A stretch of DNA of 64,000 nt from Acidobacteriota bacterium (lineage in GTDB: Bacteria; Acidobacteriota; Thermoanaerobaculia; Multivoradales; J023): positions 1 to 64,000 of the forward strand of contig JAJCXO010000095.1 of NCBI GenBank assembly GCA_029263395.1, in the 5' to 3' direction. Both the position numbers and the translations under genes were made by a program. Position 1 is the stretch's first letter. Each line of letters begins with the position of its first letter. Under the pieces are notes generated by a model. It was not told the DNA's origin. It saw only the letters and a program-made list of their open reading frames with translations, and did not search any database. Positions 1 to 64,000 of the stretch are shown here, piece after piece.

Positions 1-729
1 GACTACACCCAATTCCTCGACGCCGCGGGGTTGAAGGGGGCACGTATTGGCGTTGGTCGGCAATACTTCGGTTTCCACCCCCAGGTCGACGCCTTGATGG
101 AGGCAGCGGTCGAGGAGATGGCGCGCCAAGGCGCCGAGATCGTCGATCCGGTTGAAATTGCCACCCGTGATCAGATGGGCCAACACGCCTTCCAGGTGTT
201 GCTCTACGAATTCAAAGCCGACCTCAACGCCTACTTCGCCGGTCTTGGGCCGGACGCCCCGGTTAAGTCTCTGGCTGAGCTGATCGAGTTCAACGAGGCG
301 AACAAGAATACGTCCATGCCGTATTTTGGCCAAGAATTGTTGATTCAGGCGGAAGAGAAAGGCCCCTTGACCGACAAAGAGTATCTCGACGCCTTGGCGA
401 CCGCCCGTCGGATGGCTCGCGACGAAGGTATCGACAAAACTATGGACGAACATCGCCTCGATGCCATCGTTGCCCCGACCGGTGGTCCGGCCTGGGTGAC
501 CGACCTTGTCAACGGCGATCATTTTTCCGGTGGCAGCTCGAGCGCGGCGGCAATCGCGGGTTATCCCAACATCACGGTACCGGCGGGTTTCATCTTCGGT
601 CTACCGGTCGGCATCTCGTTTTTTGGCCGGGCGTGGAGCGAACCGACCCTGCTGAAAATTGTCTACAGCTTCGAGCAGGCCACCCACCATCGTCAGGCAC
701 CGCGTTTCTTGCCGACGGCGGAGCTTTGA
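1..729 (+). CDS. Amidase-signature family enzyme, C-terminal part (5' end outside window)
   Basis: The reading frame is open from base 1, so the gene begins upstream and only the last 242 residues are visible. The segment ending SSSAAAIAGYPNITVPAG, followed by a GLPVGISFFG strand and an FEQAT helix, is typical of the C-terminal half of amidase-signature hydrolases. These enzymes hydrolyse amide bonds with a Ser-cisSer-Lys triad, which would lie in the missing N-terminal half. The nearest ATG/TTG is internal and should not be taken as the start. The stop lies 16 bases before the AlaX-like gene on the same strand, so the two may be co-transcribed. The substrate cannot be told from this part. 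Confidence 0.85.
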   Translation, partial: DYTQFLDAAGLKGARIGVGRQYFGFHPQVDALMEAAVEEMARQGAEIVDPVEIATRDQMGQHAFQVLLYEFKADLNAYFAGLGPDAPVKSLAELIEFNEANKNTSMPYFGQELLIQAEEKGPLTDKEYLDALATARRMARDEGIDKTMDEHRLDAIVAPTGGPAWVTDLVNGDHFSGGSSSAAAIAGYPNITVPAGFIFGLPVGISFFGRAWSEPTLLKIVYSFEQATHHRQAPRFLPTAEL

Positions 730-745
730 TTCTGGAGCCTGTGAC

Positions 746-1933
746 ATGACGCAGATTTTCGCCTACGAGAGCCAGCCCTACGCTACCGAGCTAGATGTGT
801 CCGTGGTCTCGGTGGGGGAGGAAGGTGGGCAGCCCTTTGCTGTGTTGGACGACACCGTGCTTTATCCGGAAGGCGGCGGCCAGCCGCCGGATCATGGTGG
901 GTTGGATGACATTGCGATCCTCGATGTGCAGAAGACCGACGGCGTGATACGCCATCTGCTGGCGTCTCCGGCAAGCCTGGGGCCGGCACAATTGACCCTC
1001 GATTGGTCGCGGCGTTTCGATCACATGCAGCAACACACGGCCCAGCACTTGTTGACTGCGGTCGCGGTGGAGCACCTCGGCTGGCAGACGACGTCATTTC
1101 ATATGTTCCAAGATGTCAGTGATATCGAGCTCGGTGTGCGTCAGCCGTCGGCCGAGGATCTGCGCAAGCTCGAGGAACTGGTCAACGCTGAGATCCGTGC
1201 CGCCCGCAAGGTGAGGGCCTATCGTGTCGAACGCGACGAGCTCGAGGGTCTCAGAGTGCGCAGCCGTAGTCTGCCAGCCGATCATCGGGGCAATATCCGA
1301 TTGGTCGAAATCGAAGGGATCGAGCGCAACACCTGTGGTGGCACGCACCTGCGGTCGACCGCCGAGATCGAGTCGCTGGTCTTGCTTGGTGCCGAACCCA
1401 AACGTGGCGGTAGCATCCTGCGCTGGCTGGCTGGCGGCCGGGTTCGTCGACGGTTGAATCAGTGGGAGGCACGTGGCGCCGAGTTACGTCGAGTCCTCGG
1501 CACATCGGACGACCAGCTCGCCACTACAGTCCGGCTCAAGCTCGATCAACTACAACAAGCGGGGCGGCGTCAACGAGCCCTGCAAGAACTGCTGGCCGAA
1601 GCCAGTGCCGACGCGCTCATCGGTTGCGACGAGAACGTCATCGAAGCGCACTTCGAGGATGTGGATATGGGCTTTTTGCAGCGCATTGCCCGTCGTTTTG
1701 CGGCCGCTGATCATCCTGGGATCGTCCTACTCACCGCCATCGACGCCAAGGGTTGTAGTTTCCTGGTGGCGGGAGGGAAAGGGTGTGCTGTCGACGTCCA
1801 GGAAGCGGGGCGGAAGGTTGCAGAGGCGCTCGGCGGTCGTGGCGGTGGCTCGGGCAGCCTGTTTCAGGGCAAAGCCGAGACCGCCAGCGGGCGTGCTCGA
1901 GCGCTGGCGTTGTTGGCGGAGCGGTTCGAATAA
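746..1933 (+). CDS. Alanyl-tRNA editing protein, AlaX-type with C-terminal DHHA1-like region
   Basis: Free-standing relative of the editing domain of alanyl-tRNA synthetase, expected to deacylate Ser- or Gly-mischarged tRNA-Ala in the cytoplasm. With the ATG at 746 the protein has 395 residues. The zinc site is complete: HTAQH (H97, H101) and CGGTH (C197, H201). The N-terminal DTVLYPEGGGQPPDHG is the usual second-domain strand of AlaX/AlaRS. The end, GGRGGGSGSLFQGKA, matches the glycine-rich DHHA1 segment, so this is the long form. The frame extends upstream into the amidase gene, but the ATG 16 bases after that stop is the natural start. A strong hairpin follows the stop. Confidence 0.93.
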   Translation: MTQIFAYESQPYATELDVSVVSVGEEGGQPFAVLDDTVLYPEGGGQPPDHGGLDDIAILDVQKTDGVIRHLLASPASLGPAQLTLDWSRRFDHMQQHTAQHLLTAVAVEHLGWQTTSFHMFQDVSDIELGVRQPSAEDLRKLEELVNAEIRAARKVRAYRVERDELEGLRVRSRSLPADHRGNIRLVEIEGIERNTCGGTHLRSTAEIESLVLLGAEPKRGGSILRWLAGGRVRRRLNQWEARGAELRRVLGTSDDQLATTVRLKLDQLQQAGRRQRALQELLAEASADALIGCDENVIEAHFEDVDMGFLQRIARRFAAADHPGIVLLTAIDAKGCSFLVAGGKGCAVDVQEAGRKVAEALGGRGGGSGSLFQGKAETASGRARALALLAERFE

Positions 1934-1959
1934 CGTCTTCGCATGGCCGTTCGATTCCG

Positions 1960-1994
1960 TCGGGGCAGCCATCGACGACCGATGGCTGCCCCGA
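1960..1994 (+). terminator. Hairpin downstream of the AlaX gene
   Basis: A 15-bp perfect stem (arms 1960-1974 and 1980-1994) with a 5-base loop starts 26 bases after the AlaX stop. No T-tract follows, so it may act as a weak terminator or an RNA 3'-end stabiliser. Confidence 0.6.
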
Positions 1995-2284
1995 ACCTAA
2001 GAGAGGAATTGAGAAGGAGATGCTGAAGGTGACAGCTGGCCGTTAGTTGTGGACGTTCAGCGTCAAGATAACCACGAGGAGGTTGAACAATAGAAAGGGA
2101 GCGAGTCTCCTTCTATTTTGGGGTACGGAGGGCACCTGTCGAGGGTTTTTTGAGTCGCGTCGAACGCGACTCCGGTGTCTCCAGAATCGATCTGTTGGCT
2201 TTGGGGCGCCGCCCACTCGTACCCGTTTTTCATCAATTTGGACTATTTCCAGAAAACGGCTCGCTGGCCTTCGCAGCCTCGAGC
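1995..2284. other. Convergent intergenic region with two more hairpins
   Basis: This lies between the 3' ends of the AlaX gene and the beta-helix gene. A stem around 2088-2119 (AATAGAA...TTCTATTTT, with one bulge) ends in a short T-run on the plus strand and is the best terminator candidate for plus-strand transcripts. A second hairpin at 2152-2172 has a 9-bp perfect stem (GAGTCGCGT) and a 3-base loop. I see no credible coding sequence here. Confidence 0.5.
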
Positions 2285-5200
2285 TCAATTCCATCTCGAG
2301 GTGTCGCCAGTCTCGAAGCTGTCAGTGAACAGGGGTACATCGAGTCCAGCGTCGCGGGTCAGGTCAACAGAACCAGCTGTGTAGGGAAAACTAGCTGTGA
2401 TGCCGGTAAGGGGATCAACATCACTGTCGAGGGTGTCGTCGGAGCCCAGATCGAGAGGAGAAAACGTTGCGCCAGGCACCGGCTCCACTTCGATTCGATA
2501 CGACCCGCTGGCGACGTCGACGAAGCGGTAGATGCCGTTGGCATCTGTGACTTCGCTATCTACTTCGACGCCGCTGACATCGTCCAGCAGACGAACCGTG
2601 ACGCCGGCGACACCCGGCTCACCGAGGGCTTGGCGCCCGTCGCCATCGAGATCGAGCCAGACTCGATCCCCCAAGATGCCATTGCCGCCTCCAGGCGACC
2701 CTGCTGGACACGGCGAGAGCTCCGAGGTGTCCAGAGTCGTGAGGTTGGTGGCGGTGGCTGTTGGGACGGTGACGAAGTTGGGGGTCATGAATGCGAATGT
2801 GGCCTCACCGGCACCGTTTGTGGTGACTCCGACAGCGTCCAGATAGGCGTGGGCCTCGCCAAATCCACTGGGATCACAGGCCGGACTGTCGAATAGCTCG
2901 ATCAGGAACGAGGTTGACGGTGCCGCGGACAGGTCGCCACTGATGGTTGTCATTCCCCCGGTGCGGGTGACCGAGTCGATCGTTGGAAAATTCTGCAGGC
3001 GATTCGGACCAAAGTCCGGGTCATCGTCGTCGTTGGCGGTGGGGCCATCGGCAACCGGACTACCCCGAGTGAGGTCGATACCGAGCGCACCATTGTGTCC
3101 CAGGATATTGCGCGTCAGGCGGTTGCCCAAGGTGTTTTGCATTCCAGCGCTGGAGTCGAGATCGTGAATCCCGATACCGTTGCCGGTGTTATAGGCGATG
3201 TAATTGAGGGCGCCGGCTGGAGCTGTGCCACCGACGAGGGTGTCGCGTGATTCGACGATCCGCAAGCCATCGCCGTTGTTTCCGAGCGCTGGAAATCCCA
3301 GGAACCCGATACCGATCCTGTTGCCATAGATCCGGAAGTCTTCGGCGCCCTCGAGCAAGATGCCGTGGCCTCCATCCACGCCAGCGCCGTTGCCGATGAT
3401 GACATTGGCGCGAGAGTCGCGCCCACCGATGGTCCCGATGCTCGGGATGAGCTCCGATACTTTTTCGACATGAATGCCATGGAGGTCGTTGCCGAGCCCG
3501 CCCGCCCCTCCGATCCAATTGCCTTCGACCACGGTATCGATGGCCCCTCGAATGACGATGCCAGAACCTCCGAAACCTGCCGCATCAGCGATGTTCGCCG
3601 CGATCAGGTTGGTGGCAGCCCTGCTCACTCCGCCGATCAGGTTGCTGTCGGCTCCGTCGTCGATGAACACCCCAGCAAATCGGTTGCCAAGCCGTGCACT
3701 CCGGGAACTGTCGAGTCCGATCACGTTGCCCTGTACGAGATTGTTGTCGCCAGTCAGCCAGAGACCAATAATGGCATTGGCGGAAATCAGATTGCCCTCG
3801 CTGAAGCCGGTGCCTCCGATATCGTTGGCGTCGCCGTCGACGCGGATGCCGGGGCCACCATTGCTCATCGGGACCCGGCCGGCCAGGTCGGTGCCGATGC
3901 GGTTGTTGAACACTTCATTGTCGTTTGCCGTTGCGCCGAGTGCGATCCCTCCCACTGTATTGCCCGAAATCAGATTTCCGGCACCGGTGCTACCGATCCG
4001 GCCATCGTCTCCGCTGCTGGCGACGCCGCGTAGGTTACCCGCGGCGGTGAGGGTCGGGTCGACGCCAATGAGGTTACCCTCGAGAATGGTCCGGTCGCCC
4101 GTGATGGAGATTCCCTCGGTCGGAAAGCCGGTGATCGACAGGCCGCAGACCAGCACGTCGTCGCCGGAAATCGCGAGTCCTGGAATTACGCCTCCGCCGG
4201 AAAATGCCAGCTCGATCAGGGGCGTACCGATGAAACTCAGGTGGCTCGTCCCATCGAGGGTCACAGCTTCGGTAATCTCAATCGCGTCAGGGCCAATCAC
4301 TGCGAGCTCAAACGGCCCGGCACCTGCGAAGGCGAATTCGATAGCGTCTGGCCCAGCGGATTCGTTGGCTTGTTCAACCGCGGCACGCAACGTACAGATG
4401 CCGCTCGGATCAGGGGTGGTGGAGGTGTCACAGATCCCGTCGTCAGGATCGCCGTCGGCGCCGTCGAAGAGGGAGTTGACTCGGAAAGTGGCCGTCGACT
4501 GGCGATCGATCAGCTCGACGGCACCGTCCGTTCGGATCCGAAGTGTCGGAAACGTCTCGTCGGAGAAGCTTGCCCTGTCTGTGGCGGCCGCGGCCTGGTC
4601 AGTTGCCAGCAGTTGGACCGGGCGGTGTTCGAACGTCTCGTCGGAGAAGCTTGCCCTGGATGCATTCCAGCGTCCAGCTGCCAGCCATCGCTCGCCGCCA
4701 GCGTCGATTTGGAGGTCGACAGCCGGTGGAGACCCAGAATTGTCGAACCGACCCCAAGACACGGCGGTGATCGGAGAGGGCAAGTGGATGGTGTCAGGCT
4801 GGGCCAGCGGGTCGCCGAGAGGGCTGTGGTACACCTGGAGAAGATCTGTACCGTGATTGCCTTCCACGGCGACCAACACGTCGTCGAAACCATCGCGGCG
4901 ATCGATGTCTGCCACTTCGAGCAAACGTAGCGGGCCGGGCAGCTCGAGAACACCAGTCGGCCGCGTGGTTTCAGAGAAGGGCGCAGCGTACCAAACCAGA
5001 CTTGGTGCCCCGCGCTGGCCGACGAGCAGATCGAGCCTACCATCAGCATTCAGATCGACAGCTTTCAGGAAGTCCGGGCGGATCGCCAGCGGTATTGTTG
5101 AGTGGCTCTCGCTGTCACTCGGGCGGGGGGCAGGGTAGCAGGTGCTACCGATCGATCCCCTGCGGATTCTGAGGCGTGGGGTCCCAGGGTCGGCAATCTC

Positions 5201-5407
5201 GCCGATAGCGATTTGGAACGTGCCGGTGGCGTCGCGGTCCATCAGCGTTGTCGAGATGGCGCGCCAACCGTCCTCGGTTGGCAAGAGGGTTCGATGTTCG
5301 GGGCCTCGAGTATTCGAGGACGAGCTAGCGGCCGCCAATGAGGAGGCCGTCGAAGCAGTGAGTGTCAGGAGGAGTGTGAAGGTTGCCGAAACACGGAGCA
5401 GTGGCAT
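2285..5407 (-). CDS. Large secreted protein: FG-GAP-like repeats, CSLREA-like segment, parallel beta-helix, SdrD-B-like domain
   Basis: Predicted exported protein of 1040 residues. The start is the ATG at 5407, with AAAGGA nine bases upstream; the frame also extends 12 codons further. A signal peptide (MPLLRVSATFTLLLTLTAS...) is followed by VCBS/FG-GAP-like repeats (VDLNADGRLDLLVG, ADIDRRDGFDDVLVA), then a CSLREA-like segment (ICTLRAAVEQAN). About 400 residues of right-handed beta-helix repeats follow (GNLIG..., N-x-IGG...). A Cna-B/SdrD-B-like domain (DRVWLDLDGDGRQ) closes the protein. The last residues are LFTDSFETGDTSRWN, a tail shared with two other secreted proteins here. It is probably a surface or secreted carbohydrate-binding or adhesive protein; no catalytic site was recognised. 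An in-frame 27-bp direct repeat lies inside the gene. Confidence 0.85.
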   Translation of the reverse strand: MPLLRVSATFTLLLTLTASTASSLAAASSSSNTRGPEHRTLLPTEDGWRAISTTLMDRDATGTFQIAIGEIADPGTPRLRIRRGSIGSTCYPAPRPSDSESHSTIPLAIRPDFLKAVDLNADGRLDLLVGQRGAPSLVWYAAPFSETTRPTGVLELPGPLRLLEVADIDRRDGFDDVLVAVEGNHGTDLLQVYHSPLGDPLAQPDTIHLPSPITAVSWGRFDNSGSPPAVDLQIDAGGERWLAAGRWNASRASFSDETFEHRPVQLLATDQAAAATDRASFSDETFPTLRIRTDGAVELIDRQSTATFRVNSLFDGADGDPDDGICDTSTTPDPSGICTLRAAVEQANESAGPDAIEFAFAGAGPFELAVIGPDAIEITEAVTLDGTSHLSFIGTPLIELAFSGGGVIPGLAISGDDVLVCGLSITGFPTEGISITGDRTILEGNLIGVDPTLTAAGNLRGVASSGDDGRIGSTGAGNLISGNTVGGIALGATANDNEVFNNRIGTDLAGRVPMSNGGPGIRVDGDANDIGGTGFSEGNLISANAIIGLWLTGDNNLVQGNVIGLDSSRSARLGNRFAGVFIDDGADSNLIGGVSRAATNLIAANIADAAGFGGSGIVIRGAIDTVVEGNWIGGAGGLGNDLHGIHVEKVSELIPSIGTIGGRDSRANVIIGNGAGVDGGHGILLEGAEDFRIYGNRIGIGFLGFPALGNNGDGLRIVESRDTLVGGTAPAGALNYIAYNTGNGIGIHDLDSSAGMQNTLGNRLTRNILGHNGALGIDLTRGSPVADGPTANDDDDPDFGPNRLQNFPTIDSVTRTGGMTTISGDLSAAPSTSFLIELFDSPACDPSGFGEAHAYLDAVGVTTNGAGEATFAFMTPNFVTVPTATATNLTTLDTSELSPCPAGSPGGGNGILGDRVWLDLDGDGRQALGEPGVAGVTVRLLDDVSGVEVDSEVTDANGIYRFVDVASGSYRIEVEPVPGATFSPLDLGSDDTLDSDVDPLTGITASFPYTAGSVDLTRDAGLDVPLFTDSFETGDTSRWN
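4551..4658. repeat. 27-bp direct repeat, 81 bp apart, inside the beta-helix gene
   Basis: Identical 27-base copies at 4551-4577 and 4632-4658 encode RASFSDETF twice. The 81-bp period is a multiple of three, so the frame is kept. The segment between them (EHRPVQLLATDQAAAATD) looks low-complexity, as expected after a local duplication. Confidence 0.85.
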
Positions 5408-5522
5408 GAAGTAAGTCCTTTCGGGTTGTTCACTTCTCCTCAACTGACAGCGTCTGAGAATCGGTCGCTTAGGGCAGTGATGAGGGCCAAGATCGCCGTT
5501 TACGCTTGCTAAACTAGGGGCG

Positions 5523-8375
5523 GTGCGAGAGGATTTTTTACGGACGGTGCTGTTCCTGCTACTGGTTCTTTTCGCCAGCGTGTTCGGTTTGGGTTGGGGG
5601 GGACGATGGCTCGCAGAGGTTGGAGTGGAAACCGGTCGGCTGGCGCATGACTACGGCGAGTTGAAAGATGCCAGGCGGCTGCTCCGGTATGCGGGATGGC
5701 TGGCTCCAACTTCGATCGAAAACCACATCGCACGCCTCGAGCTCGAGCTGCAGGCCGGTGACTTTTATGCTGCGGAGCAATTGCAGAAGGAGCTTTCAAC
5801 CGAAGGTGTGGGAGTCGTGCGTGCTCGGCTCTTGACCGCTGCGGCAGGGGTCGACCTGGTTCGTTATCGCTACCGACAAGCGAGACGGCGAGCCCATGAG
5901 GCGGTGACTGCCGCGGTGGCGAGTGGCCAGCTGGCGGCTGAAGCTCGTGCGCTGGCGATGGCTGCCAAGGTGGAGATCGAGGGGGGTGGGGACGCACGGA
6001 TTGCTCTGGATCTCTTACAGAGGGCCCGCGACCGAGCCCGTGTATCCGGGGACGAGAGGCAGCGAGTCGAGGCTGAGGTCGAGATCGGTTTCGTCCGCTG
6101 GTGGTATCTGCGAGAGCCAGCTGATCGATTGCTGGAGGCCTTGCAACCCGCGGTCGAAGTCTTTCGACGCCTAGACGATCCCTCCGGCGTTGCTCGGATC
6201 CTCGATCGGATGAGTTTCGTCGAGTTGCGGCGTGACAATCTGGTGGTTTTTTTTGCAACTCAGAGACAAGCCCTGCAAATCTGGGAACGCTTGGGGAACC
6301 GTGCAGGGCAAGCGCAAGCCCATATGCAACTGGGATGGGTCTGGGGACGGTTGGAGAATCCACGGCGTGCGTTCCGTCACTTCGAACGAGCGCTCGAGTT
6401 GGCCGAGGCGTCGGGATTCGCCCTGCTGGTACCACGTATTCAGCGTTATCTAGCGTCGGCTGAGATCACCGGGGGACGTCCCGAGCGATCGGCGGCCCGA
6501 CTGGAGGCTCTGATCGCCGGCCCTGATCCTTGGGATCTAGAAGGTCGTTCGGTGTTCGGGGTCCTGGGGGATGCCCGGCGTAGGCTTCGCGAGTCCGCCG
6601 CGGCGCGTACTGCATATCAGCAAGCGCTCGAACTGGACCAAGCAGGTGATGTCCCGTTTCGGGTTTGGATCGGCTCGGGGCTGGCTCGTGTTGCGTTGCA
6701 GGATGGTGCGATTGGGCACGCTCGAACCTTGCTTACGGAGCTCGAAGAGTTGGTGGGTCCGCAGTCGGATTGGAGTGACCTCCGCCGGGTTCTGAATCTA
6801 CGAGCCTCGGTCTTGGAGGCGGAGTCGGGTCCAGCCGAGGCGTTGGCTCCATTGCTGGAAGCCGCCGAGATCGAAACCCGATCGCTCGGCTCGGTGGGGT
6901 TCTTGACCGTCGATTATGGACTCGGAGTGCTCAAGCGGTTATTGCCTCGTCTACTGGCATCTGAGTCTCGAGCCAGTGTCCGTGCGACTAGGGCTGCGGA
7001 GGCTTTCCGGCTGCTCGAACAGGCTCGCCTGCGACCGGTCCGCCAGCAAATGTTGACCCGCGCTACCGCGAGGGCAGCGACCATCTCGAACACGCCGACG
7101 GTGGAGGAGGCCGAGGCGTTGTTTGCGGCGCGCCAGGCTTCGGCGCGGGTGGCGACCGATCCGCCTCCGACAAACCTCGCCGAGCTCCGCGCTGCATATG
7201 CCAGTTATGAGGATGCTGCCTTCTGGGCACGATCTGGAAGTAGCTCGATCCAGTTGGGCCGAGTCGGCACGGTGGCTGAGATCCAAGAGCACCTGCCAGT
7301 AGGTACGACGATTATCTGTTATGTGTTGGTGCAACGGGTCGCAGTGGCTCTGGTGCTGCGGCACGATCATTTTGAAGCGGTACCCCTGCCCTTCGAGCCC
7401 GCGGAGTTGCGACCGCGGATCAAGATTCTGCGTCACCAGCTGGCTGTGCGTCGAGGAGACGGCTGGCGTAGCCCCGCACGCGAGCTCGGGCGCCTGCTGA
7501 TCGACCCGGTGGAGACGGTGGGTGGACTGGGAGATAGTGAGAGGCTATTCGTCGTGCCGATGGGGGAACTTCATGAACTGCCTTTTGCCGCGTTGCTGGA
7601 TAGCGAGGGGCGCTCGTTGATCGAGCGGGTTGCTGTCGGGGTGCTACCTGCCGCGAGCGCGCTACTGGATTCTACGCCACGGGCTTCCGGGCCCAGCCTG
7701 GTGATGGGCCGGGATCAGTTTCGAGAGCTTGCGATGCCAGATTTGCCAGCTGCGCGGCGGGAGGCGCAGGCGGTCGCTCGGGCTACGGATGCGCGATGGA
7801 TCTTCGGCTCGGATTCCAACGAACAGACGTTTCGGCAGCTGGCCCCCGGTGCATCGCGTCTCCACATTGTGGCCCATGCCCGTTCGGTACCTGAGATGCC
7901 GCTGTTGTCGGGACTTGTCTTGGCTCCACCGCAGGGCTCGGGTGATCCGGCGTCAGACGGTGAGCTGACCGTGCAAGAGCTGTTGGCGCTCGAATTGCGA
8001 GCCGAGTTGGTCACGCTTAGCGCTTGTCGTAGTGGTTTGGCTTGGCCGGCCACCCGGCTGCGGGCACCGGAGCTGCGTCGGACCGGTCTGGTGGAAGGTT
8101 TCTTGTTGGCCGGCGCTCGCAATGTGTTGGGCACGTTGTTGTCGGTCGAGGATGAAGCTACCGCTGACTTCATGATCGCGTTCGAGGATGCCTTGGGTCG
8201 GTACCCGCCGATCGACGCATTGGCTCAGGTGCAGCGGACGCTGGCTGGGGGGGATGGTGCGGCTGCACACCCCGGGCATTGGGCGGCCTTTGTTCTGGCC
8301 GGTCCAGGGACCTTCTCCGGTACAGAACAGTATCGACCGACCCTTTCCGGCGCGATGTCTGTTGAAGTCGACTGA
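5523..8375 (+). CDS. Membrane-anchored TPR-CHAT caspase-like protein (module A)
   Basis: A 950-residue protein starting at GTG 5523. Residues 7-27 form a hydrophobic segment (TVLFLLLVLFASVFGLGW) that probably anchors the protein with the rest outside the cytoplasm. Helical TPR-like repeats span roughly residues 40-480, including a clear unit near HMQLGWVWGRLENPRRAF. The C-terminal CHAT domain (about 560-935) has the caspase-like dyad: HIVAHA (H785) and LSACRSG (C835). CHAT proteins are clan-CD cysteine proteases, of which separase and Craspase TPR-CHAT are known members. The sigma factor and anti-sigma genes follow on the same strand, which suggests the protease acts in their signalling. It is divergent from the beta-helix gene, with a 115-base promoter region between them. 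Confidence 0.88.
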   Translation: MREDFLRTVLFLLLVLFASVFGLGWGGRWLAEVGVETGRLAHDYGELKDARRLLRYAGWLAPTSIENHIARLELELQAGDFYAAEQLQKELSTEGVGVVRARLLTAAAGVDLVRYRYRQARRRAHEAVTAAVASGQLAAEARALAMAAKVEIEGGGDARIALDLLQRARDRARVSGDERQRVEAEVEIGFVRWWYLREPADRLLEALQPAVEVFRRLDDPSGVARILDRMSFVELRRDNLVVFFATQRQALQIWERLGNRAGQAQAHMQLGWVWGRLENPRRAFRHFERALELAEASGFALLVPRIQRYLASAEITGGRPERSAARLEALIAGPDPWDLEGRSVFGVLGDARRRLRESAAARTAYQQALELDQAGDVPFRVWIGSGLARVALQDGAIGHARTLLTELEELVGPQSDWSDLRRVLNLRASVLEAESGPAEALAPLLEAAEIETRSLGSVGFLTVDYGLGVLKRLLPRLLASESRASVRATRAAEAFRLLEQARLRPVRQQMLTRATARAATISNTPTVEEAEALFAARQASARVATDPPPTNLAELRAAYASYEDAAFWARSGSSSIQLGRVGTVAEIQEHLPVGTTIICYVLVQRVAVALVLRHDHFEAVPLPFEPAELRPRIKILRHQLAVRRGDGWRSPARELGRLLIDPVETVGGLGDSERLFVVPMGELHELPFAALLDSEGRSLIERVAVGVLPAASALLDSTPRASGPSLVMGRDQFRELAMPDLPAARREAQAVARATDARWIFGSDSNEQTFRQLAPGASRLHIVAHARSVPEMPLLSGLVLAPPQGSGDPASDGELTVQELLALELRAELVTLSACRSGLAWPATRLRAPELRRTGLVEGFLLAGARNVLGTLLSVEDEATADFMIAFEDALGRYPPIDALAQVQRTLAGGDGAAAHPGHWAAFVLAGPGTFSGTEQYRPTLSGAMSVEVD

Positions 8376-8547
8376 GAGCGTGTTCGACGATGCACGAATT
8401 GACGATACGCAATGAGTGTGGTTTATGGATGGAATCCTCGAATTTGGCAAGCAGTTGTCGGGCCGGCGGCGTTGGACAGCGAAGGGTCTCGGTAGGGGGT
8501 CGCAACTGGAGGTACAACGCGCCGGGGAAGGGCCACCATGGTCGACG

Positions 8548-9372
8548 ATGATGCTGAACCGAACGCTCTCTGACGATGCGTTGCTGAAACTCTTTCGTCG
8601 TCGCCCGGATCGGGCTTGGCGGATCTTTTTGGATCGATATTCCGGGCGCATCATCGGACAGTTGCGGGCCCTGGGTCTCGACCGCGACGAGGCGATGGAC
8701 GGTTTTGTGTTCGTCTGTGAACGTCTCGCCGAGGATGGTTTCCGTCGCCTGCGCCAGATTCGGCACACCGGCCAAAAGGGCGAGTTGGTGCCGTGGTTGC
8801 GACAAGTGGTGAAGCACTCGGCGATCGATTGGGGATGGTCGCAAGACGGTCGTCAGCGGCTCTTCCGCTCTGTGGCGGCTTTGGGCGAGCTCGATCAGCG
8901 GGTGTTTCAGTTGCATTTCTGGGCTGGGCTCAAGCCCGCTGCGATCGTCGAAGCCCTGCGTGCCGAGGGTGAGTTCAAGGGGCATTCGTTTGAGGTTTTC
9001 GATGCCCTCGAACGGGTCTTCGAGTGCCTGGACGCAGGGCAGCGGTGGCGGTTGCTCAGTCAGCTTTCCAAGCGCCGAACGAGCCGATCGATCGACGGCA
9101 TCGAGACGGACAACGGAGTCCCGTGGGAGCCGATCAGCGTCGCCCCTGATCCCGAGGCTGCGTTGCTGAGAGCTGAACAGAGGCAAGTTTTAGATCAGGC
9201 GGTGGCCGGTCTTGCGGCGCGTGATCGGCTGATCTTTCGCCTGCGTTACGATGATGGGTTGTCACTGGCCGACATCGCGGCGGTCGTTTCCGTCGGTCTA
9301 ACGACAGTGAAGGCTTCTCTGCGCACCAGTCGAACGGTGGTGCGCGGTGCCTTCGGAGAGGTAGCACAATGA
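8548..9372 (+). CDS. Sigma-70 family (ECF-like) sigma factor, module A
   Basis: A 274-residue protein if started at the ATG at 8548. The frame is open back to a GTG at 8416, but that extension is not sigma-like. Region 2 is visible (LLKLFRRRPDRAWRIFLDRYSG, then GELVPWLRQVVKHSAIDW). Region 4 is at the C-terminus (ARDRLIFRLRYDDGLSLADIAAVVSVGLTTVKASL). Oddly, a second region-4-like stretch lies between them (ELDQRVFQLHFWAGLKPAAI), making the protein longer than most ECF factors. The stop overlaps the anti-sigma ATG (ATGA), so the two are translationally coupled. It presumably directs RNA polymerase to target promoters when released by its anti-sigma factor; the targets are unknown. Confidence 0.82.
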   Translation: MMLNRTLSDDALLKLFRRRPDRAWRIFLDRYSGRIIGQLRALGLDRDEAMDGFVFVCERLAEDGFRRLRQIRHTGQKGELVPWLRQVVKHSAIDWGWSQDGRQRLFRSVAALGELDQRVFQLHFWAGLKPAAIVEALRAEGEFKGHSFEVFDALERVFECLDAGQRWRLLSQLSKRRTSRSIDGIETDNGVPWEPISVAPDPEAALLRAEQRQVLDQAVAGLAARDRLIFRLRYDDGLSLADIAAVVSVGLTTVKASLRTSRTVVRGAFGEVAQ

Positions 9373-10049
9373 GTGCAAAACGCTTTGAACGTAAGGCACT
9401 GCCTGCACGTCCTCGGTCGCCGGAGCATGTGGCCGAATATCAGCACCGATTGGATGCCTACCTTGCGGCAGGGCTGACGGAGTCGGAACGTACTGAGCTC
9501 GAGGAGCATCTGGCGGATTGTCCAGCATGTCGTCATCGCCTCGTCGCCTTGCGCATTGAACATCAGGAGGCAGCGATGGTCGCAGCGCCGAGTGCTGAGG
9601 CTCGCGCACGTGCTTTGGCGTTAGGCGGTGAGCCCTCCCAAACCCGTCGTATCGGGCTATTGGCTGCCGGTTTAGCGATGGTGGTGCTTGGTGGTGGGCT
9701 GTGGCTGAGAACGTCTGGGCCGGCCCGAATCAGTGAGACCAATCCAGACCTTCCTGGCTCAGTCTTGCGATTGGAAGACGTGGCTATGACGCTCGAGTTG
9801 TCATCTCCGGTTGATGGAGCCGTTTTGGAGCTCGGGCCGGTCGAGATGCAATGGACTCCTGTTGTCGACGTCGTCAGCTACCGTTTGATCATCCTCGATG
9901 CGGCGGGGGTGCCGTTCGAAGAGCATCGCACGGAAGACCCGCGCTGGGTATGGCAGGGGCGATTGGGCGTCGCCTTCTGGTATGTCGAGGCCGAGCTCAC
10001 CGACGGAACCCGGATCGAGTCGGAGCCGCATCAATTCGAGATGCGGTGA
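9369..10049 (+). CDS. Zinc-binding transmembrane anti-sigma factor, module A
   Basis: A 226-residue protein whose ATG overlaps the sigma stop by four bases. The N-terminal cytoplasmic part has the ZAS/zf-HC2 motif H-x3-C-x2-C (EEHLADCPACRHRL; H47, C51, C54), known to bind ECF sigma factors. Residues 95-113 (IGLLAAGLAMVVLGGGLWL) form one membrane helix. The remaining 110 residues look like a beta-sandwich (SPVDGAVLELGPVEMQWTP...SYRLIILD), predicted to be periplasmic. A membrane-spanning anti-sigma with an external domain is a classical target of regulated proteolysis. The CHAT protein of the same operon is predicted to sit on the same side; cleavage by it is inference. Confidence 0.87.
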   Translation: MSAKRFERKALPARPRSPEHVAEYQHRLDAYLAAGLTESERTELEEHLADCPACRHRLVALRIEHQEAAMVAAPSAEARARALALGGEPSQTRRIGLLAAGLAMVVLGGGLWLRTSGPARISETNPDLPGSVLRLEDVAMTLELSSPVDGAVLELGPVEMQWTPVVDVVSYRLIILDAAGVPFEEHRTEDPRWVWQGRLGVAFWYVEAELTDGTRIESEPHQFEMR

Positions 10050-10101
10050 TCTCAGTGGCTTCCGGTTGATCCGAGGCTACCCAATTGGGGGCGACGCCGA
10101 T

Positions 10102-11166
10102 TCAATCGTTCGCTCGACGACAGCTGACCCGAGTCATGAAGTGGGGAAACGACCATGCCGGGTCGTCGCCGTGGCGAGCTGCTTGGCGCAAGAATCTCTG
10201 GACTGGCGCGGGGATGAGGCGTTGTAGGCTGCGGATCCAGCTCGGAGCCGCAGCGAGTTGCCGTGTGCCCGCACTCACCCCGCGGTGTAGCGCCCAGGCA
10301 GCCGACCGCAACATGCGAGCCACGAGGGAGTCATACACCGACTGTACCGCTTTCCGACGACGGATCTTCTCCGCCGTGTGTTTCGCCTGAAATTGTGTAT
10401 CGAATGCCAGCGGAAGACCCTCGAACAAAGCGCCTTGGCCATAGAGGGGCGGATAGGTATTCTCGAAACAAAACTGTCTTGGCCGGACGCCGACGTCCCA
10501 GTCGGTGGGTAGGGCTGGCCAGCACAGGGTTTGGTACGTGGTCGGGGGATGAAATCGATCGGGATACAGAGTCTGGGCGATGTTGAAGTAGGCGCTCCAT
10601 TCGTCGATCGCGCAGCCCGCGGCACTTTCTTCGGCGAGCTCGGCAGCAACCTCGGCGAGCAAGAGCTTGTCGATGATCTGGGGCATATGAGCCGAGTAGG
10701 ACCGCGTGGGGAAGCCTCGGTTGACGAGGAGCCTTCGAGTCTGATGTTGGCCGCGGTCATAGTCTGTGCCCTGCGCCGCCCACTGCGTCAGGTCGTAGGT
10801 GGTGTAGGCGTGGTAGCGCCCCTTGTCTTCGAACATCTCGACGGGAATCTCAACCAGTGGGCGGTTGTCGTCGTCGGCCATCAGGAAACGGTCGCCGAGT
10901 GACTCGAGGTTCGGCAGCGATGAGCGCAGCAGCCAGTTCTTGACTTGATGATCTGGCGAGGTTCGGAAACGCTCGAGCTGGTCGCCGAGCAAGGTTTCCT
11001 CTGGAGTCACCTGGACCTTGAGGCGTTTCCCATCATGTTCGAAGGCTTCCGCTTGGTGGCGCGGGCAGACGAAGATTGCCTCATCGATGAACGGCATCCA
11101 CCCCTCGACGAAGGGGAGCGTCTCATTGGCGATACTCGGCCGGTTGCTGATGATGACGATCTGCAC
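10102..11166 (-). CDS. Putative glycosyltransferase (Stealth-like)
   Basis: A 354-residue protein if the GTG at 11166 is used, 11 bases after the stop of the upstream glycosyltransferase. The annotated frame runs further into that gene, but VQIVIISNRPSIANETLPF is the natural N-terminal beta strand. DRFLMADDDNRPL resembles the D-x-D region of sugar-phosphate or glycosyl transferases. The later HMPQIIDKLLLAEV and DEWSAYFNIAQTLYP recall the Stealth family of capsule hexose-phosphate transferases, though the match is from memory and weak. Together with the GT4 gene it suggests synthesis of an envelope polysaccharide or glycoconjugate. Confidence 0.6.
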   Translation of the reverse strand: MQIVIISNRPSIANETLPFVEGWMPFIDEAIFVCPRHQAEAFEHDGKRLKVQVTPEETLLGDQLERFRTSPDHQVKNWLLRSSLPNLESLGDRFLMADDDNRPLVEIPVEMFEDKGRYHAYTTYDLTQWAAQGTDYDRGQHQTRRLLVNRGFPTRSYSAHMPQIIDKLLLAEVAAELAEESAAGCAIDEWSAYFNIAQTLYPDRFHPPTTYQTLCWPALPTDWDVGVRPRQFCFENTYPPLYGQGALFEGLPLAFDTQFQAKHTAEKIRRRKAVQSVYDSLVARMLRSAAWALHRGVSAGTRQLAAAPSWIRSLQRLIPAPVQRFLRQAARHGDDPAWSFPHFMTRVSCRRAND

Positions 11167-11177
11167 CGGAGCAGCTT

Positions 11178-12455
11178 CTAGATCAGGCCAATCCGTTGCA
11201 GCCGCTGCCGGTAGCGATTGCCGATGGCTCGGGCGCTGTGGAATTCGTCGACAAATTGACGACCGTTGTCGCCCAGCCGTCGTCGGGCCTCGGGGTCCCG
11301 CGCCAAGAAGCGCATGTGATCCGCCGCTTCGTCTATATCGGGCTCGGCCCACACCGACTCACCTTCCAAGTCATAGTTTTCCCCCGGCTGGACGTCGATG
11401 AGGTCAAAACCCACCAGACAGGCGTTGTCGGGATGTGTGAAGTCCCTATTGCCAGAGTAGTCGGTGGCGATCACCGGCTTGCCGAGTTTCATCGCCTCCG
11501 CCATGCCGAGCCCAAAACCCTCAGCGCGGTGCAGGGAGACGTAAACGTCGGCACAGCGGATCAGGTCGAGCACTTTGGGCCGTGGCCAGGTTTCGTTGAT
11601 CAGACGGATGCGGTCGTCACCGCGGGTCAGTTGGGCCACGGCCTTGTAATCCTCGACTTGCTCGGCAACCGAATCCACGGTTTTGGTCTTCAGCACAAGG
11701 ATCACGTCTCGCCGGTCACGGGGGAAGGCCCGCTGGAAGGCCTCGATCACACCCTGGGGGTTCTTGCGGCGAACCCGTGAGGAAAAGTCGAAGGTGAACA
11801 GGAAGACGATCTGCCCGTTCGTCAAACCGAAGTCCTTCCGGATGTACCGGGTTGCGGTTGCGTCGGAGTCCGCGGTGGTCCAGTCGACGGCCAACGGCAT
11901 GTGGACCACAGGCACCGCTGCCTTCTCCGAGATCACCTGCTGCACGTAACGGCTCGGGGCCCAGATCTCGTCGAGGACATTCATTACCGGCAGCCAGGCA
12001 TCGGGGTAGTCGCTCAACTCCCAGAAGCCGTAGCCAATGTTGTAGCGCCCAGCGAACAGCTCGCGATGGCGGTCATAGAGATCGAGTACACCATCCGCAT
12101 TGAGGCAGAAGACGTTGGTTCGGTGTTGCTTGGTGGGCAACTCGTTGCTCAATCGGTCATCGAGACTGTGATCCTCTTGGCGATGTAAGGTGCGCTCGAT
12201 GTTGTGGATCGAGTGCTCGAGTCCCGCGGCTCCGAACGCTTGGGCGACGCCGCGCAGATGTTGGCCGATGCCGAACTCACCGCGGGCGAAGCCCACCAAG
12301 TTGCAACCCGGGGTGTAAGGCCCTTCCGTCGCCAGGTTGCGGTAGGCACCGTCATGGTAGGCCAGCTGACGGACGGGTTGGCTGAGTCGTCGCACCCGGT
12401 CACCGAGCCACGGTAGGCGGGTGAGAGACCGTCGAAATCGGGAAAGGGTAGACAT
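11178..12455 (-). CDS. GT4-family glycosyltransferase
   Basis: A 425-residue protein using the ATG at 12455 (22 in-frame codons lie upstream). It has the two-domain GT-B pattern: the N-terminal GEFGIGQHLRGVAQAF segment, and the C-terminal DFSSRVRRKNPQGVIEAF followed by DVYVSLHRAEGFGLGMAEAMKLGKPVIATDYSGN. The EGFGL...E motif is the retaining GT4 nucleotide-sugar-binding signature. It transfers a sugar from a nucleotide donor, probably to an envelope glycan. It is the first gene of a two-gene minus-strand unit with the gene ending at 10102. The start is uncertain because neither candidate has a clear ribosome-binding site. Confidence 0.88.
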   Translation of the reverse strand: MSTLSRFRRSLTRLPWLGDRVRRLSQPVRQLAYHDGAYRNLATEGPYTPGCNLVGFARGEFGIGQHLRGVAQAFGAAGLEHSIHNIERTLHRQEDHSLDDRLSNELPTKQHRTNVFCLNADGVLDLYDRHRELFAGRYNIGYGFWELSDYPDAWLPVMNVLDEIWAPSRYVQQVISEKAAVPVVHMPLAVDWTTADSDATATRYIRKDFGLTNGQIVFLFTFDFSSRVRRKNPQGVIEAFQRAFPRDRRDVILVLKTKTVDSVAEQVEDYKAVAQLTRGDDRIRLINETWPRPKVLDLIRCADVYVSLHRAEGFGLGMAEAMKLGKPVIATDYSGNRDFTHPDNACLVGFDLIDVQPGENYDLEGESVWAEPDIDEAADHMRFLARDPEARRRLGDNGRQFVDEFHSARAIGNRYRQRLQRIGLI

Positions 12456-12684
12456 GGTGACGCTCGGTTTCGCGCCGCTATGGTGGGATAGATCGCGGTG
12501 TCGAGTCAATCCGGCGAACATGCGCCGCGTTTTTTCGCTTCGAATCGAAAATCACGGGGGGCAAAATATCAGGGTGCCGACTCCTCCGGGTGTAGCAACC
12601 TAGAAGCGCTGATCAGCGACAGCAAACACCGGGGCTACAGCTGCCTCGACCCGGAGATGCCCGGATTCACTTCAGGAGGAAGTA

Positions 12685-13671
12685 ATGAGTAGAAAACGAT
12701 GTTTGGCCTTTGCACTAGCGTTGAGCCTCTGCGGCTCGACGCTCAGTGCGCAGACCGTCCGTAATTTGGAAGTGCCAGTCAAAGTGACCGACGCTGCGGT
12801 CAACAGTTTCATCAGCCATCAGTGGAGCGAAGAGGGCTGGGACGAATTCGTCGGCACTATCGGTGTCTGCTACTTTGAGATCACGGTGCCGCCACCGTCG
12901 GTCACGTTTATCGAAGATCACGCTAGTCTGACCTTGGCGGGCAACCTAACGTCGTCCAACTGTGGTGGACCGTGGAGCTTCAGTGTGTCGCCGGAGATTG
13001 GCATCCCCTCAGGTCAGATCACCACTGCCGACGTCAAAATGTGGTTGACAGACCTACTCGATCTGATCAACGGACTGGGATTTCCGGCGTGGGTCAAACA
13101 AGCTTTGGTTGATGCATTTGGGCCTTGGGCCGATCTCAACTACATCGAGGGGCAGATTGATCTCTTTCCTGCCGCGCTGCTGACCGGAATCGGCGGTGAG
13201 TGGTTCGATCAACGCAGCATCAACTTCGATCAGACCAATCCTTTTGAGATCGGATGGCGGGTCGAAGACGGCTTCGTAGAGCTCTTGCCGTCAGCCAACG
13301 TCCAGGCAGGTATCTCGGGGACCGTCGCGCCGCAGTTCAATGCGCGTTTGAAGGACGACGATGATGATGGTCCGGAGTCCATCTCGCTGTGGTCGAACAT
13401 CGAGGCCACGGTCAAGAAAATAAGGATTTTCAACATCGCGGGGATACAGGTTTACGAGCTCGATCCTGACGTCAAGACAATCAAGAGCCAGGGTAATGAA
13501 GATGACGTGATCCACTTCACTCTCGAAGGCGAAAACCTGACCCCGACTGGAGCGTTTCCGACCTGGATCCTATTCGAGATAAATGAAACGTTTTACTTGA
13601 GGAAGTACATCATTTTTCCTGTAGTCCACCCCTACTTCACCCTCGCCACTGACGGATACAACGGGATATGA
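12685..13671 (+). CDS. Secreted protein of unknown function
   Basis: A 328-residue protein with an excellent ribosome-binding site (AGGAGG, 12672-12677) before ATG 12685. The signal peptide MSRKRCLAFALALSLCGSTLSA is cleaved before QTVRN. The rest is acidic and beta-rich, with an amphipathic helix near WVKQALVDAFGPWADL. I recognise no domain. Its stop overlaps an ATG of the next frame, and both proteins begin their mature part with a similar strand-helix segment (VTDAAVNSFI here, LTEETINEAL there). They may be distant homologues that are secreted together. Confidence 0.8.
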   Translation: MSRKRCLAFALALSLCGSTLSAQTVRNLEVPVKVTDAAVNSFISHQWSEEGWDEFVGTIGVCYFEITVPPPSVTFIEDHASLTLAGNLTSSNCGGPWSFSVSPEIGIPSGQITTADVKMWLTDLLDLINGLGFPAWVKQALVDAFGPWADLNYIEGQIDLFPAALLTGIGGEWFDQRSINFDQTNPFEIGWRVEDGFVELLPSANVQAGISGTVAPQFNARLKDDDDDGPESISLWSNIEATVKKIRIFNIAGIQVYELDPDVKTIKSQGNEDDVIHFTLEGENLTPTGAFPTWILFEINETFYLRKYIIFPVVHPYFTLATDGYNGI

Positions 13672-13700
13672 GACCTCTAGCCATGCAAAGGATTCAGCCT

Positions 13701-14573
13701 ATGAAAGAATTTTTGACATCTTTACCGATGACCATCATGCTCTTGGTTTTAGCAAACCTGGCTATCTCGCAGCCCGCTAAAGCACGTCCTTGGTATTGTT
13801 CGTATTGTACGTGTGCCGACTCGTGCGATCGTGTTTGTAATGTTACGAATACACTCGAAAGCACCTGTGGTGAAGAAACTGGGATCTGTGAAAATTCGAA
13901 CTACTGCGGTGGACCGCCGCCCGTCCCACCGGCTGCAGCCGTCAGCGTCGAACTGACCGAGGAGACGATCAATGAAGCCTTGGCGACTCTGACCCAAGCT
14001 CGTGGCATCAACTTCGGCGAATATCAGGGGGGGTTCCTCGATGCCTGGTGGGGCAACTTGAATAGCGCCACGGCTGACATCATCGCCCAGACTGGCAACA
14101 GCACTCGGCTGCGACTCAACGCCAGCGCAACCTTCAACGTCGTCTTCGATCTGTTTATCATCAATGTTCCAATTGTCGGCCAGGCCAATGGGTGGATCGA
14201 AGGGGATGTGCAGATGACCGGGGATGCCTTGGACGGTTACCAACTCGAGTTCGAGCCGACGGATTTGGACCTCAACGCGTGGCTGCAGGGTTTGCCGGTA
14301 CCGGTCCAAACGTTGCTGACGCTCTACGGCAACACTGTGCTCGATCTGCCAACGTTTGAGCTCACCCTCGGAACCCAGCTGCAGCCCGACTTTGTTTGTG
14401 CCCCGCCAAATTTTGGGACACGCAGCGATCTGGGAGCCTTCGTGCTCGAGTGGGATCTAGAAGATCTCGATTGCCGTTGTGGTCCGGTTGAGATCTGCAA
14501 CAACAACCAGGATGACGACTGTGATGGTCAGGTTGATGAAGGCTGCCAACATCACTCGGATGAACTTTCCTGA
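13701..14573 (+). CDS. Secreted Cys-rich protein with MopE-like C-terminal peptide
   Basis: A 290-residue protein starting at ATG 13701, preceded by AAGGA; in-frame ATGs at 13668 and 13683 are alternatives, the first overlapping the upstream stop. The signal peptide is MKEFLTSLPMTIMLLVLANLAIS. A short Cys cluster (WYCSYCTCADSCDRVCN) follows, then a beta-rich region with no recognised domain. The tail EICNNNQDDDCDGQVDEGC matches the MopE-type metal-binding motif (N-x-x-DDDCDG-x-DEGC) found in secreted proteins of myxobacteria and relatives. It is likely exported with the preceding gene's product. The function is unknown; metal binding by the tail is a reasonable inference. Confidence 0.78.
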   Translation: MKEFLTSLPMTIMLLVLANLAISQPAKARPWYCSYCTCADSCDRVCNVTNTLESTCGEETGICENSNYCGGPPPVPPAAAVSVELTEETINEALATLTQARGINFGEYQGGFLDAWWGNLNSATADIIAQTGNSTRLRLNASATFNVVFDLFIINVPIVGQANGWIEGDVQMTGDALDGYQLEFEPTDLDLNAWLQGLPVPVQTLLTLYGNTVLDLPTFELTLGTQLQPDFVCAPPNFGTRSDLGAFVLEWDLEDLDCRCGPVEICNNNQDDDCDGQVDEGCQHHSDELS

Positions 14574-14664
14574 TCGAATCATCGGTTGGTGTGAGGTGCC
14601 AACACCCATCACATTCGGACGCAACTTGATCGTACCCAACCCAACCTTCTGAGCCTTCCGCTGG

Positions 14665-14695
14665 GGTGACGGGTGCAGGAGCTGCACCCGTCACC
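14665..14695. terminator. Perfect 14-bp hairpin after the secreted pair
   Basis: The arms GGTGACGGGTGCAG and CTGCACCCGTCACC flank a 3-base loop, 92 bases after the 14573 stop. No U-tract follows. It probably ends or stabilises the upstream transcript. Confidence 0.6.
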
Positions 14696-14788
14696 AATCT
14701 GACTCCGAGCGGGTTCCGTATCGTGGGCAGGATGTCAACAGCGTCCTGCTAACATCACGAGCCAAAACGAGACGAGGAACCTGCCGCA

Positions 14789-17056
14789 ATGAATTTCTCC
14801 GCCACTCTGGGCCGCTTGGTTGCGCCGAAACGCATGGAGCCGTCCTATCCTTCGCTGCCGGAAGTCGACGAGTCGAGCGGCGAGACCAACGTGCCAGGTA
14901 TCTATGCCGTGGGTGAGTTGGCAGGTACGCCGCTAGTCAAGCTTGGGCTCAATGCAGGGCATGACCTGATCGCTCGCCTCGGTGGCGAACTCAAGGGCAG
15001 TCGCAGCGGAGAGCATCAGGACATGCTCGATGTGGTGATCATCGGCAGTGGTAGCTCGGGGTTCGGCGCCACCTTGCAGGCCCACGAAATGGGCCTGTCT
15101 TACGTCACCGTGGAAGCGGCGGCGTTTGCCAACACCTTTGTCACCATGACCAAGGGCAAGTGGCTATTCGCCGAACCCAATGACGTGTCCAACCGCTCGT
15201 TAGCCTGGTTTGAGGAATGTACCAAGGAGACATTGCTCGAACGCTGGAGAGAGGTTCGGGCCGAGAAGAACCTGCTGATTCAAGAGCAGGAAAAGGTGCT
15301 CGACATCAAGGGGACAAACGACAACTTTCTAGTCAAGACGGATGTCGGAGAGTATCGAGCCCGTCGCGTAGTGCTCTGTCTTGGCAAGGCCGGTAATCCG
15401 CGCAAACTAGGAGTCCCCGGAGAGAAAGAACACGCCGACAAGGTTCACCATCGGTTGCTCGATCCAGACGATTTTGACGATGAGGACATCATCATCGTCG
15501 GCGCGGGGGATGTCGCCTGTGAGGCAGCAATTGCACTGGCTGAGAAAGGTACCAACCGGGTCACGATGTCGGCGATCGATAAAGAGTTTACCTTCCCCAA
15601 GAAGCGTAATATCGATGCGGTACGCGCTCTCGAAGCCGAAGGCAAGCTCGAGCTCATGCTGGATTCCGCGGTCAAGTCAATCGGCAAAGACGACGTCGAG
15701 GTTGAGATCGGAGGCAGCGAGCGTCGATCGTTACAGAATAGTGTCGTGTTCGAAATGATCGGTGCCGAGCTGCCATTACCTTTCTTGAAGCGAGTAGGGA
15801 TCCGGCTCGCTGGCAGCTGGCATTGGAAGAAGTGGGCGACGTTGTTCGCTTCGTTTCTTTTTGTGTATTCACTTTATGCTCTGAAGAGTTACGGCAAGGG
15901 CATCGTCGCCTGGCCGTTCCAAAGTTTGATCTCTCCAGAAGCTTACGACGGTGGGCTGGCGTCCCTTTTCAAAGTGTTCTTTGCTCCGTTCTCGTGGCTG
16001 TTCACCGAGGACGCGATGGCCAACATTCGGGCAGACCGGGGGTATCAGCAGGGTTATCTCTACAGCTTGCTATATACCGTCGTGATGGTGGTCTTTGGCT
16101 ATGAGGCGCTGGTGCGTTGGCGCAAGAAGGCCAAGAACAAGCAGTATCAGACGTGGCGGTATGTCAGCCTACTGAGCTTTCAGGTGGCGTTTTTTCTGGT
16201 CGTCAACGTCATTGCGGTGCAGGCGTTGTCGGTCAAGTATGCCTGGCGAGCTTGGGGGCTCTACCAGCCGTTCCCACTGTTCTTCAACACCTTCTTTTGG
16301 TGGTACCCGGGAGATCCGCTCTGGATTGTGGTTCTCTTTGTTGGCGCTGGCCTCCTTGGTAGCCTGGTGGCGATTCCAATCATGGCGCGCAATCACGGCA
16401 AACGTTTCTGTACCTGGATTTGTGGTTGCGGCGGCTTGGCAGAGACCCTGGGGGATCGCTGGCGTCATCTGTCGGCGAAGGGAGATCGTTCCCGTGCTTG
16501 GGAATTTCAAGCGGTCCTGGTGTTGCTCGCCAGTGTGATGGTGGGCGTGGTGGTGGTTGGTATGTTCCAGACCGACGGCAACAATGGCTGGTGGCGGACT
16601 TACAACTACCTGGTGGACTTCTGGCTGGTTGCGGTGATCCCGATCACGCTGTACCCGTTCTTCGGCGGCAAGGTCTGGTGTCGGTATTGGTGTCCACTGG
16701 CGTCTTACAACCAGCTGTTGTCGAAGTGGTATGGCCGGTTGAAGATCGTTTCCAACGACAAGTGCATCACCTGCACCGAGTGCTCGAAGTATTGTCAGGT
16801 GGGTGTCGACGTGATGGCGTTTGCCAAGAATCAGCAGCCGTTCGACAACTCGAACTCGGCGTGTATCCACTGCGGCATTTGTATTGACGTCTGTCCGATG
16901 GATGTTTTGTCCTTCGAAACCAGTGATGGTCGGGCAACCGCCTTGATCGCTGAAGGCAAGTCGTCCGGTTTGCCGACGCCGGCCAACGCCAGCCTGGCGA
17001 ACGTTGCGCTGGTTGCGATCACCCGGCCGGATGGTTCGAGGCTGTCGCTGTCGTAA
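14789..17056 (+). CDS. Membrane NAD(P)/FAD-type oxidoreductase fused to NapH-like polyferredoxin module
   Basis: A 755-residue fusion. Residues 80-330 form a thioredoxin-reductase-like flavoprotein region: VVIIGSGSSGFG (first dinucleotide fold) and DIIIVGAGDVACEAAIALAEKG (second). About six membrane helices follow from residue 348. A NapH/NosR-like cytoplasmic part has CTWICGCGG and VWCRYWCPL, and two 4Fe-4S motifs, CITCTECSKYCQVG and CIHCGICIDVCP. Such proteins pass electrons between NAD(P)H and a membrane carrier. Unusually, the first 60 residues (TNVPGIYAVGELAG) look like the piece normally found at the C-terminal end of such flavoproteins. GAGGAA precedes the ATG. Confidence 0.82.
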   Translation: MNFSATLGRLVAPKRMEPSYPSLPEVDESSGETNVPGIYAVGELAGTPLVKLGLNAGHDLIARLGGELKGSRSGEHQDMLDVVIIGSGSSGFGATLQAHEMGLSYVTVEAAAFANTFVTMTKGKWLFAEPNDVSNRSLAWFEECTKETLLERWREVRAEKNLLIQEQEKVLDIKGTNDNFLVKTDVGEYRARRVVLCLGKAGNPRKLGVPGEKEHADKVHHRLLDPDDFDDEDIIIVGAGDVACEAAIALAEKGTNRVTMSAIDKEFTFPKKRNIDAVRALEAEGKLELMLDSAVKSIGKDDVEVEIGGSERRSLQNSVVFEMIGAELPLPFLKRVGIRLAGSWHWKKWATLFASFLFVYSLYALKSYGKGIVAWPFQSLISPEAYDGGLASLFKVFFAPFSWLFTEDAMANIRADRGYQQGYLYSLLYTVVMVVFGYEALVRWRKKAKNKQYQTWRYVSLLSFQVAFFLVVNVIAVQALSVKYAWRAWGLYQPFPLFFNTFFWWYPGDPLWIVVLFVGAGLLGSLVAIPIMARNHGKRFCTWICGCGGLAETLGDRWRHLSAKGDRSRAWEFQAVLVLLASVMVGVVVVGMFQTDGNNGWWRTYNYLVDFWLVAVIPITLYPFFGGKVWCRYWCPLASYNQLLSKWYGRLKIVSNDKCITCTECSKYCQVGVDVMAFAKNQQPFDNSNSACIHCGICIDVCPMDVLSFETSDGRATALIAEGKSSGLPTPANASLANVALVAITRPDGSRLSLS

Positions 17057-17108
17057 ACTCGGCCCGCCAGATCGCAACGCCGTGGTCTGCGCTGCCCGGG
17101 AGCACCGC

Positions 17109-18164
17109 GTGAGCTACAACGACCACCTCAGAGAGGCCGGAACTATTGAAGCACGCCTCAAGCAAGCTGGAACTGTCTTCGTCCTTGCCTTGATCACGTT
17201 GGGGCTAGCGGGTTGCAGGCCTGAGGCGCTGGAGACAGTCGAAGCACCGGAGACAGCCGAACCGTCCGAGGCGCCCGAGACTCGTAACGAGCAAGTCACC
17301 AACCGTGGCGAAGGCAAGGACCAGTGGTGGGATGCGCTGCCCCGGGCCGCCTGGTCTGCCTTCGAGAAGGTAGAGCAATCTCAGCCCTGGTTCGAGGTCT
17401 ACCAAGTTGTAGACGGGGTCTTCGCGATTTATGAGCCTGGGCAGTTCGAAGAGGTCATCTCTTATCTGATCGTGGGCAATGATCGTGCGCTCTTATTCGA
17501 CACTGGGCTCGGTATCGGCGATATGCGCCAGGTCACCGGTGAGCTGACCGAGCTCGACGTCACGGTGATCAACTCCCACGGGCACTACGACCACATCGGC
17601 GGCAACCATGCTTTCGATCACATCCTCAGTCCCGATACGGAATACACCCGCGGGCGAGCTGAGGGTTTGGAGCACGCCGCAGTTGCCGAGTTCGTTGGGC
17701 CGGGTTGGATCTGGAAGGAGACGCCAGCGGCCTTCTCATCCGAGACATATCACTCGCGAGCCTTCGAGATCACGCGCTTCTTGGAAGATCGCGAAGTGAT
17801 CGATCTCGGAGGGCGGCAGATTGAAGTGATCTTCACCCCTGGCCACGCCCCGGATGCGTTGTGTCTTCTTGACCGCGCCGCCGGCTTGCTGTTTACCGGC
17901 GACACGTTTTACCTCGCGCCGCTTTACACTCACCTGGAGGGCTCGGACTTCGAGCAATATCGAGAGTCGACTCGACTGCTGGCAGGCCTTGTATCCGAGG
18001 TGAAGCTGTTGATGCCGGCCCACAACGAGCCGGCGGTTGACGCCGGTTACCTCGGGCACCTGCACGACGCCTTCGAGGAAGTTGCAGCCGGCATGGAACC
18101 GACCGTGATTACCGACGGCAATCGCGAATTCCGATTCGACGGTTTTTCGATTGTGACACGCTAG
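17109..18164 (+). CDS. Metallo-beta-lactamase-fold hydrolase, lipoprotein
   Basis: A 351-residue protein starting at GTG 17109 with GGGAG upstream; no ATG is suitable. A lipobox (TLGLAGC) predicts a lipid-anchored periplasmic protein, followed by a Pro/Glu-rich linker (ETVEAPETAEPSEAPET). The metal-binding motif SHGHYDHIGG, the downstream FTPGHAPD, and LLFTGDTFYLAP give most of the zinc ligands of the glyoxalase-II/lactamase fold. The substrate is unknown. It follows the flavin/Fe-S gene by 52 bases and may be co-transcribed with it. The stop codon lies within a repeated CTAGCTAG element. Confidence 0.87.
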   Translation: MSYNDHLREAGTIEARLKQAGTVFVLALITLGLAGCRPEALETVEAPETAEPSEAPETRNEQVTNRGEGKDQWWDALPRAAWSAFEKVEQSQPWFEVYQVVDGVFAIYEPGQFEEVISYLIVGNDRALLFDTGLGIGDMRQVTGELTELDVTVINSHGHYDHIGGNHAFDHILSPDTEYTRGRAEGLEHAAVAEFVGPGWIWKETPAAFSSETYHSRAFEITRFLEDREVIDLGGRQIEVIFTPGHAPDALCLLDRAAGLLFTGDTFYLAPLYTHLEGSDFEQYRESTRLLAGLVSEVKLLMPAHNEPAVDAGYLGHLHDAFEEVAAGMEPTVITDGNREFRFDGFSIVTR

Positions 18165-18386
18165 CTAGATTGCATCCGAGAACGCCGATTGTCCGGTCGC
18201 CCCCTGTGGACTGCGCGCGCGGCTGCGTAACTCGCCTCGACGCCTAAATGTCCGCCAACCCTCTTGGTTACAATAGTTTGGAGAGCGAGGCGCTGTTTTC
18301 TTACTCATACATACTCGCTGCGTGCTCGCTCCACAGAGGGCTCTCAGGGGAGACGAGAAACGGGTTTCTGGATGCAATCTAGCTAG
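18160..18386. repeat. Convergent intergenic region bounded by 17-bp inverted repeats
   Basis: CTAGCTAGATTGCATCC at 18161-18177 has an exact inverted copy at 18370-18386. Both flanking genes end inside these arms (TAG at 18162-18164 plus, and at 18385-18383 minus). Inner segments are also partly complementary: CCCTGTGGA near 18204 pairs with TCCACAGAGG near 18341, and CGCCTCG with CGAGGCG. The whole region could fold as a long imperfect hairpin. No flanking target-site duplication is evident. A third copy of the core lies at 23035-23051. Confidence 0.8.
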
Positions 18387-20644
18387 TGCCCGTTTCCTTC
18401 GGAACCTTCGACAGACAGTGGACTCGTCGGCAGGGTGAAGAGGAAAGCCGAGCCCTTTCCTTCCCCCTCGGACTCGACCCAGATCCGACCACCATGCAGT
18501 TCGACGATCCTATGTACCAGCGCCAAACCGACTCCGGTGCCGTCGACATCCAGGCTCAACTGGTCGAAGAGCCCGAAGATCTTGTCGTGATATCGAGGAT
18601 CGACTCCGATCCCATTGTCGCGTACATAGCAGAGGACCCGGTTTCCTTCATGCCGTGAACCGATCGTGATACGCGGTTCGGTTTGTTCCCCCATGAACTT
18701 GACCGCGTTCTCGATCAGGTTTTGCATCACTTCCAACAATCGTGCCCGATCGACGAAGACGACCGGCAACTCGGACTCGACCTCGATCTGGACACCCCGT
18801 TCGCTGATCTGCGAGGCCAGCAGTTCGATAGCTTCTCGAGTCAGCTCGAGCATCGACGCGCTTTCTGGCGGATTGACGATCCGCCCGATCTGTGACAGCT
18901 CTAGCAGTTCGTCGAGCAGCTGTCCCATCTTGGCGGCCGCCGCTCCGATGCGCTGGAGATTGGTTTCGATGCGGGCGACGTCGCCTGCCGAGACATCCCT
19001 CTTCAGGAGGCCGAGGAAGGCACGGATTGTCACCAATGGGGATTTGAGATCGTGAGAAACCGTATAGGTGAAGCGTTCCAACTCGGCGTTTTGGGCTTCG
19101 ACTTTGGCCTTCCTAGCTTCCAACTCCGCGATGTAGCGTTCTCTCTCCTGCTGGCGCACCCTGTCCTCCTCGAGCCGACGGCGATCGGCCTCGGAAGCGC
19201 GCAGATCGACGAGAGTCTGCTCGAGTTCGCTTTTCTGGGCTTCGATCAGGAGCGTGGAACGCAATCTCAGCCGATAACGATTGTAGAGCACCAGGAGGAC
19301 GAGCAGCAGGGACAAGAGCCCCCCGATGAGCAGTCGTCGGGCTGTCTGTTGTGAGGAAATCTCCAAAGTAGCGATAGTCTGCTGCTGCCTCAGCAGCTCG
19401 ATTTCCCTCGCCTGGCGATCCGACTCGAAGCGGGCTTGCATGTCGGCGATGTTCTTGCTGTTTTCCGCGTTGAAGATCTCGCTCTTGATCCGCTCGAAGC
19501 CCTGGAACGCTTCGTAGGCATCCTGGTAGCGGCCGGCTTCGGCGTAAAGTTCAGCCAGCAGTCGATAAGCTTGCTGAATCTCGGTCTTGGCATCAACCTC
19601 CAAGGCGATCTCCAGAGATCTCAGGAGCGTCGCCAGAGCGTCGCTCCTACGTCCTCGGCGTCGTTCGGCGTCAGCGATTTTGAGCAGTGCGCTCGCCGAG
19701 CCTTTACGGTTCCCCGTCTGCTCGTTCAACGCCAACGCTCGCTGATAGAACTCCACGGCGCGTTCGAGATCGCCGAGATCTTGATAACTGGAGCCCGTGT
19801 TGGCCAAAGTGTTGGCGTGTCCAGACGTGTTGGCGGGACCGATTTCGAGGGCTTCGAGATAGTAACCGAGCGCATTCTCGGACTCGCCTAAATCGCGATA
19901 CACGTTGCCGATGTTGTTGAGCACGTTCGCGACCGAGCCCTGGGGGCCAACCTGCCGGCGGATCTCGAGGGCTTCGAGATAGAGCGCCAGAGCTTTGTCA
20001 CCATCTCCCAACATCTTGTGCACAATGCCGATGTTGTTCAGTACTCCGGCGATCTCTCGGGGCTCCCCGATCTCTTCGTAGATCTGGTGGGCACGGATAA
20101 AACCGTCGAGCGCCGCCGGATAATCCCCTATCAACCAGTGCGTGATACTGATGTCCGTCCAGGAATCACCCAGACCGTGAAGATCACCTGCCACCTCGCA
20201 CAGCTCAGCAGACTCCCGGAGAACCTCGAACGCCTCGCGGATTTCTCCTCGAGATCGGTAGATACGGCCACGGTTTCGGAGCGCGCGGCCGAGGGCCGTC
20301 GAATCCTCCTCGGCGCGGGCCAAGCGCTCGGCGCGGGCTCCGAGTTGCAGAGCCTGGGGATAGTCTCCAAGAGAGACGTGAGCATAGACTAGGTGGTTCA
20401 GTACCGAAAGCTCGCGGGCAGCGTCGGGGTAGGAGCGGAAAAGCTCCAGCGCTTCGGTCGCCGACTCGACGGCTTTAGCCGCGTTGTCGTTATGGTAGAC
20501 GGCCGTCAACTCTGCGAGAAGCTCGAGTCGCGCGGCTCCCTTCGCGGCACCGAGGCGGCTCTCGAGCAGTTCTGTCTCGGGTTGGGCCCAAACCAGCGGA
20601 GAAGCCCACAACAGCACGATTGGAAGGATGGTCCTGAAACGCAT
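18383..20644 (-). CDS. TPR-containing sensor histidine kinase
   Basis: A 753-residue protein with ATG at 20644 and AAGG just upstream. The signal peptide MRFRTILPIVLLWASPLVWA puts the N-terminal TPR array (about residues 25-370, for example GNVYRDLGESENALGYYLEALE) in the periplasm. One membrane helix follows (RRLLIGGLLSLLLVLLVLY), then a coiled coil (QKSELEQTLVDLRASEADRRRLEE). The kinase core has the H-box FTYTVSHDLKSP, the N-box NLIENAVKF, and G-boxes VRDNGIGVD and GTGVGLALVHRIVELHGG. It should autophosphorylate in response to a signal sensed by the TPRs. No response regulator is adjacent, so it is an orphan kinase. Confidence 0.93.
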   Translation of the reverse strand: MRFRTILPIVLLWASPLVWAQPETELLESRLGAAKGAARLELLAELTAVYHNDNAAKAVESATEALELFRSYPDAARELSVLNHLVYAHVSLGDYPQALQLGARAERLARAEEDSTALGRALRNRGRIYRSRGEIREAFEVLRESAELCEVAGDLHGLGDSWTDISITHWLIGDYPAALDGFIRAHQIYEEIGEPREIAGVLNNIGIVHKMLGDGDKALALYLEALEIRRQVGPQGSVANVLNNIGNVYRDLGESENALGYYLEALEIGPANTSGHANTLANTGSSYQDLGDLERAVEFYQRALALNEQTGNRKGSASALLKIADAERRRGRRSDALATLLRSLEIALEVDAKTEIQQAYRLLAELYAEAGRYQDAYEAFQGFERIKSEIFNAENSKNIADMQARFESDRQAREIELLRQQQTIATLEISSQQTARRLLIGGLLSLLLVLLVLYNRYRLRLRSTLLIEAQKSELEQTLVDLRASEADRRRLEEDRVRQQERERYIAELEARKAKVEAQNAELERFTYTVSHDLKSPLVTIRAFLGLLKRDVSAGDVARIETNLQRIGAAAAKMGQLLDELLELSQIGRIVNPPESASMLELTREAIELLASQISERGVQIEVESELPVVFVDRARLLEVMQNLIENAVKFMGEQTEPRITIGSRHEGNRVLCYVRDNGIGVDPRYHDKIFGLFDQLSLDVDGTGVGLALVHRIVELHGGRIWVESEGEGKGSAFLFTLPTSPLSVEGSEGNGH

Positions 20645-20657
20645 GGGCACCTTGAAT

Positions 20658-20810
20658 GTTGGACTCGGCGTCGAAGTTGATCAGCACATTGCGCCAGAAG
20701 ATCAGGTCGAAGAGCCCGAGCGTCGGGTACTGATCGTAGTTCAGATCGAGGCGCTCGAAACGCACCAGAGAACCAATCTCGAGTCCGGCTTTCATCTTAC
20801 TCCGTGGACT
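20658..20810 (-). pseudogene. Remnant of a CheR-type methyltransferase
   Basis: Between the ytoQ stop and the sensor kinase start, the minus strand encodes SLVRFERLDLNYDQYP, then FDLIFWRNVLINFDAES. This matches the conserved region of CheR methyltransferases (usual form FDVIFCRNVLIYFD). Only about 50 residues are present; neither the N-terminal SAM-binding part nor the C-terminus is here. It is most likely the leftover of a gene lost by deletion. Confidence 0.65.
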
Positions 20811-20822
20811 CGTGGTCCAGCG

Positions 20823-21281
20823 TCAGTCCAGCGTTCCAGTCATGACATAACGCAGGATCTGGACAACTTGTTCGGGGCGCTCAGCCACCGCGTTGGCGGC
20901 ACCGTCCACTTCCTTGAGAGCGTGGGTGTGTTCCGGCAAGTGCAGAATGATTAAAGGCTTGCCGAGAGCCGCGGCGTAGCCAGCATCAAAGGCTGCGTTC
21001 CACTGCTTGTACTTGTCGCCAAACTTGACAACAACCAAGTCGGCTTCTTCGAGCAAAGTGCGAGTGCGGATGGCGTTGAGCTTGGCACCCTTGTGATCCT
21101 TCCAGAAGGCTTGCTCCTCCTGGCCCAAGATAGCGACACCGCAGTCGTCACTGTTGGGATGGTTAGTGACCGGTGCAGTGAATGCCACCTCGAGATTGGC
21201 CTGCTCACAGCCCTGTTCGATCTCTCGACGCCATTCAGTGTGGATCTCGCCAGCCAGGTATACGTTCCAGAGTTTCGACAT
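20823..21281 (-). CDS. ytoQ: YtoQ family protein
   Basis: A 152-residue protein with ATG at 21281 and AAGGA six bases upstream; the frame extends further but without a ribosome site. WNVYLAGEIHTEWRREIEQG and the internal DLVVVKFGDKYKQWNAAFDAGYAAALGKPLIILH match the small YtoQ family. That family has a nucleoside 2-deoxyribosyltransferase-like fold but no established function. The lengths agree. It stands alone, divergent from the solute-binding protein gene. Confidence 0.85.
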   Translation of the reverse strand: MSKLWNVYLAGEIHTEWRREIEQGCEQANLEVAFTAPVTNHPNSDDCGVAILGQEEQAFWKDHKGAKLNAIRTRTLLEEADLVVVKFGDKYKQWNAAFDAGYAAALGKPLIILHLPEHTHALKEVDGAANAVAERPEQVVQILRYVMTGTLD

Positions 21282-21536
21282 GAAAATTCCTTGATCTAAC
21301 CGATGGTCTCGGTCCAAAGCGAGACGGCTCGCCTTGCTTGACACAGTTTTGATTTCGCAGAGCGGTACGTGTTTGTAGCGCGCTCGAAGGAGCACGCGTC
21401 TCGAGCTGAGCCTAGCAGAGGTCGAGCGGTCTGATCGCGTAGAACAGTGCTTCGTAATGGCTGCTGTAACTTCGTTTAGGCAGACTGTAGGTCGAAGTTG
21501 GACTCGCCGCTGAGGTGAAATGAACGGAGGCCGCAC

Positions 21537-23033
21537 GTGGATGAGCAGCACCAAACTCTCCGTATCGGATCGATAGCACCCCTCGAGGATCTTGACCCTC
21601 GAACCGTGGTGGAAACACTGAGCGAGACCGCCTGCCGGCAGGTCTTCGAGACGCCCTACCAGATCAAGAATCGTCAGGGGCATGTCAAGCCCTGGCTGTT
21701 CGCGACACCTCTGGCTCGGGTTTCGGGCGGAGCCGACAACGAAGTCCAGGCTATCGTCCGGCCAGACGTCGTATTTTCGGATGGAACTCCAATGACGGCC
21801 GAGATGGTGGTTGCCTGTTTACGCCAGGAGCCACTGTTCCGAGACCTCACGATCCGTGCGAAGGGTGAACGGATACGATTTCAGGGCGCCGCAACCATGC
21901 GTGAGATCGAGCTTGCGTTGTGCTCTACTCGGGCAGCGGTATGGAGATCTGCCGCCAAGGGGTTGATCGGTACCGGACCGCTGCAGGTAGTGCATGCCAC
22001 CGCCGGTGCTAGTTGCAGTGACGAAGGGGATGGAAGTCGGGGAGTAGAGCTGACTCCCAACCCTTATTATCCGCGGACCCACGGCCTGAATCGAATCAGC
22101 TTCACCGTCTTTACGCTGGATGCTGAAGGGCGGCCAACCGATCTGATCGCGGCGATGCAGGACGGTCGTATCGATCTGACGTTCGATTTGACCCAGGGAG
22201 ATGCTGAGATACTGACAGCCTGTACCGTCAAGAGCTCGCCCGGCTTGTCGACCGCATTGCTATTTTTCAATACTGCCCGACCACCCTTCGATCAGGGGCG
22301 CTTGCGGCTTGCCGTCGCCAAGATGCTCGATCGTTCGCAATTGGCACGGTTGCTCTTCGACAAGCCGTTCACCTTCGTTGCGACGTCGTTGTTGCCACCC
22401 GAGCTCGGTCGTTATTGGGACCGGCTTGGTCGCGATCAGGAGGAGGCTTCGGACTTCGCCGCGTCGTGTAGGCAGCCTGAGCGGCCATTGGAGTTGCTGT
22501 TGGTTTCGGGCCCACGGCCTTACTTGCCGAATCCAGCCCTGGCGGCTGAGTGGATAGGTGAGCAACTGGCACCTCTTGGGCTGCGGGTTGTGGTCAAAGA
22601 GAGTGTCAGCCCGGAGGACTTCGATTGGCAAGCGGCCTCGGGCAACTACGATCTGGTCTTGGCAGGCCGGATGTTGGAGAGCCTCGAGGCCTACCGCTAT
22701 TTGGAATCGATATTGTCGTCGCAGTCGGTACCGAGTCCCGAGGCCGCCCATAGTCCGCACTTCAACTTCGCCCGACTCGAGTCGACCGAGATGGATGCTG
22801 CACTCGAACGGTATCGGGTGACCGGCAGCGACCAGGCGCTGGCTGACGTGCTGGCTCTGGGGTCGAGTCTGATGCCCGCGTTGCCTCTGCTCCACGGAGC
22901 CGACGTGGTGGTTCACTCACCGCGGGTCCAAGGGGTCTCGATAGGCCCCGGTGGTCTCGCGATGCTGTCGGAAGTGCGACTGGCGTCCCCGGCCACGCCT
23001 CCGATCCCCGCCAACCGTCGAGCGGTTTCCTAG
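21537..23033 (+). CDS. Family-5 (peptide/nickel-type) solute-binding protein without signal peptide
   Basis: A 498-residue protein starting at GTG 21537 with GGAGG seven bases before. The sequence follows the SBP_bac_5 pattern: RIGSIAPLEDLDPR at the start, IVRPDVVFSDGTPMTAEMVV, and IDLTFDLTQGDAEI in the middle. These are normally periplasmic receptors for ABC importers of peptides. Here the N-terminus, MDEQHQTLRIGS, has no signal peptide or lipobox, and no permease of the matching type is nearby. It is either cytoplasmic, perhaps a sensor, or mis-started, but the upstream frame offers no signal sequence. It converges on the exporter ATPase gene. Confidence 0.78.
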   Translation: MDEQHQTLRIGSIAPLEDLDPRTVVETLSETACRQVFETPYQIKNRQGHVKPWLFATPLARVSGGADNEVQAIVRPDVVFSDGTPMTAEMVVACLRQEPLFRDLTIRAKGERIRFQGAATMREIELALCSTRAAVWRSAAKGLIGTGPLQVVHATAGASCSDEGDGSRGVELTPNPYYPRTHGLNRISFTVFTLDAEGRPTDLIAAMQDGRIDLTFDLTQGDAEILTACTVKSSPGLSTALLFFNTARPPFDQGRLRLAVAKMLDRSQLARLLFDKPFTFVATSLLPPELGRYWDRLGRDQEEASDFAASCRQPERPLELLLVSGPRPYLPNPALAAEWIGEQLAPLGLRVVVKESVSPEDFDWQAASGNYDLVLAGRMLESLEAYRYLESILSSQSVPSPEAAHSPHFNFARLESTEMDAALERYRVTGSDQALADVLALGSSLMPALPLLHGADVVVHSPRVQGVSIGPGGLAMLSEVRLASPATPPIPANRRAVS

Positions 23034-23034
23034 C

Positions 23035-23058
23035 GCTAGCTAGATTGCATCTAGTTAG
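23035..23058. terminator. CTAGCTAG-type hairpin at a convergent gene junction
   Basis: CTAGCTAGAT-TGC-ATCTAGTTAG (23036-23058) is a 10-bp stem with one G-T pair and a 3-base loop. It starts three bases after the binding-protein stop. Its first 16 bases equal the arms of the inverted repeat at 18160-18386. A bidirectional terminator role is plausible. Confidence 0.55.
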
Positions 23059-23071
23059 CTCTAGGTGTTGC

Positions 23072-24217
23072 CTACTGGCGGTTGTAGAACACTTCGCGCA
23101 GCTGATCTCGGAAGTTCTTCTCTCGTTGCAAGCCGGCTTCGAAGTCTTCTTTGCCCAAGGTCAGGAGGACGGCATCGTCGACGACGACGGCAGTGGCGTT
23201 GCGTGGTTGACCACTGAGGAGGGCAACTTCACCGAAGAAGGCACCCGGCTCGAGTCGGGCGAGCTCTTCGCCGGTGTCGTCATTGCGGATCAACACCGAG
23301 CCCTGCCAGACGATGAAGAAGTCTTGGGCGACGTCGCCCTGGTGGAAGACGGTGGTGCCTGAGGGTAGATTCCTGGGTTGCATATGCTCGGCGATTTCGG
23401 CCAGAGCGCCCGGCGTGTAGCCGACAAAAGCCGGCACCTTGGAAAGGAACTCACAGATTTCCAGCGACTCACCAACCGCCACGTCGGAGACCAAGCGGCC
23501 GTCCACCATGTTGATGATACGGTCGGCGGCCTGCAAGACACGATTGTCATGGGTGACGAGCACGGTGGCCGTGCCTTGCTCCTTGCCAAGCTGCTTCAAT
23601 AGGTTGATGACCTGGCTACCGGTTTTGGCGTCGAGAGCGGCGGTCGGCTCGTCAGCCAGCACTAATGGTGGGCGTGGCGCCAGGGCGCGCGCGACCGCCA
23701 CCCGTTGCCTCTGTCCCCCCGACAAGGCCTCCGGTTTCTTGTCCAGATGCTCGCGCAGTCCGACGGCTTCGAGAATCTCTCGGGCGCGCTGTTCGTTGGC
23801 TTGCCGGTTGTTGCTGTGGAGCTCGAGTGCCAGGCGGACGTTCTGCAGCGCGGTCAACGACTCGAACAGGTTGTGGCCCTGAAAAATAAACCCCAGCCCG
23901 CGTCGCAGTTCCACCCGTTCGGCCTCGTCGAGTCCGCGAAGCTCACGGTTCCGAACCACGATGCTGCCGGTTTGTAGTGAGCGTAAGGCACCAATCAACG
24001 TCAGCAAGGTGGTTTTGCCTGAGCCTGACGGGCCTGTCATCAGGACGATGTCGCCAGCAAAAAGGTCGAGATCAACGTCATGCAGCACACGCGTCGCACC
24101 GAAGTCGTGGCAGACCCCCTGAACCTTCACCACCGGCACCAGGAATGCTTCGGTCGGCAGTTTCAGCCCGACTCGTAGGGTTAGGGTGCCGAGTCGGTTG
24201 GTTTCGGTTCTACTCAT
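23072..24217 (-). CDS. DevA/LolD-type ABC ATPase fused to a cyclic-nucleotide-binding domain
   Basis: A 381-residue protein with ATG 24217 and GGAGGT upstream. Residues 30-250 form the ATPase: Walker A GPSGSGKTT, signature LSGGQRQRVAVARAL, Walker B LVLADEPTAALD. From about residue 265 a cNMP-binding domain follows (GTTVFHQGDVAQDFFIVWQG, then GAFFGEVALLSGQPRNAT with the phosphate-binding cassette). Exporter ATPases of the DevBCA type usually end after the ATPase domain. The fusion suggests the transporter is gated by a cyclic nucleotide. It is the last gene of an operon with two permeases and an adaptor; the upstream permease stop is almost contiguous. Confidence 0.92.
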   Translation of the reverse strand: MSRTETNRLGTLTLRVGLKLPTEAFLVPVVKVQGVCHDFGATRVLHDVDLDLFAGDIVLMTGPSGSGKTTLLTLIGALRSLQTGSIVVRNRELRGLDEAERVELRRGLGFIFQGHNLFESLTALQNVRLALELHSNNRQANEQRAREILEAVGLREHLDKKPEALSGGQRQRVAVARALAPRPPLVLADEPTAALDAKTGSQVINLLKQLGKEQGTATVLVTHDNRVLQAADRIINMVDGRLVSDVAVGESLEICEFLSKVPAFVGYTPGALAEIAEHMQPRNLPSGTTVFHQGDVAQDFFIVWQGSVLIRNDDTGEELARLEPGAFFGEVALLSGQPRNATAVVVDDAVLLTLGKEDFEAGLQREKNFRDQLREVFYNRQ

Positions 24218-24219
24218 CG

Positions 24220-25383
24220 TCAGAAGACCTCCGCCGGGTCGGTATCAATGGCTTTGCGTGTGGCCAGCAAGCTGGCCGCAACACACATCATCAACGATGC
24301 GGTCGCGACGATCGCAGCTCGAGCGGGAGTCAAGGCAAATTGTAAGCCGGTCAGGCCCGCCAGAAGTCGGTAGGTGAACAGGGCGACCGGTAGGCCAACA
24401 ATCAAAGCGAGGATCGCCAGATAGAGGCCGCGCCGCACCGCGAGTTGGATTAGGTAACCGTTGGAGTAGCCGATCGCCTTGAGGGTCGCAAATTGAGGCA
24501 GCTGATCGACGATGTCGGTGAATAGCACCTGGTAGCAGATCATCAAGCCAATGAAGAAGCCGACCACGAGGCCAATTCCGAAGACCGCACCCACCGGTTG
24601 GTGGCGTGTCCAAAAAAGGTGGATCTCGCGGCGAAATTGGCGTGGCGTCAAACACCTCACATCGTCGGGCAGCGATTTGGCTAGGCGGGTGGCGAAGGTT
24701 TCGGGGTCGACCCCCTCAGCCAGTCGCAGAACACCTATTTCGACTCGTTCGAGCGGTTGGTCGTTGGAACCGGGCACGGCGAGCGAACGATGGAAAGTCA
24801 GGTCTGAGACCAGCATGTTGGCGTTTAACTGCAGATCGGGGCCCAGCTCGAAATCGCCAACCACCTTAACCCGGCGCCCGCCGAGCTCGCCAACAGCTCC
24901 CGAACGCAAACCGCCACCGTACGTGTCCCGAATGCGACGATCGACCAGCGCGGTGTCTGGAGCGCGCAGCAAGTGCTGTTTTGCCGCAATCTCGGGCAGT
25001 TTGAAGATCGGATCGGCGGGATCAAACGCCAGCAGCCGTACGAGATCTCGCTTGATCGCGCCGTGGGTGCTCCACGAGGTCAGACGAGATAGCCACAGTG
25101 GATACACGGCGGTGACCTCGGGGAAACCCCGGGCTTGCTCGAGCCGTCGGCGCGGAAACGGTTTTGAGGGATTGAAGTCGTCTTTGAGTGGGCTGATCAT
25201 CAACAACTCGGCATCCAACGCATCGATCACCAGGGTCGAACTGTCGTAGATCGCATTCAGAAAACCGAGCTCGGTCGCCATCAGCAACACCGCAAAGGCG
25301 ACGCCAGCCACCGACGCCAGCAGGCGGCGACGGTCATGGATCAAGCTCATCCAAGCCAGGGGGGTGGCGTTGCCTAGGGCCAT
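24220..25383 (-). CDS. DevC-like FtsX/MacB-family permease
   Basis: A 387-residue membrane protein. It has an N-terminal helix (LLASVAGVAFAVLLMATELGFLNAIYDS) followed by a large periplasmic domain of about 230 residues. Three C-terminal helices follow (GAVFGIGLVVGFFIGLMICYQVLF, GLYLAILALIVGLPVALFTYRLL, AAIVATASLMMCVAASLLA). This is the four-helix MacB/FtsX layout of DevC proteins. KAIGYSN near the second helix is the typical cytoplasmic coupling loop. It forms the membrane channel with the neighbouring permease; two different permeases imply a heterodimer. It ends three bases before the ATPase start. Confidence 0.9.
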   Translation of the reverse strand: MALGNATPLAWMSLIHDRRRLLASVAGVAFAVLLMATELGFLNAIYDSSTLVIDALDAELLMISPLKDDFNPSKPFPRRRLEQARGFPEVTAVYPLWLSRLTSWSTHGAIKRDLVRLLAFDPADPIFKLPEIAAKQHLLRAPDTALVDRRIRDTYGGGLRSGAVGELGGRRVKVVGDFELGPDLQLNANMLVSDLTFHRSLAVPGSNDQPLERVEIGVLRLAEGVDPETFATRLAKSLPDDVRCLTPRQFRREIHLFWTRHQPVGAVFGIGLVVGFFIGLMICYQVLFTDIVDQLPQFATLKAIGYSNGYLIQLAVRRGLYLAILALIVGLPVALFTYRLLAGLTGLQFALTPARAAIVATASLMMCVAASLLATRKAIDTDPAEVF

Positions 25384-25401
25384 AACGTCGTCAGGTCACC
25401 G

Positions 25402-26532
25402 TTAGAACAGGTCTGCAGGATCTGCCGATCGTACCCTGCGGCTGGCAAGCAGCGCGCCGGTGAGGCACATCAGCAGGCTAGTGATCAAAACCGCTGCCAA
25501 TAACCCGAGATCGAGCCGCATCGGTAGGCGGGCGACATCACGTACGATCCCGAATAACAGCCACGCCAACAGCGAGGCCGGCACGAAGGCTGTCAGAGTG
25601 TAGAGAAACCCTTGGGCTACAACGACCTCATAGACTTGCCGGCGCGCAAAACCCAGGGCTTGAAGGGTGGCGAACTCACTGCGTCGACTGGTGATCTCCG
25701 ACGCCAGAACCTGGAAGATAATGATGCCCCCGACCAGGACGGCGAGCACCATGCCGGACGTGAACATCAAGCCGATCGGTCGCTCCGATAGAAAGAAGCG
25801 GCGATCTCGCGCTTCGATCGCGGCTCTCGACCACACTGTGACGTCCGCCGGTAGTGAGGCCTCCAGCTGGCGCAGGACCGTGTCAACCTCCGCACCAGGC
25901 TCGAGATGGATCAGCCCAAGCTGGATATCGGCTGATGGGCGCTCGGAGAAGAGGTTGGAGAAGGTGTGCTCGTGGGTGATCGCCAGCCCTTGAGTGACAA
26001 AACCAGCTCCCCAGTCGAATTCCCCAACCACCGTAACGCGACGGTTTCGGGCCTCGCTGACCACGCCGGTGATGTTGGCGCCCAAAATCGGATGGGCTAG
26101 TTGATCGAACAACACGGTATCGGGATGCTGCAGCTTGGTGAGCTGTTGATTGATGTCGGCTGACGAAAACGGTCGATCCGTCGGATCGACACCCAGGATG
26201 AGGGTGTCGTAGCGATTGGCGGGAGCTGGGGTGCGCCATAGAAGGGGGCCAATCTTCACGGCTGAAACGCTGGCAACGCCCGGTACACTCCGTGCAACCT
26301 CGATGCGCGCTCGCTCCATGCGGTCGGCGTCCGCCACAAATGCGTAACGTGCCGAGGTGATGGCGGCGTCGAAGTCGAGTAGCGCATGGATACGGGTTGC
26401 CGAGGCACGACAAGCAAGATAGAAGCCGGCTTGCATGAAGATCAGGACAATCGCGAACAGCACACCGCCGAGGGCTGCTGCGGTCCGGGTGCGGCGGTGA
26501 ACCAGGTCGTGCCAAGCGAGTTGAATTGGAAT
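25402..26532 (-). CDS. DevC-like permease, apparent ATT start codon
   Basis: A second FtsX-type permease, 376 residues if started at ATT 26532. The expected DevC N-terminus (PIQLAWHDLVHRRTRTAAALGG) lies upstream of the first usual start, a GTG at 26463. Using that GTG would remove the cytoplasmic N-terminus and cut into the first membrane helix. The frame between the adaptor stop (TGA at 26547-26545) and 26463 has no ATG, GTG or TTG. GGAGA sits six bases before ATT. The rest is standard: a periplasmic domain, then three C-terminal helices (LMFTSGMVLAVLVGGIIIFQVL and onward) and the coupling loop LQALGFARRQVYE. Confidence 0.8.
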   Translation of the reverse strand: MPIQLAWHDLVHRRTRTAAALGGVLFAIVLIFMQAGFYLACRASATRIHALLDFDAAITSARYAFVADADRMERARIEVARSVPGVASVSAVKIGPLLWRTPAPANRYDTLILGVDPTDRPFSSADINQQLTKLQHPDTVLFDQLAHPILGANITGVVSEARNRRVTVVGEFDWGAGFVTQGLAITHEHTFSNLFSERPSADIQLGLIHLEPGAEVDTVLRQLEASLPADVTVWSRAAIEARDRRFFLSERPIGLMFTSGMVLAVLVGGIIIFQVLASEITSRRSEFATLQALGFARRQVYEVVVAQGFLYTLTAFVPASLLAWLLFGIVRDVARLPMRLDLGLLAAVLITSLLMCLTGALLASRRVRSADPADLF

Positions 26533-26538
26533 GGCGGG

Positions 26539-26543
26539 TCTCC
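26539..26543 (-). promoter_or_regulatory. Ribosome-binding site deciding an ATT start
   Basis: GGAGA (minus strand, 26543-26539) lies six bases before the ATT at 26532-26530, just after the adaptor stop. It is the only purine-rich site in the gap and supports initiation at ATT. Confidence 0.5.
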
Positions 26544-26544
26544 G

Positions 26545-27618
26545 TCAAGCGGCCGGATCGCTGGACGGCTCACTCTGAGGGGCCTCCTCGGCCGGAGGAT
26601 CCCCCTCGGCTGAGTGACCTTCCCCGACCGAGATCTCAACGTCGACCTGGAGGTGCACGAAGCTTGCCGCGGCCTTTGGATTGTCCAGCAAGATCCGCGC
26701 TTCGATTACCCGCGAGTCGGTGTCAGCGGCCGGATCGATGCCGAGCACGTCGTTCTTGTGCACCAGATCGCTGATCCGTGCCACCTTGCCGGTCAACGCT
26801 TCAGCCAGCGCCGGGCTGGTGATCGTGGCCCGTTGGCCGGGCCGCACAAACCGAGCGTCGGTCTCGTACACCTCGGCGATCGCGTACATCTCTCGGATTT
26901 CGCCAAGACGGAGGATCGCGCTGCCATCGGTCGATTCGCCCTCGAGCACCAGTAGATCGAGTATGGTGCCATCCGCAGGGGAGCGGATCTCGCTTTGTGC
27001 CAAGGTCGCTTGCGCTCGCGCCAGCTCAGCTTCGGCAGTAGTGATTGCGGCGCTAGCCTCGACGATCGCCAACTGACGCTCGCGGGTTTCACGCTCGAAT
27101 AGAGAGCGCGCTTCATCGAGCGACGCCTTAGCCTGCGCCACCGCCGCCTCACGGAATTCTCGATCCCGTTCAGGGGCAACCTCGCTGGCCACCAATTCGC
27201 GGGTGCGGCGCAAGTCACTGGTTGCCAACTCCAAGTCGGCGGCGATACGGTGGACGGTGGCCTCGCGGGCAGCAATCGCCAGCGGGCCAACGTCGCGAGC
27301 TCGCGCCAAACGATGGCGCGCCTCCTCGGCCAGAGCACGGCGCACTTCAACTTCAGTACGCCGTTCGTCGAAACTCTCGAGAATCGCGACGATCTGGCCC
27401 TGGCTGACCATCTCGCCTTCTTCGACCATCACCTGGCGGATGCGCTCACCGGGGGGCGAACCCAGGTTGATGACACCCAGACCGGGCTCGAATCGCCCGA
27501 GGGCCGTGACCCGTGACCTGTCGTCGACAGGTGCGGAGTTGCTCTGAGGAGGGGCCTCGGTTCGACAACCGAAGAGCCCAACAAGAATGAGGATGACGAT
27601 CTGCTTCCGGTGCAACAT
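26545..27618 (-). CDS. HlyD/DevB-type periplasmic adaptor, lipoprotein
   Basis: A 357-residue membrane-fusion protein with ATG 27618. MLHRKQIVILILVGLFGCR carries a lipobox (LFGC), so it is probably lipid-anchored. A lipoyl half-motif (VTALGRFEPGLGVINLG...VEEGEMVSQGQIVAIL) is followed by a long coiled-coil hairpin (about residues 95-205, rich in EAR/LA). The second lipoyl half follows (IRSPADGTILDLLV) and a beta-barrel (YAIAEVYETDARFV). It links the two permeases to an outer-membrane channel, probably TolC-like, which is not in the window. It is the first gene of the exporter operon. The cargo is unknown; DevBCA relatives export glycolipids. Confidence 0.9.
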   Translation of the reverse strand: MLHRKQIVILILVGLFGCRTEAPPQSNSAPVDDRSRVTALGRFEPGLGVINLGSPPGERIRQVMVEEGEMVSQGQIVAILESFDERRTEVEVRRALAEEARHRLARARDVGPLAIAAREATVHRIAADLELATSDLRRTRELVASEVAPERDREFREAAVAQAKASLDEARSLFERETRERQLAIVEASAAITTAEAELARAQATLAQSEIRSPADGTILDLLVLEGESTDGSAILRLGEIREMYAIAEVYETDARFVRPGQRATITSPALAEALTGKVARISDLVHKNDVLGIDPAADTDSRVIEARILLDNPKAAASFVHLQVDVEISVGEGHSAEGDPPAEEAPQSEPSSDPAA

Positions 27619-27726
27619 GGTTCCCAGATCTTAGCTGTCTGGGAGCACCTTCGCTCGTGATAGCAGTCGAGCGGCGAGATCGACGAGTTTTTATGAGGCT
27701 TGGGTGACTCTGTTCCGTCTGTCGAC

Positions 27727-28128
27727 CTAGTGCAGCTTGGCGACACCTAACGGAACATCGAACTTCTCACACCAGACATAGATTTCATCGAACTTCTTGG
27801 GATCGATGGTTTTGGGGAGTTCGTAAACCTGGAGGCCAGTCTTGTCCTTCAAGGGAGAAAACAGGGTCTTGGCATCGAAGGTGCCGTTTTTTCCGAAGCC
27901 GAGCTTGGGATCCGGTGCACCGTCGAGGCTGAAGTTCGACTCGAGCACAACGACATAGCCGGCACCGGTCTCGAGGATAGAAACGCCGCCGGTAGTAACG
28001 TGGTCACTTTTTCCACTGAACTCGCCACTAGCGACAACGCTGGTACCAGCATGAACAGAGAATGCAATGCCCAACAAGAGAGCGATGGCGAGGGGGGCTA
28101 GACGACGGGTGTTGTTTAGAGAGCGCAT
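27727..28128 (-). CDS. Secreted DM13-domain protein
   Basis: A 133-residue protein with ATG 28128 and AGGAG upstream. A signal peptide (LAPLAIALLLGIAFSVHA) is followed by a single DM13 domain. Diagnostic features are the start ASGEFSGKSDHVTTGGVSIL, the NFSLDGAPDPKLGFG strand, and the end DEIYVWCEKFDVPLGVAKL with the conserved WC. DM13 domains are predicted redox or electron-transfer modules of extracytoplasmic proteins. It lies 108 bases from the exporter adaptor, with its own upstream region next to a repeat array. Confidence 0.88.
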   Translation of the reverse strand: MRSLNNTRRLAPLAIALLLGIAFSVHAGTSVVASGEFSGKSDHVTTGGVSILETGAGYVVVLESNFSLDGAPDPKLGFGKNGTFDAKTLFSPLKDKTGLQVYELPKTIDPKKFDEIYVWCEKFDVPLGVAKLH

Positions 28129-28827
28129 GAATCCAATCTCCTATCTGTTATCACTGCCGAGGGTTCGGCGTCGTGTTGTGGAGATGAGATTCCTCGAGAG
28201 CAAGTTAGGTTACAAGGAATGTTTCTACATGTTCGACGGCCTTGAGCGAGACCCGGTCAAAGCGTTTCGGCGTTTGCCGAAGTTGTCGAACGAGGCCGGT
28301 CAAAGCGTTTCGGCGTTTGCCGAAGTGGCTGAACGAGGCCGGTCGAAGCGTTTCGGCGTTTGCCGAAGTGGTTGAACGAGGCCGGTCAAAGCGTTTCGGC
28401 GTTTGCCGAAGTGGTTGAACGAGGCCCGTCGAGGCGTTTCGGCGCCTGCCGAAGTGGTTGAGCGAGGTCCGTCGACGCGGTTCGGCGTTTGCCGAAGCCT
28501 TGTCGCGAGCCTCGCCAAAGCGTATTGACGCTCCGAATATGAGGGTTCCGGCCGAGTCTGGGTCTGTCGGCGTTTGCAAGTGATGCTGACGAGGCCTGCG
28601 GCCGCGTGTCGTCAACCGTCGAAGTGCTTTTGGGGGCTCGTCAGAGTCCTTTGGCAACTGTCGAAAGCCCGAGGATTGGCTCGTCAAAGTGATTCTCGAA
28701 CGTCGATGTTGCGAAGCGCGGTGCGTCAAGACGACTATGGAGCCTCGATGCTGTGTGGCGCGGCAACCTCGTCCACCCATCGTTTGGCAACGCTCGTATT
28801 GGGAGCTTGCGTCCTTTTTATCGAACT
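28129..28827. other. Long intergenic region between DM13 and kinase genes
   Basis: About 700 bases with no credible gene. The first 100 bases should hold the DM13 promoter. The middle (28255-28512) is a regular repeat array, described separately. The rest (28513-28800) has degenerate CGAGGC/GTCAAAG fragments that look like decayed copies of the same unit. Long frames through the array exist in several phases but encode only repeats. Confidence 0.7.
28255..28512. repeat. Six 43-bp tandem repeats, each with a hairpin
   Basis: Units run 28255-28297, 28298-28340, 28341-28383, 28384-28426, 28427-28469 and 28470-28512. Each contains the palindrome TTCGGC-GTTT-GCCGAA (for example 28266-28281), kept in five units and altered to GCCT in the loop of the fifth. 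Units 1-4 differ by only a few bases; units 5 and 6 are more diverged. The 43-base period is not a multiple of three, and the whole unit, not just part, is conserved. Confidence 0.9.
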
Positions 28828-31239
28828 TCAGAGCTTTGCCAGATCGTCTTCGACCTTCTTGACCGCCGGATGGTCGGCCTTCAGGTTGGCGGAGAGTAGC
28901 GCTATCGAACGGTTGTAGGCGTCGAGCGCCTCGGTCTTGCGTCCAGAATCGCGCAAGATGTTGCCCAGGGTATGCTGGTAGTAGCCGAGGCTGTAGTGTT
29001 CGGAACCGAGTAACTCAGTGGCGATCGAGAGCGCCTCGCGCAGGAGGGCTTCGGCTTCTGGATAACGCTTCTGAACTCGACGTAAATCTCCCAATGCTTC
29101 CAAGGTCATGGCGGTAAACGGATGGTGGCGGCCGAGGGAGGCGGCCTGGATCTCGAGACTGCGTTGCAGGGTTGCTTCCGCCGGTCCGACCATGCCACTG
29201 AGAGTTTGGGCGCGGCCGAGCAGACGCATCCCCCAGACCAGGTTGGGATGATCTGGTCCCAAAATCTTCTGGCGGATGGTCAGCGAACGCTCCAGGTAGT
29301 CGATAGCAGATGGGTACTGCTCGGCCGTGATCATCGACAAGGCGAGGTTGTTGAGGGTTTGCGCGACGCGGTCGGCGTCCGCACCGAGCACGCGCTGCCG
29401 CACTTCGAGGCACTGCTGGAGCGTTTGGACCGCCTCTGCATTACGGCCCATATCGAGGTAAAGCGTCCCGAGGTGATTGAGGCCTGTGTGATACGCCTCA
29501 AGATCGGTGGCGTCTGTGGCTTCCAGAAGATCGATCGATTGTTCTTGCCAACGGACCGACTCCTCGAATTCGCCCAGGTTATGCAGCACGATGGCGAACC
29601 GATTGAGCGACGTTGCCAGTTTCGGGTCGTTGGGCCCGAGTCGTTGCTGCTCGATTTCGATCAGCTCTCGAGCATGGATCTTCGCTTCAGCAAAACGGCC
29701 TTCCTCGACCAACAACACGATGAGTGTATCGAGGTTGTCGATGACTTCTGGGTCATTGGCCGGCAGGATTTGCTGCCGCAGCTCGAGCGCCTCGGTCACA
29801 AAAGGTTCGCCTTGGCTAGGGAGGCCGAGTGAGTTGTAAACTGAACCCACGGTGTGCATCAACGCCGCACGGGTCAGTGGCTCGTGATCAACCTCCCTGC
29901 GCAGTTTCTCAGCGCCGCGGTCGAGCAGCTCACGAGCGGTGATCTGATCGCCTCGCCCGTTGCCTGGCTCATTGATCTCGAAGAGTTCGATCAGAAACTT
30001 GGACACCCGCTGAGCGTGGGCTGCCTCACGGTTGGCTCGGGCAGCCTCTTGGTTGGCGCGTCGGGCTTCGAGGGTGCGGGCGGCAAATCCTGAAACCAGG
30101 CTTGCCAAGACCAGCACGGACGCCGCCGCCGCGCTGCGATGCCGACGGACCAGCTTGCGAAATCGGTCCAGATTGCGCGGTGGTCCAGCCTCGATCGGTC
30201 GGTTCTCCAGATGCCTCAAGACATCGGAACTGAGGGCGGAGGCGGAAGGGTACCGCCGGTCCTTCTGGCGATTGACCGCCCGTGCCACGATCCATGTCAG
30301 GTCACCCTGCAGGGCTCGTCGCAGCTGTGTCGGTGTCGTTTGACGGTGTTCAGCAATCTTCTGTTGGGTTGCTGAGTCAACGGTCGCGAAGCGTTCAGTC
30401 AACAAGGGTGAGTCTTGTTTGGCGATTTTTTCGAGGAGGCCTATCAGAGAGTCTCTGCCGGGTGGAAATGGCAAGACTCCAACCAGTAGCTCGAACAAGG
30501 TCAGGCCAAGAGAGTAGACGTCGGTGCGGGTGTCGTGGTCTTTGCTGCCGGTCACCGATTCCGGGCTCCAATAACCTGGAGTTCCGACCATGCCGTAGTG
30601 GGTGAGAGCCTGCTCGCTGGCGGCGGGTTGGTCGATCGCCTTGGCCACTCCGAAGTCGATGATCTTTGGCATTGGCCGTCCTTCGACCTCGGCTACCAGA
30701 ATATTCGACGGCTTCAAGTCACGGTGAATGATGCCCTTCTGGTGGGCGTGTTCAACGCCCTCACAGACCGCGAGGAAAAGCTCCAGCCGTTTGGGGATCG
30801 TCAACCGATGCTCGTTGCAAAAGCGGACGATGCTGTCGCCAGGTACTCGTTCCATGACGAAGTAGGGCTCACCATGGTCGGTGGTTCCAGCGTCAAAAAC
30901 CTGTGCCACATGGGGATGGCTCATGCGGGCCAATGCCTTCTCTTCCGCCGCGAAACGTGCTCGTTGCTCTTCCGATACCACCTGCGCACGAATGATCTTC
31001 AACGCAACTTGGCGGTGGAGGGGCTCCTCTTGTTGCGCGAGATAGACTGTCCCCATGCCACCCTGCCCTAGGAGCTCGAGGATCCGGTAGGGGCCAATTT
31101 GCTGCGGGACTTCTGCGGGTGTCGTCGACTCAGTAGCGCTCGGCGAGTAGGCCTGACCGTGGGCCTCGGTCGGTGGCAGGGGGTCCGTTTCCGGCAGCGG
31201 TGTCGTCGACGATTGGCCGATGCGTATGTCGTTTGTCAT
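28828..31239 (-). CDS. Ser/Thr protein kinase with C-terminal TPRs
   Basis: About 803 residues from ATG 31239; the frame extends to 31431 but that part overlaps the divergent kinase. The kinase domain covers about 45-310: glycine loop LGQGGMGTVYLA, lysine in VALKII, catalytic loop [14 protein letters not shown] in IIDFGVAKA. A membrane helix follows (SAAAASVLVLASLVSGFAA), so the TPR array of the remaining 400 residues (units such as LGDLRRVQKRYPEAEALLREAL) would be outside the cytoplasm. It probably senses an external signal and phosphorylates cytoplasmic targets. It is divergent from the next kinase, with 166 bases between starts. Confidence 0.92.
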   Translation of the reverse strand: MTNDIRIGQSSTTPLPETDPLPPTEAHGQAYSPSATESTTPAEVPQQIGPYRILELLGQGGMGTVYLAQQEEPLHRQVALKIIRAQVVSEEQRARFAAEEKALARMSHPHVAQVFDAGTTDHGEPYFVMERVPGDSIVRFCNEHRLTIPKRLELFLAVCEGVEHAHQKGIIHRDLKPSNILVAEVEGRPMPKIIDFGVAKAIDQPAASEQALTHYGMVGTPGYWSPESVTGSKDHDTRTDVYSLGLTLFELLVGVLPFPPGRDSLIGLLEKIAKQDSPLLTERFATVDSATQQKIAEHRQTTPTQLRRALQGDLTWIVARAVNRQKDRRYPSASALSSDVLRHLENRPIEAGPPRNLDRFRKLVRRHRSAAAASVLVLASLVSGFAARTLEARRANQEAARANREAAHAQRVSKFLIELFEINEPGNGRGDQITARELLDRGAEKLRREVDHEPLTRAALMHTVGSVYNSLGLPSQGEPFVTEALELRQQILPANDPEVIDNLDTLIVLLVEEGRFAEAKIHARELIEIEQQRLGPNDPKLATSLNRFAIVLHNLGEFEESVRWQEQSIDLLEATDATDLEAYHTGLNHLGTLYLDMGRNAEAVQTLQQCLEVRQRVLGADADRVAQTLNNLALSMITAEQYPSAIDYLERSLTIRQKILGPDHPNLVWGMRLLGRAQTLSGMVGPAEATLQRSLEIQAASLGRHHPFTAMTLEALGDLRRVQKRYPEAEALLREALSIATELLGSEHYSLGYYQHTLGNILRDSGRKTEALDAYNRSIALLSANLKADHPAVKKVEDDLAKL

Positions 31240-31405
31240 GTCAGGTGGTTGGCTTAGCATACTCCAGGCTGCGAGCGGTCTTCGCGGTGGCCTGAAAAGA
31301 CTGAGAAACGATGGCCAGAGAATAGCCATGTTCGTGGTATCTGTCGGTGCGTTAGGCTGGATTGATGCCAGCATCGGAACCGCCATGGCCAAGGTCTGAA
31401 GAACG

Positions 31406-34087
31406 ATGAGCAGCCCACAACAACAATCCACAGACCTGAAACGCGAAAAGCGAATCCACGAGTTGCTGGACGCGGTGCTCGATCTACCGGTCGAGGCACG
31501 GCAGGAATACCTGCGAAAAGCAACGGAACACGATCACGACTTGCTGCAGCAAGTGAAAGATCTGTTGTTGGGCGATACCCTGGGGGATTTTCTCGAGCAC
31601 GGTGCGGTAGGCGGTGGGGGAGTTGAGGCGGCGTTACCTGGTGGTAGCTCGGACCTGCCAGACCAGATTGGGCCGTTCACGATTCTCGACTTGCTGGGTG
31701 AAGGCGGGATGGGGCGTGTGTTCCTGGCTGAGCAGACCGATCCGGTCGCCCGGGAGGTTGCACTCAAGGTGATGGGCTCGAGCCTCGCCGGGCGCGAGAT
31801 GCGAGTTCGGTTCGAGGCCGAGCGCCGGGTCCTGGCGCGGCTGGCGCATCCCAACATCGCTCAGATCTACGAGGCTGGATTTACTGAAGACGGTTTTCCG
31901 TACTACGCGATGGAGCTGGTCTCCGGGCTGCGGATTACCGACTACTGCGATCGGGCCAAGGCAACGATCGAGCAGCGCTTGGAGCTGTTCATCGCCATCT
32001 GCCGCGGGGTAGAGCATGCGCACCAGAAGCAGATTGTGCACCGCGATCTCAAACCGTCCAACATCTTGGTCACCGAAATAGATGGCCGGCCGGTACCCAA
32101 GATCATCGATTTTGGCATTGCCAAGACCCTCGGCGATGCAACCTCGGATACCAGCTTGACCGGCAGCCAGATGATCGGAACGCCAGCCTATATGAGCCCG
32201 GAAGCGATCTCCGGCTCGGAGGATCTCGATACCCGCACCGACGTCTACTCCCTCGGTGTGCTGCTTTACGAGTTGCTCACCGGTGTCCGGCCCTTCGACG
32301 CTGGCGATTCCAATGTTGCGGAGGTTTTGCAGCGGATCGCCGCCGAGTCGCCGCCGCGGCCGAGTACCCGGGTTCTGTCACTGCCCGAAACCGACACCGT
32401 GATGGTCGAGACGCGCAGCACCGGGGCGAAGGCTCTGCAGCGCCGGCTGCGAGGCGATCTCGACTGGATTCTGATGGCCGCAATCGCCAAGCAGCGGGAG
32501 TCGCGTTATGCATCCGCTGCTGCCTTGGCGGACGACGTGCAGCATCATTTGCGCGATGAGCCGGTGAATATCCGGCTGCCGAATGTGCCTTATCAAATGA
32601 TCAAGTTCGCTCGTCGTCATCGGTGGTGGGTTGCTGCCGCCGGCTTACTCTTGGCGTCGTTGATCGCCGGGATAATCGGGACAACCCGTGGGTTGGTGCG
32701 AGCTCGAGCAGCTGAAGTTCTGGCACAGGCCGAGGCCGAGCGAGCGAATCAGGAGGCGCAGACTGCGCAGCGCGCCCGCGAAGAAACGGAGGAAGTGGTC
32801 GAGCTATTGATCGATCTGTTCCGGGTGCCGGATATCAACAGTGTACAGAGGACGTCGAAACGTCCGGCGCATGAGCTCACTGCCCTCGAAGTGCTCGAGC
32901 ACGGTCGTGAACGTTTGTCCGACGAAGAGCTCGAGGAACAACCGCTGATCCGTGCGCGGCTGCAATCCGTGTTGGGCCGGGTCTACTCACAGCTAGGCCT
33001 TTACGACGAGGCCGATGTTTTGCTGGGCGACGCATTGGCAAGTCGTGAACAGACGTTGCCATCCGGGCATTTCGATCTCGGTGAAAGCCTGATCGAGCTC
33101 GGCCAACTCGCCAGCCGTCGCGGTGAAACCGAACGAGCCGAGACCCTTCTGCGGCGTGGGCTTTTCATCATGCTGGCGCTAGAGGAAAGTCCCAAGTTGG
33201 CGGATGGCTACGGTCTTCTGGGGCGTGTCCGGCGGCAGCGCGGAGACTTTACGGAAGCCGAGAAGTTGATCGAAAAGGGGCTGGAGATCCGCCAACGAAT
33301 CCTTGGTCCGGATCACGTGGAGGTTTCGATCAGTCTCAACAGCCTGGGAACCTTGGCGTTTTCCCAGGGACAATTCGAAAAGGCCGAGGACTATTTCCGT
33401 CGTACTCTGGCGGTCTTGCGAACCGCCGTCGACCCCGAACATCCCAGGTTGGTGGTGGCCGTCAGCAACGTCGCTGCCGCGATCGCGAGTCAAAATCGTC
33501 ATGCTGATGCGCTGCCCCTCGCCGAGGAGGCGTTGCGATTGCAGCGAAAGATGCTTGGGCCGGACCATCCCTCCGTGGCCGACAGCTTGAACAACGTCGG
33601 CGTCTTGGCGATGGATCTCGGGCGGCATGCAGATGCTGAGAAATACCATCGTGAAGCGCTCGAGATTCGACTTCGAGCCTTGGGACCTCAGCATCCGCGA
33701 GTGGGCTGGAGCCTGCACAATCTAGCCGTTGCAGTGGAAGATCTGGGCCGTACGACCGAGGCCGAAGCATTACACCGTCGAGCGCTGGCGCTGCGTGAGA
33801 AGGCGCTGGAGGTTGGACATCCTGATATCGGGCGTTCAGCGGAGTCGTTGGGCAGCCTATTGTGGCGTGTGGGTCGAACTCGCGAGGGCGAAAACCTGAT
33901 CCGTCGAGGTTTGGAGATCTTCGAAACGGCGTTGCCACCAGACTCTGTCACGCTGCAGCATGCCCGTGAAAACTTCGCCGAGCTGCTGCGCGAGGCGGGC
34001 CGTGTGGAGGAGGCAGAGCAGTTGATGACCCAGCAAAAGGAAGCGCAGCAACCAGAGCCCCAGAATGCAGAAAAGGCGGCGTCCTGA
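31406..34087 (+). CDS. Ser/Thr protein kinase with C-terminal TPRs
   Basis: An 893-residue protein. A short N-terminal helical segment (residues 10-50) precedes the kinase domain (about 90-370) with [30 protein letters not shown] and [12 protein letters not shown]. One membrane helix (WWVAAAGLLLASLIAGIIG) and a coiled coil (AEAERANQEAQTAQRAREETEEV) separate it from about ten TPRs, for example SLNNVGVLAMDLGRHADAEKYHREALEIR. The layout equals that of the divergent kinase, so this is an old duplication. A decayed partial copy of this gene type follows directly at 34162. Confidence 0.93.
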   Translation: MSSPQQQSTDLKREKRIHELLDAVLDLPVEARQEYLRKATEHDHDLLQQVKDLLLGDTLGDFLEHGAVGGGGVEAALPGGSSDLPDQIGPFTILDLLGEGGMGRVFLAEQTDPVAREVALKVMGSSLAGREMRVRFEAERRVLARLAHPNIAQIYEAGFTEDGFPYYAMELVSGLRITDYCDRAKATIEQRLELFIAICRGVEHAHQKQIVHRDLKPSNILVTEIDGRPVPKIIDFGIAKTLGDATSDTSLTGSQMIGTPAYMSPEAISGSEDLDTRTDVYSLGVLLYELLTGVRPFDAGDSNVAEVLQRIAAESPPRPSTRVLSLPETDTVMVETRSTGAKALQRRLRGDLDWILMAAIAKQRESRYASAAALADDVQHHLRDEPVNIRLPNVPYQMIKFARRHRWWVAAAGLLLASLIAGIIGTTRGLVRARAAEVLAQAEAERANQEAQTAQRAREETEEVVELLIDLFRVPDINSVQRTSKRPAHELTALEVLEHGRERLSDEELEEQPLIRARLQSVLGRVYSQLGLYDEADVLLGDALASREQTLPSGHFDLGESLIELGQLASRRGETERAETLLRRGLFIMLALEESPKLADGYGLLGRVRRQRGDFTEAEKLIEKGLEIRQRILGPDHVEVSISLNSLGTLAFSQGQFEKAEDYFRRTLAVLRTAVDPEHPRLVVAVSNVAAAIASQNRHADALPLAEEALRLQRKMLGPDHPSVADSLNNVGVLAMDLGRHADAEKYHREALEIRLRALGPQHPRVGWSLHNLAVAVEDLGRTTEAEALHRRALALREKALEVGHPDIGRSAESLGSLLWRVGRTREGENLIRRGLEIFETALPPDSVTLQHARENFAELLREAGRVEEAEQLMTQQKEAQQPEPQNAEKAAS

Positions 34088-34161
34088 GACTACTCTGAGC
34101 CGAGAATTGGCCGCGCCTGCCAGGCATCTAACGTCGTCCACTATGATGATCTGAAGGGACC

Positions 34162-34414
34162 GTTGAACAGCGGCTCGAGCTTTTTGTCGCCATCTGTCGC
34201 GGCGTACATCATGCCCATCAGAAGCAGATCGTGCATCGTGATCTCAAGCCCTCCAACAGCCTGGTCACCGAGATCGACGGCCAGCCAAACCCCAAGACAA
34301 TCGACTTCGGGATCGCCAAGACCCTCGATGGCAGATGATGTGAGACGCCAGGAGTTTGCCGACTTATTACGTGAGGCTGGGCGGAACGAAGAGGCGGACC
34401 GCCTAGTCGACTAA
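34162..34414 (+). pseudogene. Decayed Ser/Thr kinase-TPR gene (internal deletion and frameshift)
   Basis: From 34162 one frame reads [20 protein letters not shown], then HRDLKPSN, and [10 protein letters not shown] before a TGA at 34336. This matches the catalytic region of the preceding kinase closely. From about 34339 the next frame reads RRQEFADLLREAGRNEEADRLVD and stops at 34414, matching the last TPR of the same kinase. Everything between the activation loop and the last TPR is missing and the two pieces are out of frame. It is a remnant of a tandem duplicate. Confidence 0.9.
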
Positions 34415-34423
34415 GATAGCCCG

Positions 34424-35332
34424 ATGACTAGCAAGACTCTGCCAGCCGCCGGTTCTATCGGCGCCTGGATCATGGCCAGTCGGCCGGCGACCCTGGCGGC
34501 GGCGATTATTCCGGTAGCGGTGGGCGCAGCCTGTGCCTTCAACCTCGGTGGTCTGCGTTGGGGGCCTACCCTGGCCGCTTTGTGGGGAGCTATCTGGATC
34601 CAGATCGGTACCAACTTCGCAAACGATGTGTTCGACTACGAGAAGGGTGCCGACACCGGCGAACGTTTGGGGCCAACCCGTGCGGTGCAGGCCGGGCTGC
34701 TTTCGTCCGGCCACATGCGCACCGGCATGATCGTCGCGTTTGGCCTGGCCTTTGCCAGCGGCATTTACCTGACGTGGGTTGCGGGATGGCCGATCATCAT
34801 CATCGGTATCGCCTCGATCTTGTCTGGCATCGCTTACACTGGCGGTCCCTATCCTCTCGGCTACCATGGCCTCGGTGATGTTTTTGTGCTCGTCTTCTTC
34901 GGCTTTGTTGCCGTTTGCGGCACTGCGTTCATCAACCTCGGAGCGGTGCCTGCTATCGCTTGGTGGGCGGCGGCGCCGGTCGGTTGTTTGGCGACGGCGA
35001 TCCTGGTGGTCAACAACGTGCGCGATCGGGTAGGGGATCGGGCAGCTGGCAAAGGTACGGTGGTGGCGCGTTTCGGCCGTGCCGTAGGGGTGGGGGAGTA
35101 CATCCTCCTAATGGCAGTTTCGTACCTGATTCCACCGCTGCTGGTGTTACGTGGGGAACCACCATGGATAATGTTGCCCCTGGTTACGGTGCCCCGTGCC
35201 ACCTTGTTGCTCAACCAGTTGGTGAATCGTGAAGGTCAGGAACTCAACCCGACCCTCGTCGGCACCGCTAAACTGATGGTCTTCTACGGTATCCTGTTCA
35301 CGATCGGCTTGGCGCTCACCGATCTGCGGTGA
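34424..35332 (+). CDS. menA: 1,4-dihydroxy-2-naphthoate polyprenyltransferase
   Basis: A 302-residue UbiA-superfamily membrane enzyme that attaches a polyprenyl chain to dihydroxynaphthoate, the membrane step of menaquinone synthesis. The first Asp-rich motif is [15 protein letters not shown], and the second is [16 protein letters not shown]. About eight hydrophobic helices are visible. The N-terminus [21 protein letters not shown] is typical of MenA. The stop overlaps the menE GTG start by four bases (GTGA). The start is ATG 34424, ten bases after the kinase remnant ends. Confidence 0.95.
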
Positions 35333-36801
35333 CGCCCTGCCCAACGCCACATCTTGCTCCCAGCTCCAAGGTGGAACTCTCGATCTTCCAGGCCGCCGCG
35401 GAGGTGCCGGAACGGTTAGCCCTGATTGACCGTGGAGTCGAGGTCAACTTCAGGGAGCTGGCCGAGCGGGTCCGAGGCCGCATCGATCACTTGCGGCAGA
35501 TTGGCGTTGATGGTTCAACGCCCAGCGTCGCGATGGTCGGCGAGGTCACTGAACAGGCCCTGGTGTTGCTGTATGCGCTGATTGAGCTCGCGGTGCCGGT
35601 GGTCATGATCCACCCCAGCACCTCCAAACCCGAGGTCAGGAAGTGGCTGGCAGATACAGGTGTCGAGACGGTACTTGATCCAGACACGGTCTTGGATCCA
35701 GAGACGGTCGTGGATCCAGTCACCTCGGTTCCTGCCGGTCGACTTCCTGAGCCGCTGCATGATGCCGAACGAGCCCTCGCCATTGTCCGAACGTCAGGCT
35801 CTAGCGGTCGGCCCAAAGGTGTGGTGCTCAGTCGTCGAGCGTTTCTCGCTGCTGCCGCCGCCAGCGCCGAGAACCTCGGCTGGCACGATGACGATCGGTG
35901 GCTTCTAAGCCTCCCGATTGCCCATGTTGGCGGCTTGTCGATTGTCACCCGTTGTCTCGTCGCTCGTCGACCCGTGGTGCTCCGGCCATTGGACCGTTTC
36001 GATGCTCGAGGTGTAGTCGACATCGTAGAGCGTGATCGGGTCACGCTGCTCTCGCTGGTTCCGACCATGTTACGGCGCTTGCTCGACCTCGACGAACAGC
36101 TACCGGGGCACCTGCGAGCCATTTTGCTTGGTGGGGCGGGTGCACCTCGCGAGCTGCTGCGCCGGGGTGCCGACCGGGGATGGCCGATCTTGACCACGTA
36201 TGGACTCACCGAAGCCTGTTCGCAAGTAGCAACCCAACGCTACGGTACCGTCAATCGTGGTGGTCGCGGCTGTGAGCCAGTGGCTGGGATGGAGGTGCGG
36301 ATTCGAGACGATATTGTCGAGGTCCGTGGACCGAGCTTGATGACCGGCTATCTCCCCGCGGTTTACCCGCCACCCTTCGACGCCAAGGGCTGGTTCACCA
36401 CCGGTGACCTTGGACGTCTCGATGACCAGGGGCGCCTCCAAATTCTCGGTCGTCGTGACGACGTCATCGTCACCGGCGGCGAGAACGTCCACCCGAGGGA
36501 AGCTGAAGAGGTGCTAACCGAACATCCAGCGATCGATGGCGCCTGTATTTTTGCAATCCCAGATCCAGAATGGGGACAGGCCGTTGCGGCAGCACTAGTC
36601 GCGGCGCAGCCACCTGAAGATAGGGACCTGCGGGCGTTCTTGCGCCAGCGTTTGGCAAGCTTTCAGTGCCCTCGTCAGATCGCCTACGTGACAGCCTTGG
36701 AATCGACGCCGACCGGTAAGCTCGACCGTCGAGCCACGGCGCGTTTGGCGGTGTCGAAGCTGCGGCCGATGGCCGTGGTCGACAACACTCCCCAGAGTTG
36801 A
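35329..36801 (+). CDS. menE: o-Succinylbenzoate-CoA ligase
   Basis: A 490-residue ANL-superfamily enzyme. It activates o-succinylbenzoate to its CoA ester via an adenylate in menaquinone synthesis. The P-loop [16 protein letters not shown], the central [12 protein letters not shown], the hinge [34 protein letters not shown] and the C-terminal TPTGKLDRR lysine are all present. It starts at GTG 35329, overlapping the menA stop. Residues 115-132 are three copies of a six-residue unit ([18 protein letters not shown]) from an 18-bp repeat. The other men genes are not in the window; the assignment rests on sequence and menA linkage. Confidence 0.88.
35671..35724. repeat. Three 18-bp in-frame repeats in menE
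   Basis: Units at 35671-35688, 35689-35706 and 35707-35724 share the GGATCCAG-type core and encode V-[LV]-D-P-x-T. They lie between core ligase motifs, in a likely surface loop. Confidence 0.75.
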
Positions 36802-36809
36802 CGAACGCC

Positions 36810-36851
36810 CGAATCCAAGGACACTAGAGGGCCAGAGTCTCCTTGGATTCG
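36810..36851. terminator. Bidirectional terminator between menE and the metalloprotease gene
   Basis: CGAATCCAAGGA (36810-36821) pairs perfectly with TCCTTGGATTCG (36840-36851) over 12 bp with an 18-base loop. It lies between two convergent genes, nine bases after menE and eleven bases from the other stop. Confidence 0.75.
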
Positions 36852-36862
36852 AGCTCAGCGCA

Positions 36863-37669
36863 TCAGAACCAGCCGGTGCGCCCGCTGATCAGGGAATCGT
36901 GGGCGGAGTCGAAGTAGTCGATGCTGTAGGAGTAGGTGTAGTTCATCAAGCAGACGACGGGGTCGAAGTCATGGCTGGCGCCGTAGTTGTGGCCAATCTC
37001 ATGCCGCAGAGCCGAAGTCGTCGAGGTATTACCTTGGTCAAGGCAGACCGAATATCCCGTGCCTGGATCGGAGCTGTAGACGTAGGCGATGCCACCAGCG
37101 TTGAACTTGGAGTCGTCGGTGAAGCCCATCGCAAGCCCACGCGGCAGGCCTGCACCGTCGCTGGCCAAGTCACTCAGGATTGCTGAAGCGTTGTTGCCGT
37201 TCGAGGTCCACGAGTAGTAGCCTTGAATGACCCAGTTGATCCCGAAGTCGCGATAGTAGGCGTTGTCAGCAGTTTCGATGATGTTGTAGAGCTTGTTCTG
37301 CCAATTCGAGTAGCTGGCTCGGTACTCTTCGTCCGCGATGGCATACACCGGGACGGTGACGGCTAGGTAAGATCCGCCTGGAAATTTGTCGAGCTCTTCG
37401 ACTTCGAAGCCGCGGAACAACTTACTCTCCGGATCATCCCATGGGTTCTCGATCGGGTGCTTGGCCGGCGGATCGATGACGACGGTGACCTCGTTGCCGA
37501 ATGGATCCGTAGTGTCGTACTCAACCGCTCCGTCAGCAAGATAGCGGACGTTGGCGTCACTGCTGATGCCGTCTCCCGGTCCGGCAAAGCTAGCTGCTGC
37601 CGAAAAGCTGAGCAAGAGCGTACAGAGCACTAGCGAAAAGTAGGAGGACTGCGGGTTAGGTTGCTTCAT
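36863..37669 (-). CDS. Secreted metzincin zinc metalloprotease (reprolysin-like)
   Basis: A 268-residue protein with ATG 37669 and AGGAG seven bases upstream. The signal peptide ends near SFSAAASFA. The extended zinc motif HEIGHNYGASHD (H223, E224, H227, H233) and a Met-turn CLMNY (M242) define a metzincin, closest in pattern to M12B reprolysins. It should be an exported endopeptidase. The first hundred residues (VRYLADGAVEYDTTDPFGN) may be a propeptide. The protein ends soon after the Met-turn, as in compact family members. It is preceded on the same strand by the ankyrin gene, 73 bases away. Confidence 0.88.
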   Translation of the reverse strand: MKQPNPQSSYFSLVLCTLLLSFSAAASFAGPGDGISSDANVRYLADGAVEYDTTDPFGNEVTVVIDPPAKHPIENPWDDPESKLFRGFEVEELDKFPGGSYLAVTVPVYAIADEEYRASYSNWQNKLYNIIETADNAYYRDFGINWVIQGYYSWTSNGNNASAILSDLASDGAGLPRGLAMGFTDDSKFNAGGIAYVYSSDPGTGYSVCLDQGNTSTTSALRHEIGHNYGASHDFDPVVCLMNYTYSYSIDYFDSAHDSLISGRTGWF

Positions 37670-37742
37670 GGGTCTTCTCCTTGAAAAACAGACATTGACT
37701 CACGGACACGACGGACGTCCCGGTCTCGATGAGGCCGGGGGT

Positions 37743-38861
37743 TCAGGTTCCCTGAGGAACCAAACTCGAGGCTTGGACAAGCAGCTGTTCAATCTTCTGG
37801 AAGCGGTTTGGATCGAGCTCCAGCTGCTCAAATTCTTCGATCAGCTTGCGGGTCAAGGGCAGCGCCGAGAGGCGGTAGTTGGGTTCGACAGCACTGAGAT
37901 CGGCGCCTGCCTTTAGCGCCTCTTCGACATCGGCCAAGCGTGCGTTGGTGATGCCGGCAAACAACTGAGCTTCCGGTGAAACCCACTGAATCTCGAGCCC
38001 CACCGGATCGCTGGGGCGAGGTCTGGCCGAGACCGAGGGGTCGCGTTGCCGCAGCAGCTCGAAGATTGGCGGGCTGGCGATCATCGGCAGCATCGAGGCC
38101 AATTTCTCCGGCTTGCCTGGGTCTGCACCCTGCTGCAACAACCACTTGGTCAACGGACCGTTGCGATTGAAGATGGCGATGGTGAGGGCGGTGAATCCAT
38201 CACTGTCGGTGCCGTCGATCTCCGCGCCGTCGTTGAGGGTTTGCTGTAATCGCACGAGATCGTCCGGTGCGGTCTTGACCAGATCCAAGAAGCGAGCGTT
38301 GTGCAGATTGGGGCCGACCAATTCGAGGGTGGCGGCGATGTGTTCGAATTGGGACGCCAGTGCTGCGTGTTGGTGCTCTTCGGTAGCGAAGGTGAGCGCA
38401 AAACGTTCGCCGAAGCCCTCGAGCAGGAAGGTTGTATGGCGCAGCGTCCGGCCGCGTGCGGTGCCGCGGATTTCGAGCACATCGGCATCGTGAGTCGAGG
38501 TGACCGAGCGGCGCTCGTGGGTGAGGACCTCATAGTTGTCGAATGAACGTGGCAATTCTGCGAGAAGATCATCTACACCCTGCGTCGGCGAGTCGGTTGA
38601 CGCGATCGCGGTGCGAGTCAGCATCGCCAAGGCCAGTTTGGGAGGCAGTTGAGCGACAGCCGCGAACGGTCCTTGTGCGGGAACTTGCAGCTGCCACGGT
38701 GCCGGCAGCTCGAGGCGTAGGCCGACGTCGGCGAGCACCAGCTGTTGTGGCTCCGGAGGCGTGACGACCACTTCACCTGCCAGCGCAGGCCTGGTCGTGA
38801 TCCACAGGGCACCGAGGGTCAGAATTATTAAGGGCGTCTCACGGCAGAGCAAACGAGACAT
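37743..38861 (-). CDS. Secreted protein with ankyrin-like repeats
   Basis: A 372-residue protein; ATG 38861 is chosen because AAGGAGG lies seven bases upstream, although the frame runs 25 codons further. The signal peptide is LLCRETPLIILTLGALWITTRPALA. The first half is a beta-rich domain resembling periplasmic stress or lipoprotein domains (VGLRLELPAPWQLQVPAQG). The second half has ankyrin-like helices: TALTIAIFNRNGPLTKWLLQ with QGADPGKPEKL, and RLADVEEALKAGADLSAVEP. Ankyrin repeats bind protein partners; none is evident. It may share a transcript with the metalloprotease gene and could be its inhibitor or chaperone, a guess from position only. Confidence 0.75.
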   Translation of the reverse strand: MSRLLCRETPLIILTLGALWITTRPALAGEVVVTPPEPQQLVLADVGLRLELPAPWQLQVPAQGPFAAVAQLPPKLALAMLTRTAIASTDSPTQGVDDLLAELPRSFDNYEVLTHERRSVTSTHDADVLEIRGTARGRTLRHTTFLLEGFGERFALTFATEEHQHAALASQFEHIAATLELVGPNLHNARFLDLVKTAPDDLVRLQQTLNDGAEIDGTDSDGFTALTIAIFNRNGPLTKWLLQQGADPGKPEKLASMLPMIASPPIFELLRQRDPSVSARPRPSDPVGLEIQWVSPEAQLFAGITNARLADVEEALKAGADLSAVEPNYRLSALPLTRKLIEEFEQLELDPNRFQKIEQLLVQASSLVPQGT

Positions 38862-39685
38862 AAAGAGTCCTCCTTCGCTGGCGAGTTGGCCGACGGACTT
38901 GCTCACCTTCTGGCTCAAACGGTTCGGCATATTCACTTAGCTAATGCGTAGGATTCTATGCAAAGCTGTCAGTAAATTCCTACTTTTTTTTCTTCAGGCC
39001 CGACTTCGCTAGACGGATACAGAACTTGGGTAGGACATTCAACGAGAATTCCTCTACGGGCGCACGGGGTTGTGCGCCCAGGCTCCTGAGTGGAGCGAAG
39101 GTGGGTTCTTGTCGCTGAGGCAACTCCTTGCGGCGGTTGCTTCTGCCAGAAAACGGCCCTGGGTAGCCGATATCGAAGCCTACTCAGCCCGATAGGCTAA
39201 GTGGCGTTGGCATGCCGGTCCGTCACTCTAACGGTCGGGGCCAAGATAGGTCGCAGGGTCTAGAAGAAGAAAAATCTAGAATCAGTAGTTCTGCAGCAGA
39301 CGGAACTACAGAAACCAAATCAGCGCCATCGCGCCAATACCGGCAAAGGCGAAGCGGACGGTCGCCAAGCTCGGTTCAAAAGAAGAGAACAGCAGTTCCA
39401 GATCTTGCGTCAGGGCATGGTAGGTAGTACGTCTCATACCCAAGGCCTAAAGCAAAAGAGATGCCAGATCGAAGACGGCAATCTTTGTGTCTACCGTGAC
39501 TTTGAAGGGCGTGAAATTGCGATAGGGAGAGGATCTCTCCTACAGCTGTGGCTCCCTCTGTCCTCAATCGCATACACCGGTGTCGGTGGACGGTGCCAGC
39601 GTCCGCTTTGTCACGAGGTGTCCTGCCCTGGGCCGAAGCCGCGGGCAGGACGGGCGCTCAACGAATCTGAACGACGGCCCCGCCG
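38862..39685. other. 824-bp intergenic region, no gene seen
   Basis: The end near 38900 is the promoter side of the ankyrin gene. I see three structured spots. GGGCGCAC/GTGCGCCC (39058-39079) is an 8-bp stem with a 6-base loop. The ALDH-side hairpin is at 39620-39651. TCTAGA flanks an AAGAAGAAAAA run near 39256-39278. Short frames here lack start signals or recognisable protein features. No tRNA or riboswitch consensus was found by eye. Confidence 0.6.
39620..39651 (-). terminator. Hairpin downstream of the ALDH gene
   Basis: GTCCTGCCC and GGGCAGGAC (9-bp stem, 14-base loop) lie 35 bases past the ALDH stop. There is no clear U-tract on either strand. Confidence 0.45.
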
Positions 39686-41227
39686 TTAGATATCGAACTC
39701 GACGCCTTGAGCGAGCGGTAGCTCGGTGCCCCAGTTGAGGGTGCAGGTCTGGCGCCGCATGTAGATCTTCCAGGAGTCGGAGCCAGCTTCGCGTCCGCCG
39801 CCGGTCTCTTTCTCGCCGCCGAAGGCACCACCAATTTCAGCGCCTGACGTGCCAATATTGACGTTGGCAATGCCACAGTCCGAGCCGGTTGCAGCCAAGA
39901 AACGCTCGGCGGAGCGCATGTTGAGAGTGAAGATGGCTGACGACAGGCCCTGCGGCACGCTGTTGTGGAGCTCGATCGCCTCGTCCAGGTCTTCGAATTC
40001 GAAGATGTAGAGGATTGGGGCGAAGGTTTCCTCACAGGTAATCGGCATGTGGGCTTTGGCAGCGACCAGCGTCGGCTCGACGAAGAAGCCGGGACGGTCA
40101 ATCTTGCCGCCGCCGTAGAGCACCTCGCCGCCTTGCTCTTTGGCGACCTCGATGGCGTTCATCATGTCGTCCACTGCCCCTTGGTTGACCAACGGGCCCA
40201 TCAGCGTCGAAGGATCCATTGGATCGCCGATCCGTACCGAACCGTAGGCCTGGATCAAGCGGCCCTTCATCTCTTCGGCGATGCCCTTCTGGAGGAATAG
40301 TCGACGGGTTGTCGTGCAGCGTTGGCCGGCGGTACCCACCGCGGCGAACAACACCGCCCGCAGCACCAGGTCGAGATCGGCATCGTCAGTGACGACGATA
40401 CCGTTGTTGCCGCCGAGCTCGAGCAGAGAGTTGCCGAGGCGCTCAGCCACCACCGTGCCGATCTTGCGACCCATCGTCACCGATCCGGTTGCGGAGATCA
40501 GCGGTACGCGGTGATCCGCAACCAAGGGCCCGCCAACCGCGTGGCGATCACCGACGGCCAAGTTGAAGATAGCCGGAGCGTTCTCGCGTTCCAGGACTCG
40601 GGCAGCGATGTTAGTCACCGCCACGGCGGTCAGTGGAGTCTGCGACGATGGCTTCCAGATCATCGAATCGCCACAGATCGCGGCCACCGTGGAGTTCCAG
40701 GCCCACACGGCAACGGGAAAGTTGAAGGCGGTTATGATGCCCACTGGGCCTAGCGGATGCCATTGTTCGTACATCCGATGTTGTGGACGCTCGGAATGCA
40801 TCGACAGGCCGTAGAGCTGGCGGGACATACCGACGGCCAGATCGGCCATGTCGATCATCTCCTGCACTTCGCCCTCGCCCTCGTTGAGGACTTTACCCAT
40901 CTCGAGCGTCACCAAGGCACTGAGTGCGGCTTTGTGTTTGCGCAACTCCTCAGCCAGCAGACGTACCACCTCGCCACGCTTGGGAGCTGGCCAGGTACGC
41001 CATTCGCGGAACGCTTGGGAGCTGGCCGCTGCTACCTGCTCGTAGTCTTCGGCGGTCGCTTGGCGCACCGATGCAATCACTTCGCCGGTGGTGGGATTGA
41101 CGGAATGGACAAGCTCGCCTTGGGTATCGATCCAGGTACCGTCGAAGGCACCTGAGTTCTCGGACGCGATGCCGAGCTCGTCGAGGATTTGCTGAGTGCT
41201 GCTATGGGAAGCCGTTGCTTCGCTCAT
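39686..41227 (-). CDS. Aldehyde dehydrogenase, ALDH7 (antiquitin)-like
   Basis: A 513-residue protein using ATG 41227, with AAGGAG eleven bases upstream. The cofactor-fold region GPVGIITAFNFPVAVWAWN and the ELGGNNGIVV glutamate segment are present. The catalytic cysteine lies in AAVGTAGQRCTTTRR. ELGGNN and the FNFPVAVW form point to the ALDH7 subfamily, whose members oxidise alpha-aminoadipic semialdehyde in lysine degradation using NAD+. The length fits. It stands alone here, so the pathway cannot be confirmed from neighbours. It is divergent from the phosphatase-like gene. Confidence 0.92.
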   Translation of the reverse strand: MSEATASHSSTQQILDELGIASENSGAFDGTWIDTQGELVHSVNPTTGEVIASVRQATAEDYEQVAAASSQAFREWRTWPAPKRGEVVRLLAEELRKHKAALSALVTLEMGKVLNEGEGEVQEMIDMADLAVGMSRQLYGLSMHSERPQHRMYEQWHPLGPVGIITAFNFPVAVWAWNSTVAAICGDSMIWKPSSQTPLTAVAVTNIAARVLERENAPAIFNLAVGDRHAVGGPLVADHRVPLISATGSVTMGRKIGTVVAERLGNSLLELGGNNGIVVTDDADLDLVLRAVLFAAVGTAGQRCTTTRRLFLQKGIAEEMKGRLIQAYGSVRIGDPMDPSTLMGPLVNQGAVDDMMNAIEVAKEQGGEVLYGGGKIDRPGFFVEPTLVAAKAHMPITCEETFAPILYIFEFEDLDEAIELHNSVPQGLSSAIFTLNMRSAERFLAATGSDCGIANVNIGTSGAEIGGAFGGEKETGGGREAGSDSWKIYMRRQTCTLNWGTELPLAQGVEFDI

Positions 41228-41433
41228 GGGAATGAATCTCCTTGGTCTTGATAGGCGGTCGAAGCTTGAAGGATAGCGCAGTTGCTGCGGCAGTTCGAGT
41301 CGCAAGTTATGGAGTGACCAGGGCTCGAGAAGCAGGGGCTGAGCAACTCAAAGAGACTCAGACATCGTGATAGCCTGCTGTAATCGACGATCTGAGATTT
41401 TTACCGGGGTCGATCCAACCACAAGATTCAAGA

Positions 41434-42000
41434 ATGGGACTGAGAGAGATGAAATATCACCATCGAGTCGCTTGGAGCCTGATCACCACCTGCCTCGCGT
41501 TGGTCACGGTGCCACTCTTGCCTACAGTGACCTACGCCGAGGAGCCGCCCCCGTCCGTTGAGCTCATCCCGATTCCCAACGCCGTCATGTTTGACCACAA
41601 CGTGCTGCTCGGTGGGCAGCCGAGCCAGGAGCACTTGAAACAGGCTGCGGCTGCCGGCTATCAGACGATCGTCAACCTGCGCCCTGTTGGAGAGTTCTCG
41701 GAGTGGGACGAGCGTGAGGTCGCTGAGGCCGCGGGGCTGCGCTATGTCTCGATCCCCATTTCCGGCAATTCTGGTCTCAGCCTCGAAAGCGCCCAGGAGC
41801 TGGCGACCGAACTCGACCGAGACGGCGGCCGTCCGATCTTGATTCACTGTGCCAGTGGCAATCGAGCCGGGGCACTCTTGGCTTTGAAGGCTTTCTTTGT
41901 CGACTTCATGGGCTCCACCGAAGCACTACAACTGGGACTCGACCACGGCATGACCTCCCTCGAACCGACCGTTGACAAGATTTTCAACGGTGAACTCTAG
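41434..42000 (+). CDS. Exported dual-specificity-phosphatase-like (BLH/DUF442-type) protein
   Basis: A 188-residue protein; an ATG five codons in (41449) is an equally likely start and gives a cleaner signal peptide (MKYHHRVAWSLITTCLALV...TYA). The mature part has the small phosphatase fold seen in beta-lactamase-hydrolase-like phosphatases: VLLGGQPSQEHLKQAAAAGY, then TIVNLRPVGE, and the P-loop HCASGNRAG (H-C-x5-R). The general-acid region is GLRYVSIPISGNSG. An exported phosphatase is unusual but known in this family. The substrate is unknown. Confidence 0.85.
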   Translation: MGLREMKYHHRVAWSLITTCLALVTVPLLPTVTYAEEPPPSVELIPIPNAVMFDHNVLLGGQPSQEHLKQAAAAGYQTIVNLRPVGEFSEWDEREVAEAAGLRYVSIPISGNSGLSLESAQELATELDRDGGRPILIHCASGNRAGALLALKAFFVDFMGSTEALQLGLDHGMTSLEPTVDKIFNGEL

Positions 42001-42065
42001 AGAACTTAGACCATGTCAGTCCTTCTCCGATGGGTAGCGGCTTTGCGGCCGCTCTGGACTTTGCC

Positions 42066-42290
42066 TCAGGCTGGCAGAACTTTCGGGTTGACCGGCATGG
42101 CTTGAGACCTATGTTTGGCTGACTGCTTCTCGACCGCCCAATCGACCAAGATCTCGCGGACCGTGTCGGCGACCAAGATCCTACTGAAGCCAATCTGATG
42201 GTTGATGTGGTTGATCGCGGCGGTTTCTCCTTCGAGCATATCCAGAACATATCTGTCACATGAGATGTTGAGATATTTCCCCGACGACAT
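42066..42290 (-). CDS. Small protein of unknown function
   Basis: A 74-residue frame with ATG 42290 and a convincing ribosome-binding site (AAAGGTGG) seven bases upstream. The sequence MSSGKYLNISCDRYVLDMLE, followed by HINHQIGFSRILVADTVREILVDW, has an alternating strand-helix pattern that could suit a small ribbon-helix-helix-like regulator; no family was recognised. The frame is open 15 codons upstream. It is the only coding candidate between 42001 and 42475, divergent from the BNR gene. Confidence 0.45.
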   Translation of the reverse strand: MSSGKYLNISCDRYVLDMLEGETAAINHINHQIGFSRILVADTVREILVDWAVEKQSAKHRSQAMPVNPKVLPA

Positions 42291-42475
42291 GGAGGGCCAC
42301 CTTTCTTGGTTAGTTGATGATGCGATCTCGGCCAATTTGCGATACCAAGACGATTGTAGGCAGGCATTATGGCGTTCTGGATGTCGTCTCTATGACGTTT
42401 CGTATGAAGGCCCGTCAGTACTCTTGACAGACTGGTCAGCAGAGAGCAAGCATCAGACAACCCAAGGAGGCTCCC

Positions 42476-43567
42476 ATGCAAGAAGTCCTGGTGATGGTCG
42501 GTACCCAGAAGGGTGCTTTCTTCCTGTGGTCTGATCTCGAGCGCCGCGAGTGGCGGATCGAAGGGCCACATTTGAAAGGTTGGGAAGTCTCTTGTCTGGA
42601 GGTCGACCGGCGTGGTGAGCCGACGATTTACGGCGGTGTTGGTCACTATGTTTACGGCGCCACGATCCAGCGCTCGACAGATTTTGGCGCCTCTTGGACG
42701 CAGCTCGACGCCCGCCCTGCGTATCCTGAAGGTGTCGATCAGTCGCTGAATCGTATCTGGGCGATCGAACCCGGTCGGCCCGAGGAGCCTGATACTCTCT
42801 ACGCTGGGGTCGACGAAGCCGGGCTTTTCCGCTCGACCGATCTTGCCGAAACTTGGGAGAGCCTCGATGGCCTGAATCAGCATCCCACCCGCTCGGCCTG
42901 GGGGCCAGGGGCTGGCGGTCTGTGCTGCCACACGATCATCCTCGATCCAGACGACGCCAACCGCATGTGGGTTGGTATCTCGGCGGTAGGTGCCTTTCGT
43001 TCGGACGACGGTGGCGCTACTTGGCAGCTCAAGAACGAAGGGCTGGAGATCGCAGCGCCGAGCGAAGAATTCGCCGCGGTCGGCAGCTGTGTGCACAAGA
43101 TGGTGGTTGATCCGAGGCAACCCAATCTGCTGTACCAACAGAACCACAGAGGGGTCTTTCGCACGTCCGATGGTGGTGACCATTGGCAGCGCATCGAAAA
43201 GGGGTTACTACCGTCCCAGTTCGGATTTCCGATGGTGATGCATCCGCGTAACGGTCGCAGCCTCTACATCATTCCCCAAGAGAGTGACGAATACCGTATG
43301 GCGGTTGACGGACGGCTCGCGGTTTATCGAACCCGTGATGCTGGCGACTCCTGGAGTGCGTGCCGCAGCGGCTTGCCTGACGATTGTTTTCAAGGTGTTC
43401 TCCGCAACGCTATGGCGGTCGATTCCCTCGATCCCTGTGGTATCTACTTTGGTACTACTGGCGGTCAGGTCTACTTCAGCGCTGACGAAGGTGACAGCTG
43501 GCAGGCTATCCCGTGCCAGCTGCCGCGTATCGGCAGCGTCACCGCGATGGTTGTGGATCGGTCATGA
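42476..43567 (+). CDS. BNR/sialidase-like beta-propeller protein
   Basis: A 363-residue protein with AAGGAGG five bases before ATG. No signal peptide is seen (MQEVLVMVGTQKGAFFLW), so it is probably cytoplasmic. Repeated Asp-box/BNR motifs are clear: STDFGASWTQL, STDLAETWESL, SDDGGATWQL, TSDGGDHWQR, TRDAGDSWSA, SADEGDSWQA, about six blades. Relatives are annotated as exo-alpha-sialidase, but none of the sialidase catalytic arginines can be assigned. It is coupled to a MoaD/ThiS-like gene by a four-base overlap (ATGA). The pair probably forms one functional unit. Confidence 0.85.
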   Translation: MQEVLVMVGTQKGAFFLWSDLERREWRIEGPHLKGWEVSCLEVDRRGEPTIYGGVGHYVYGATIQRSTDFGASWTQLDARPAYPEGVDQSLNRIWAIEPGRPEEPDTLYAGVDEAGLFRSTDLAETWESLDGLNQHPTRSAWGPGAGGLCCHTIILDPDDANRMWVGISAVGAFRSDDGGATWQLKNEGLEIAAPSEEFAAVGSCVHKMVVDPRQPNLLYQQNHRGVFRTSDGGDHWQRIEKGLLPSQFGFPMVMHPRNGRSLYIIPQESDEYRMAVDGRLAVYRTRDAGDSWSACRSGLPDDCFQGVLRNAMAVDSLDPCGIYFGTTGGQVYFSADEGDSWQAIPCQLPRIGSVTAMVVDRS

Positions 43568-43851
43568 GTGATGCGGTAGCGGTCGAGTTCTTTCTGCCAT
43601 CCCTGTTGCGCCCGGCGGTGGGTGGGCAATCGTCGGTGACCGTCGAGGCGACCACCCTGCAGGGCTGCCTCGACGCTCTCATCAGCGCTCACCCGCAGGT
43701 TGGACCGCATCTGTTCGACGATGGTGGCAAACTGCGCCAACACGTCAATATATTCTGGAACGATCAGAGCACGCGCTGGCTCGACAGCCTCGATGTAGCG
43801 GTCAACCCGCGCGACACCATCACTGTGTTGCAAGCAGTGTCGGGCGGTTGA
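43564..43851 (+). CDS. MoaD/ThiS-family ubiquitin-like protein
   Basis: A 95-residue protein with ATG at 43564 inside the stop of the propeller gene. It has the beta-grasp pattern VAVEFFLPSLL...GGQSSVTVEA, LQGCLDALISAHPQVG, and the terminal DTITVLQAVSGG. The C-terminal diglycine is where MoaD/ThiS proteins are thiocarboxylated or conjugated. No partner E1-like enzyme or molybdopterin gene is near. Its linkage to a BNR propeller suggests a dedicated sulfur carrier or modifier for that protein; this is inference. Confidence 0.88.
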   Translation: MSDAVAVEFFLPSLLRPAVGGQSSVTVEATTLQGCLDALISAHPQVGPHLFDDGGKLRQHVNIFWNDQSTRWLDSLDVAVNPRDTITVLQAVSGG

Positions 43852-43871
43852 GCCTAGAGAGAGCTATCCAT

Positions 43872-45119
43872 CTATCTAGACACCGAAGACCAGAACGACA
43901 GGTCGCCGGTTTCGAAGCTGTCGAAGAAGATCGCACGGCTGCCTTGTAGCCGTTGAACGGTACCGTTGGTGCCAACCGAGAGCAGCTCAAAGTCGGCAGT
44001 CGGTGGTAGGCCTGATGGACCCTCGAGCCGAGTTGGGCCGTATTGGATTTGGACTCCCCCGAATTGACAGCCCTCGTGACTATCGTTGGAATCAACATGC
44101 CGGATCCGGGAGTCTAAGAAGTCTGCAAACGCACTCATCGTGGCGTCGTCACCGGTTTCCACGCCGTCGTCGTCACACCGCAGGAGCACGGTGTACAGGG
44201 TTTTGATATTGGTGGTTTCCTGAGGTGTGAGGATGCAGGCGGCAGTAACCGTAGGCTCACCGTTGCGGCTGCGAAATCTCCAGGGTGACGAAGAAGGGCC
44301 GTCACGATCCGGTTGGATCGCATCCACGAAGCCGGCGTAAACGCGGGATTGGGAGGTGGCGTCACCCGCTGAGATGTACTGGCAGTCTTCAGAGAACGAG
44401 GCGGCGTTGAGCAGGAGACCGTCACTGTCGTCCTGGTCAAACACGGACGTTATTTGCAGAGAGTCGTTGATCTCTTCGATATCACCGTCAGTTGTGACAT
44501 AGCGGATGTTGCCGTTGGGCAACTCACACATCGCCAACACGGCTCCGAGTGTGAACGCAATGCCGGGAGCGGTCTGCGAGTTGCGATCGTAGCGGTGCAG
44601 GAAGCTGGGCGAAATACCGAGATCGGGTACGCCGTACCAGATCGCGTCAGCAGTCGGTAATATCGGGGTGAAGAACGATCCTGAGCCTGGTCGTTGGTCA
44701 ACCACTAGGGTGTCTGCAAAGTCGGTTTCGACAATCGTCTCACGGCCTGCAATCACCCAGCCGTCACCTCCAGGATAGGTGACCGGTGACAAGGCGAGGG
44801 TGAGAATCTCGGCAGTAAAGAATCCCGCTGCCCAAGGGTTGAGCGACGTCCAGATCGGATTGTTGTCCGGGTCTAGGGTTCGGCGCAGTACCGTGGCTCC
44901 GTTTCCAACCACGATGTGGTCGCCGTTGGTTCCCGCGGCGATCCCATTGAGATCTTCCGTGGTCGGGGCACTCTCCTTGACCGGAGGCAATAACTCGACG
45001 ACTGCGTTGACCGGCTGTGCGGCCTGCAGCATCAGTAGAACGGCGACCCATCCAAAGTTGTGCCAACTTGCCTGGTGTGGTGAATTCAATTTCGATCGAG
45101 CGTCGCAATGCGCATCCAT
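43872..45119 (-). CDS. Secreted protein with FxDSFETGD C-terminal tail
   Basis: A 415-residue protein with ATG 45119 and GAGGAG upstream (ten more codons lie upstream in frame). The signal peptide is long: HNFGWVAVLLMLQAAQPVNA. The body has repeated beta-strand blocks (DLNGIAAGTNGDHIVVGNGA, VLAMCELPNGNIRYVTTDG), consistent with a beta-propeller, but no known family was recognised. The tail AIFFDSFETGDLSFWSSVSR matches the end of the other two tail-bearing proteins. It converges on the MoaD-like gene with only 20 bases between. It follows the parallel beta-helix gene on the same strand. Confidence 0.72.
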   Translation of the reverse strand: MDAHCDARSKLNSPHQASWHNFGWVAVLLMLQAAQPVNAVVELLPPVKESAPTTEDLNGIAAGTNGDHIVVGNGATVLRRTLDPDNNPIWTSLNPWAAGFFTAEILTLALSPVTYPGGDGWVIAGRETIVETDFADTLVVDQRPGSGSFFTPILPTADAIWYGVPDLGISPSFLHRYDRNSQTAPGIAFTLGAVLAMCELPNGNIRYVTTDGDIEEINDSLQITSVFDQDDSDGLLLNAASFSEDCQYISAGDATSQSRVYAGFVDAIQPDRDGPSSSPWRFRSRNGEPTVTAACILTPQETTNIKTLYTVLLRCDDDGVETGDDATMSAFADFLDSRIRHVDSNDSHEGCQFGGVQIQYGPTRLEGPSGLPPTADFELLSVGTNGTVQRLQGSRAIFFDSFETGDLSFWSSVSR

Positions 45120-45234
45120 GGTGTCTCCTCGGTTCGTGGGTGTCTTCAACGAGACAAGCGAGGTGCCATCGGAATTTGCGACAGGTCACGGTAGAAAATT
45201 CTCAGTCCCGTTTCCATGATTCAAAGGGGGTCTT

Positions 45235-47484
45235 CTACCAGGCGCTGGTGTCGCCCGACTCGAACCCGTCCTCGAAGATCAACCCGGAGGCATCACGGAT
45301 CAAGATGCGCGAGGTATATGGTTGCAACGGCAGGCTGCCGGCGACCGGCTGTTGATCAAGGTCGAGATAGCTACCGATAAGGGGGATCATCAGTGTGTTG
45401 TCAGTGTCGTTGACGAAGAGCTCCGATCGTGGCGGATCAGCAACACTCAAGGTGTACCACTGGGTGGACGAGTTGGCGTCGAAACCGCTGTGACCTTGCC
45501 ACTCGGCGAGAGTCAAACGGTCGTCGAGCTCCGGGTTACCGGCAAGGGTTTCGTCCCAGATGCTGGTGGTGTCGTAGGGACTGAAGAAACGATTGCTGTC
45601 GCCTACTGCCAACACGTTGAGATCAGAGACTCGGAAACTCTCGCGCAGGAAGCCGAGTGGGAATAGGGTGTTGTCAGTGATCTCGACCGCAGTCGAACCG
45701 ATGACCGACAGCTCAGTGCCGTAGTCGGAGTCGACATTGTCGTAGAGGGTGTTGCCACGTCCGGTGCCGCTTGCGAAGCGGTAGATCAGGCCTACCCAGC
45801 TGCTGCCAGTGACCGTGTTGTCCTCGGCCAGGATGTCCCGCACCCAGTTGTCGAGATAGATGCCGAAGCCGAAGCGATCGTCGAAGAATGGGTGGACTCC
45901 GTCGGTATTACCCAGGGTGTTGCGGATGATGTTGCCGCGTACGTCAATGTCGTGGGTGGGAGTGGTCGCCAGATTTCCTTGACCATAAACCCGGATGCCG
46001 CCGCAGTCGCCCTTGGATTGGCAGGCGTCGTCGACAACATTGTTTTCGATTAGGTGATTGCGGCCATAAACGTCGATGCCATTCATGCCGATATTCTGGA
46101 GTCGATTGCCGCGTACTGTGTTGTTGCGTCCGGTGTGATCGGGGGCAACGGAAGTCCAGAAGAGGGACATGCCGTCGCCGTTCTCGGTACATTCGCCGGT
46201 GGTATCGAACCCGCAGCCCATACCCGGTCGGCCGAGGTTGGGAATCAGCGCGATATCGCGAATCGTGTTGCCGAGGAACTGAGACTCGGTACTGTAGGCG
46301 AGCAGACCACGGTTATTGGCGCCGACGATCAGGTTGTTTTCGATCCGTAGGTCGCGTCCGCCCCGCCAGCCGACCGGCCCATTTCCGGCTCCCGGCTGCC
46401 ATACCCAAGTAGTGAGCCGCAGTCCGACATCGTCGACGTCGATGACGGTGTTGTCGCGGATCGTCAGGTTGTGGTTTTCGTCGCTCTGCAAGTTCTCAGG
46501 GAAGGTGATGCCGTTGGCGAACCAGCGCTCGATCCGCAAGTTCTCCACGGTCACCCAGGCGATGTGCTCGAATAGTTGACGACCAAGGGTGACGGCGCCG
46601 TGGAAGATGCCGTCGGCAGATTGCACGACGGCCGCCTCGATTTCGCCGTCCATTGGTACGGATCCGGTGGAGTAGAGAAGGACCCGGTTGGCGGCTTCGT
46701 CATAGAACCACTCTCCTTCACGGTCGAGGGTCGACGGGTGATGGGTGAGGTGGTAGCCCCATTGAGTACAGTCGCCACTGAAGCAACTGCAGCTTTCCTG
46801 GTAACAAGAGAGGGCAGTGTTGACGGTCAGGGTTGAGCCGACGTCGGCGGTCACCTCGCGGTTGAGCAGATACCAGCGAATACCCTTGATTCGCATCATC
46901 GCGCCGGTCCAATCGATGGCGGGGAGTTCAGCGTCGGTGATCTGGGTGGCACTGGGGGAGGCGTCAACTTCGGCATAACCGCCATCCCCATGACCTTCGA
47001 TGTTTGGCCATCGTCCCATCGGCAGGCGTTTGCCGTTTCGGAAGATGTGCCCGATGCCGAGTGGGAAGAGACCGGCATTGGCGCCATCATCGAGATCCGC
47101 CTGATAGAGACTCGGCCCAGCCGCGGTCCATCCCGAGATACCCCGTGCTCCCGAGAATGTGGGTTGATCAGCACAGCCTGTAGGGTGCGACGAGATGACG
47201 ATCGGCTGGGTGATGGTGCCGGAGTCGACGATGTGCAAGGGGTCAACTCGCCACGTTTCGCCACAGAAGAAACGCACGGCGTCGCCGGGCTGCAGATCTA
47301 AGGCATTGACGCGCGCCACAGTAGCGAAGGCGTTGCCGGGAGACAGACCGTCGGCAGAATCGTCACCATTTGCGCTGGAGACGTAATAGGTGGCGGCGAA
47401 GGCGGATGTGCTAATCGACAAAGCAAGCCAGCTGATACCGAGCACTCTGGCGAGGTGGAGTTGTGGCTGTGAGGTTTCAAACAT
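45235..47484 (-). CDS. Secreted right-handed parallel beta-helix protein
   Basis: A 749-residue protein with AAGGAG five bases before ATG 47484. The signal peptide ends near LSISTSAFA. Then TYYVSSANGDDSADGLSPGNAFATV, typical of NosD/pectate-lyase-like families, opens a beta-helix. Its coils are marked by N-x-[IV] steps (IENNLIVGANNRGLL, VRGNRLQNIGMNGIDVYG, IRGNIIRNTL). The helix covers about residues 30-590; a beta-rich region follows. The last residues are GLIFEDGFESGDTSAW. Such proteins often bind or cleave polysaccharides; no catalytic residues could be assigned. It sits between a tail-bearing protein and an OmpA-family gene on the same strand. Confidence 0.85.
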   Translation of the reverse strand: MFETSQPQLHLARVLGISWLALSISTSAFAATYYVSSANGDDSADGLSPGNAFATVARVNALDLQPGDAVRFFCGETWRVDPLHIVDSGTITQPIVISSHPTGCADQPTFSGARGISGWTAAGPSLYQADLDDGANAGLFPLGIGHIFRNGKRLPMGRWPNIEGHGDGGYAEVDASPSATQITDAELPAIDWTGAMMRIKGIRWYLLNREVTADVGSTLTVNTALSCYQESCSCFSGDCTQWGYHLTHHPSTLDREGEWFYDEAANRVLLYSTGSVPMDGEIEAAVVQSADGIFHGAVTLGRQLFEHIAWVTVENLRIERWFANGITFPENLQSDENHNLTIRDNTVIDVDDVGLRLTTWVWQPGAGNGPVGWRGGRDLRIENNLIVGANNRGLLAYSTESQFLGNTIRDIALIPNLGRPGMGCGFDTTGECTENGDGMSLFWTSVAPDHTGRNNTVRGNRLQNIGMNGIDVYGRNHLIENNVVDDACQSKGDCGGIRVYGQGNLATTPTHDIDVRGNIIRNTLGNTDGVHPFFDDRFGFGIYLDNWVRDILAEDNTVTGSSWVGLIYRFASGTGRGNTLYDNVDSDYGTELSVIGSTAVEITDNTLFPLGFLRESFRVSDLNVLAVGDSNRFFSPYDTTSIWDETLAGNPELDDRLTLAEWQGHSGFDANSSTQWYTLSVADPPRSELFVNDTDNTLMIPLIGSYLDLDQQPVAGSLPLQPYTSRILIRDASGLIFEDGFESGDTSAW

Positions 47485-47601
47485 GGGGGCTCCTTCGGGC
47501 CACTGAGTTCATGCGATGGCCAGATGTGAGGTTCTCAGAGGTGTGACTCACCGCGACGAAGGCTGCGACCCTTGGGGGGCTCAAATGTTGTTCCAAGAGG
47601 T

Positions 47602-48936
47602 CTACTGCATCGCCTTCGGAATCTTCACGACTTCCACCCGGCGGTTGAGGCGCCGCCCTTGGGAGGTGCCGTTATCGGCTACAGGCTGGGCCTCACCATG
47701 GCCGATTGCTGCCAGGCGGCCCGCGTCGATGCCTTGGTCGACGAGCCAAGAATGAACGGCGTCGGCACGCCGCTGCGACAGCTCCTGGTTATGGCGTGTC
47801 GAAGCGACGGAATCGGTATGTCCTTCGATCCTCAGGCGAAGATCGGTATCTTGGACCAGCAACGACTGGAGCTGTCGCAAGGTTGGCTCTGCGTCGACGG
47901 TGAGACGCGCCGAATCACTGGTGAAGCGGATTCCATAAAGAGTCGCTTGGCCAGCCCAATCAAGGGCCGTGGCGAGATCCTCGGCCGGACACTCACGCGC
48001 CGTGACGTTTCTCGATTCGGCAGTTCGTTGGCCCGTCCAGCGCCCGACCAAATGTGATTTATCCCCTCGGCCGTACCAGAGTCCCGACAACGATCCGGTG
48101 TCCGAGGCTACCAGCAGCAAGGAGCCGTTGAGTCCGCCGCCGCCATCGATGGGTTGGCGCCACTCGAGTTCGGCCGATCTTCCCGCGACATGGCCGCTCA
48201 GGCGACCCTCTCCGGCTCCGGAGTAACAGCCGGTCATGTCGGCGCCGCGCTGAGTCAAGCTCGTGCGTAGTATTTGGCCCTCGTATTGGCCCTCATAAAC
48301 TCCTGCCAGCGTCGTGGCTGACTTAGCGGACGGGTTACCCACCTCAACTGCCGTGACCGTAGCCTCGAGCTCCATGAGCTCGGTGTACCTGGGATGCCCC
48401 CAGTTGGAGCGAATCACGATCTTGATCCAACGGACTTCGCGCGGCGGTTCGAGATTTATGGTGGTATGACCACCGCGTTCGATTTCACTACTTGCAGCCA
48501 GTTGAAACCCGCTGTCCGGTGCGTCGACCGACGTGTGGATTTCGACCGCGCGGGTCGAGATACCGGGTTGACTCGCTTCTTGATTGTCCGAGTTGAATAA
48601 CGTCAAGCTTTCAACCCGATGGACTGTGGCGAGCTCGACGATGAATTCGTGGGGCAGTGGAGCCCCTTCGCGGCTGCACCAACCCAAACGGGTGGTGCCG
48701 TCGAGCAAGGCCAGGGCCGACCACTCAGCCTTCCAATCGGTTGCGTACTCGGAGCTGAATCGGAGTAAGGCAGCGCCTGAGCCGAGGTCGAGTAGGTCAG
48801 CTGGAGGAGTTTGCTGAGCTGGAAGATGCGCACCCAGCACAAGAATCGATAGCAGCCAACTGGCTACGACTTGGAGCACTAGTCCTTGGGCCAAGCGGGC
48901 ACTCCGGGTGACCGAGTGAGCGGAAGAATCGAGCAT
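47602..48936 (-). CDS. OmpA-family protein with discoidin-like domain
   Basis: A 444-residue protein with AGGA nine bases before ATG 48936. An N-terminal hydrophobic segment (LQGLVLQVVASWLLSILVL-type) serves as signal or anchor. Residues 60-200 resemble an F5/8 type C (discoidin) domain: VHRVESLTLFNSDNQ, EVRWIKIVIRSNWG, YTELMELEATV. A lipocalin-like beta segment follows (YEGQYEGQILRTSLTQRGADM). The C-terminal 110 residues form an OmpA peptidoglycan-binding domain: LRIEGHTDSVASTRHNQELSQRRADAV, then GHGEAQPVADN and NRRVEV. It probably tethers the outer surface to peptidoglycan while binding a ligand. Confidence 0.88.
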   Translation of the reverse strand: MLDSSAHSVTRSARLAQGLVLQVVASWLLSILVLGAHLPAQQTPPADLLDLGSGAALLRFSSEYATDWKAEWSALALLDGTTRLGWCSREGAPLPHEFIVELATVHRVESLTLFNSDNQEASQPGISTRAVEIHTSVDAPDSGFQLAASSEIERGGHTTINLEPPREVRWIKIVIRSNWGHPRYTELMELEATVTAVEVGNPSAKSATTLAGVYEGQYEGQILRTSLTQRGADMTGCYSGAGEGRLSGHVAGRSAELEWRQPIDGGGGLNGSLLLVASDTGSLSGLWYGRGDKSHLVGRWTGQRTAESRNVTARECPAEDLATALDWAGQATLYGIRFTSDSARLTVDAEPTLRQLQSLLVQDTDLRLRIEGHTDSVASTRHNQELSQRRADAVHSWLVDQGIDAGRLAAIGHGEAQPVADNGTSQGRRLNRRVEVVKIPKAMQ

Positions 48937-49173
48937 GAGAAGAGTTCCTGATGTTGTCCTCGGCGAGAGGAAAGTGCGATGCGTTTAGCTGTTGTTGGTG
49001 CAAGCGTCGAACCGATCGCAACTGCGACATGGATGCCAGAAAAAGAACCAGACGTGACCTGCACGGTCGAAGGGGCCAATCTGCGATAATCGTGATCGCT
49101 CGCCAGAGGCTGGATGAGAGGTCCACCCGTGAAACATAGAGGTCGAGCGTCGAACCATGTCCATTTGAAGCGA

Positions 49174-49769
49174 ATGTCCGGCCGAGCCACTCAACTCTTG
49201 AACGCCATCGGCGACGGTGATCTTGCCGCAGCCGAGGAGCTGCTGCCGAGGAGCTGCTGCCGTTGGTTTATGTGGAGTTGCGGCGCATCGCACGGGCACG
49301 TATGGCCAACGAGCGGCCGGGCCATACACTGCAACCAACGGCGCTGGTTCACGAGGCCTATTTACGGCTGGTCGGCGATGCCGAGATCGAGTGGGTCGAT
49401 CGACGGCATTTTTATGCCGCCGCAGCGCGATCGATGCGCCGTATATTGATCGATCGCGCTCGGCGCGTCGCGCGCCAGAAGCACGGCGGCGATTTACAAC
49501 GCGACGTGTTTGCTGACGACCTGGCGAGCGAACAGCCGCGCGCCGACGAACTGCTCGCTCTGGACGAAGCGCTGGCCGGCCTCGAAGCACGGGATTCAAC
49601 TATGGCCGAGATCGTCAAAATGCGGTTCTTCGCTGGTCTGACGATCGCCGAGACGGCAAAGGTGTTGGACGTCTCGTCGCGCACGGTCAATCGGCAGTGG
49701 CTGGTGGCCAGAGCTTGGCTGGCCGACCGTATCGGTCAGTCCGAGGCTGGTACCGCAGAAGTCAGCTGA
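49174..49769 (+). pseudogene. ECF sigma factor gene frameshifted by a 14-bp duplication
   Basis: The first frame (ATG 49174) reads MSGRATQLLNAIGDGDLAAA, then EELLP, and is lost after the duplication. From 49263 a second frame reads LVYVELRRIARARMANERPG and continues through region 2 (HEAYLRLVGD, FYAAAARSMRRILIDRARR) to region 4 (MVEIVKMRFFAGLTIAETAKVL type) and the stop at 49769. Removing one 14-bp copy joins the frames into a 193-residue protein of the ECF type that commonly accompanies TPR kinases in Acidobacteriota. The gene is either broken here or needs a frameshift to be expressed. Its end overlaps the convergent kinase gene by 34 bases. Confidence 0.88.
49231..49258 (+). repeat. 14-bp tandem duplication in the sigma factor gene
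   Basis: GCCGAGGAGCTGCT occurs twice in direct succession (49231-49244 and 49245-49258) and is followed by another GCCG. Its length is not a multiple of three and it shifts the frame. Confidence 0.95.
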
Positions 49770-52585
49770 GCGCGATAACGGTCAGCATCTTGTGGGCGCT
49801 GCCACGCGTCGTACAGAGTCACCAGTCCGGCGAGTGCCTCACGAGTGTTCTCGTGAGTCGGGCCGCGAGTTTCGGTGTGGCCTTTCAGGGCGCTGAGGAG
49901 CAGTTCCTCGGATTCTTCAAACTGGCCGACTCGAGTGAGACATTCACCGAGAAACATCCGCGTCTGGCTGGTTCTGCGGTGGGTTGAGGGTAAGGATTCG
50001 AGCTGGATCTCCAAGGCGCTGCGTAACACTGCTTCAGCTTCTTCTAAACGGCCTTGCATGATCAAGGTCTTGCCGAGGGCGGATTGGGAGCGCGCGACGT
50101 GGGGATGTCTCTCGCCGATGGCGGGGCTAAGTATGTCGATTGCTTGGCGGGCTCCGCTTTCGGCGCCCTGCAGCCGGCCGCGCCGCCGGAGCAGAACAGA
50201 TAAGTTGTGATGCGCCACGGCCACCGTCGGGTGATTTGGGCCGAGAATCTTCTGATTGAGCGAGAGGGACTCGCGATAGAGGGATTCCGCTTCGTCGTAC
50301 TGCCCATTCTGCCTTAGAAACACACCGAGGTTGGCCAGCGCCACCGCAACGTCGCTGTGTTCGCTGCCTTGCAGACGCCGCCGCATTGCGATGACTTCGC
50401 GATGGAGAGCTTCGGCCTCGTCTCGTTTGTCGAGTCGCTGGCAAATGCGGGCCAGGTTGTTCTTTGCGACTGCTACCGCGATGGACTCGTCACCGTAGAC
50501 CCGTCGGCGATTCTCCAGCACTTCGCGCAACAAGGCCTCGGCCTCGATGTCGCGGTCGAGCTCGGTGAGCACGCTGGCCAGATTGAGTTTGTTGGTTGGG
50601 ACGTCGGGATGATCGGACCCCAGATAGCGTTCGGCTAGCTCGATAGTCTGGCGCAGCAGCCCCTCGCTCTCTTGAAATTTTCCCAGGTAGCGGAGCGTCA
50701 TGCCCAACTCGCCCATCGTCACGAGCACATCAGTATTCTCGGCAGCGGTGATCGGCCCCCAAACCACGAGGGCTTGGCGCAGGGTGTCTTCGGACAGCTC
50801 ATACTTGCCAGCGTTGTGCAACACCGAACCGAGGCGGGTCAAGTAGGTAGCTTCTCCGCTACCGCCAGGGCCAGCGGAAGCGCGATACAGCTCGAGGGCA
50901 CGTCGGGCTTGGTCCTCTGCCGCCTCGAGGTTGTCTTGCCATTTGTAGACGTGTGCCAGGCGGGCATGAGTCTCAGCGATGTCCGGGTGGTTGGCAGCGA
51001 GAGTCTGCTGCTGCAGCTCGAGGCCCGCGGTGATCAGACTCTCGGCTTCGCCAAGGAGTCCGAGGTCAACATAAATGTCACCGATGACACCCATCATCGC
51101 TGCCTGGATTTCGGGTTGGCCAGCCAGCTCGGTTGTGATGCGTTGGGCGCCGCGGTCGAGGATCTCGCGCGCCAGAATGCTGTTACCGCGAGCCTCGTCG
51201 GGATCGGAGATCTGGAAAAGTTCGGTGAGGAAGGTGGTGACTTCCGCTGCTTTACGTGCCTCGCGCTCACTCTGGTCGAGAGCTCGTCTGAGCTGCGCAG
51301 CCTGCCAGGATGTGACGACGGCAAACGCAACCAGTAGGATTGCCGCGCTGCTCGCCACTGCCACGCCGACCCAATTGCGTTTGACAAACTTGCCGACGCG
51401 ATAACCGACTCCCGGTGGTCCAGCGACCACTGGTTCGTTTCGCAGGTGACGTCCCAAGTCGTCAGCGAGTTCCGACGCTGTGCCATACCGTCGTTCGCGC
51501 TCTTTCTCCAGCGCCCGCATGACGATCCAGTCGAGGTCACCGCGCAGTTCCTGCCGCAGGCTCGAGGGCTGGGTCCGCCGCTGGTCGGCGATAACCTGGG
51601 CCGCGTCACCTAGGGCGCGGACGCGGGTGCTTGGAGGGTCGACGTCCGTACCACGCAGAATCTGCTGCAGCCGTTCGGGAGTCCCGGCGCGTACCTCCGC
51701 CGCATCAAACGGCAGCTGACCGACGAGGAGTTCGTAGAGCAAAACGCCGAGCGAATAGACGTCCGTCCGAATATCAACATCGAGGGACATTTCAGCCTGC
51801 TCTGGGGACATGTACTCAGGCGTTCCGATGAAACGTCCGAGCTGGGTGAGGGCGGTGGCTCGATTTCTGCCACTGCTCAGAGCTGGGCCGCTATCGACGG
51901 CACGGGCCACCCCAAAGTCGATGACCTTGGGCACCGGTTCGCCGTCATGTTCCGCCACTAGGATGTTGGATGGCTTTAGGTCACGGTGGATGATGCCCTT
52001 TTGGTGGGCATGGTGGATCCCTTTGCAAGCCTGCATGAAAAGTTCGAGACGTTGGCGGGTGCTGAGTTTGTGTTCGTCGCAATAGCGGGTGATCGTTACA
52101 CCTTCGACCAACTCCATGACGAAGTAGGGGCGGCCTTGCTCGCTGGCCCCGGCGTCGAACACTTTGGCGATGTTGGGATGATCCAAAACCGCCAAGGCCT
52201 GACGCTCTGACTCGAAGCGTGCCACCACTTCCCGAGTCGCCATACCGAGCTGGATCAGTTTGAGCGCCACCGTGCGCCGGATCGGCTGCTCTTGGCTGGC
52301 ACGATAGACAATGCCCATGCCACCTTCGCCGATCAAGCGCTGCAGGCGATAGGGGCCGATCGTTTGACCGATCAGATCATCCTCGGCCATCAGAGGGTTG
52401 AGCGCTTCCGGATGGTCGAGAAAACTGGGTGCGTTGTCGTGACCGGCCAACAAACGCTCCACTGCTTGACGCAGCTCCGCATCGTCACCACAGGCGTCCG
52501 AGAGCATTGGACCACGCGCTGCCGGATCGACCTCCAGAGCGAGGTGGAATAAGTCCAACGTACGTTGCCAGAGGTCGTCAGCCAT
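49736..52585 (-). CDS. Ser/Thr protein kinase with C-terminal TPRs
   Basis: A 949-residue protein. An N-terminal helical region (DLFHLALEVDPAARGPMLSDAC) is typical of kinases of this group. The kinase domain (about 75-370) has [40 protein letters not shown] and VIDFGVARAVD. One membrane helix follows (WVGVAVASSAAILLVAFAVVTSW) with a coiled coil. About ten TPRs fill the rest (AHLARVYKWQ-type, NNLARICQRLDKRDEAEALHRE). It has the same design as the two kinases at 28828-34087. Its 3' end overlaps the broken sigma gene, so the pair is a convergent kinase-sigma unit. Confidence 0.93.
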   Translation of the reverse strand: MADDLWQRTLDLFHLALEVDPAARGPMLSDACGDDAELRQAVERLLAGHDNAPSFLDHPEALNPLMAEDDLIGQTIGPYRLQRLIGEGGMGIVYRASQEQPIRRTVALKLIQLGMATREVVARFESERQALAVLDHPNIAKVFDAGASEQGRPYFVMELVEGVTITRYCDEHKLSTRQRLELFMQACKGIHHAHQKGIIHRDLKPSNILVAEHDGEPVPKVIDFGVARAVDSGPALSSGRNRATALTQLGRFIGTPEYMSPEQAEMSLDVDIRTDVYSLGVLLYELLVGQLPFDAAEVRAGTPERLQQILRGTDVDPPSTRVRALGDAAQVIADQRRTQPSSLRQELRGDLDWIVMRALEKERERRYGTASELADDLGRHLRNEPVVAGPPGVGYRVGKFVKRNWVGVAVASSAAILLVAFAVVTSWQAAQLRRALDQSEREARKAAEVTTFLTELFQISDPDEARGNSILAREILDRGAQRITTELAGQPEIQAAMMGVIGDIYVDLGLLGEAESLITAGLELQQQTLAANHPDIAETHARLAHVYKWQDNLEAAEDQARRALELYRASAGPGGSGEATYLTRLGSVLHNAGKYELSEDTLRQALVVWGPITAAENTDVLVTMGELGMTLRYLGKFQESEGLLRQTIELAERYLGSDHPDVPTNKLNLASVLTELDRDIEAEALLREVLENRRRVYGDESIAVAVAKNNLARICQRLDKRDEAEALHREVIAMRRRLQGSEHSDVAVALANLGVFLRQNGQYDEAESLYRESLSLNQKILGPNHPTVAVAHHNLSVLLRRRGRLQGAESGARQAIDILSPAIGERHPHVARSQSALGKTLIMQGRLEEAEAVLRSALEIQLESLPSTHRRTSQTRMFLGECLTRVGQFEESEELLLSALKGHTETRGPTHENTREALAGLVTLYDAWQRPQDADRYRAQLTSAVPASD

Positions 52586-52600
52586 GTTCCAGTCGGAAGT

Positions 52601-53644
52601 TTATCCCTCCGTAAGCGACGCAGTGGATCGAATCGTCGAGTTGGGTGCTACCTGCAGCTCCTTCAATTGCTCGATGATGCACTTGGCCCATTGGGCGTTG
52701 GCCTTGCCGTTGGGGTGCCCTTCGCGCCGGATTCTCATGTCTGGGGTCAAAGAGAAGACGCAGTCGATGACCGGGATGTCGTGCCTGGCCAGGAATGCCT
52801 CATAGGTTGACTTGAGGGTCTGGTTCGCCTGCAGCATGACGACAACCAAGCGTGCGCCATGGCTGTGGCTGAGCTTGTTCATCTCCTGCAAAATCGCCTG
52901 AGTGACGGGATGGGCTTGGCGTTTGCGGGCCTCTGTCCTAGCTCGCATGAAGCCTTTGCCTAGCAGGTTGGCCAGCGCCAGCTGGTTTCTCAAAGGCACC
53001 GTTGTATAGGCCTCGGGGGGATGCCTTACAAGCCCACCCTGATCGTCGACGGTGGCGTAGGGAACAAAAACATGAGACCGGTTGGAGTATTTCGAGAGCG
53101 TCTCGAGCCAGGTATCCGTCGCCACGTTGCGATTCTGGTGATGCGCCATGAAGCCGTAAAGGACGACCCTCGGATCGTTCAGCGTTGGCAAGGCTCGTTC
53201 CAGGGTCAACAAGGCTTGATACGTCCCATAACCACCGGTGCCGTAATTCAAGACTTCGAACTTGGGAAACCGTCTCTGCACCTTCCAGGGATAGGTCCTA
53301 CGGTCGCTGATGCCCCAACCTTGGGTAAACGAGCCACCAACGAACACCATCTTGGGGCGCTGGTCTTGGATGGCTTCCTGGTTTACGCGCGCTCTGCGCA
53401 GCCCTCCCTCGAAAAACGTCATCTGTATGGGATTTCGTCTAGCAGTGTAGCCCGGGAATTCGTACTGGCCAGCCTTGTTCCTCCAGCCCAGTGTGTCGTC
53501 ATGCTCGTGCATGGTCGGCTCGTTCTCATGTACCAGATACTGCCATGGCTGATGGCCACTGATCCTGAGAATCGCTTCCACGGCGAGCAAGGAGAAGACG
53601 GTAGAGGCGAGCAGGAGGGTCAGGTTCGTCAGGGTCTTTTTCAT
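52601..53644 (-). CDS. SGNH/AlgX-like hydrolase-fold protein, membrane-anchored
   Basis: A 347-residue protein using ATG 53644 (nine in-frame codons lie upstream). The first 30 residues (KKTLTNLTLLLASTVFSLLAVEAILRIS) are a signal anchor. The catalytic blocks of an SGNH hydrolase are suggested by VFVGGSFTQGWG (block I Ser), NYGTGGYGTYQ (Gly/Asn block) and REGHPNGKANAQWA (His block, with Asn following rather than the usual D-x-x-H). Relatives act as esterases or O-acetyltransferases on envelope polysaccharides. It is 15 bases from the kinase start. The assignment of the third block is uncertain. Confidence 0.72.
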   Translation of the reverse strand: MKKTLTNLTLLLASTVFSLLAVEAILRISGHQPWQYLVHENEPTMHEHDDTLGWRNKAGQYEFPGYTARRNPIQMTFFEGGLRRARVNQEAIQDQRPKMVFVGGSFTQGWGISDRRTYPWKVQRRFPKFEVLNYGTGGYGTYQALLTLERALPTLNDPRVVLYGFMAHHQNRNVATDTWLETLSKYSNRSHVFVPYATVDDQGGLVRHPPEAYTTVPLRNQLALANLLGKGFMRARTEARKRQAHPVTQAILQEMNKLSHSHGARLVVVMLQANQTLKSTYEAFLARHDIPVIDCVFSLTPDMRIRREGHPNGKANAQWAKCIIEQLKELQVAPNSTIRSTASLTEG

Positions 53645-53755
53645 AGGGAAGTCCGATGACCGCGGCACCACTCAGGAGGCGCTGTAGCGGCGGTGATTGT
53701 AGCCGACGGTTGTATCGCTTTGCTGGTCGGACGAAACGGGCTAACCTACGTCGCC

Positions 53756-55426
53756 ATGGCACCCATTGACCCAAAACCAAATGGCTCCGAGCCTGAAGCC
53801 GATAAGAACACGCTAGCGCGCCGACTGCGTGCCGCAACCGAGACGTTGGAATCGATTGTCGCGGATCGAGGACTGCTGTCAAACCTTTCCGAGGTGGAAC
53901 AGAAGCGGCTGCTCGCTGCTGCCGCCCACGTCTGGAGTCCTGACCACAAGGCCCGGCGTCGACTGACCAAAGCTCTGGCGAGTAAGCGGCGTGCGGCCCG
54001 CATCGAGCGCGAGGAGACCGTCTTCGACGATACCGGAATTCGGTCCCTGCGCCGCAAACCGGTCTTCAACACCCCCAACTACAACACGCCCAGCAGTGCA
54101 CCGCTCGACGATTCGGAGGGCAGCAGCGGGGTATCCCCAGCCGGTGCATCCCAAGACGGTGAAGCCTCCCAAGCACGCCCCAAGCCCCTGGACACCGGGA
54201 CGTTGGTGCATTGTTACATCTGCAAGGGAAAGTTCTCCACGGTCCACTTCTTCTACGATCAGATGTGCCCGGAGTGTGCCGAACTCAACTTCGGCAAGCG
54301 CACCGAGTTGGCGGACTTGAGTGGCCGGGTTGCGTTGCTTACCGGCGGTCGAGTCAAGATCGGCTATCAAGCGGGGCTCAAGCTGTTGCGCTGCGGCGCC
54401 CACCTCATTGTCACGACACGGTTCCCGCGGGACTCAGCAGCCCGTTATGCCCAGGCGCCGGACTTCGAGGAATGGGGACACCGCCTCGAGGTGTTTGGTC
54501 TCGATCTGCGCCACACGCCAAGCGTCGAAGAGTTCTGCCGCGTCCTGCTAGAGAGTCGCGACCGTCTTGACTTCATCGTCAACAACGCCTGCCAGACCGT
54601 TCGACGGCCGCCGGCTTTCTACGAGCACATGATGGCAGGGGAGACCGCCGCCTTACGCGACATGCCGGAGCACGTCCGGCAGCTGGTAGGTAACTACGAA
54701 GGGTTGCGCGGGTACCACCTGTTGCCCGAAGGCGGCCCTCAAACGTTGACCCGGGAGAACAGCTCATCTGAGGGTGGTTCGACCGACGTCGCTGGATTGG
54801 TCCATGCTGCGGAGTTGACTCAAGTTGCCTTGTTGCCGGACGAGATGCCAGGAGATTCGGCAGACGAGCAGCGTGCGCAGCGCGACCTATTCCCGGTGGG
54901 TCGGCTTGATCAAGATCTTCAGCAGATCGATCTGCGCGAGATGAATTCCTGGCGGATGTTGATGGCGGAGGTGCCGTCCGTCGAGCTGTTGGAGGTCCAT
55001 CTGATCAACGCGGTGGCGCCGTTCATCCTCAATGCCCGCCTCAAACCCTTGATGATGCGCACTCCGGAGCGCGACAAGCACATCGTCAACGTCTCCGCCG
55101 TCGAAGGCCAGTTTTACCGGACCTCCAAAACCACCCGCCATCCCCACACCAACATGGCCAAAGCAGCGCTCAACATGATGACTCGGACATCGGCTGCTGA
55201 CTACCACAACGACGGCATCCACATGAACAGCGTCGACACCGGCTGGGTGACCGACGAGAACCCTGCCGAGATCACAGCCCGCAAGGTCGCCCAGCACCGC
55301 TTCCACCCACCGCTCGATATCGTCGACGGTGCTGCCCGTATCGTTGATCCGATCATCGTCGGGGCGAACACTGGGGAGCACGTCTGGGGGCAGTTCCTCA
55401 AGGACTACAAGCCGACGGATTGGTAG
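53756..55426 (+). CDS. Short-chain dehydrogenase-like protein with N-terminal zinc ribbon
   Basis: A 556-residue protein from ATG 53756 (a GTG at 53693 is an alternative). Residues 1-140 are charged and helical. A zinc-ribbon motif follows: CYICKGKF, then MCPECAELNF (C-x2-C...C-x2-C). The SDR region begins with RVALLTGGRVKIGYQAGLKLL, a variant of the usual TGxxxGxG. DFIVNNACQT is the NNA motif. The catalytic lysine segment reads HTNMAKAALNMM, where Thr stands where Tyr is expected, although YRTSK lies a little upstream. It may bind NAD(P) without classical catalysis. It is divergent from the SGNH gene. Confidence 0.8.
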   Translation: MAPIDPKPNGSEPEADKNTLARRLRAATETLESIVADRGLLSNLSEVEQKRLLAAAAHVWSPDHKARRRLTKALASKRRAARIEREETVFDDTGIRSLRRKPVFNTPNYNTPSSAPLDDSEGSSGVSPAGASQDGEASQARPKPLDTGTLVHCYICKGKFSTVHFFYDQMCPECAELNFGKRTELADLSGRVALLTGGRVKIGYQAGLKLLRCGAHLIVTTRFPRDSAARYAQAPDFEEWGHRLEVFGLDLRHTPSVEEFCRVLLESRDRLDFIVNNACQTVRRPPAFYEHMMAGETAALRDMPEHVRQLVGNYEGLRGYHLLPEGGPQTLTRENSSSEGGSTDVAGLVHAAELTQVALLPDEMPGDSADEQRAQRDLFPVGRLDQDLQQIDLREMNSWRMLMAEVPSVELLEVHLINAVAPFILNARLKPLMMRTPERDKHIVNVSAVEGQFYRTSKTTRHPHTNMAKAALNMMTRTSAADYHNDGIHMNSVDTGWVTDENPAEITARKVAQHRFHPPLDIVDGAARIVDPIIVGANTGEHVWGQFLKDYKPTDW

Positions 55427-55468
55427 AGCGTGGGCACTCCCCGGCCCCACTTCGCCGGACAATGAAGA

Positions 55469-55493
55469 AGCTCTCTGCATACGGCAGAGAGCT
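55469..55493. terminator. Bidirectional hairpin at a convergent junction
   Basis: AGCTCTCTGC-ATACG-GCAGAGAGCT gives a perfect 10-bp stem and 5-base loop. It lies 43 bases after the SDR stop and 40 bases from the stop of the convergent peptidase-like gene. Confidence 0.7.
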
Positions 55494-55532
55494 CTCGGGA
55501 CGCCAGGGCTTGGCGACCCAGCAGGGGTGCTT

Positions 55533-57290
55533 CTACAGCGAGTGGTCGTAAAACCAGATGATCGCTGTTGAATCCCACACCGTGGTTACGGTACCGGTTG
55601 CGTCTTGCCAATCGAGCACAGTCACCAACGAGGGTTGCTGGCTGAAGTCGAGTTCGAGCGGCACGATGCCATGGATCTTGATGCGATCTATATCGCCGTT
55701 TGCGATCCGGCTCAGATCAGGGGGTAGGATCTCGAGCTTCACGATCTCGGTGCCGATGCGAAGATAGAGATTTTTAAGGGTCAATTCCGACGGAATGTAC
55801 CATCCGGCGCGTAGGTCGAGAGTCAGGTTGATGGTCGTCGTTTGGTTCTTGTTGATCGAGCCGCGCCAGCTGGATTTGCCTGGAATAGGTTCTGGTCTGG
55901 TAAGGTTTTTCTGGTCTAGCTGGCAACATAAATGGCAGTCGACACACGGGTCGGGCTCAGGTGTTTTTTGATGGGTCTCGCCGATCAGGTCGATCAAGCT
56001 ATCGTGGAGCAAGGGTTCGTCCTGTGTCGCTATCGCAGTGACTTGGATGACTTTGCGGATCTTGTCATTACCGCATTGATCAGGGCCGTAACCGATGATT
56101 TCGTAAATACGGTTGCTGCCTCCGAGGCTGCTGGTCGGGAAGGTATCGTTGTTGTGGCGCAACACAAACGGACAGCCCGCGTTGGCACTGCAGGGCTGGT
56201 AGGGCTCCCATTGCGGACCGGCAGCGAGGGCATCCAGGGCCCCGTCGGGATCCTCTAGTAGCGCAACAGAAAGCATCCCACTGTAGAGGGCAGCAGCCAA
56301 CGAAGACCCGGCGGGCCCTGGGATATCGAATGGCGTCGCATTCGGGTCGTTTCTCACCATGTTGACGCAGTGACCGTTGCCTGGCATCAAGGCATCGGAA
56401 CCGAGCGGCGTCTCGGCGGCCGGTACGATAGTGCGGTCACGGGCGAAGGTGGTCAGATCGAGCATGCCGACGGACGTGACTTCAGCAAACACGCTGGGTA
56501 CCAGAGCCGTACCGTGGTTCCCTCGCGACGCAACGACAGTTGAACGCGGTGGTTGTTGGGGATTCGGACGCTCGAGATGATTCAGTAGACGTGCGATCTG
56601 GCAGCCCAACGAGCCCGAGCAGTTTGGCGAAGTGCGGCTACAGGTTGCATCCGTTGCATCCTGTAGCAGGTGTTTGCGGCCGAAGCTCATATGGACGACC
56701 GTCGGATCCGAGATCCCGGTATGGTCAATGGCTTCAGCCAGAGCCGCAAGCCTTGCGAGGACGTCGGCGTCGTTCATGCTTTCGCATTCAGGGCCCAGCG
56801 CGAGCTCTTGCAACGTGTCGAGATAAACTACCGTGTCGGAGCGGGCTGCACTCTTGATGACCGACTGGACCATCAGCCCATGTGTGTCGGGCAGCCCTTG
56901 TTGGTCGGGGAAGTCGATGGCGGCGATCCATGGAACCTGGAGGTCCTCGACGATTTGGAGATCGTCATAACAGCCGGCGCTACCGATGCATTGCACCATA
57001 CTATCCACTGGTGTTGGACCGGGTGTCGGGTAGATCGGTATGTCGCTTTCCGTACATCCGTCGATCAACGTACATCCTAGGATCGGCGGCGCGTTGATCA
57101 CGAAGACGCCATAGTCGCCAGCTTCGAAAGTGATTGCCGGGGCACTGACCTGTGGCTGACAATTGGGCTCGTAGAGCGCCCATGTCACTTCGCAAGTGGC
57201 GTCAGAAGGTGTCGAGACCGCGCCGAGCGCCAGGATGACCCAGAGAGTCGGCAACAACGATCTCCGCAACAACAAACTGTGAAACAACAT
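55533..57290 (-). CDS. Secreted subtilase (S8)-like protein, last gene of module B
   Basis: A 585-residue protein using ATG 57290 with GGAG eight bases upstream; 86 upstream codons in frame lack protein features. The signal peptide is SLLPTLWVILALGAVSTPSDA. The S8 triad is visible in order: D126 in WIAAIDFPD, H137 in DTHGLMVQS, S330 in PGPAGSSLAAALYSG, with the oxyanion Asn at N259 (VVASRGNHG). The surrounding motifs are degenerate compared with typical subtilases, so activity is uncertain. The C-terminal 200 residues are beta-rich with a Cys cluster (DPCVDCHLCC). It lies 28 bases after the anti-sigma-like gene and belongs to the sigma-CHAT operon. Confidence 0.75.
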   Translation of the reverse strand: MLFHSLLLRRSLLPTLWVILALGAVSTPSDATCEVTWALYEPNCQPQVSAPAITFEAGDYGVFVINAPPILGCTLIDGCTESDIPIYPTPGPTPVDSMVQCIGSAGCYDDLQIVEDLQVPWIAAIDFPDQQGLPDTHGLMVQSVIKSAARSDTVVYLDTLQELALGPECESMNDADVLARLAALAEAIDHTGISDPTVVHMSFGRKHLLQDATDATCSRTSPNCSGSLGCQIARLLNHLERPNPQQPPRSTVVASRGNHGTALVPSVFAEVTSVGMLDLTTFARDRTIVPAAETPLGSDALMPGNGHCVNMVRNDPNATPFDIPGPAGSSLAAALYSGMLSVALLEDPDGALDALAAGPQWEPYQPCSANAGCPFVLRHNNDTFPTSSLGGSNRIYEIIGYGPDQCGNDKIRKVIQVTAIATQDEPLLHDSLIDLIGETHQKTPEPDPCVDCHLCCQLDQKNLTRPEPIPGKSSWRGSINKNQTTTINLTLDLRAGWYIPSELTLKNLYLRIGTEIVKLEILPPDLSRIANGDIDRIKIHGIVPLELDFSQQPSLVTVLDWQDATGTVTTVWDSTAIIWFYDHSL

Positions 57291-57318
57291 GTGGTTTCTC
57301 CTCGTCTGAGGCTCGCCT

Positions 57319-58149
57319 TCAATCTGAAGGCTGGCCGTTGAATGGCGTAGCTGAACTTTCAGCCAATAGACGAAGAGTGAGTTGATGCACCTGTCGCTTG
57401 CCGCCAGCCGCCAGCACCTTCGCTGGATCGTCTCCCGGCTCGAGCTTGATCTCCACTGGCAGCTCAGCGCGCCAAGCGATGCCCACGAAAACCTCGTAGA
57501 CGCCGAGCTCCGATCCCACCAGATCCGATGCCAGCGCCGAGAAAACAACCACTCCTCGGCGTTGCTCGATCTTCAAGCGGTCGCCGATCGGTAGCCTTTC
57601 GAGCTGTTGCCCGAGTTGCCGATACAAACCGACCTCGACGCCATCGATGGCATCCTCGGTGACCGTCGCAGTGATCTTCACCCGCGAGTCGACGTAGGCT
57701 TCGGCAGTCAGGCCTGGTGTTGCCGCATCACGACGGTCGGTCAACGCCTCGAGCGACACCTGGTAGGCGGGGGGGGACGACGTGGGCTGCCAGACCAACC
57801 AACTGAGGGTGACGACCAAGAGGACAGCCGCCGCAGCCGCCACCAGAGGTTGCCAAAAGCGGCGAGCAGGGATCAGAGGGACGGATCGAATGGCGGCATC
57901 GAGCACTCGGTTTCGGGTAGCGTTGGACGCATCGGCGGGAGTGGCTCCAGCGATCGCTTCGAGTCGGCGACGGTTGGCCTGATTGCGGACCAACAGGCGT
58001 TCGACATCGCTGGCTTCCGCGTCGGTCAAGTCACCGTTGCGATAAGCCTCTAGGGTCGACTCGGCTACCAGCGTGTCATCCAACGCTTTCCCTTCGGCGA
58101 GCTCGCTCAATGCCCAATAGATCTGCTCTCGGTCGTCAGGTTGCATCAT
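57319..58149 (-). CDS. Anti-sigma-like single-pass membrane protein, module B
   Basis: A 276-residue protein starting at ATG 58149 (a second ATG follows directly). Residues 30-65 (STLEAYRNGDLTDAEASDVERLLVRNQANRRRLEAI) have the helical outline of an anti-sigma N-terminal domain but lack the His and Cys ligands. The stretch WQPLVAAAAAVLLVVTLSWLVW (residues 99-120) is the membrane helix. The 155-residue C-terminal part is beta-rich and predicted periplasmic (YQVSLEALTDRRDAAT, VYEVFVGIAWRAELPVEI). Order and topology match module A's anti-sigma, but zinc is not used. It lies 12 bases after the CHAT stop. Confidence 0.75.
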   Translation of the reverse strand: MMQPDDREQIYWALSELAEGKALDDTLVAESTLEAYRNGDLTDAEASDVERLLVRNQANRRRLEAIAGATPADASNATRNRVLDAAIRSVPLIPARRFWQPLVAAAAAVLLVVTLSWLVWQPTSSPPAYQVSLEALTDRRDAATPGLTAEAYVDSRVKITATVTEDAIDGVEVGLYRQLGQQLERLPIGDRLKIEQRRGVVVFSALASDLVGSELGVYEVFVGIAWRAELPVEIKLEPGDDPAKVLAAGGKRQVHQLTLRLLAESSATPFNGQPSD

Positions 58150-58161
58150 TCATCTCTTCGC

Positions 58162-60954
58162 TCAACCTCTGGTAGTCACCACGAGTTGGTTTTTGCCCTC
58201 GTCTGCCGTACCGAGAAGCGTCAAGTTGGACCAAGCCGCCGCAGGATAGTTCGAACGGAGGTTGGCTAGAGCCGTCCGAAAGGCATCCACCACCCCGCTA
58301 CCGGCCTCGATCTGGCGATAGAAGACATCATTGAAGTCGTGTCCAAGGTCATCTTCGATGGCCGATTGGTGGGCAATGACCCAGCGTGTGCCGCGCCGGG
58401 ACAAGACTCCGGCCAGTCCATCGTTACCGCTGCCGCCGGTTGGCCTCGAAAAACCCGTATGACAACCACTGAGGTTGGCAAAATGAAGCGGGCCGGCCAG
58501 TTTGGCTAAATCACCCAGGCTCAAGTTGGTGTCGGCCATCCCGAGGCTCGAGAGCTCCGGGAAAGCTTTGTCATATTCACCATGTGCGTCCACGTGGAGA
58601 AAGGACGCTGCCGGGAGTGCCGCCTGCACTGCCTGGGCTGAAGCTTCGTCACCAAAAAGGATTTTTGCCGCCGGGAAACGCCCGCGATAGGTGTCGCGAG
58701 CCTCGGTGCCACTCGGCAGGTTGCGCCTCGGATCGACGACAAACAGAGGGGCTGCGAGGGCCTCGTCATACCGCGGAGTCCCTGCTTCGACGAAGGGAGG
58801 GCGTACCACTGCGGTGGTCACGTCGGCGAGCCAGCGGCGACCGTCTCCAGGGGGGATCGGCAAGGCGGGTAGCGGTACTCGTTGCAACACGCCATGGAGG
58901 GCAAAGTGGCTGATGACCCCCAGGCTCTCTAGATTCTTGGGCAACAGTGCGTCGGCGAGCGGCTGTGCCAGGGCTCGCCAGGCCTCGTCGTTCAGTCGGC
59001 CGTTGCGTTGGGCCTCGGCAAGCTGCTCGATCCGATGATTCAGTTCGCTGCGGGGAAGGCTGGTGCGTTGGGCTTCCAAGCTGCCATCCGACGATCGCCA
59101 CAGCGAGATGACCTCGTTGTCGAGGGCGAAGACGCGTAAGTCTGCGGCCACGGGCGACGCTTGGAGTGGACTGCGGCAGGCGGCGAGCAGGACGCGCTGG
59201 AGTTCGGTCAGGGACTGCAGCAACGCACGTCGAACGGGGGCAACTTGCTGCTGGCGTCGAGGCGCGAGGGGAGGCTCGGTCCAGGCGAGTTGGGACAGCA
59301 AGTTGTGTCGTCTGCTCTCGACGCGCTGGATATCCGGGCTTGTCCTACCGTCACAAGACTCGCTGAACTCGACGGTGGATGCGTCCAGCGCCTCCAAGAG
59401 CAGCCAAGCGTGGTCGGGATCATCCCGTTCGATGGCGACGCGAGCGGCGCGATAACTGTCGTCGACACGGTGTCCCGGCGCGGTGGGGCGGCCAAGCCCA
59501 GCGGAGTCTGGAACCGCCAGGGCATGATGGAGGATGGCTTGATCGAAGGCTGCTGCCGCCGCGTCGAGCTCGCCCCGTAGACGCTCGGCTCGACCGACAC
59601 AGCTCCAGCCGCGAGCAGCGATACGGGGTGCTGCCAGAGCGGCCGCCGCGCAAGACTCGATAGCACTGGCCGCATCGCCGGCAGCCAGCGCCGCGAGGCC
59701 TGTAAAAGCGTGGTGCCAGGCCTGCAGATTCTGTTGCCGGGCGCCGGGCTCCAGGCCCGCCAAGATCGACCCGGCCTCGTCGAGCGCTGAGCCTGGATTT
59801 TGGCCCCGCCGGATGGCGAGGAACGCCGCGTTGAGCCGTTGGTTGGCGCGTTCCAAGTTGTCGACGGTGCCGCCGGTGTCGCCGGTGTCGCCGCTGTCGC
59901 CGGCGGTCGCGAGGCTGTCCTCGGCGCGGCCGAGATCTTGGGCTGAGGCGTCTGGATCATCCAATAGCCGCCAGCCAAGGAGTTGGTGTGCCGGGGCAAC
60001 TAGACTCTGGCGGCACACACCGGTCTGGCATTCGTCGAGGGCAGCCTGCAAGCGATCGATCGAGTCTCTGCCGGCTCCGAGCCGTCCGAGGATCTCGGCC
60101 TGAAGCATGATGACGCCCAAGCGTTCGACCGCCACCACTTGTCGAGTCAGCTCGTCGGCCTCGGACAGCAGCTGCCAGGCGCGTCTCGTCTGTCCCTCCC
60201 TGAGCGCCAGCTTGGCCCAGTTGCGCTTTAGTTTGGCGTTGAGGACCGCGGCAGCGGGCTGCGTTGACCAGGTCGGCGCGGCGTCCAGCCGTTGCCGGAT
60301 CTCAGCGTGAGCTTCATCGGATCCTTCGCTGAAGAGCGGACGGAGTGTTAGCAGACGCAAACCAGCGCCGACCAGTGGATAGCCGCGTTCGGTCAGGCCG
60401 GAAGCCTGCTGCTCGAGCGTGCTGAGATTGTCCTCGTTCGTCTGCTGTAGGAATAAGCCGACGGTACGATTGGCGGCGGCGAGCACCTGCTTGAAGTCGG
60501 AGTCATTGGCATCGAAGGCGACCCGGAAGCAAGGCAGCCGATAATGATGATTATTGAAGCCGTCCCGTAGGGTGGCGCAAATTTCCAAATCCGATGTCGA
60601 CTGCAGGGTGGTCGGCGGTGTTTGAGTGAAGCATGAGGTGGTGCCGGCTTGCAACCGTGGCTCGGTGAACTCGGTGCTCAGCCGGCCCGGGAACGTCAAC
60701 CGGACTTGCCACTGGCTAGTATCGATTTCGATCGGCGTATCGAGGCAGAGGCCGATCGGTTGAGCGTAGCCGAACCATTTGGGTTTTAATGTCCCATCGT
60801 CGAACACAACCACATCCTGGTTGCCGCGGAGGGCGTAGCTGATGCCCGCTGGCGGTTCTTCGAGGGTGGGTTCGCTGTCGTTGCAGGCGATGAACAACAA
60901 CCAGAAGGCTGTCCCCAAGTACGCTCGCGTGGCATTGAAGCTCCAGAGGCTCAT
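58162..60954 (-). CDS. Lipoprotein TPR-CHAT caspase-like protein (module B)
   Basis: A 930-residue protein whose ATG overlaps the sigma stop (ATGA). The N-terminus AYLGTAFWLLFIACNDSEP has a lipobox (FIAC), placing the protein at a membrane outside the cytoplasm. After a beta-rich segment, helical TPR-like repeats run from about residue 170 to 530. The CHAT domain (about 620-925) has the dyad HVDAHGEY (H791) and LSGCHTGF (C831). The N-terminal half is a different build from module A's. A GDTGDTGG-type repeat from 9-bp DNA units lies near residues 350-362. It is operon-linked to sigma, anti-sigma-like and subtilase-like genes. Confidence 0.88.
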   Translation of the reverse strand: MSLWSFNATRAYLGTAFWLLFIACNDSEPTLEEPPAGISYALRGNQDVVVFDDGTLKPKWFGYAQPIGLCLDTPIEIDTSQWQVRLTFPGRLSTEFTEPRLQAGTTSCFTQTPPTTLQSTSDLEICATLRDGFNNHHYRLPCFRVAFDANDSDFKQVLAAANRTVGLFLQQTNEDNLSTLEQQASGLTERGYPLVGAGLRLLTLRPLFSEGSDEAHAEIRQRLDAAPTWSTQPAAAVLNAKLKRNWAKLALREGQTRRAWQLLSEADELTRQVVAVERLGVIMLQAEILGRLGAGRDSIDRLQAALDECQTGVCRQSLVAPAHQLLGWRLLDDPDASAQDLGRAEDSLATAGDSGDTGDTGGTVDNLERANQRLNAAFLAIRRGQNPGSALDEAGSILAGLEPGARQQNLQAWHHAFTGLAALAAGDAASAIESCAAAALAAPRIAARGWSCVGRAERLRGELDAAAAAFDQAILHHALAVPDSAGLGRPTAPGHRVDDSYRAARVAIERDDPDHAWLLLEALDASTVEFSESCDGRTSPDIQRVESRRHNLLSQLAWTEPPLAPRRQQQVAPVRRALLQSLTELQRVLLAACRSPLQASPVAADLRVFALDNEVISLWRSSDGSLEAQRTSLPRSELNHRIEQLAEAQRNGRLNDEAWRALAQPLADALLPKNLESLGVISHFALHGVLQRVPLPALPIPPGDGRRWLADVTTAVVRPPFVEAGTPRYDEALAAPLFVVDPRRNLPSGTEARDTYRGRFPAAKILFGDEASAQAVQAALPAASFLHVDAHGEYDKAFPELSSLGMADTNLSLGDLAKLAGPLHFANLSGCHTGFSRPTGGSGNDGLAGVLSRRGTRWVIAHQSAIEDDLGHDFNDVFYRQIEAGSGVVDAFRTALANLRSNYPAAAWSNLTLLGTADEGKNQLVVTTRG
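59867..59909. repeat. 9-bp repeats encoding a Gly-Asp-Thr stretch in the module B CHAT gene
   Basis: CGCCGGTGT and near-copies follow each other four times between about 59870 and 59909. They encode GDSGDTGDTGG between TPR-like helices. Repeats of this size can change in copy number without breaking the frame. Confidence 0.7.
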
Positions 60955-61538
60955 GACACCGCAAGTTCCAACGTTTCGATACAGGCGTCGAGTGCTGAGT
61001 CGAGGGTCTGTTTGAGCTTGTAGGTCGCCTTCTGAGACCAGCCCGTGATGTGGGCTATCTCAGCCGGCTTGTGGCCGTCACGGTAACGCAGCTGAAAATA
61101 TAGCTCTAGGCGGTGGCCGCTCTGTGACAAACAGGCGGCGAGTCGCTCGAGCGCATCCCGTGCCAGGGTCAGCCCTTCCTCACGATCAGTAGATAGCGTC
61201 AGACTATCGATCGGTGCGGAAGGATGACGCAGCAGAGAACGTCTGCGATTCGATGCGATACCGCAGGCTGCACCCCAGAGGAAGTTCTCCAGATCCTGGG
61301 CCATCGGCTCACTACCGGAGTGGCGTTGGCGAAACCGATCCAGGACCTGGCCCTCCTGCTTTAGAGCGTAGAGGAATGTGTCTTGCACCAGATCTTCGGG
61401 ATCAAGCCCTTGGGTGCCAGCGAAGCGCAGGCCAAGACGGCGCAACAGCCGAGGTGCGAAGGTATCGTAGAGCCAAGCCACCGCCTCGCGGTCACCCGAT
61501 AAGATTCTCGAGATTGCCGCAAGAATCGATTCAGACAT
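60951..61538 (-). CDS. ECF sigma factor, first gene of module B
   Basis: A 195-residue protein with ATG 61538. Region 2 is GDREAVAWLYDTFAPRLLRRLG...LDPEDLVQDTFLYALK, and region 4 is SGHRLELYFQLRYRDGHKPAEIAHITGWSQKATYKLKQ. Between them the linker (SAPIDSLTLSTDREEGLTLA) is typical of ECF factors. The stop overlaps the CHAT ATG, so the sigma factor and the CHAT protein are translationally coupled. It probably controls its own operon and others, held by the membrane protein encoded third in the operon. It is not close in sequence to module A's sigma, which points to convergent assembly or very old divergence. Confidence 0.88.
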   Translation of the reverse strand: MSESILAAISRILSGDREAVAWLYDTFAPRLLRRLGLRFAGTQGLDPEDLVQDTFLYALKQEGQVLDRFRQRHSGSEPMAQDLENFLWGAACGIASNRRRSLLRHPSAPIDSLTLSTDREEGLTLARDALERLAACLSQSGHRLELYFQLRYRDGHKPAEIAHITGWSQKATYKLKQTLDSALDACIETLELAVS

Positions 61539-61732
61539 AAGACAGAAGATCCGGGTGAGTAGCAGCAGCAGCCGGCTGTGCTGGTCGTTGATGTCGTAGG
61601 CTCATACTAGTATAGGTGTGGTTTTGTTCGGAGCTGCCTCTGACAGGTGTGATGTCCAAGTCTCGAAACCATTCCGTTGCACGGCGCTAGACGCCGCAAA
61701 AATCGGCACTTTCTAGGATGGGGATCGTTTTC

Positions 61733-63544
61733 ATGAGCTGTGACGACTTTCGCTACTCTTGGTCTCGGGTAACAGGCGGCCTGAGTGCCCTCGTGTTGTT
61801 ATTGACCCTCGCCGCTCCAGCCGAAGCGCTGCCTCGCACCAAAGACCAATGGCTGCGTTTGGATACCGAACACTTCACGCTGATCAGCAATTCCAGCGAG
61901 CGCAACACACAAGAGGTGGGGGCTGACCTCGAGAAGTTCATATCAGTCATGGGCGGACTGATCGGTCGCGAGCCGGCCTCACCCTTGCCGAGCACGGTTT
62001 TTGTGTTCAGGAACGACAAGGCTTTTGAGCCCTACAAGTTGCTGTGGGAGGGCAAGCCGGCAAACGTTGCGGGCTTCTTCTTGAATCGCACCGACGGCAA
62101 CCTGATCGCCTTCAACGGCGATCAGCGGCTCGAGGCCGCCGGTATCCTCTACCACGAGCTCATGCACTACGTGTTGAACAGTAACTACAGCCCGCTCCCG
62201 GTGTGGGCCAGTGAAGGGTTAGGCGAGCTCTACAGTACCTTCGAGGTCGACGGCGACAAGGTCCATGTTGGCAAGCCGGTGGAAAGTCATGTGTTCTGGC
62301 TGCGCGATCACCCGTTGATTCCGCTGGCCGAGCTGTTCGAGACCGACGTCGACTCTCCGACCTACAATGAAGGTAATCGTCAAGGTTCCTTTTATGCGCA
62401 GTCCTGGCTACTGATCCACTACCTGTTGCTGAGCAACGACCAGCAGCGGCGCAGTCAGCTGATGCAATTCCTCGATCAGAGCCGACGTGGCATCGAGACC
62501 GAGGAAGCGTTTCGCAGGGTCTTCGCCACCGACTACAAGGCCCTCGAGACGGAGCTTAGGAAATACGCCCGCCAGAGCAAGTTCTATTACCAAACCTTGC
62601 CAGCACCGATTGAACTCGGAGAGGTTGCGTCACCGCGACCGTTGTCTCGCCATGAGGCCCTCTGCTGGTTGGGCGATCTATTGGTTTCGCAGCCGGGTCG
62701 TGGGGACGAGGCCGAGGAGCATTTTCGCGCCGGCCTCGAGTTGCAAGCTGACGCTGGCGAGTGCCACCTGGGCATGGGGCGGGTGATGGAGCAGGGGAAG
62801 CGGTTTCGAGAGGCCGAGGGCCACTTTCGTAAGGCGACCGAGCTCGCTCCGGAGAGCTTCGTTGCCTGGTACCACTGGGGCATGTTGCGTATCGAGGCGT
62901 CGCGTAGTGTCGACGCATCCACTCTGGCTGCCTTGCAGCGCAGCGTCGAGCTGCAGCCCGATTTTGCACCGGCATGGGCCGCATTGAGCATGGCCCACGG
63001 CATGGAAGACACGTTCAACGAACAAGCGATTGGTGTCGGTGAACGAGCCCATGCGTTGTTTCCGTCGCGTGGCGAGGTCGCTTTGACGCTACTGCATCAT
63101 TACGTGCGGGGGGGCCGGGGCAGCGACGCTCACCGATTGTTCGATGATTTTTTTGTTGGGTACCACGATCCGGTGGTCGTGCGGCAAGCGCAAGTCAACC
63201 TCTGGCTTCTCGAAGCCCAGCAGGCAGAGGTTTTGATTGCATCCGATCAGGCGACGGCGCAGCAGGTGGAGGCGGCGATCGTTGAGCTCGAGCGCATCCG
63301 CCGGGAAGCCACGGGAGTGCCGGAGCTGGCCTGGATCGACGGCCGCGTCCAGGAGCTGCGCAGCTTTGTGAATGGCCAGAGCCAGGTGGATCAATTCAAC
63401 GAGGCTGTCAAGCTGCTCAATGCCGGTTATTGGGTCAAGGGGCGCAAATTGTTGGAAGAGGTTGCAGCACAGAATCCTGAAGGGGAGTTTGGTGCTGCGG
63501 TGCGCGAGGCTCTCGAACAGGTCAAGGCGGCCGGATCACGGTAG
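61733..63544 (+). CDS. Exported gluzincin-like metallopeptidase (DUF1570-type) with TPRs
   Basis: A 603-residue protein from ATG 61733 with GGGGA eight bases upstream; an ATG at 61718 is an alternative. The signal peptide is VTGGLSALVLLLTLAAPAEA. The zinc motif YHELMHYVL (HELMH) is followed by PVWASEGLGELYSTF, giving the third ligand Glu in the gluzincin pattern. From about residue 310 TPRs follow: DEAEEHFRAGLELQADAGECHLG and REAEGHFRKATELAPESFVAWYHWG. It is probably a periplasmic peptidase whose TPRs bind partners or substrate. It is divergent from the module B sigma gene, with 194 bases between. Confidence 0.85.
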   Translation: MSCDDFRYSWSRVTGGLSALVLLLTLAAPAEALPRTKDQWLRLDTEHFTLISNSSERNTQEVGADLEKFISVMGGLIGREPASPLPSTVFVFRNDKAFEPYKLLWEGKPANVAGFFLNRTDGNLIAFNGDQRLEAAGILYHELMHYVLNSNYSPLPVWASEGLGELYSTFEVDGDKVHVGKPVESHVFWLRDHPLIPLAELFETDVDSPTYNEGNRQGSFYAQSWLLIHYLLLSNDQQRRSQLMQFLDQSRRGIETEEAFRRVFATDYKALETELRKYARQSKFYYQTLPAPIELGEVASPRPLSRHEALCWLGDLLVSQPGRGDEAEEHFRAGLELQADAGECHLGMGRVMEQGKRFREAEGHFRKATELAPESFVAWYHWGMLRIEASRSVDASTLAALQRSVELQPDFAPAWAALSMAHGMEDTFNEQAIGVGERAHALFPSRGEVALTLLHHYVRGGRGSDAHRLFDDFFVGYHDPVVVRQAQVNLWLLEAQQAEVLIASDQATAQQVEAAIVELERIRREATGVPELAWIDGRVQELRSFVNGQSQVDQFNEAVKLLNAGYWVKGRKLLEEVAAQNPEGEFGAAVREALEQVKAAGSR

Positions 63545-63713
63545 AGCGGTCTCTCAGCCGAGCTTGCAGCAGGCTGTTACAGAACCCTCCCAGGTTGTCA
63601 CAGATCTTTCCCAGGACGCCTCGGGCAGGCCTCGGTAGTCTGGCGCCACCAAATCACAGGTCGCCCAGGCGAACCCTTGTTGTGGCCGAGGCGATTCCGA
63701 AAAGGAGCATCTG

Positions 63714-64000
63714 ATGACCGACGCGAAACCTTCCGCCAGCGCCCAGCCGATCCTGACCCATGAGATCAATGTCCTCTACCAAAACGGCAGGCTGGTCGTC
63801 GAACAGCCGGAGGTGTTGATCGACGACCAGCAGCCCATAACCTGGAAGTTCATCGGCATTCCCGACCACTGGGCACCCGGAATTCTGTTCCTCAGCAACA
63901 ACAGGCCCTTCATTGGGCCGTTCGAGCGCCTCGAGTGCCATGCCAATAAAGTCGTCGGCCGTGGCAATACCGGGCGCATCGGCTGTTTTAGATACATAGC
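63714..64000 (+). CDS. Protein of unknown function (3' end outside window)
   Basis: ATG 63714 has AAGGAG seven bases upstream. The frame stays open to the window end: MTDAKPSASAQPILTHEINV, then ITWKFIGIPDHWAPGILF and IGPFERLECHANKVVG. Only 95 residues are visible. The WKF...W pattern and beta-rich look suggest a soluble protein without a signal peptide; I do not recognise a family. It lies 169 bases after the gluzincin gene. Confidence 0.7.
   Translation, partial: MTDAKPSASAQPILTHEINVLYQNGRLVVEQPEVLIDDQQPITWKFIGIPDHWAPGILFLSNNRPFIGPFERLECHANKVVGRGNTGRIGCFRYI

Follow-up and report, generated by a model that had tools for sequence, protein, structure and literature searches.

In the type III CRISPR system CalpL/CalpT/CalpS, a protease is said to cut an inhibitor and to free a sigma factor in this way. 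As far as the accessible description goes, CalpL is a Lon protease, of another fold than the protein discussed here, which cyclic tetra-adenylate activates through a SAVED domain. In CRISPR type III-E, the TPR-CHAT protein Csx29, the inhibitor Csx30 and the sigma factor CASP-sigma are encoded in one locus, and cleavage of the sigma inhibitor by Csx29 raises sigma activity, according to excerpts of the two reports (PMC10028731, PMC9729208). Our data indicate that a related set of parts exists as a stand-alone, probably exported module that recurs in many genomes.

The window, i.e. the whole stretch of 64,000 nucleotides of acidobacterial DNA that was analysed, carries at 5523-10049 of the + strand ORFs for a TPR-CHAT protein, an ECF-type sigma factor and a zf-HC2 anti-sigma factor in tandem (ORF listing). 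An earlier note on this DNA had described three same-strand genes, the last two joined by a four-base overlap, and both statements agree with the ORFs (5523-8375, 8416-9372 and 9369-10049), the shared bases being ATGA at 9369-9372. The features of the locus are:

5439..5466, + strand, candidate promoter preceding the CHAT gene, CTCAACT-N14-ATCGGTC (motif matches in two genomes)
5523..8375, + strand, TPR-CHAT protein, 950 aa, GTG start (ORF; AlphaFold2 model)
5532..5591, + strand, predicted N-terminal membrane anchor or signal segment, residues ~4-23 (hydropathy; model helix)
7470..8303, + strand, CHAT (caspase-like) domain (PF12770)
7875..7877, + strand, codon of the predicted catalytic His785 (invariant, 35/35 aligned proteins)
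8025..8027, + strand, codon of the predicted catalytic Cys835 (invariant, 35/35 aligned proteins)
8416..9372, + strand, ECF-type sigma factor, 318 aa (ORF; profile matches)
9184-9324, + strand, sigma region 4 (PF08281)
9369..10049, + strand, zinc anti-sigma factor, 226 aa (ORF; profile match)
9435..9533, + strand, zf-HC2 domain with His47, Cys51 and Cys54, HxxxCxxC (Pfam and motif)
9648..9713, + strand, predicted transmembrane helix, residues 94-115 (AlphaFold2; hydropathy)
9714..9797, + strand, juxtamembrane linker, residues 116-143, probably disordered (pLDDT ~57-65)
9768-9770, + strand, codon of the conserved Arg134 in the linker (alignment)
9798..10046, + strand, predicted FN3-like extracytoplasmic domain, residues 144-226 (AlphaFold2 and Foldseek)

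The three proteins were assigned by profile searches. The CHAT domain was matched at residues 650-927 (E 1.2e-52 to 1.6e-53, 179.6 bits vs a cut-off of 24) and is accompanied by TPRs in the same protein (Pfam); phmmer started from a single CHAT protein or domain retrieved no solved CHAT relative, and profile searches did find some. The sigma factor was recognized by Sigma70_r4_2 (residues 257-303, E 1.2e-10, 41.3 bits vs a cut-off of 25.7) and by TIGR02937 (57.1 bits vs 42.9), and its region 2 is divergent, having no Pfam match and a single NCBIfam model at residues 49-138 with 27.3 bits vs a cut-off of 226. The zf-HC2 model (PF13490) covers residues 23-55 of the third protein (E 4.7e-8, 33.4 bits vs 22.2), and this protein, judged by its sequence, is a zinc anti-sigma (ZAS) factor, given the HxxxCxxC of its zf-HC2 domain and the adjoining sigma gene. 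PADLOC returned no match for any of the three proteins.

Sequences and predicted structures bear out what the earlier note had claimed about the protein architecture, namely an intact His/Cys dyad (H785, C835) and an N-terminal membrane anchor in the CHAT protein, and a single membrane helix with an external domain in the anti-sigma factor. Both residues of the dyad are invariant in the alignment, and the dyad is retained in 92 of the 93 sigma-linked CHAT proteins, the remaining one running off its contig. It is retained equally in 71/72 CHAT proteins without sigma linkage, therefore it argues for enzymes in general. Residues 5-23 of the TPR-CHAT protein are hydrophobic (mean Kyte-Doolittle 2.41), residues 2-20 form a helix in the AlphaFold2 model (pLDDT 89.4), and from this putative anchor and the basic N-termini of orthologs, judged by eye, the CHAT domain probably faces outside. 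The solved structures nearest to this model are Csx29, separase and DdvA. TPR proteins that lack CHAT also score Z ~24 in the structure search, thus a part of the score comes from the TPRs; the evidence for the CHAT fold comes from those separase rows that align with residues 480-934 only (Z 26-27, rmsd ~3). For the anti-sigma factor AlphaFold2 predicts helices at residues 18-84, a transmembrane helix at 94-115, a low-confidence segment at 116-143 and a beta sandwich at 144-225, which has a pLDDT of ~97 and is FN3-like by Foldseek.

The neighbourhood itself is repeated. In the genome of the window 22/42 CHAT genes have a sigma gene at most three genes away, and nine same-strand sigma domains lie 2-4 kb upstream of CHAT vs 0.47 expected; in a relative (G006) the corresponding number is 15 for 45 CHAT domains vs 0.59 expected. 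The neighbourhood is also present at 34/79 named CHAT loci, which come from Acidobacteria, Chloroflexi, Rubrobacter, Modestobacter and Bacteroidota among others, were picked for likeness to the CHAT group of the window and stand in many cases on short contigs. The reverse search, done with the anti-sigma profile alone, found a CHAT domain within 4 kb at 32 of 40 loci; at one of the other eight (L242) there is a TPR protein cut by the contig end. The counts for the named loci and the reverse search, like those of the dyad and the topology, were made with a profile of CHAT residues 650-927 only, and a profile of the whole protein including the TPRs also picks up a few TPR-only proteins. The 40 loci include L256, where sigma region 2 is joined to TM-FN3; it was given no weight and may be an assembly chimera from a genome of 1080 contigs. 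Seven anti-sigma ORFs of 331-460 aa (L238, L239, L243, L247, L252, L258 and L234) were considered as sigma/anti-sigma fusions and rejected, since each is overlapped by a sigma ORF in another frame and their extra N-termini are therefore read as out-of-frame.

The earlier note had suggested looking in further genomes for CHAT genes that adjoin sigma/anti-sigma pairs, and this search was strongly positive. Given the association in the window's own genome, the excess in G006 and the outcome of the reverse search, the CHAT-sigma neighbourhood is very unlikely to be due to chance. That note had also taken the three genes for one unit, which holds for the module, but gene order differs among loci, CHAT is occasionally on the opposite strand, and the ortholog of the window CHAT in G002 (34% identity) has no sigma gene within the 18 kb examined, its sigma pair lying ~20 kb away.

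The part of the anti-sigma factor that would face the protease appears to be portable. At three loci (L261, L262, L266) TM-linker-FN3 is attached to a receiver domain, identified as PF00072 in the two that were scanned, and a CHAT gene lies 0.9-2.8 kb away. Among 15 triplets of the window's genome the divergence of the partners is correlated: CHAT distances follow sigma distances (rho 0.41) and those of the TPR part follow the anti-sigma factor (rho 0.28), both with P 0.001, CHAT vs anti-sigma gives rho 0.19 (P 0.036), and sigma vs anti-sigma is not significant in the same triplets (rho 0.15, P 0.067). When 72 sets are pooled, with partners of at least 400 aa excluded (e.g. a subtilase wrongly paired in L156), an exported CHAT protein accompanies a transmembrane partner (38 and 4 vs 14 and 16, Fisher 1e-4). 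The same co-variation is not significant in any set taken separately (own genome 0.47, relatives 0.18, named loci 0.06, anti-sigma loci 1.0), and the pooled value may reflect lineages.

In this lineage CHAT genes stand repeatedly next to those for a sigma factor and its membrane-bound inhibitor, an arrangement suggesting that the inhibitor is what the protease cuts. The best explanation, and one that we regard as slightly better than evenly probable, is that the anchored CHAT protease cuts the anti-sigma factor and so switches genes on; the retained dyad, a fold closest to that of Csx29 and the portability of TM-linker-FN3 are all compatible with proteolysis. Such a system would be a switch that works in one direction. 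The anti-sigma factor would hold the sigma factor in the cytoplasm through its zinc domain; it would span the membrane once, and a flexible linker would connect it to the FN3-like cap outside. The outer face of this membrane would also carry the anchored TPR-CHAT protein, whose TPR superhelix may sense a signal and turn the caspase-like site on, as in Csx29. This site would then cut the anti-sigma factor outside the membrane, most likely within the linker of 28 residues, a housekeeping site-2 protease of the RseP/M50 type together with proteases of the cytoplasm would finish the degradation, and the freed sigma factor may transcribe its own operon. M50 peptidases gave five matches.

As for the position of the putative cut, an Arg is aligned at linker position 134 in 51/51 anti-sigma proteins of the FN3 type; alignment programs, however, tend to stack Arg residues. 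Arg134 is also present at loci without a nearby CHAT gene, the motif is not enriched in other ectodomain classes (9/17 vs 6.6 expected), and as written it matches neither the window anti-sigma factor nor its closest ortholog. Separase reads the P1 Arg by D2151, which corresponds to K670 of Csx29 in the accessible text of PMC9729208, and K670 aligns with Ala881 of the TPR-CHAT protein, so that the Asp expected for a separase-type P1 Arg specificity is absent at this position; Asp877 was considered as its counterpart and dropped, since the alignment put that position at Ala881. Arg134 could at most be a candidate cut site.

One could argue instead that CHAT is a sensory partner and no protease of the anti-sigma factor, binding the FN3 cap outside and passing the signal on through a conformational change, like a DdvA divided in two. 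DdvA is genetically known as an anti-sigma factor that is inactivated by an unknown external signal (excerpt of PMC4374960), and DdvA as solved in PDB 8rot/8rw5 is a CHAT protein; this precedent fits sensing without cutting in trans. However, a pure binding fold would tolerate loss of the dyad, whereas His and Cys are kept in nearly all sigma-linked CHAT proteins and, by alignment, in DdvA, and we regard this explanation as rather unlikely. It is improbable, too, that CHAT is an output of the system, an effector whose targets are other envelope proteins, which it would cleave once the sigma factor drives its own operon. ECF sigma factors often control their own operons (PMC10028731, in part), and a gasdermin can be activated by a CHAT protease (PMC9729208, in part). 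The candidate promoter, whose sole exact match in the window's genome is 5439-5466 and whose sole exact match in G001 stands upstream of the orthologous CHAT gene, would suit such a circuit (with one mismatch allowed there are 10 more matches in the window's genome vs 2 for the reversed control), as would the 20/42 CHAT genes of this genome with no sigma gene within three genes. Against it, TM-linker-FN3 accompanies CHAT also at the loci that have a receiver domain on the cytoplasmic side, the gene order is variable and CHAT stands at times on the other strand. Chance or mere co-inheritance, by which a few duplications among numerous sigma and CHAT genes took their neighbours along, is disfavoured as very improbable: both families are expanded in the window's genome (119 sigma region 4 and 42 CHAT matches) and paralogous modules are non-independent events, but the excess is specific to strand and distance in two genomes, loci occur in several phyla, the same three parts come in different gene orders, and the search from the anti-sigma side leads back to CHAT.

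Cleavage of the anti-sigma factor by CHAT can be extended to a wider reading, which we put forward tentatively, with the doubts slightly prevailing. Sigma pathways of a large, much duplicated class would each have an exported CHAT protein as dedicated site-1 protease. This protease would cut the portable TM-linker-FN3 cassette of its partner, whose cargo can be either a zinc anti-sigma or a receiver domain. Craspase and DdvA would be special cases of this older stand-alone switch, captured by an RNA-guided effector in the former and fused into one chain in the latter. If cleavage is true, bacterial caspase-like proteases would be everyday transducers of signals at the cell surface, and their roles would extend past death and CRISPR defence; a single genome would run many CHAT-sigma pathways in parallel. 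Many CHAT proteins whose target is unknown would gain a substrate, and the CHAT/sigma arm of Craspase a possible origin. Regulated proteolysis that a caspase fold sets off could be studied in a ready experimental system of three genes and one proposed cut.

A literature search, covering few subscription papers, found no description of a stand-alone exported module of CHAT, sigma and zinc anti-sigma factors. With Csx29/CASP the locus shares a TPR-CHAT protein, a sigma factor and its inhibitor in one place, the His-Cys dyad and the nearest solved fold. Unlike Csx29, the window protein is predicted to be membrane-anchored and probably outside, and it stays below the NCBIfam Csx29 cut-off (25.3 bits vs 300); unlike Csx30, the inhibitor is a zinc anti-sigma factor with a predicted TM helix and FN3 cap. 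With DdvS/DdvA of Myxococcus xanthus (excerpt of PMC4374960; titles of PDB 8rot and 8rw5) it shares an ECF-type sigma factor, a transmembrane anti-sigma factor and a CHAT part, and the TPR-CHAT model aligns with DdvA over both TPR and CHAT. DdvA, going by these titles, unites anti-sigma, TM and CHAT in one 991-aa chain, whereas the window has two proteins, the anti-sigma factor with its own FN3 cap; the HxnCxxC motif was found in none of the CHAT ORFs listed. ECF54 sigma factors likewise have CHAT genes in their conserved context, with proteolytic control proposed, but the accessible part of PMC8999054 describes them without an anti-sigma factor and with subtilase and carboxypeptidase neighbours, a description that sets them apart from a locus with a zf-HC2 anti-sigma factor. 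The TRADD-N/EACC2 neighbourhoods also combine a caspase-fold protein, an ECF sigma factor and a TPR protein, with a transcriptional output proposed, and are set apart by description, the accessible part of PMC8195603 naming the domains EACC2, TRADD-N and DUF1822 and leaving an anti-sigma factor unmentioned. As in the RseA/DegS/RseP and RsiW cascades (PMC10028731, in part), a membrane anti-sigma factor would be cut stepwise to free the sigma factor, but here the first protease would be a caspase-like cysteine protease. We regard the locus as a much duplicated, split and probably exported version of a known CHAT/sigma theme, for which ECF54, CASP and DdvA are the precedents.

Our analysis confirmed the three-gene description of the module given in the earlier note. 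The module, with a candidate promoter in front, is made up as follows:

5439-5466: candidate promoter CTCAACT-N14-ATCGGTC, upstream of the CHAT gene
5523-8375 (+): TPR-CHAT protein; hydrophobic anchor at the N-terminus, TPR-type helices extending to about residue 570, and the CHAT region; putative catalytic pair H785/C835
8416-9372 (+): sigma factor, region 4 clear, region 2 divergent
9369-10049 (+): anti-sigma composed of a zf-HC2 domain, a single TM helix, a linker modelled with low confidence (residues 116-143) and an FN3-like cap; its gene overlaps the sigma gene by ATGA

The 10.68 Mb genome to which the window belongs contains 42 CHAT, 119 sigma region 4 and 18 zf-HC2 matches. With a custom sigma profile, a sigma gene was found at most three genes away from 22 of the 42 CHAT genes, the other 20 having none at this distance; when Pfam tables alone are used, 15 of 42 have a sigma domain no more than 4 kb away versus 4.2 expected, and 9 sigma domains versus 0.47 expected are located on the same strand 2-4 kb upstream of CHAT. 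The proposed search for CHAT beside sigma in other genomes was run and bore the association out: the relative G006 (45 CHAT and 134 sigma matches) has 15 sigma domains in the same upstream interval versus 0.59 expected, and 34 of 79 CHAT loci from named genomes, chosen for resemblance to the window CHAT group, have a sigma gene at most three genes away. Of the 18 zf-HC2 matches, 6 have a CHAT domain at a distance of 5 kb or less, therefore proximity to CHAT is not a general feature of anti-sigmas. The reverse search was done with a profile of 11 anti-sigmas adjoining CHAT against 59 genomes of the order. Among 40 loci from the top of the match list (nine listed loci were already part of the other locus sets, and two partial rows were left out), a CHAT domain is present within 4 kb in 32 and at 5.8 and 7.6 kb in two further ones; six have none within the stretch examined, one of these (L242) having a TPR protein that runs off the contig. 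As the 11 anti-sigmas of the profile were themselves CHAT-linked, the outcome ties this particular family to CHAT and does not extend to all anti-sigmas.

We compared the four longest matches to the CHAT protein of 5523-8375 among the matches listed from 39 other genomes. G001 (60% identity) has the order CHAT-sigma-anti-sigma of the window, G021 has sigma-anti-sigma-CHAT, and the sigma pair of G006 lies on the opposite strand, one gene from CHAT; in G002 no sigma adjoins CHAT and a sigma/anti-sigma pair is found about 20 kb away on the same contig. The order sigma-anti-sigma-CHAT recurs at several further loci, and in L106 and L109, which have this order, the anti-sigma and CHAT genes overlap by four bases. 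In its form, with one AAC and one CGTC-like element, the candidate promoter matches what is usual for ECF promoters. It is common to the upstream DNA of the window and of the G001 ortholog, which is otherwise poorly conserved, and each of the two genomes has a single exact match, located before CHAT. As judged from the DNA of these two related genomes, the candidate weakly fits an operon driven by its own sigma. The divergent gene at 2285-5443 (-) encodes a protein of 1052 aa that matches FG-GAP, beta-helix and SdrD_B, and the sigma factor may regulate it; in the stretches surrounding the orthologs (L101-L104) no homolog of this protein was found. The window also holds a second module at 57319-61538 (-), which comprises a sigma of 195 aa, a CHAT protein of 930 aa whose N-terminus is lipobox-like, and a one-TM protein of 276 aa; elsewhere in this genome, C262 and C39 have a similar gene order.

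A direct link of CHAT to the outer half of the anti-sigma is favoured most by a swap of the cytoplasmic part, which is exchanged for a receiver domain at three loci, whereas the linker, the FN3 cap and CHAT are retained:

L261:7895-8908: receiver domain fused to TM-linker-FN3, assigned from resemblance to L262
L262:7515-8492: the same fusion, Response_reg match E 3.6e-20
L266:1105-2163: the same fusion, Response_reg match E 7.8e-18

The CHAT gene lies 0.94-2.8 kb from the fusion gene, and the neighbours are a hybrid histidine kinase and a regulator of OmpR type, as judged by eye from their sequences. L261 and L262 belong to one genus (g15), therefore the swap represents at least two independent lineages and not three. 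At L256:4045-4824 one ORF joins sigma region 2 straight to the TM, linker and FN3 cap, and it is possibly an assembly chimera.

We compared the N-terminal hydrophobic segment of CHAT with the TM of the partner in 72 CHAT/sigma/partner sets. The covariation is significant only when the sets are pooled and in none of the four sets singly, and the counts come from mechanical starts, related rows and partners chosen purely by position.

Topology of CHAT and partner (both; CHAT segment only; partner TM only; neither; P)
Pooled: 38; 4; 14; 16; 1e-4 (Fisher)
Own genome: 13; 1; 4; 1; 0.47
Relatives: 9; 0; 1; 1; 0.18
Named loci: 5; 2; 4; 13; 0.06
Anti-sigma loci: 11; 1; 5; 1; 1.0

A lipobox-like motif is present in three of the four own-genome sets that have a TM partner but no CHAT hydrophobic call. 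Most sets with neither feature are named loci of Acidobacteria, Chloroflexi and Rubrobacter; in three scanned clusters of this kind (L138, L146, L156) an S8 subtilase follows, and these resemble the ECF54 context as described in PMC8999054. The ECF54-like clusters with a sigma and a signal-less CHAT also encode a 212-233 aa protein (L146:9156-9791, L196:9083-9784) whose N-terminus looks zinc-anti-sigma-like by eye, with a weak CarboxypepD_reg match in L146, and which may be the anti-sigma that ECF54 reportedly lacks. Pairwise distances among 15 own-genome triplets correlate for CHAT and sigma (rho 0.41, P 0.001), the TPR part and anti-sigma (rho 0.28, P 0.001), the TPR part and sigma (rho 0.23, P 0.037) and CHAT and anti-sigma (rho 0.19, P 0.036); the sigma-anti-sigma correlation in these triplets is not significant (rho 0.15, P 0.067).

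H785 and C835 are invariant in all 35 aligned proteins. The dyad is kept in 92 of 93 sigma-linked CHAT proteins, the remaining one running off its contig, and likewise in 71 of 72 unlinked ones. The solved structures nearest to the predicted TPR-CHAT model (pLDDT 89.4) are Csx29, with VIA Z values of up to 30, separase, with Z up to 27 and an rmsd of about 3 across some 300 residues in the CHAT half, and DdvA (8rot), with Z 22.7 for 610 aligned residues. TPR proteins that lack CHAT score up to about 24. DdvA has both His and Cys by alignment.

Arg134 of the anti-sigma linker (codon 9768-9770) is aligned in 51 of 51 FN3-type proteins, and a hydrophobic-Arg-small motif occurs in 30 of 40 versus 15.9 expected from shuffles. 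A review table (PMC4357240) lists Arg as the cleavage preference of most clan CD families, separase included. As a cut site Arg134 is nevertheless a weak candidate: loci that lack CHAT have it as well, the evidence from the other ectodomain classes speaks against it, and the position that reads P1 Arg in separase is Ala881 in the TPR-CHAT protein.

The likeliest mechanism, if a narrowly probable one, is that CHAT would cleave the anti-sigma outside the membrane and that M50-type and cytoplasmic proteolysis would follow; we prefer this cascade because of the Csx29/Csx30 and DdvA precedents. According to PMC9729208 the N-terminal fragment of Csx30 still binds sigma in vitro, therefore later proteolysis would probably be needed here too.

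Our literature search found no description of a stand-alone exported CHAT/sigma module with a zinc/FN3 anti-sigma, of strong duplication of such modules within one genome, or of a receiver-domain swap onto the TM-linker-FN3 part. A CHAT protein adjoining an ECF sigma is already published for ECF54 (PMC8999054), and the TRADD-N systems in PMC8195603 have a caspase-fold protein adjoining an ECF sigma and TPR. Published as well are the action of CHAT upon an inhibitor of sigma, in CASP, and an anti-sigma of CHAT type, DdvA. For the proposed mechanism the precedent is exact in outline: according to PMC10028731 the TPR-CHAT protease Csx29 frees CASP-sigma by cutting Csx30, and in DdvA a single protein is both the anti-sigma and the CHAT protein.
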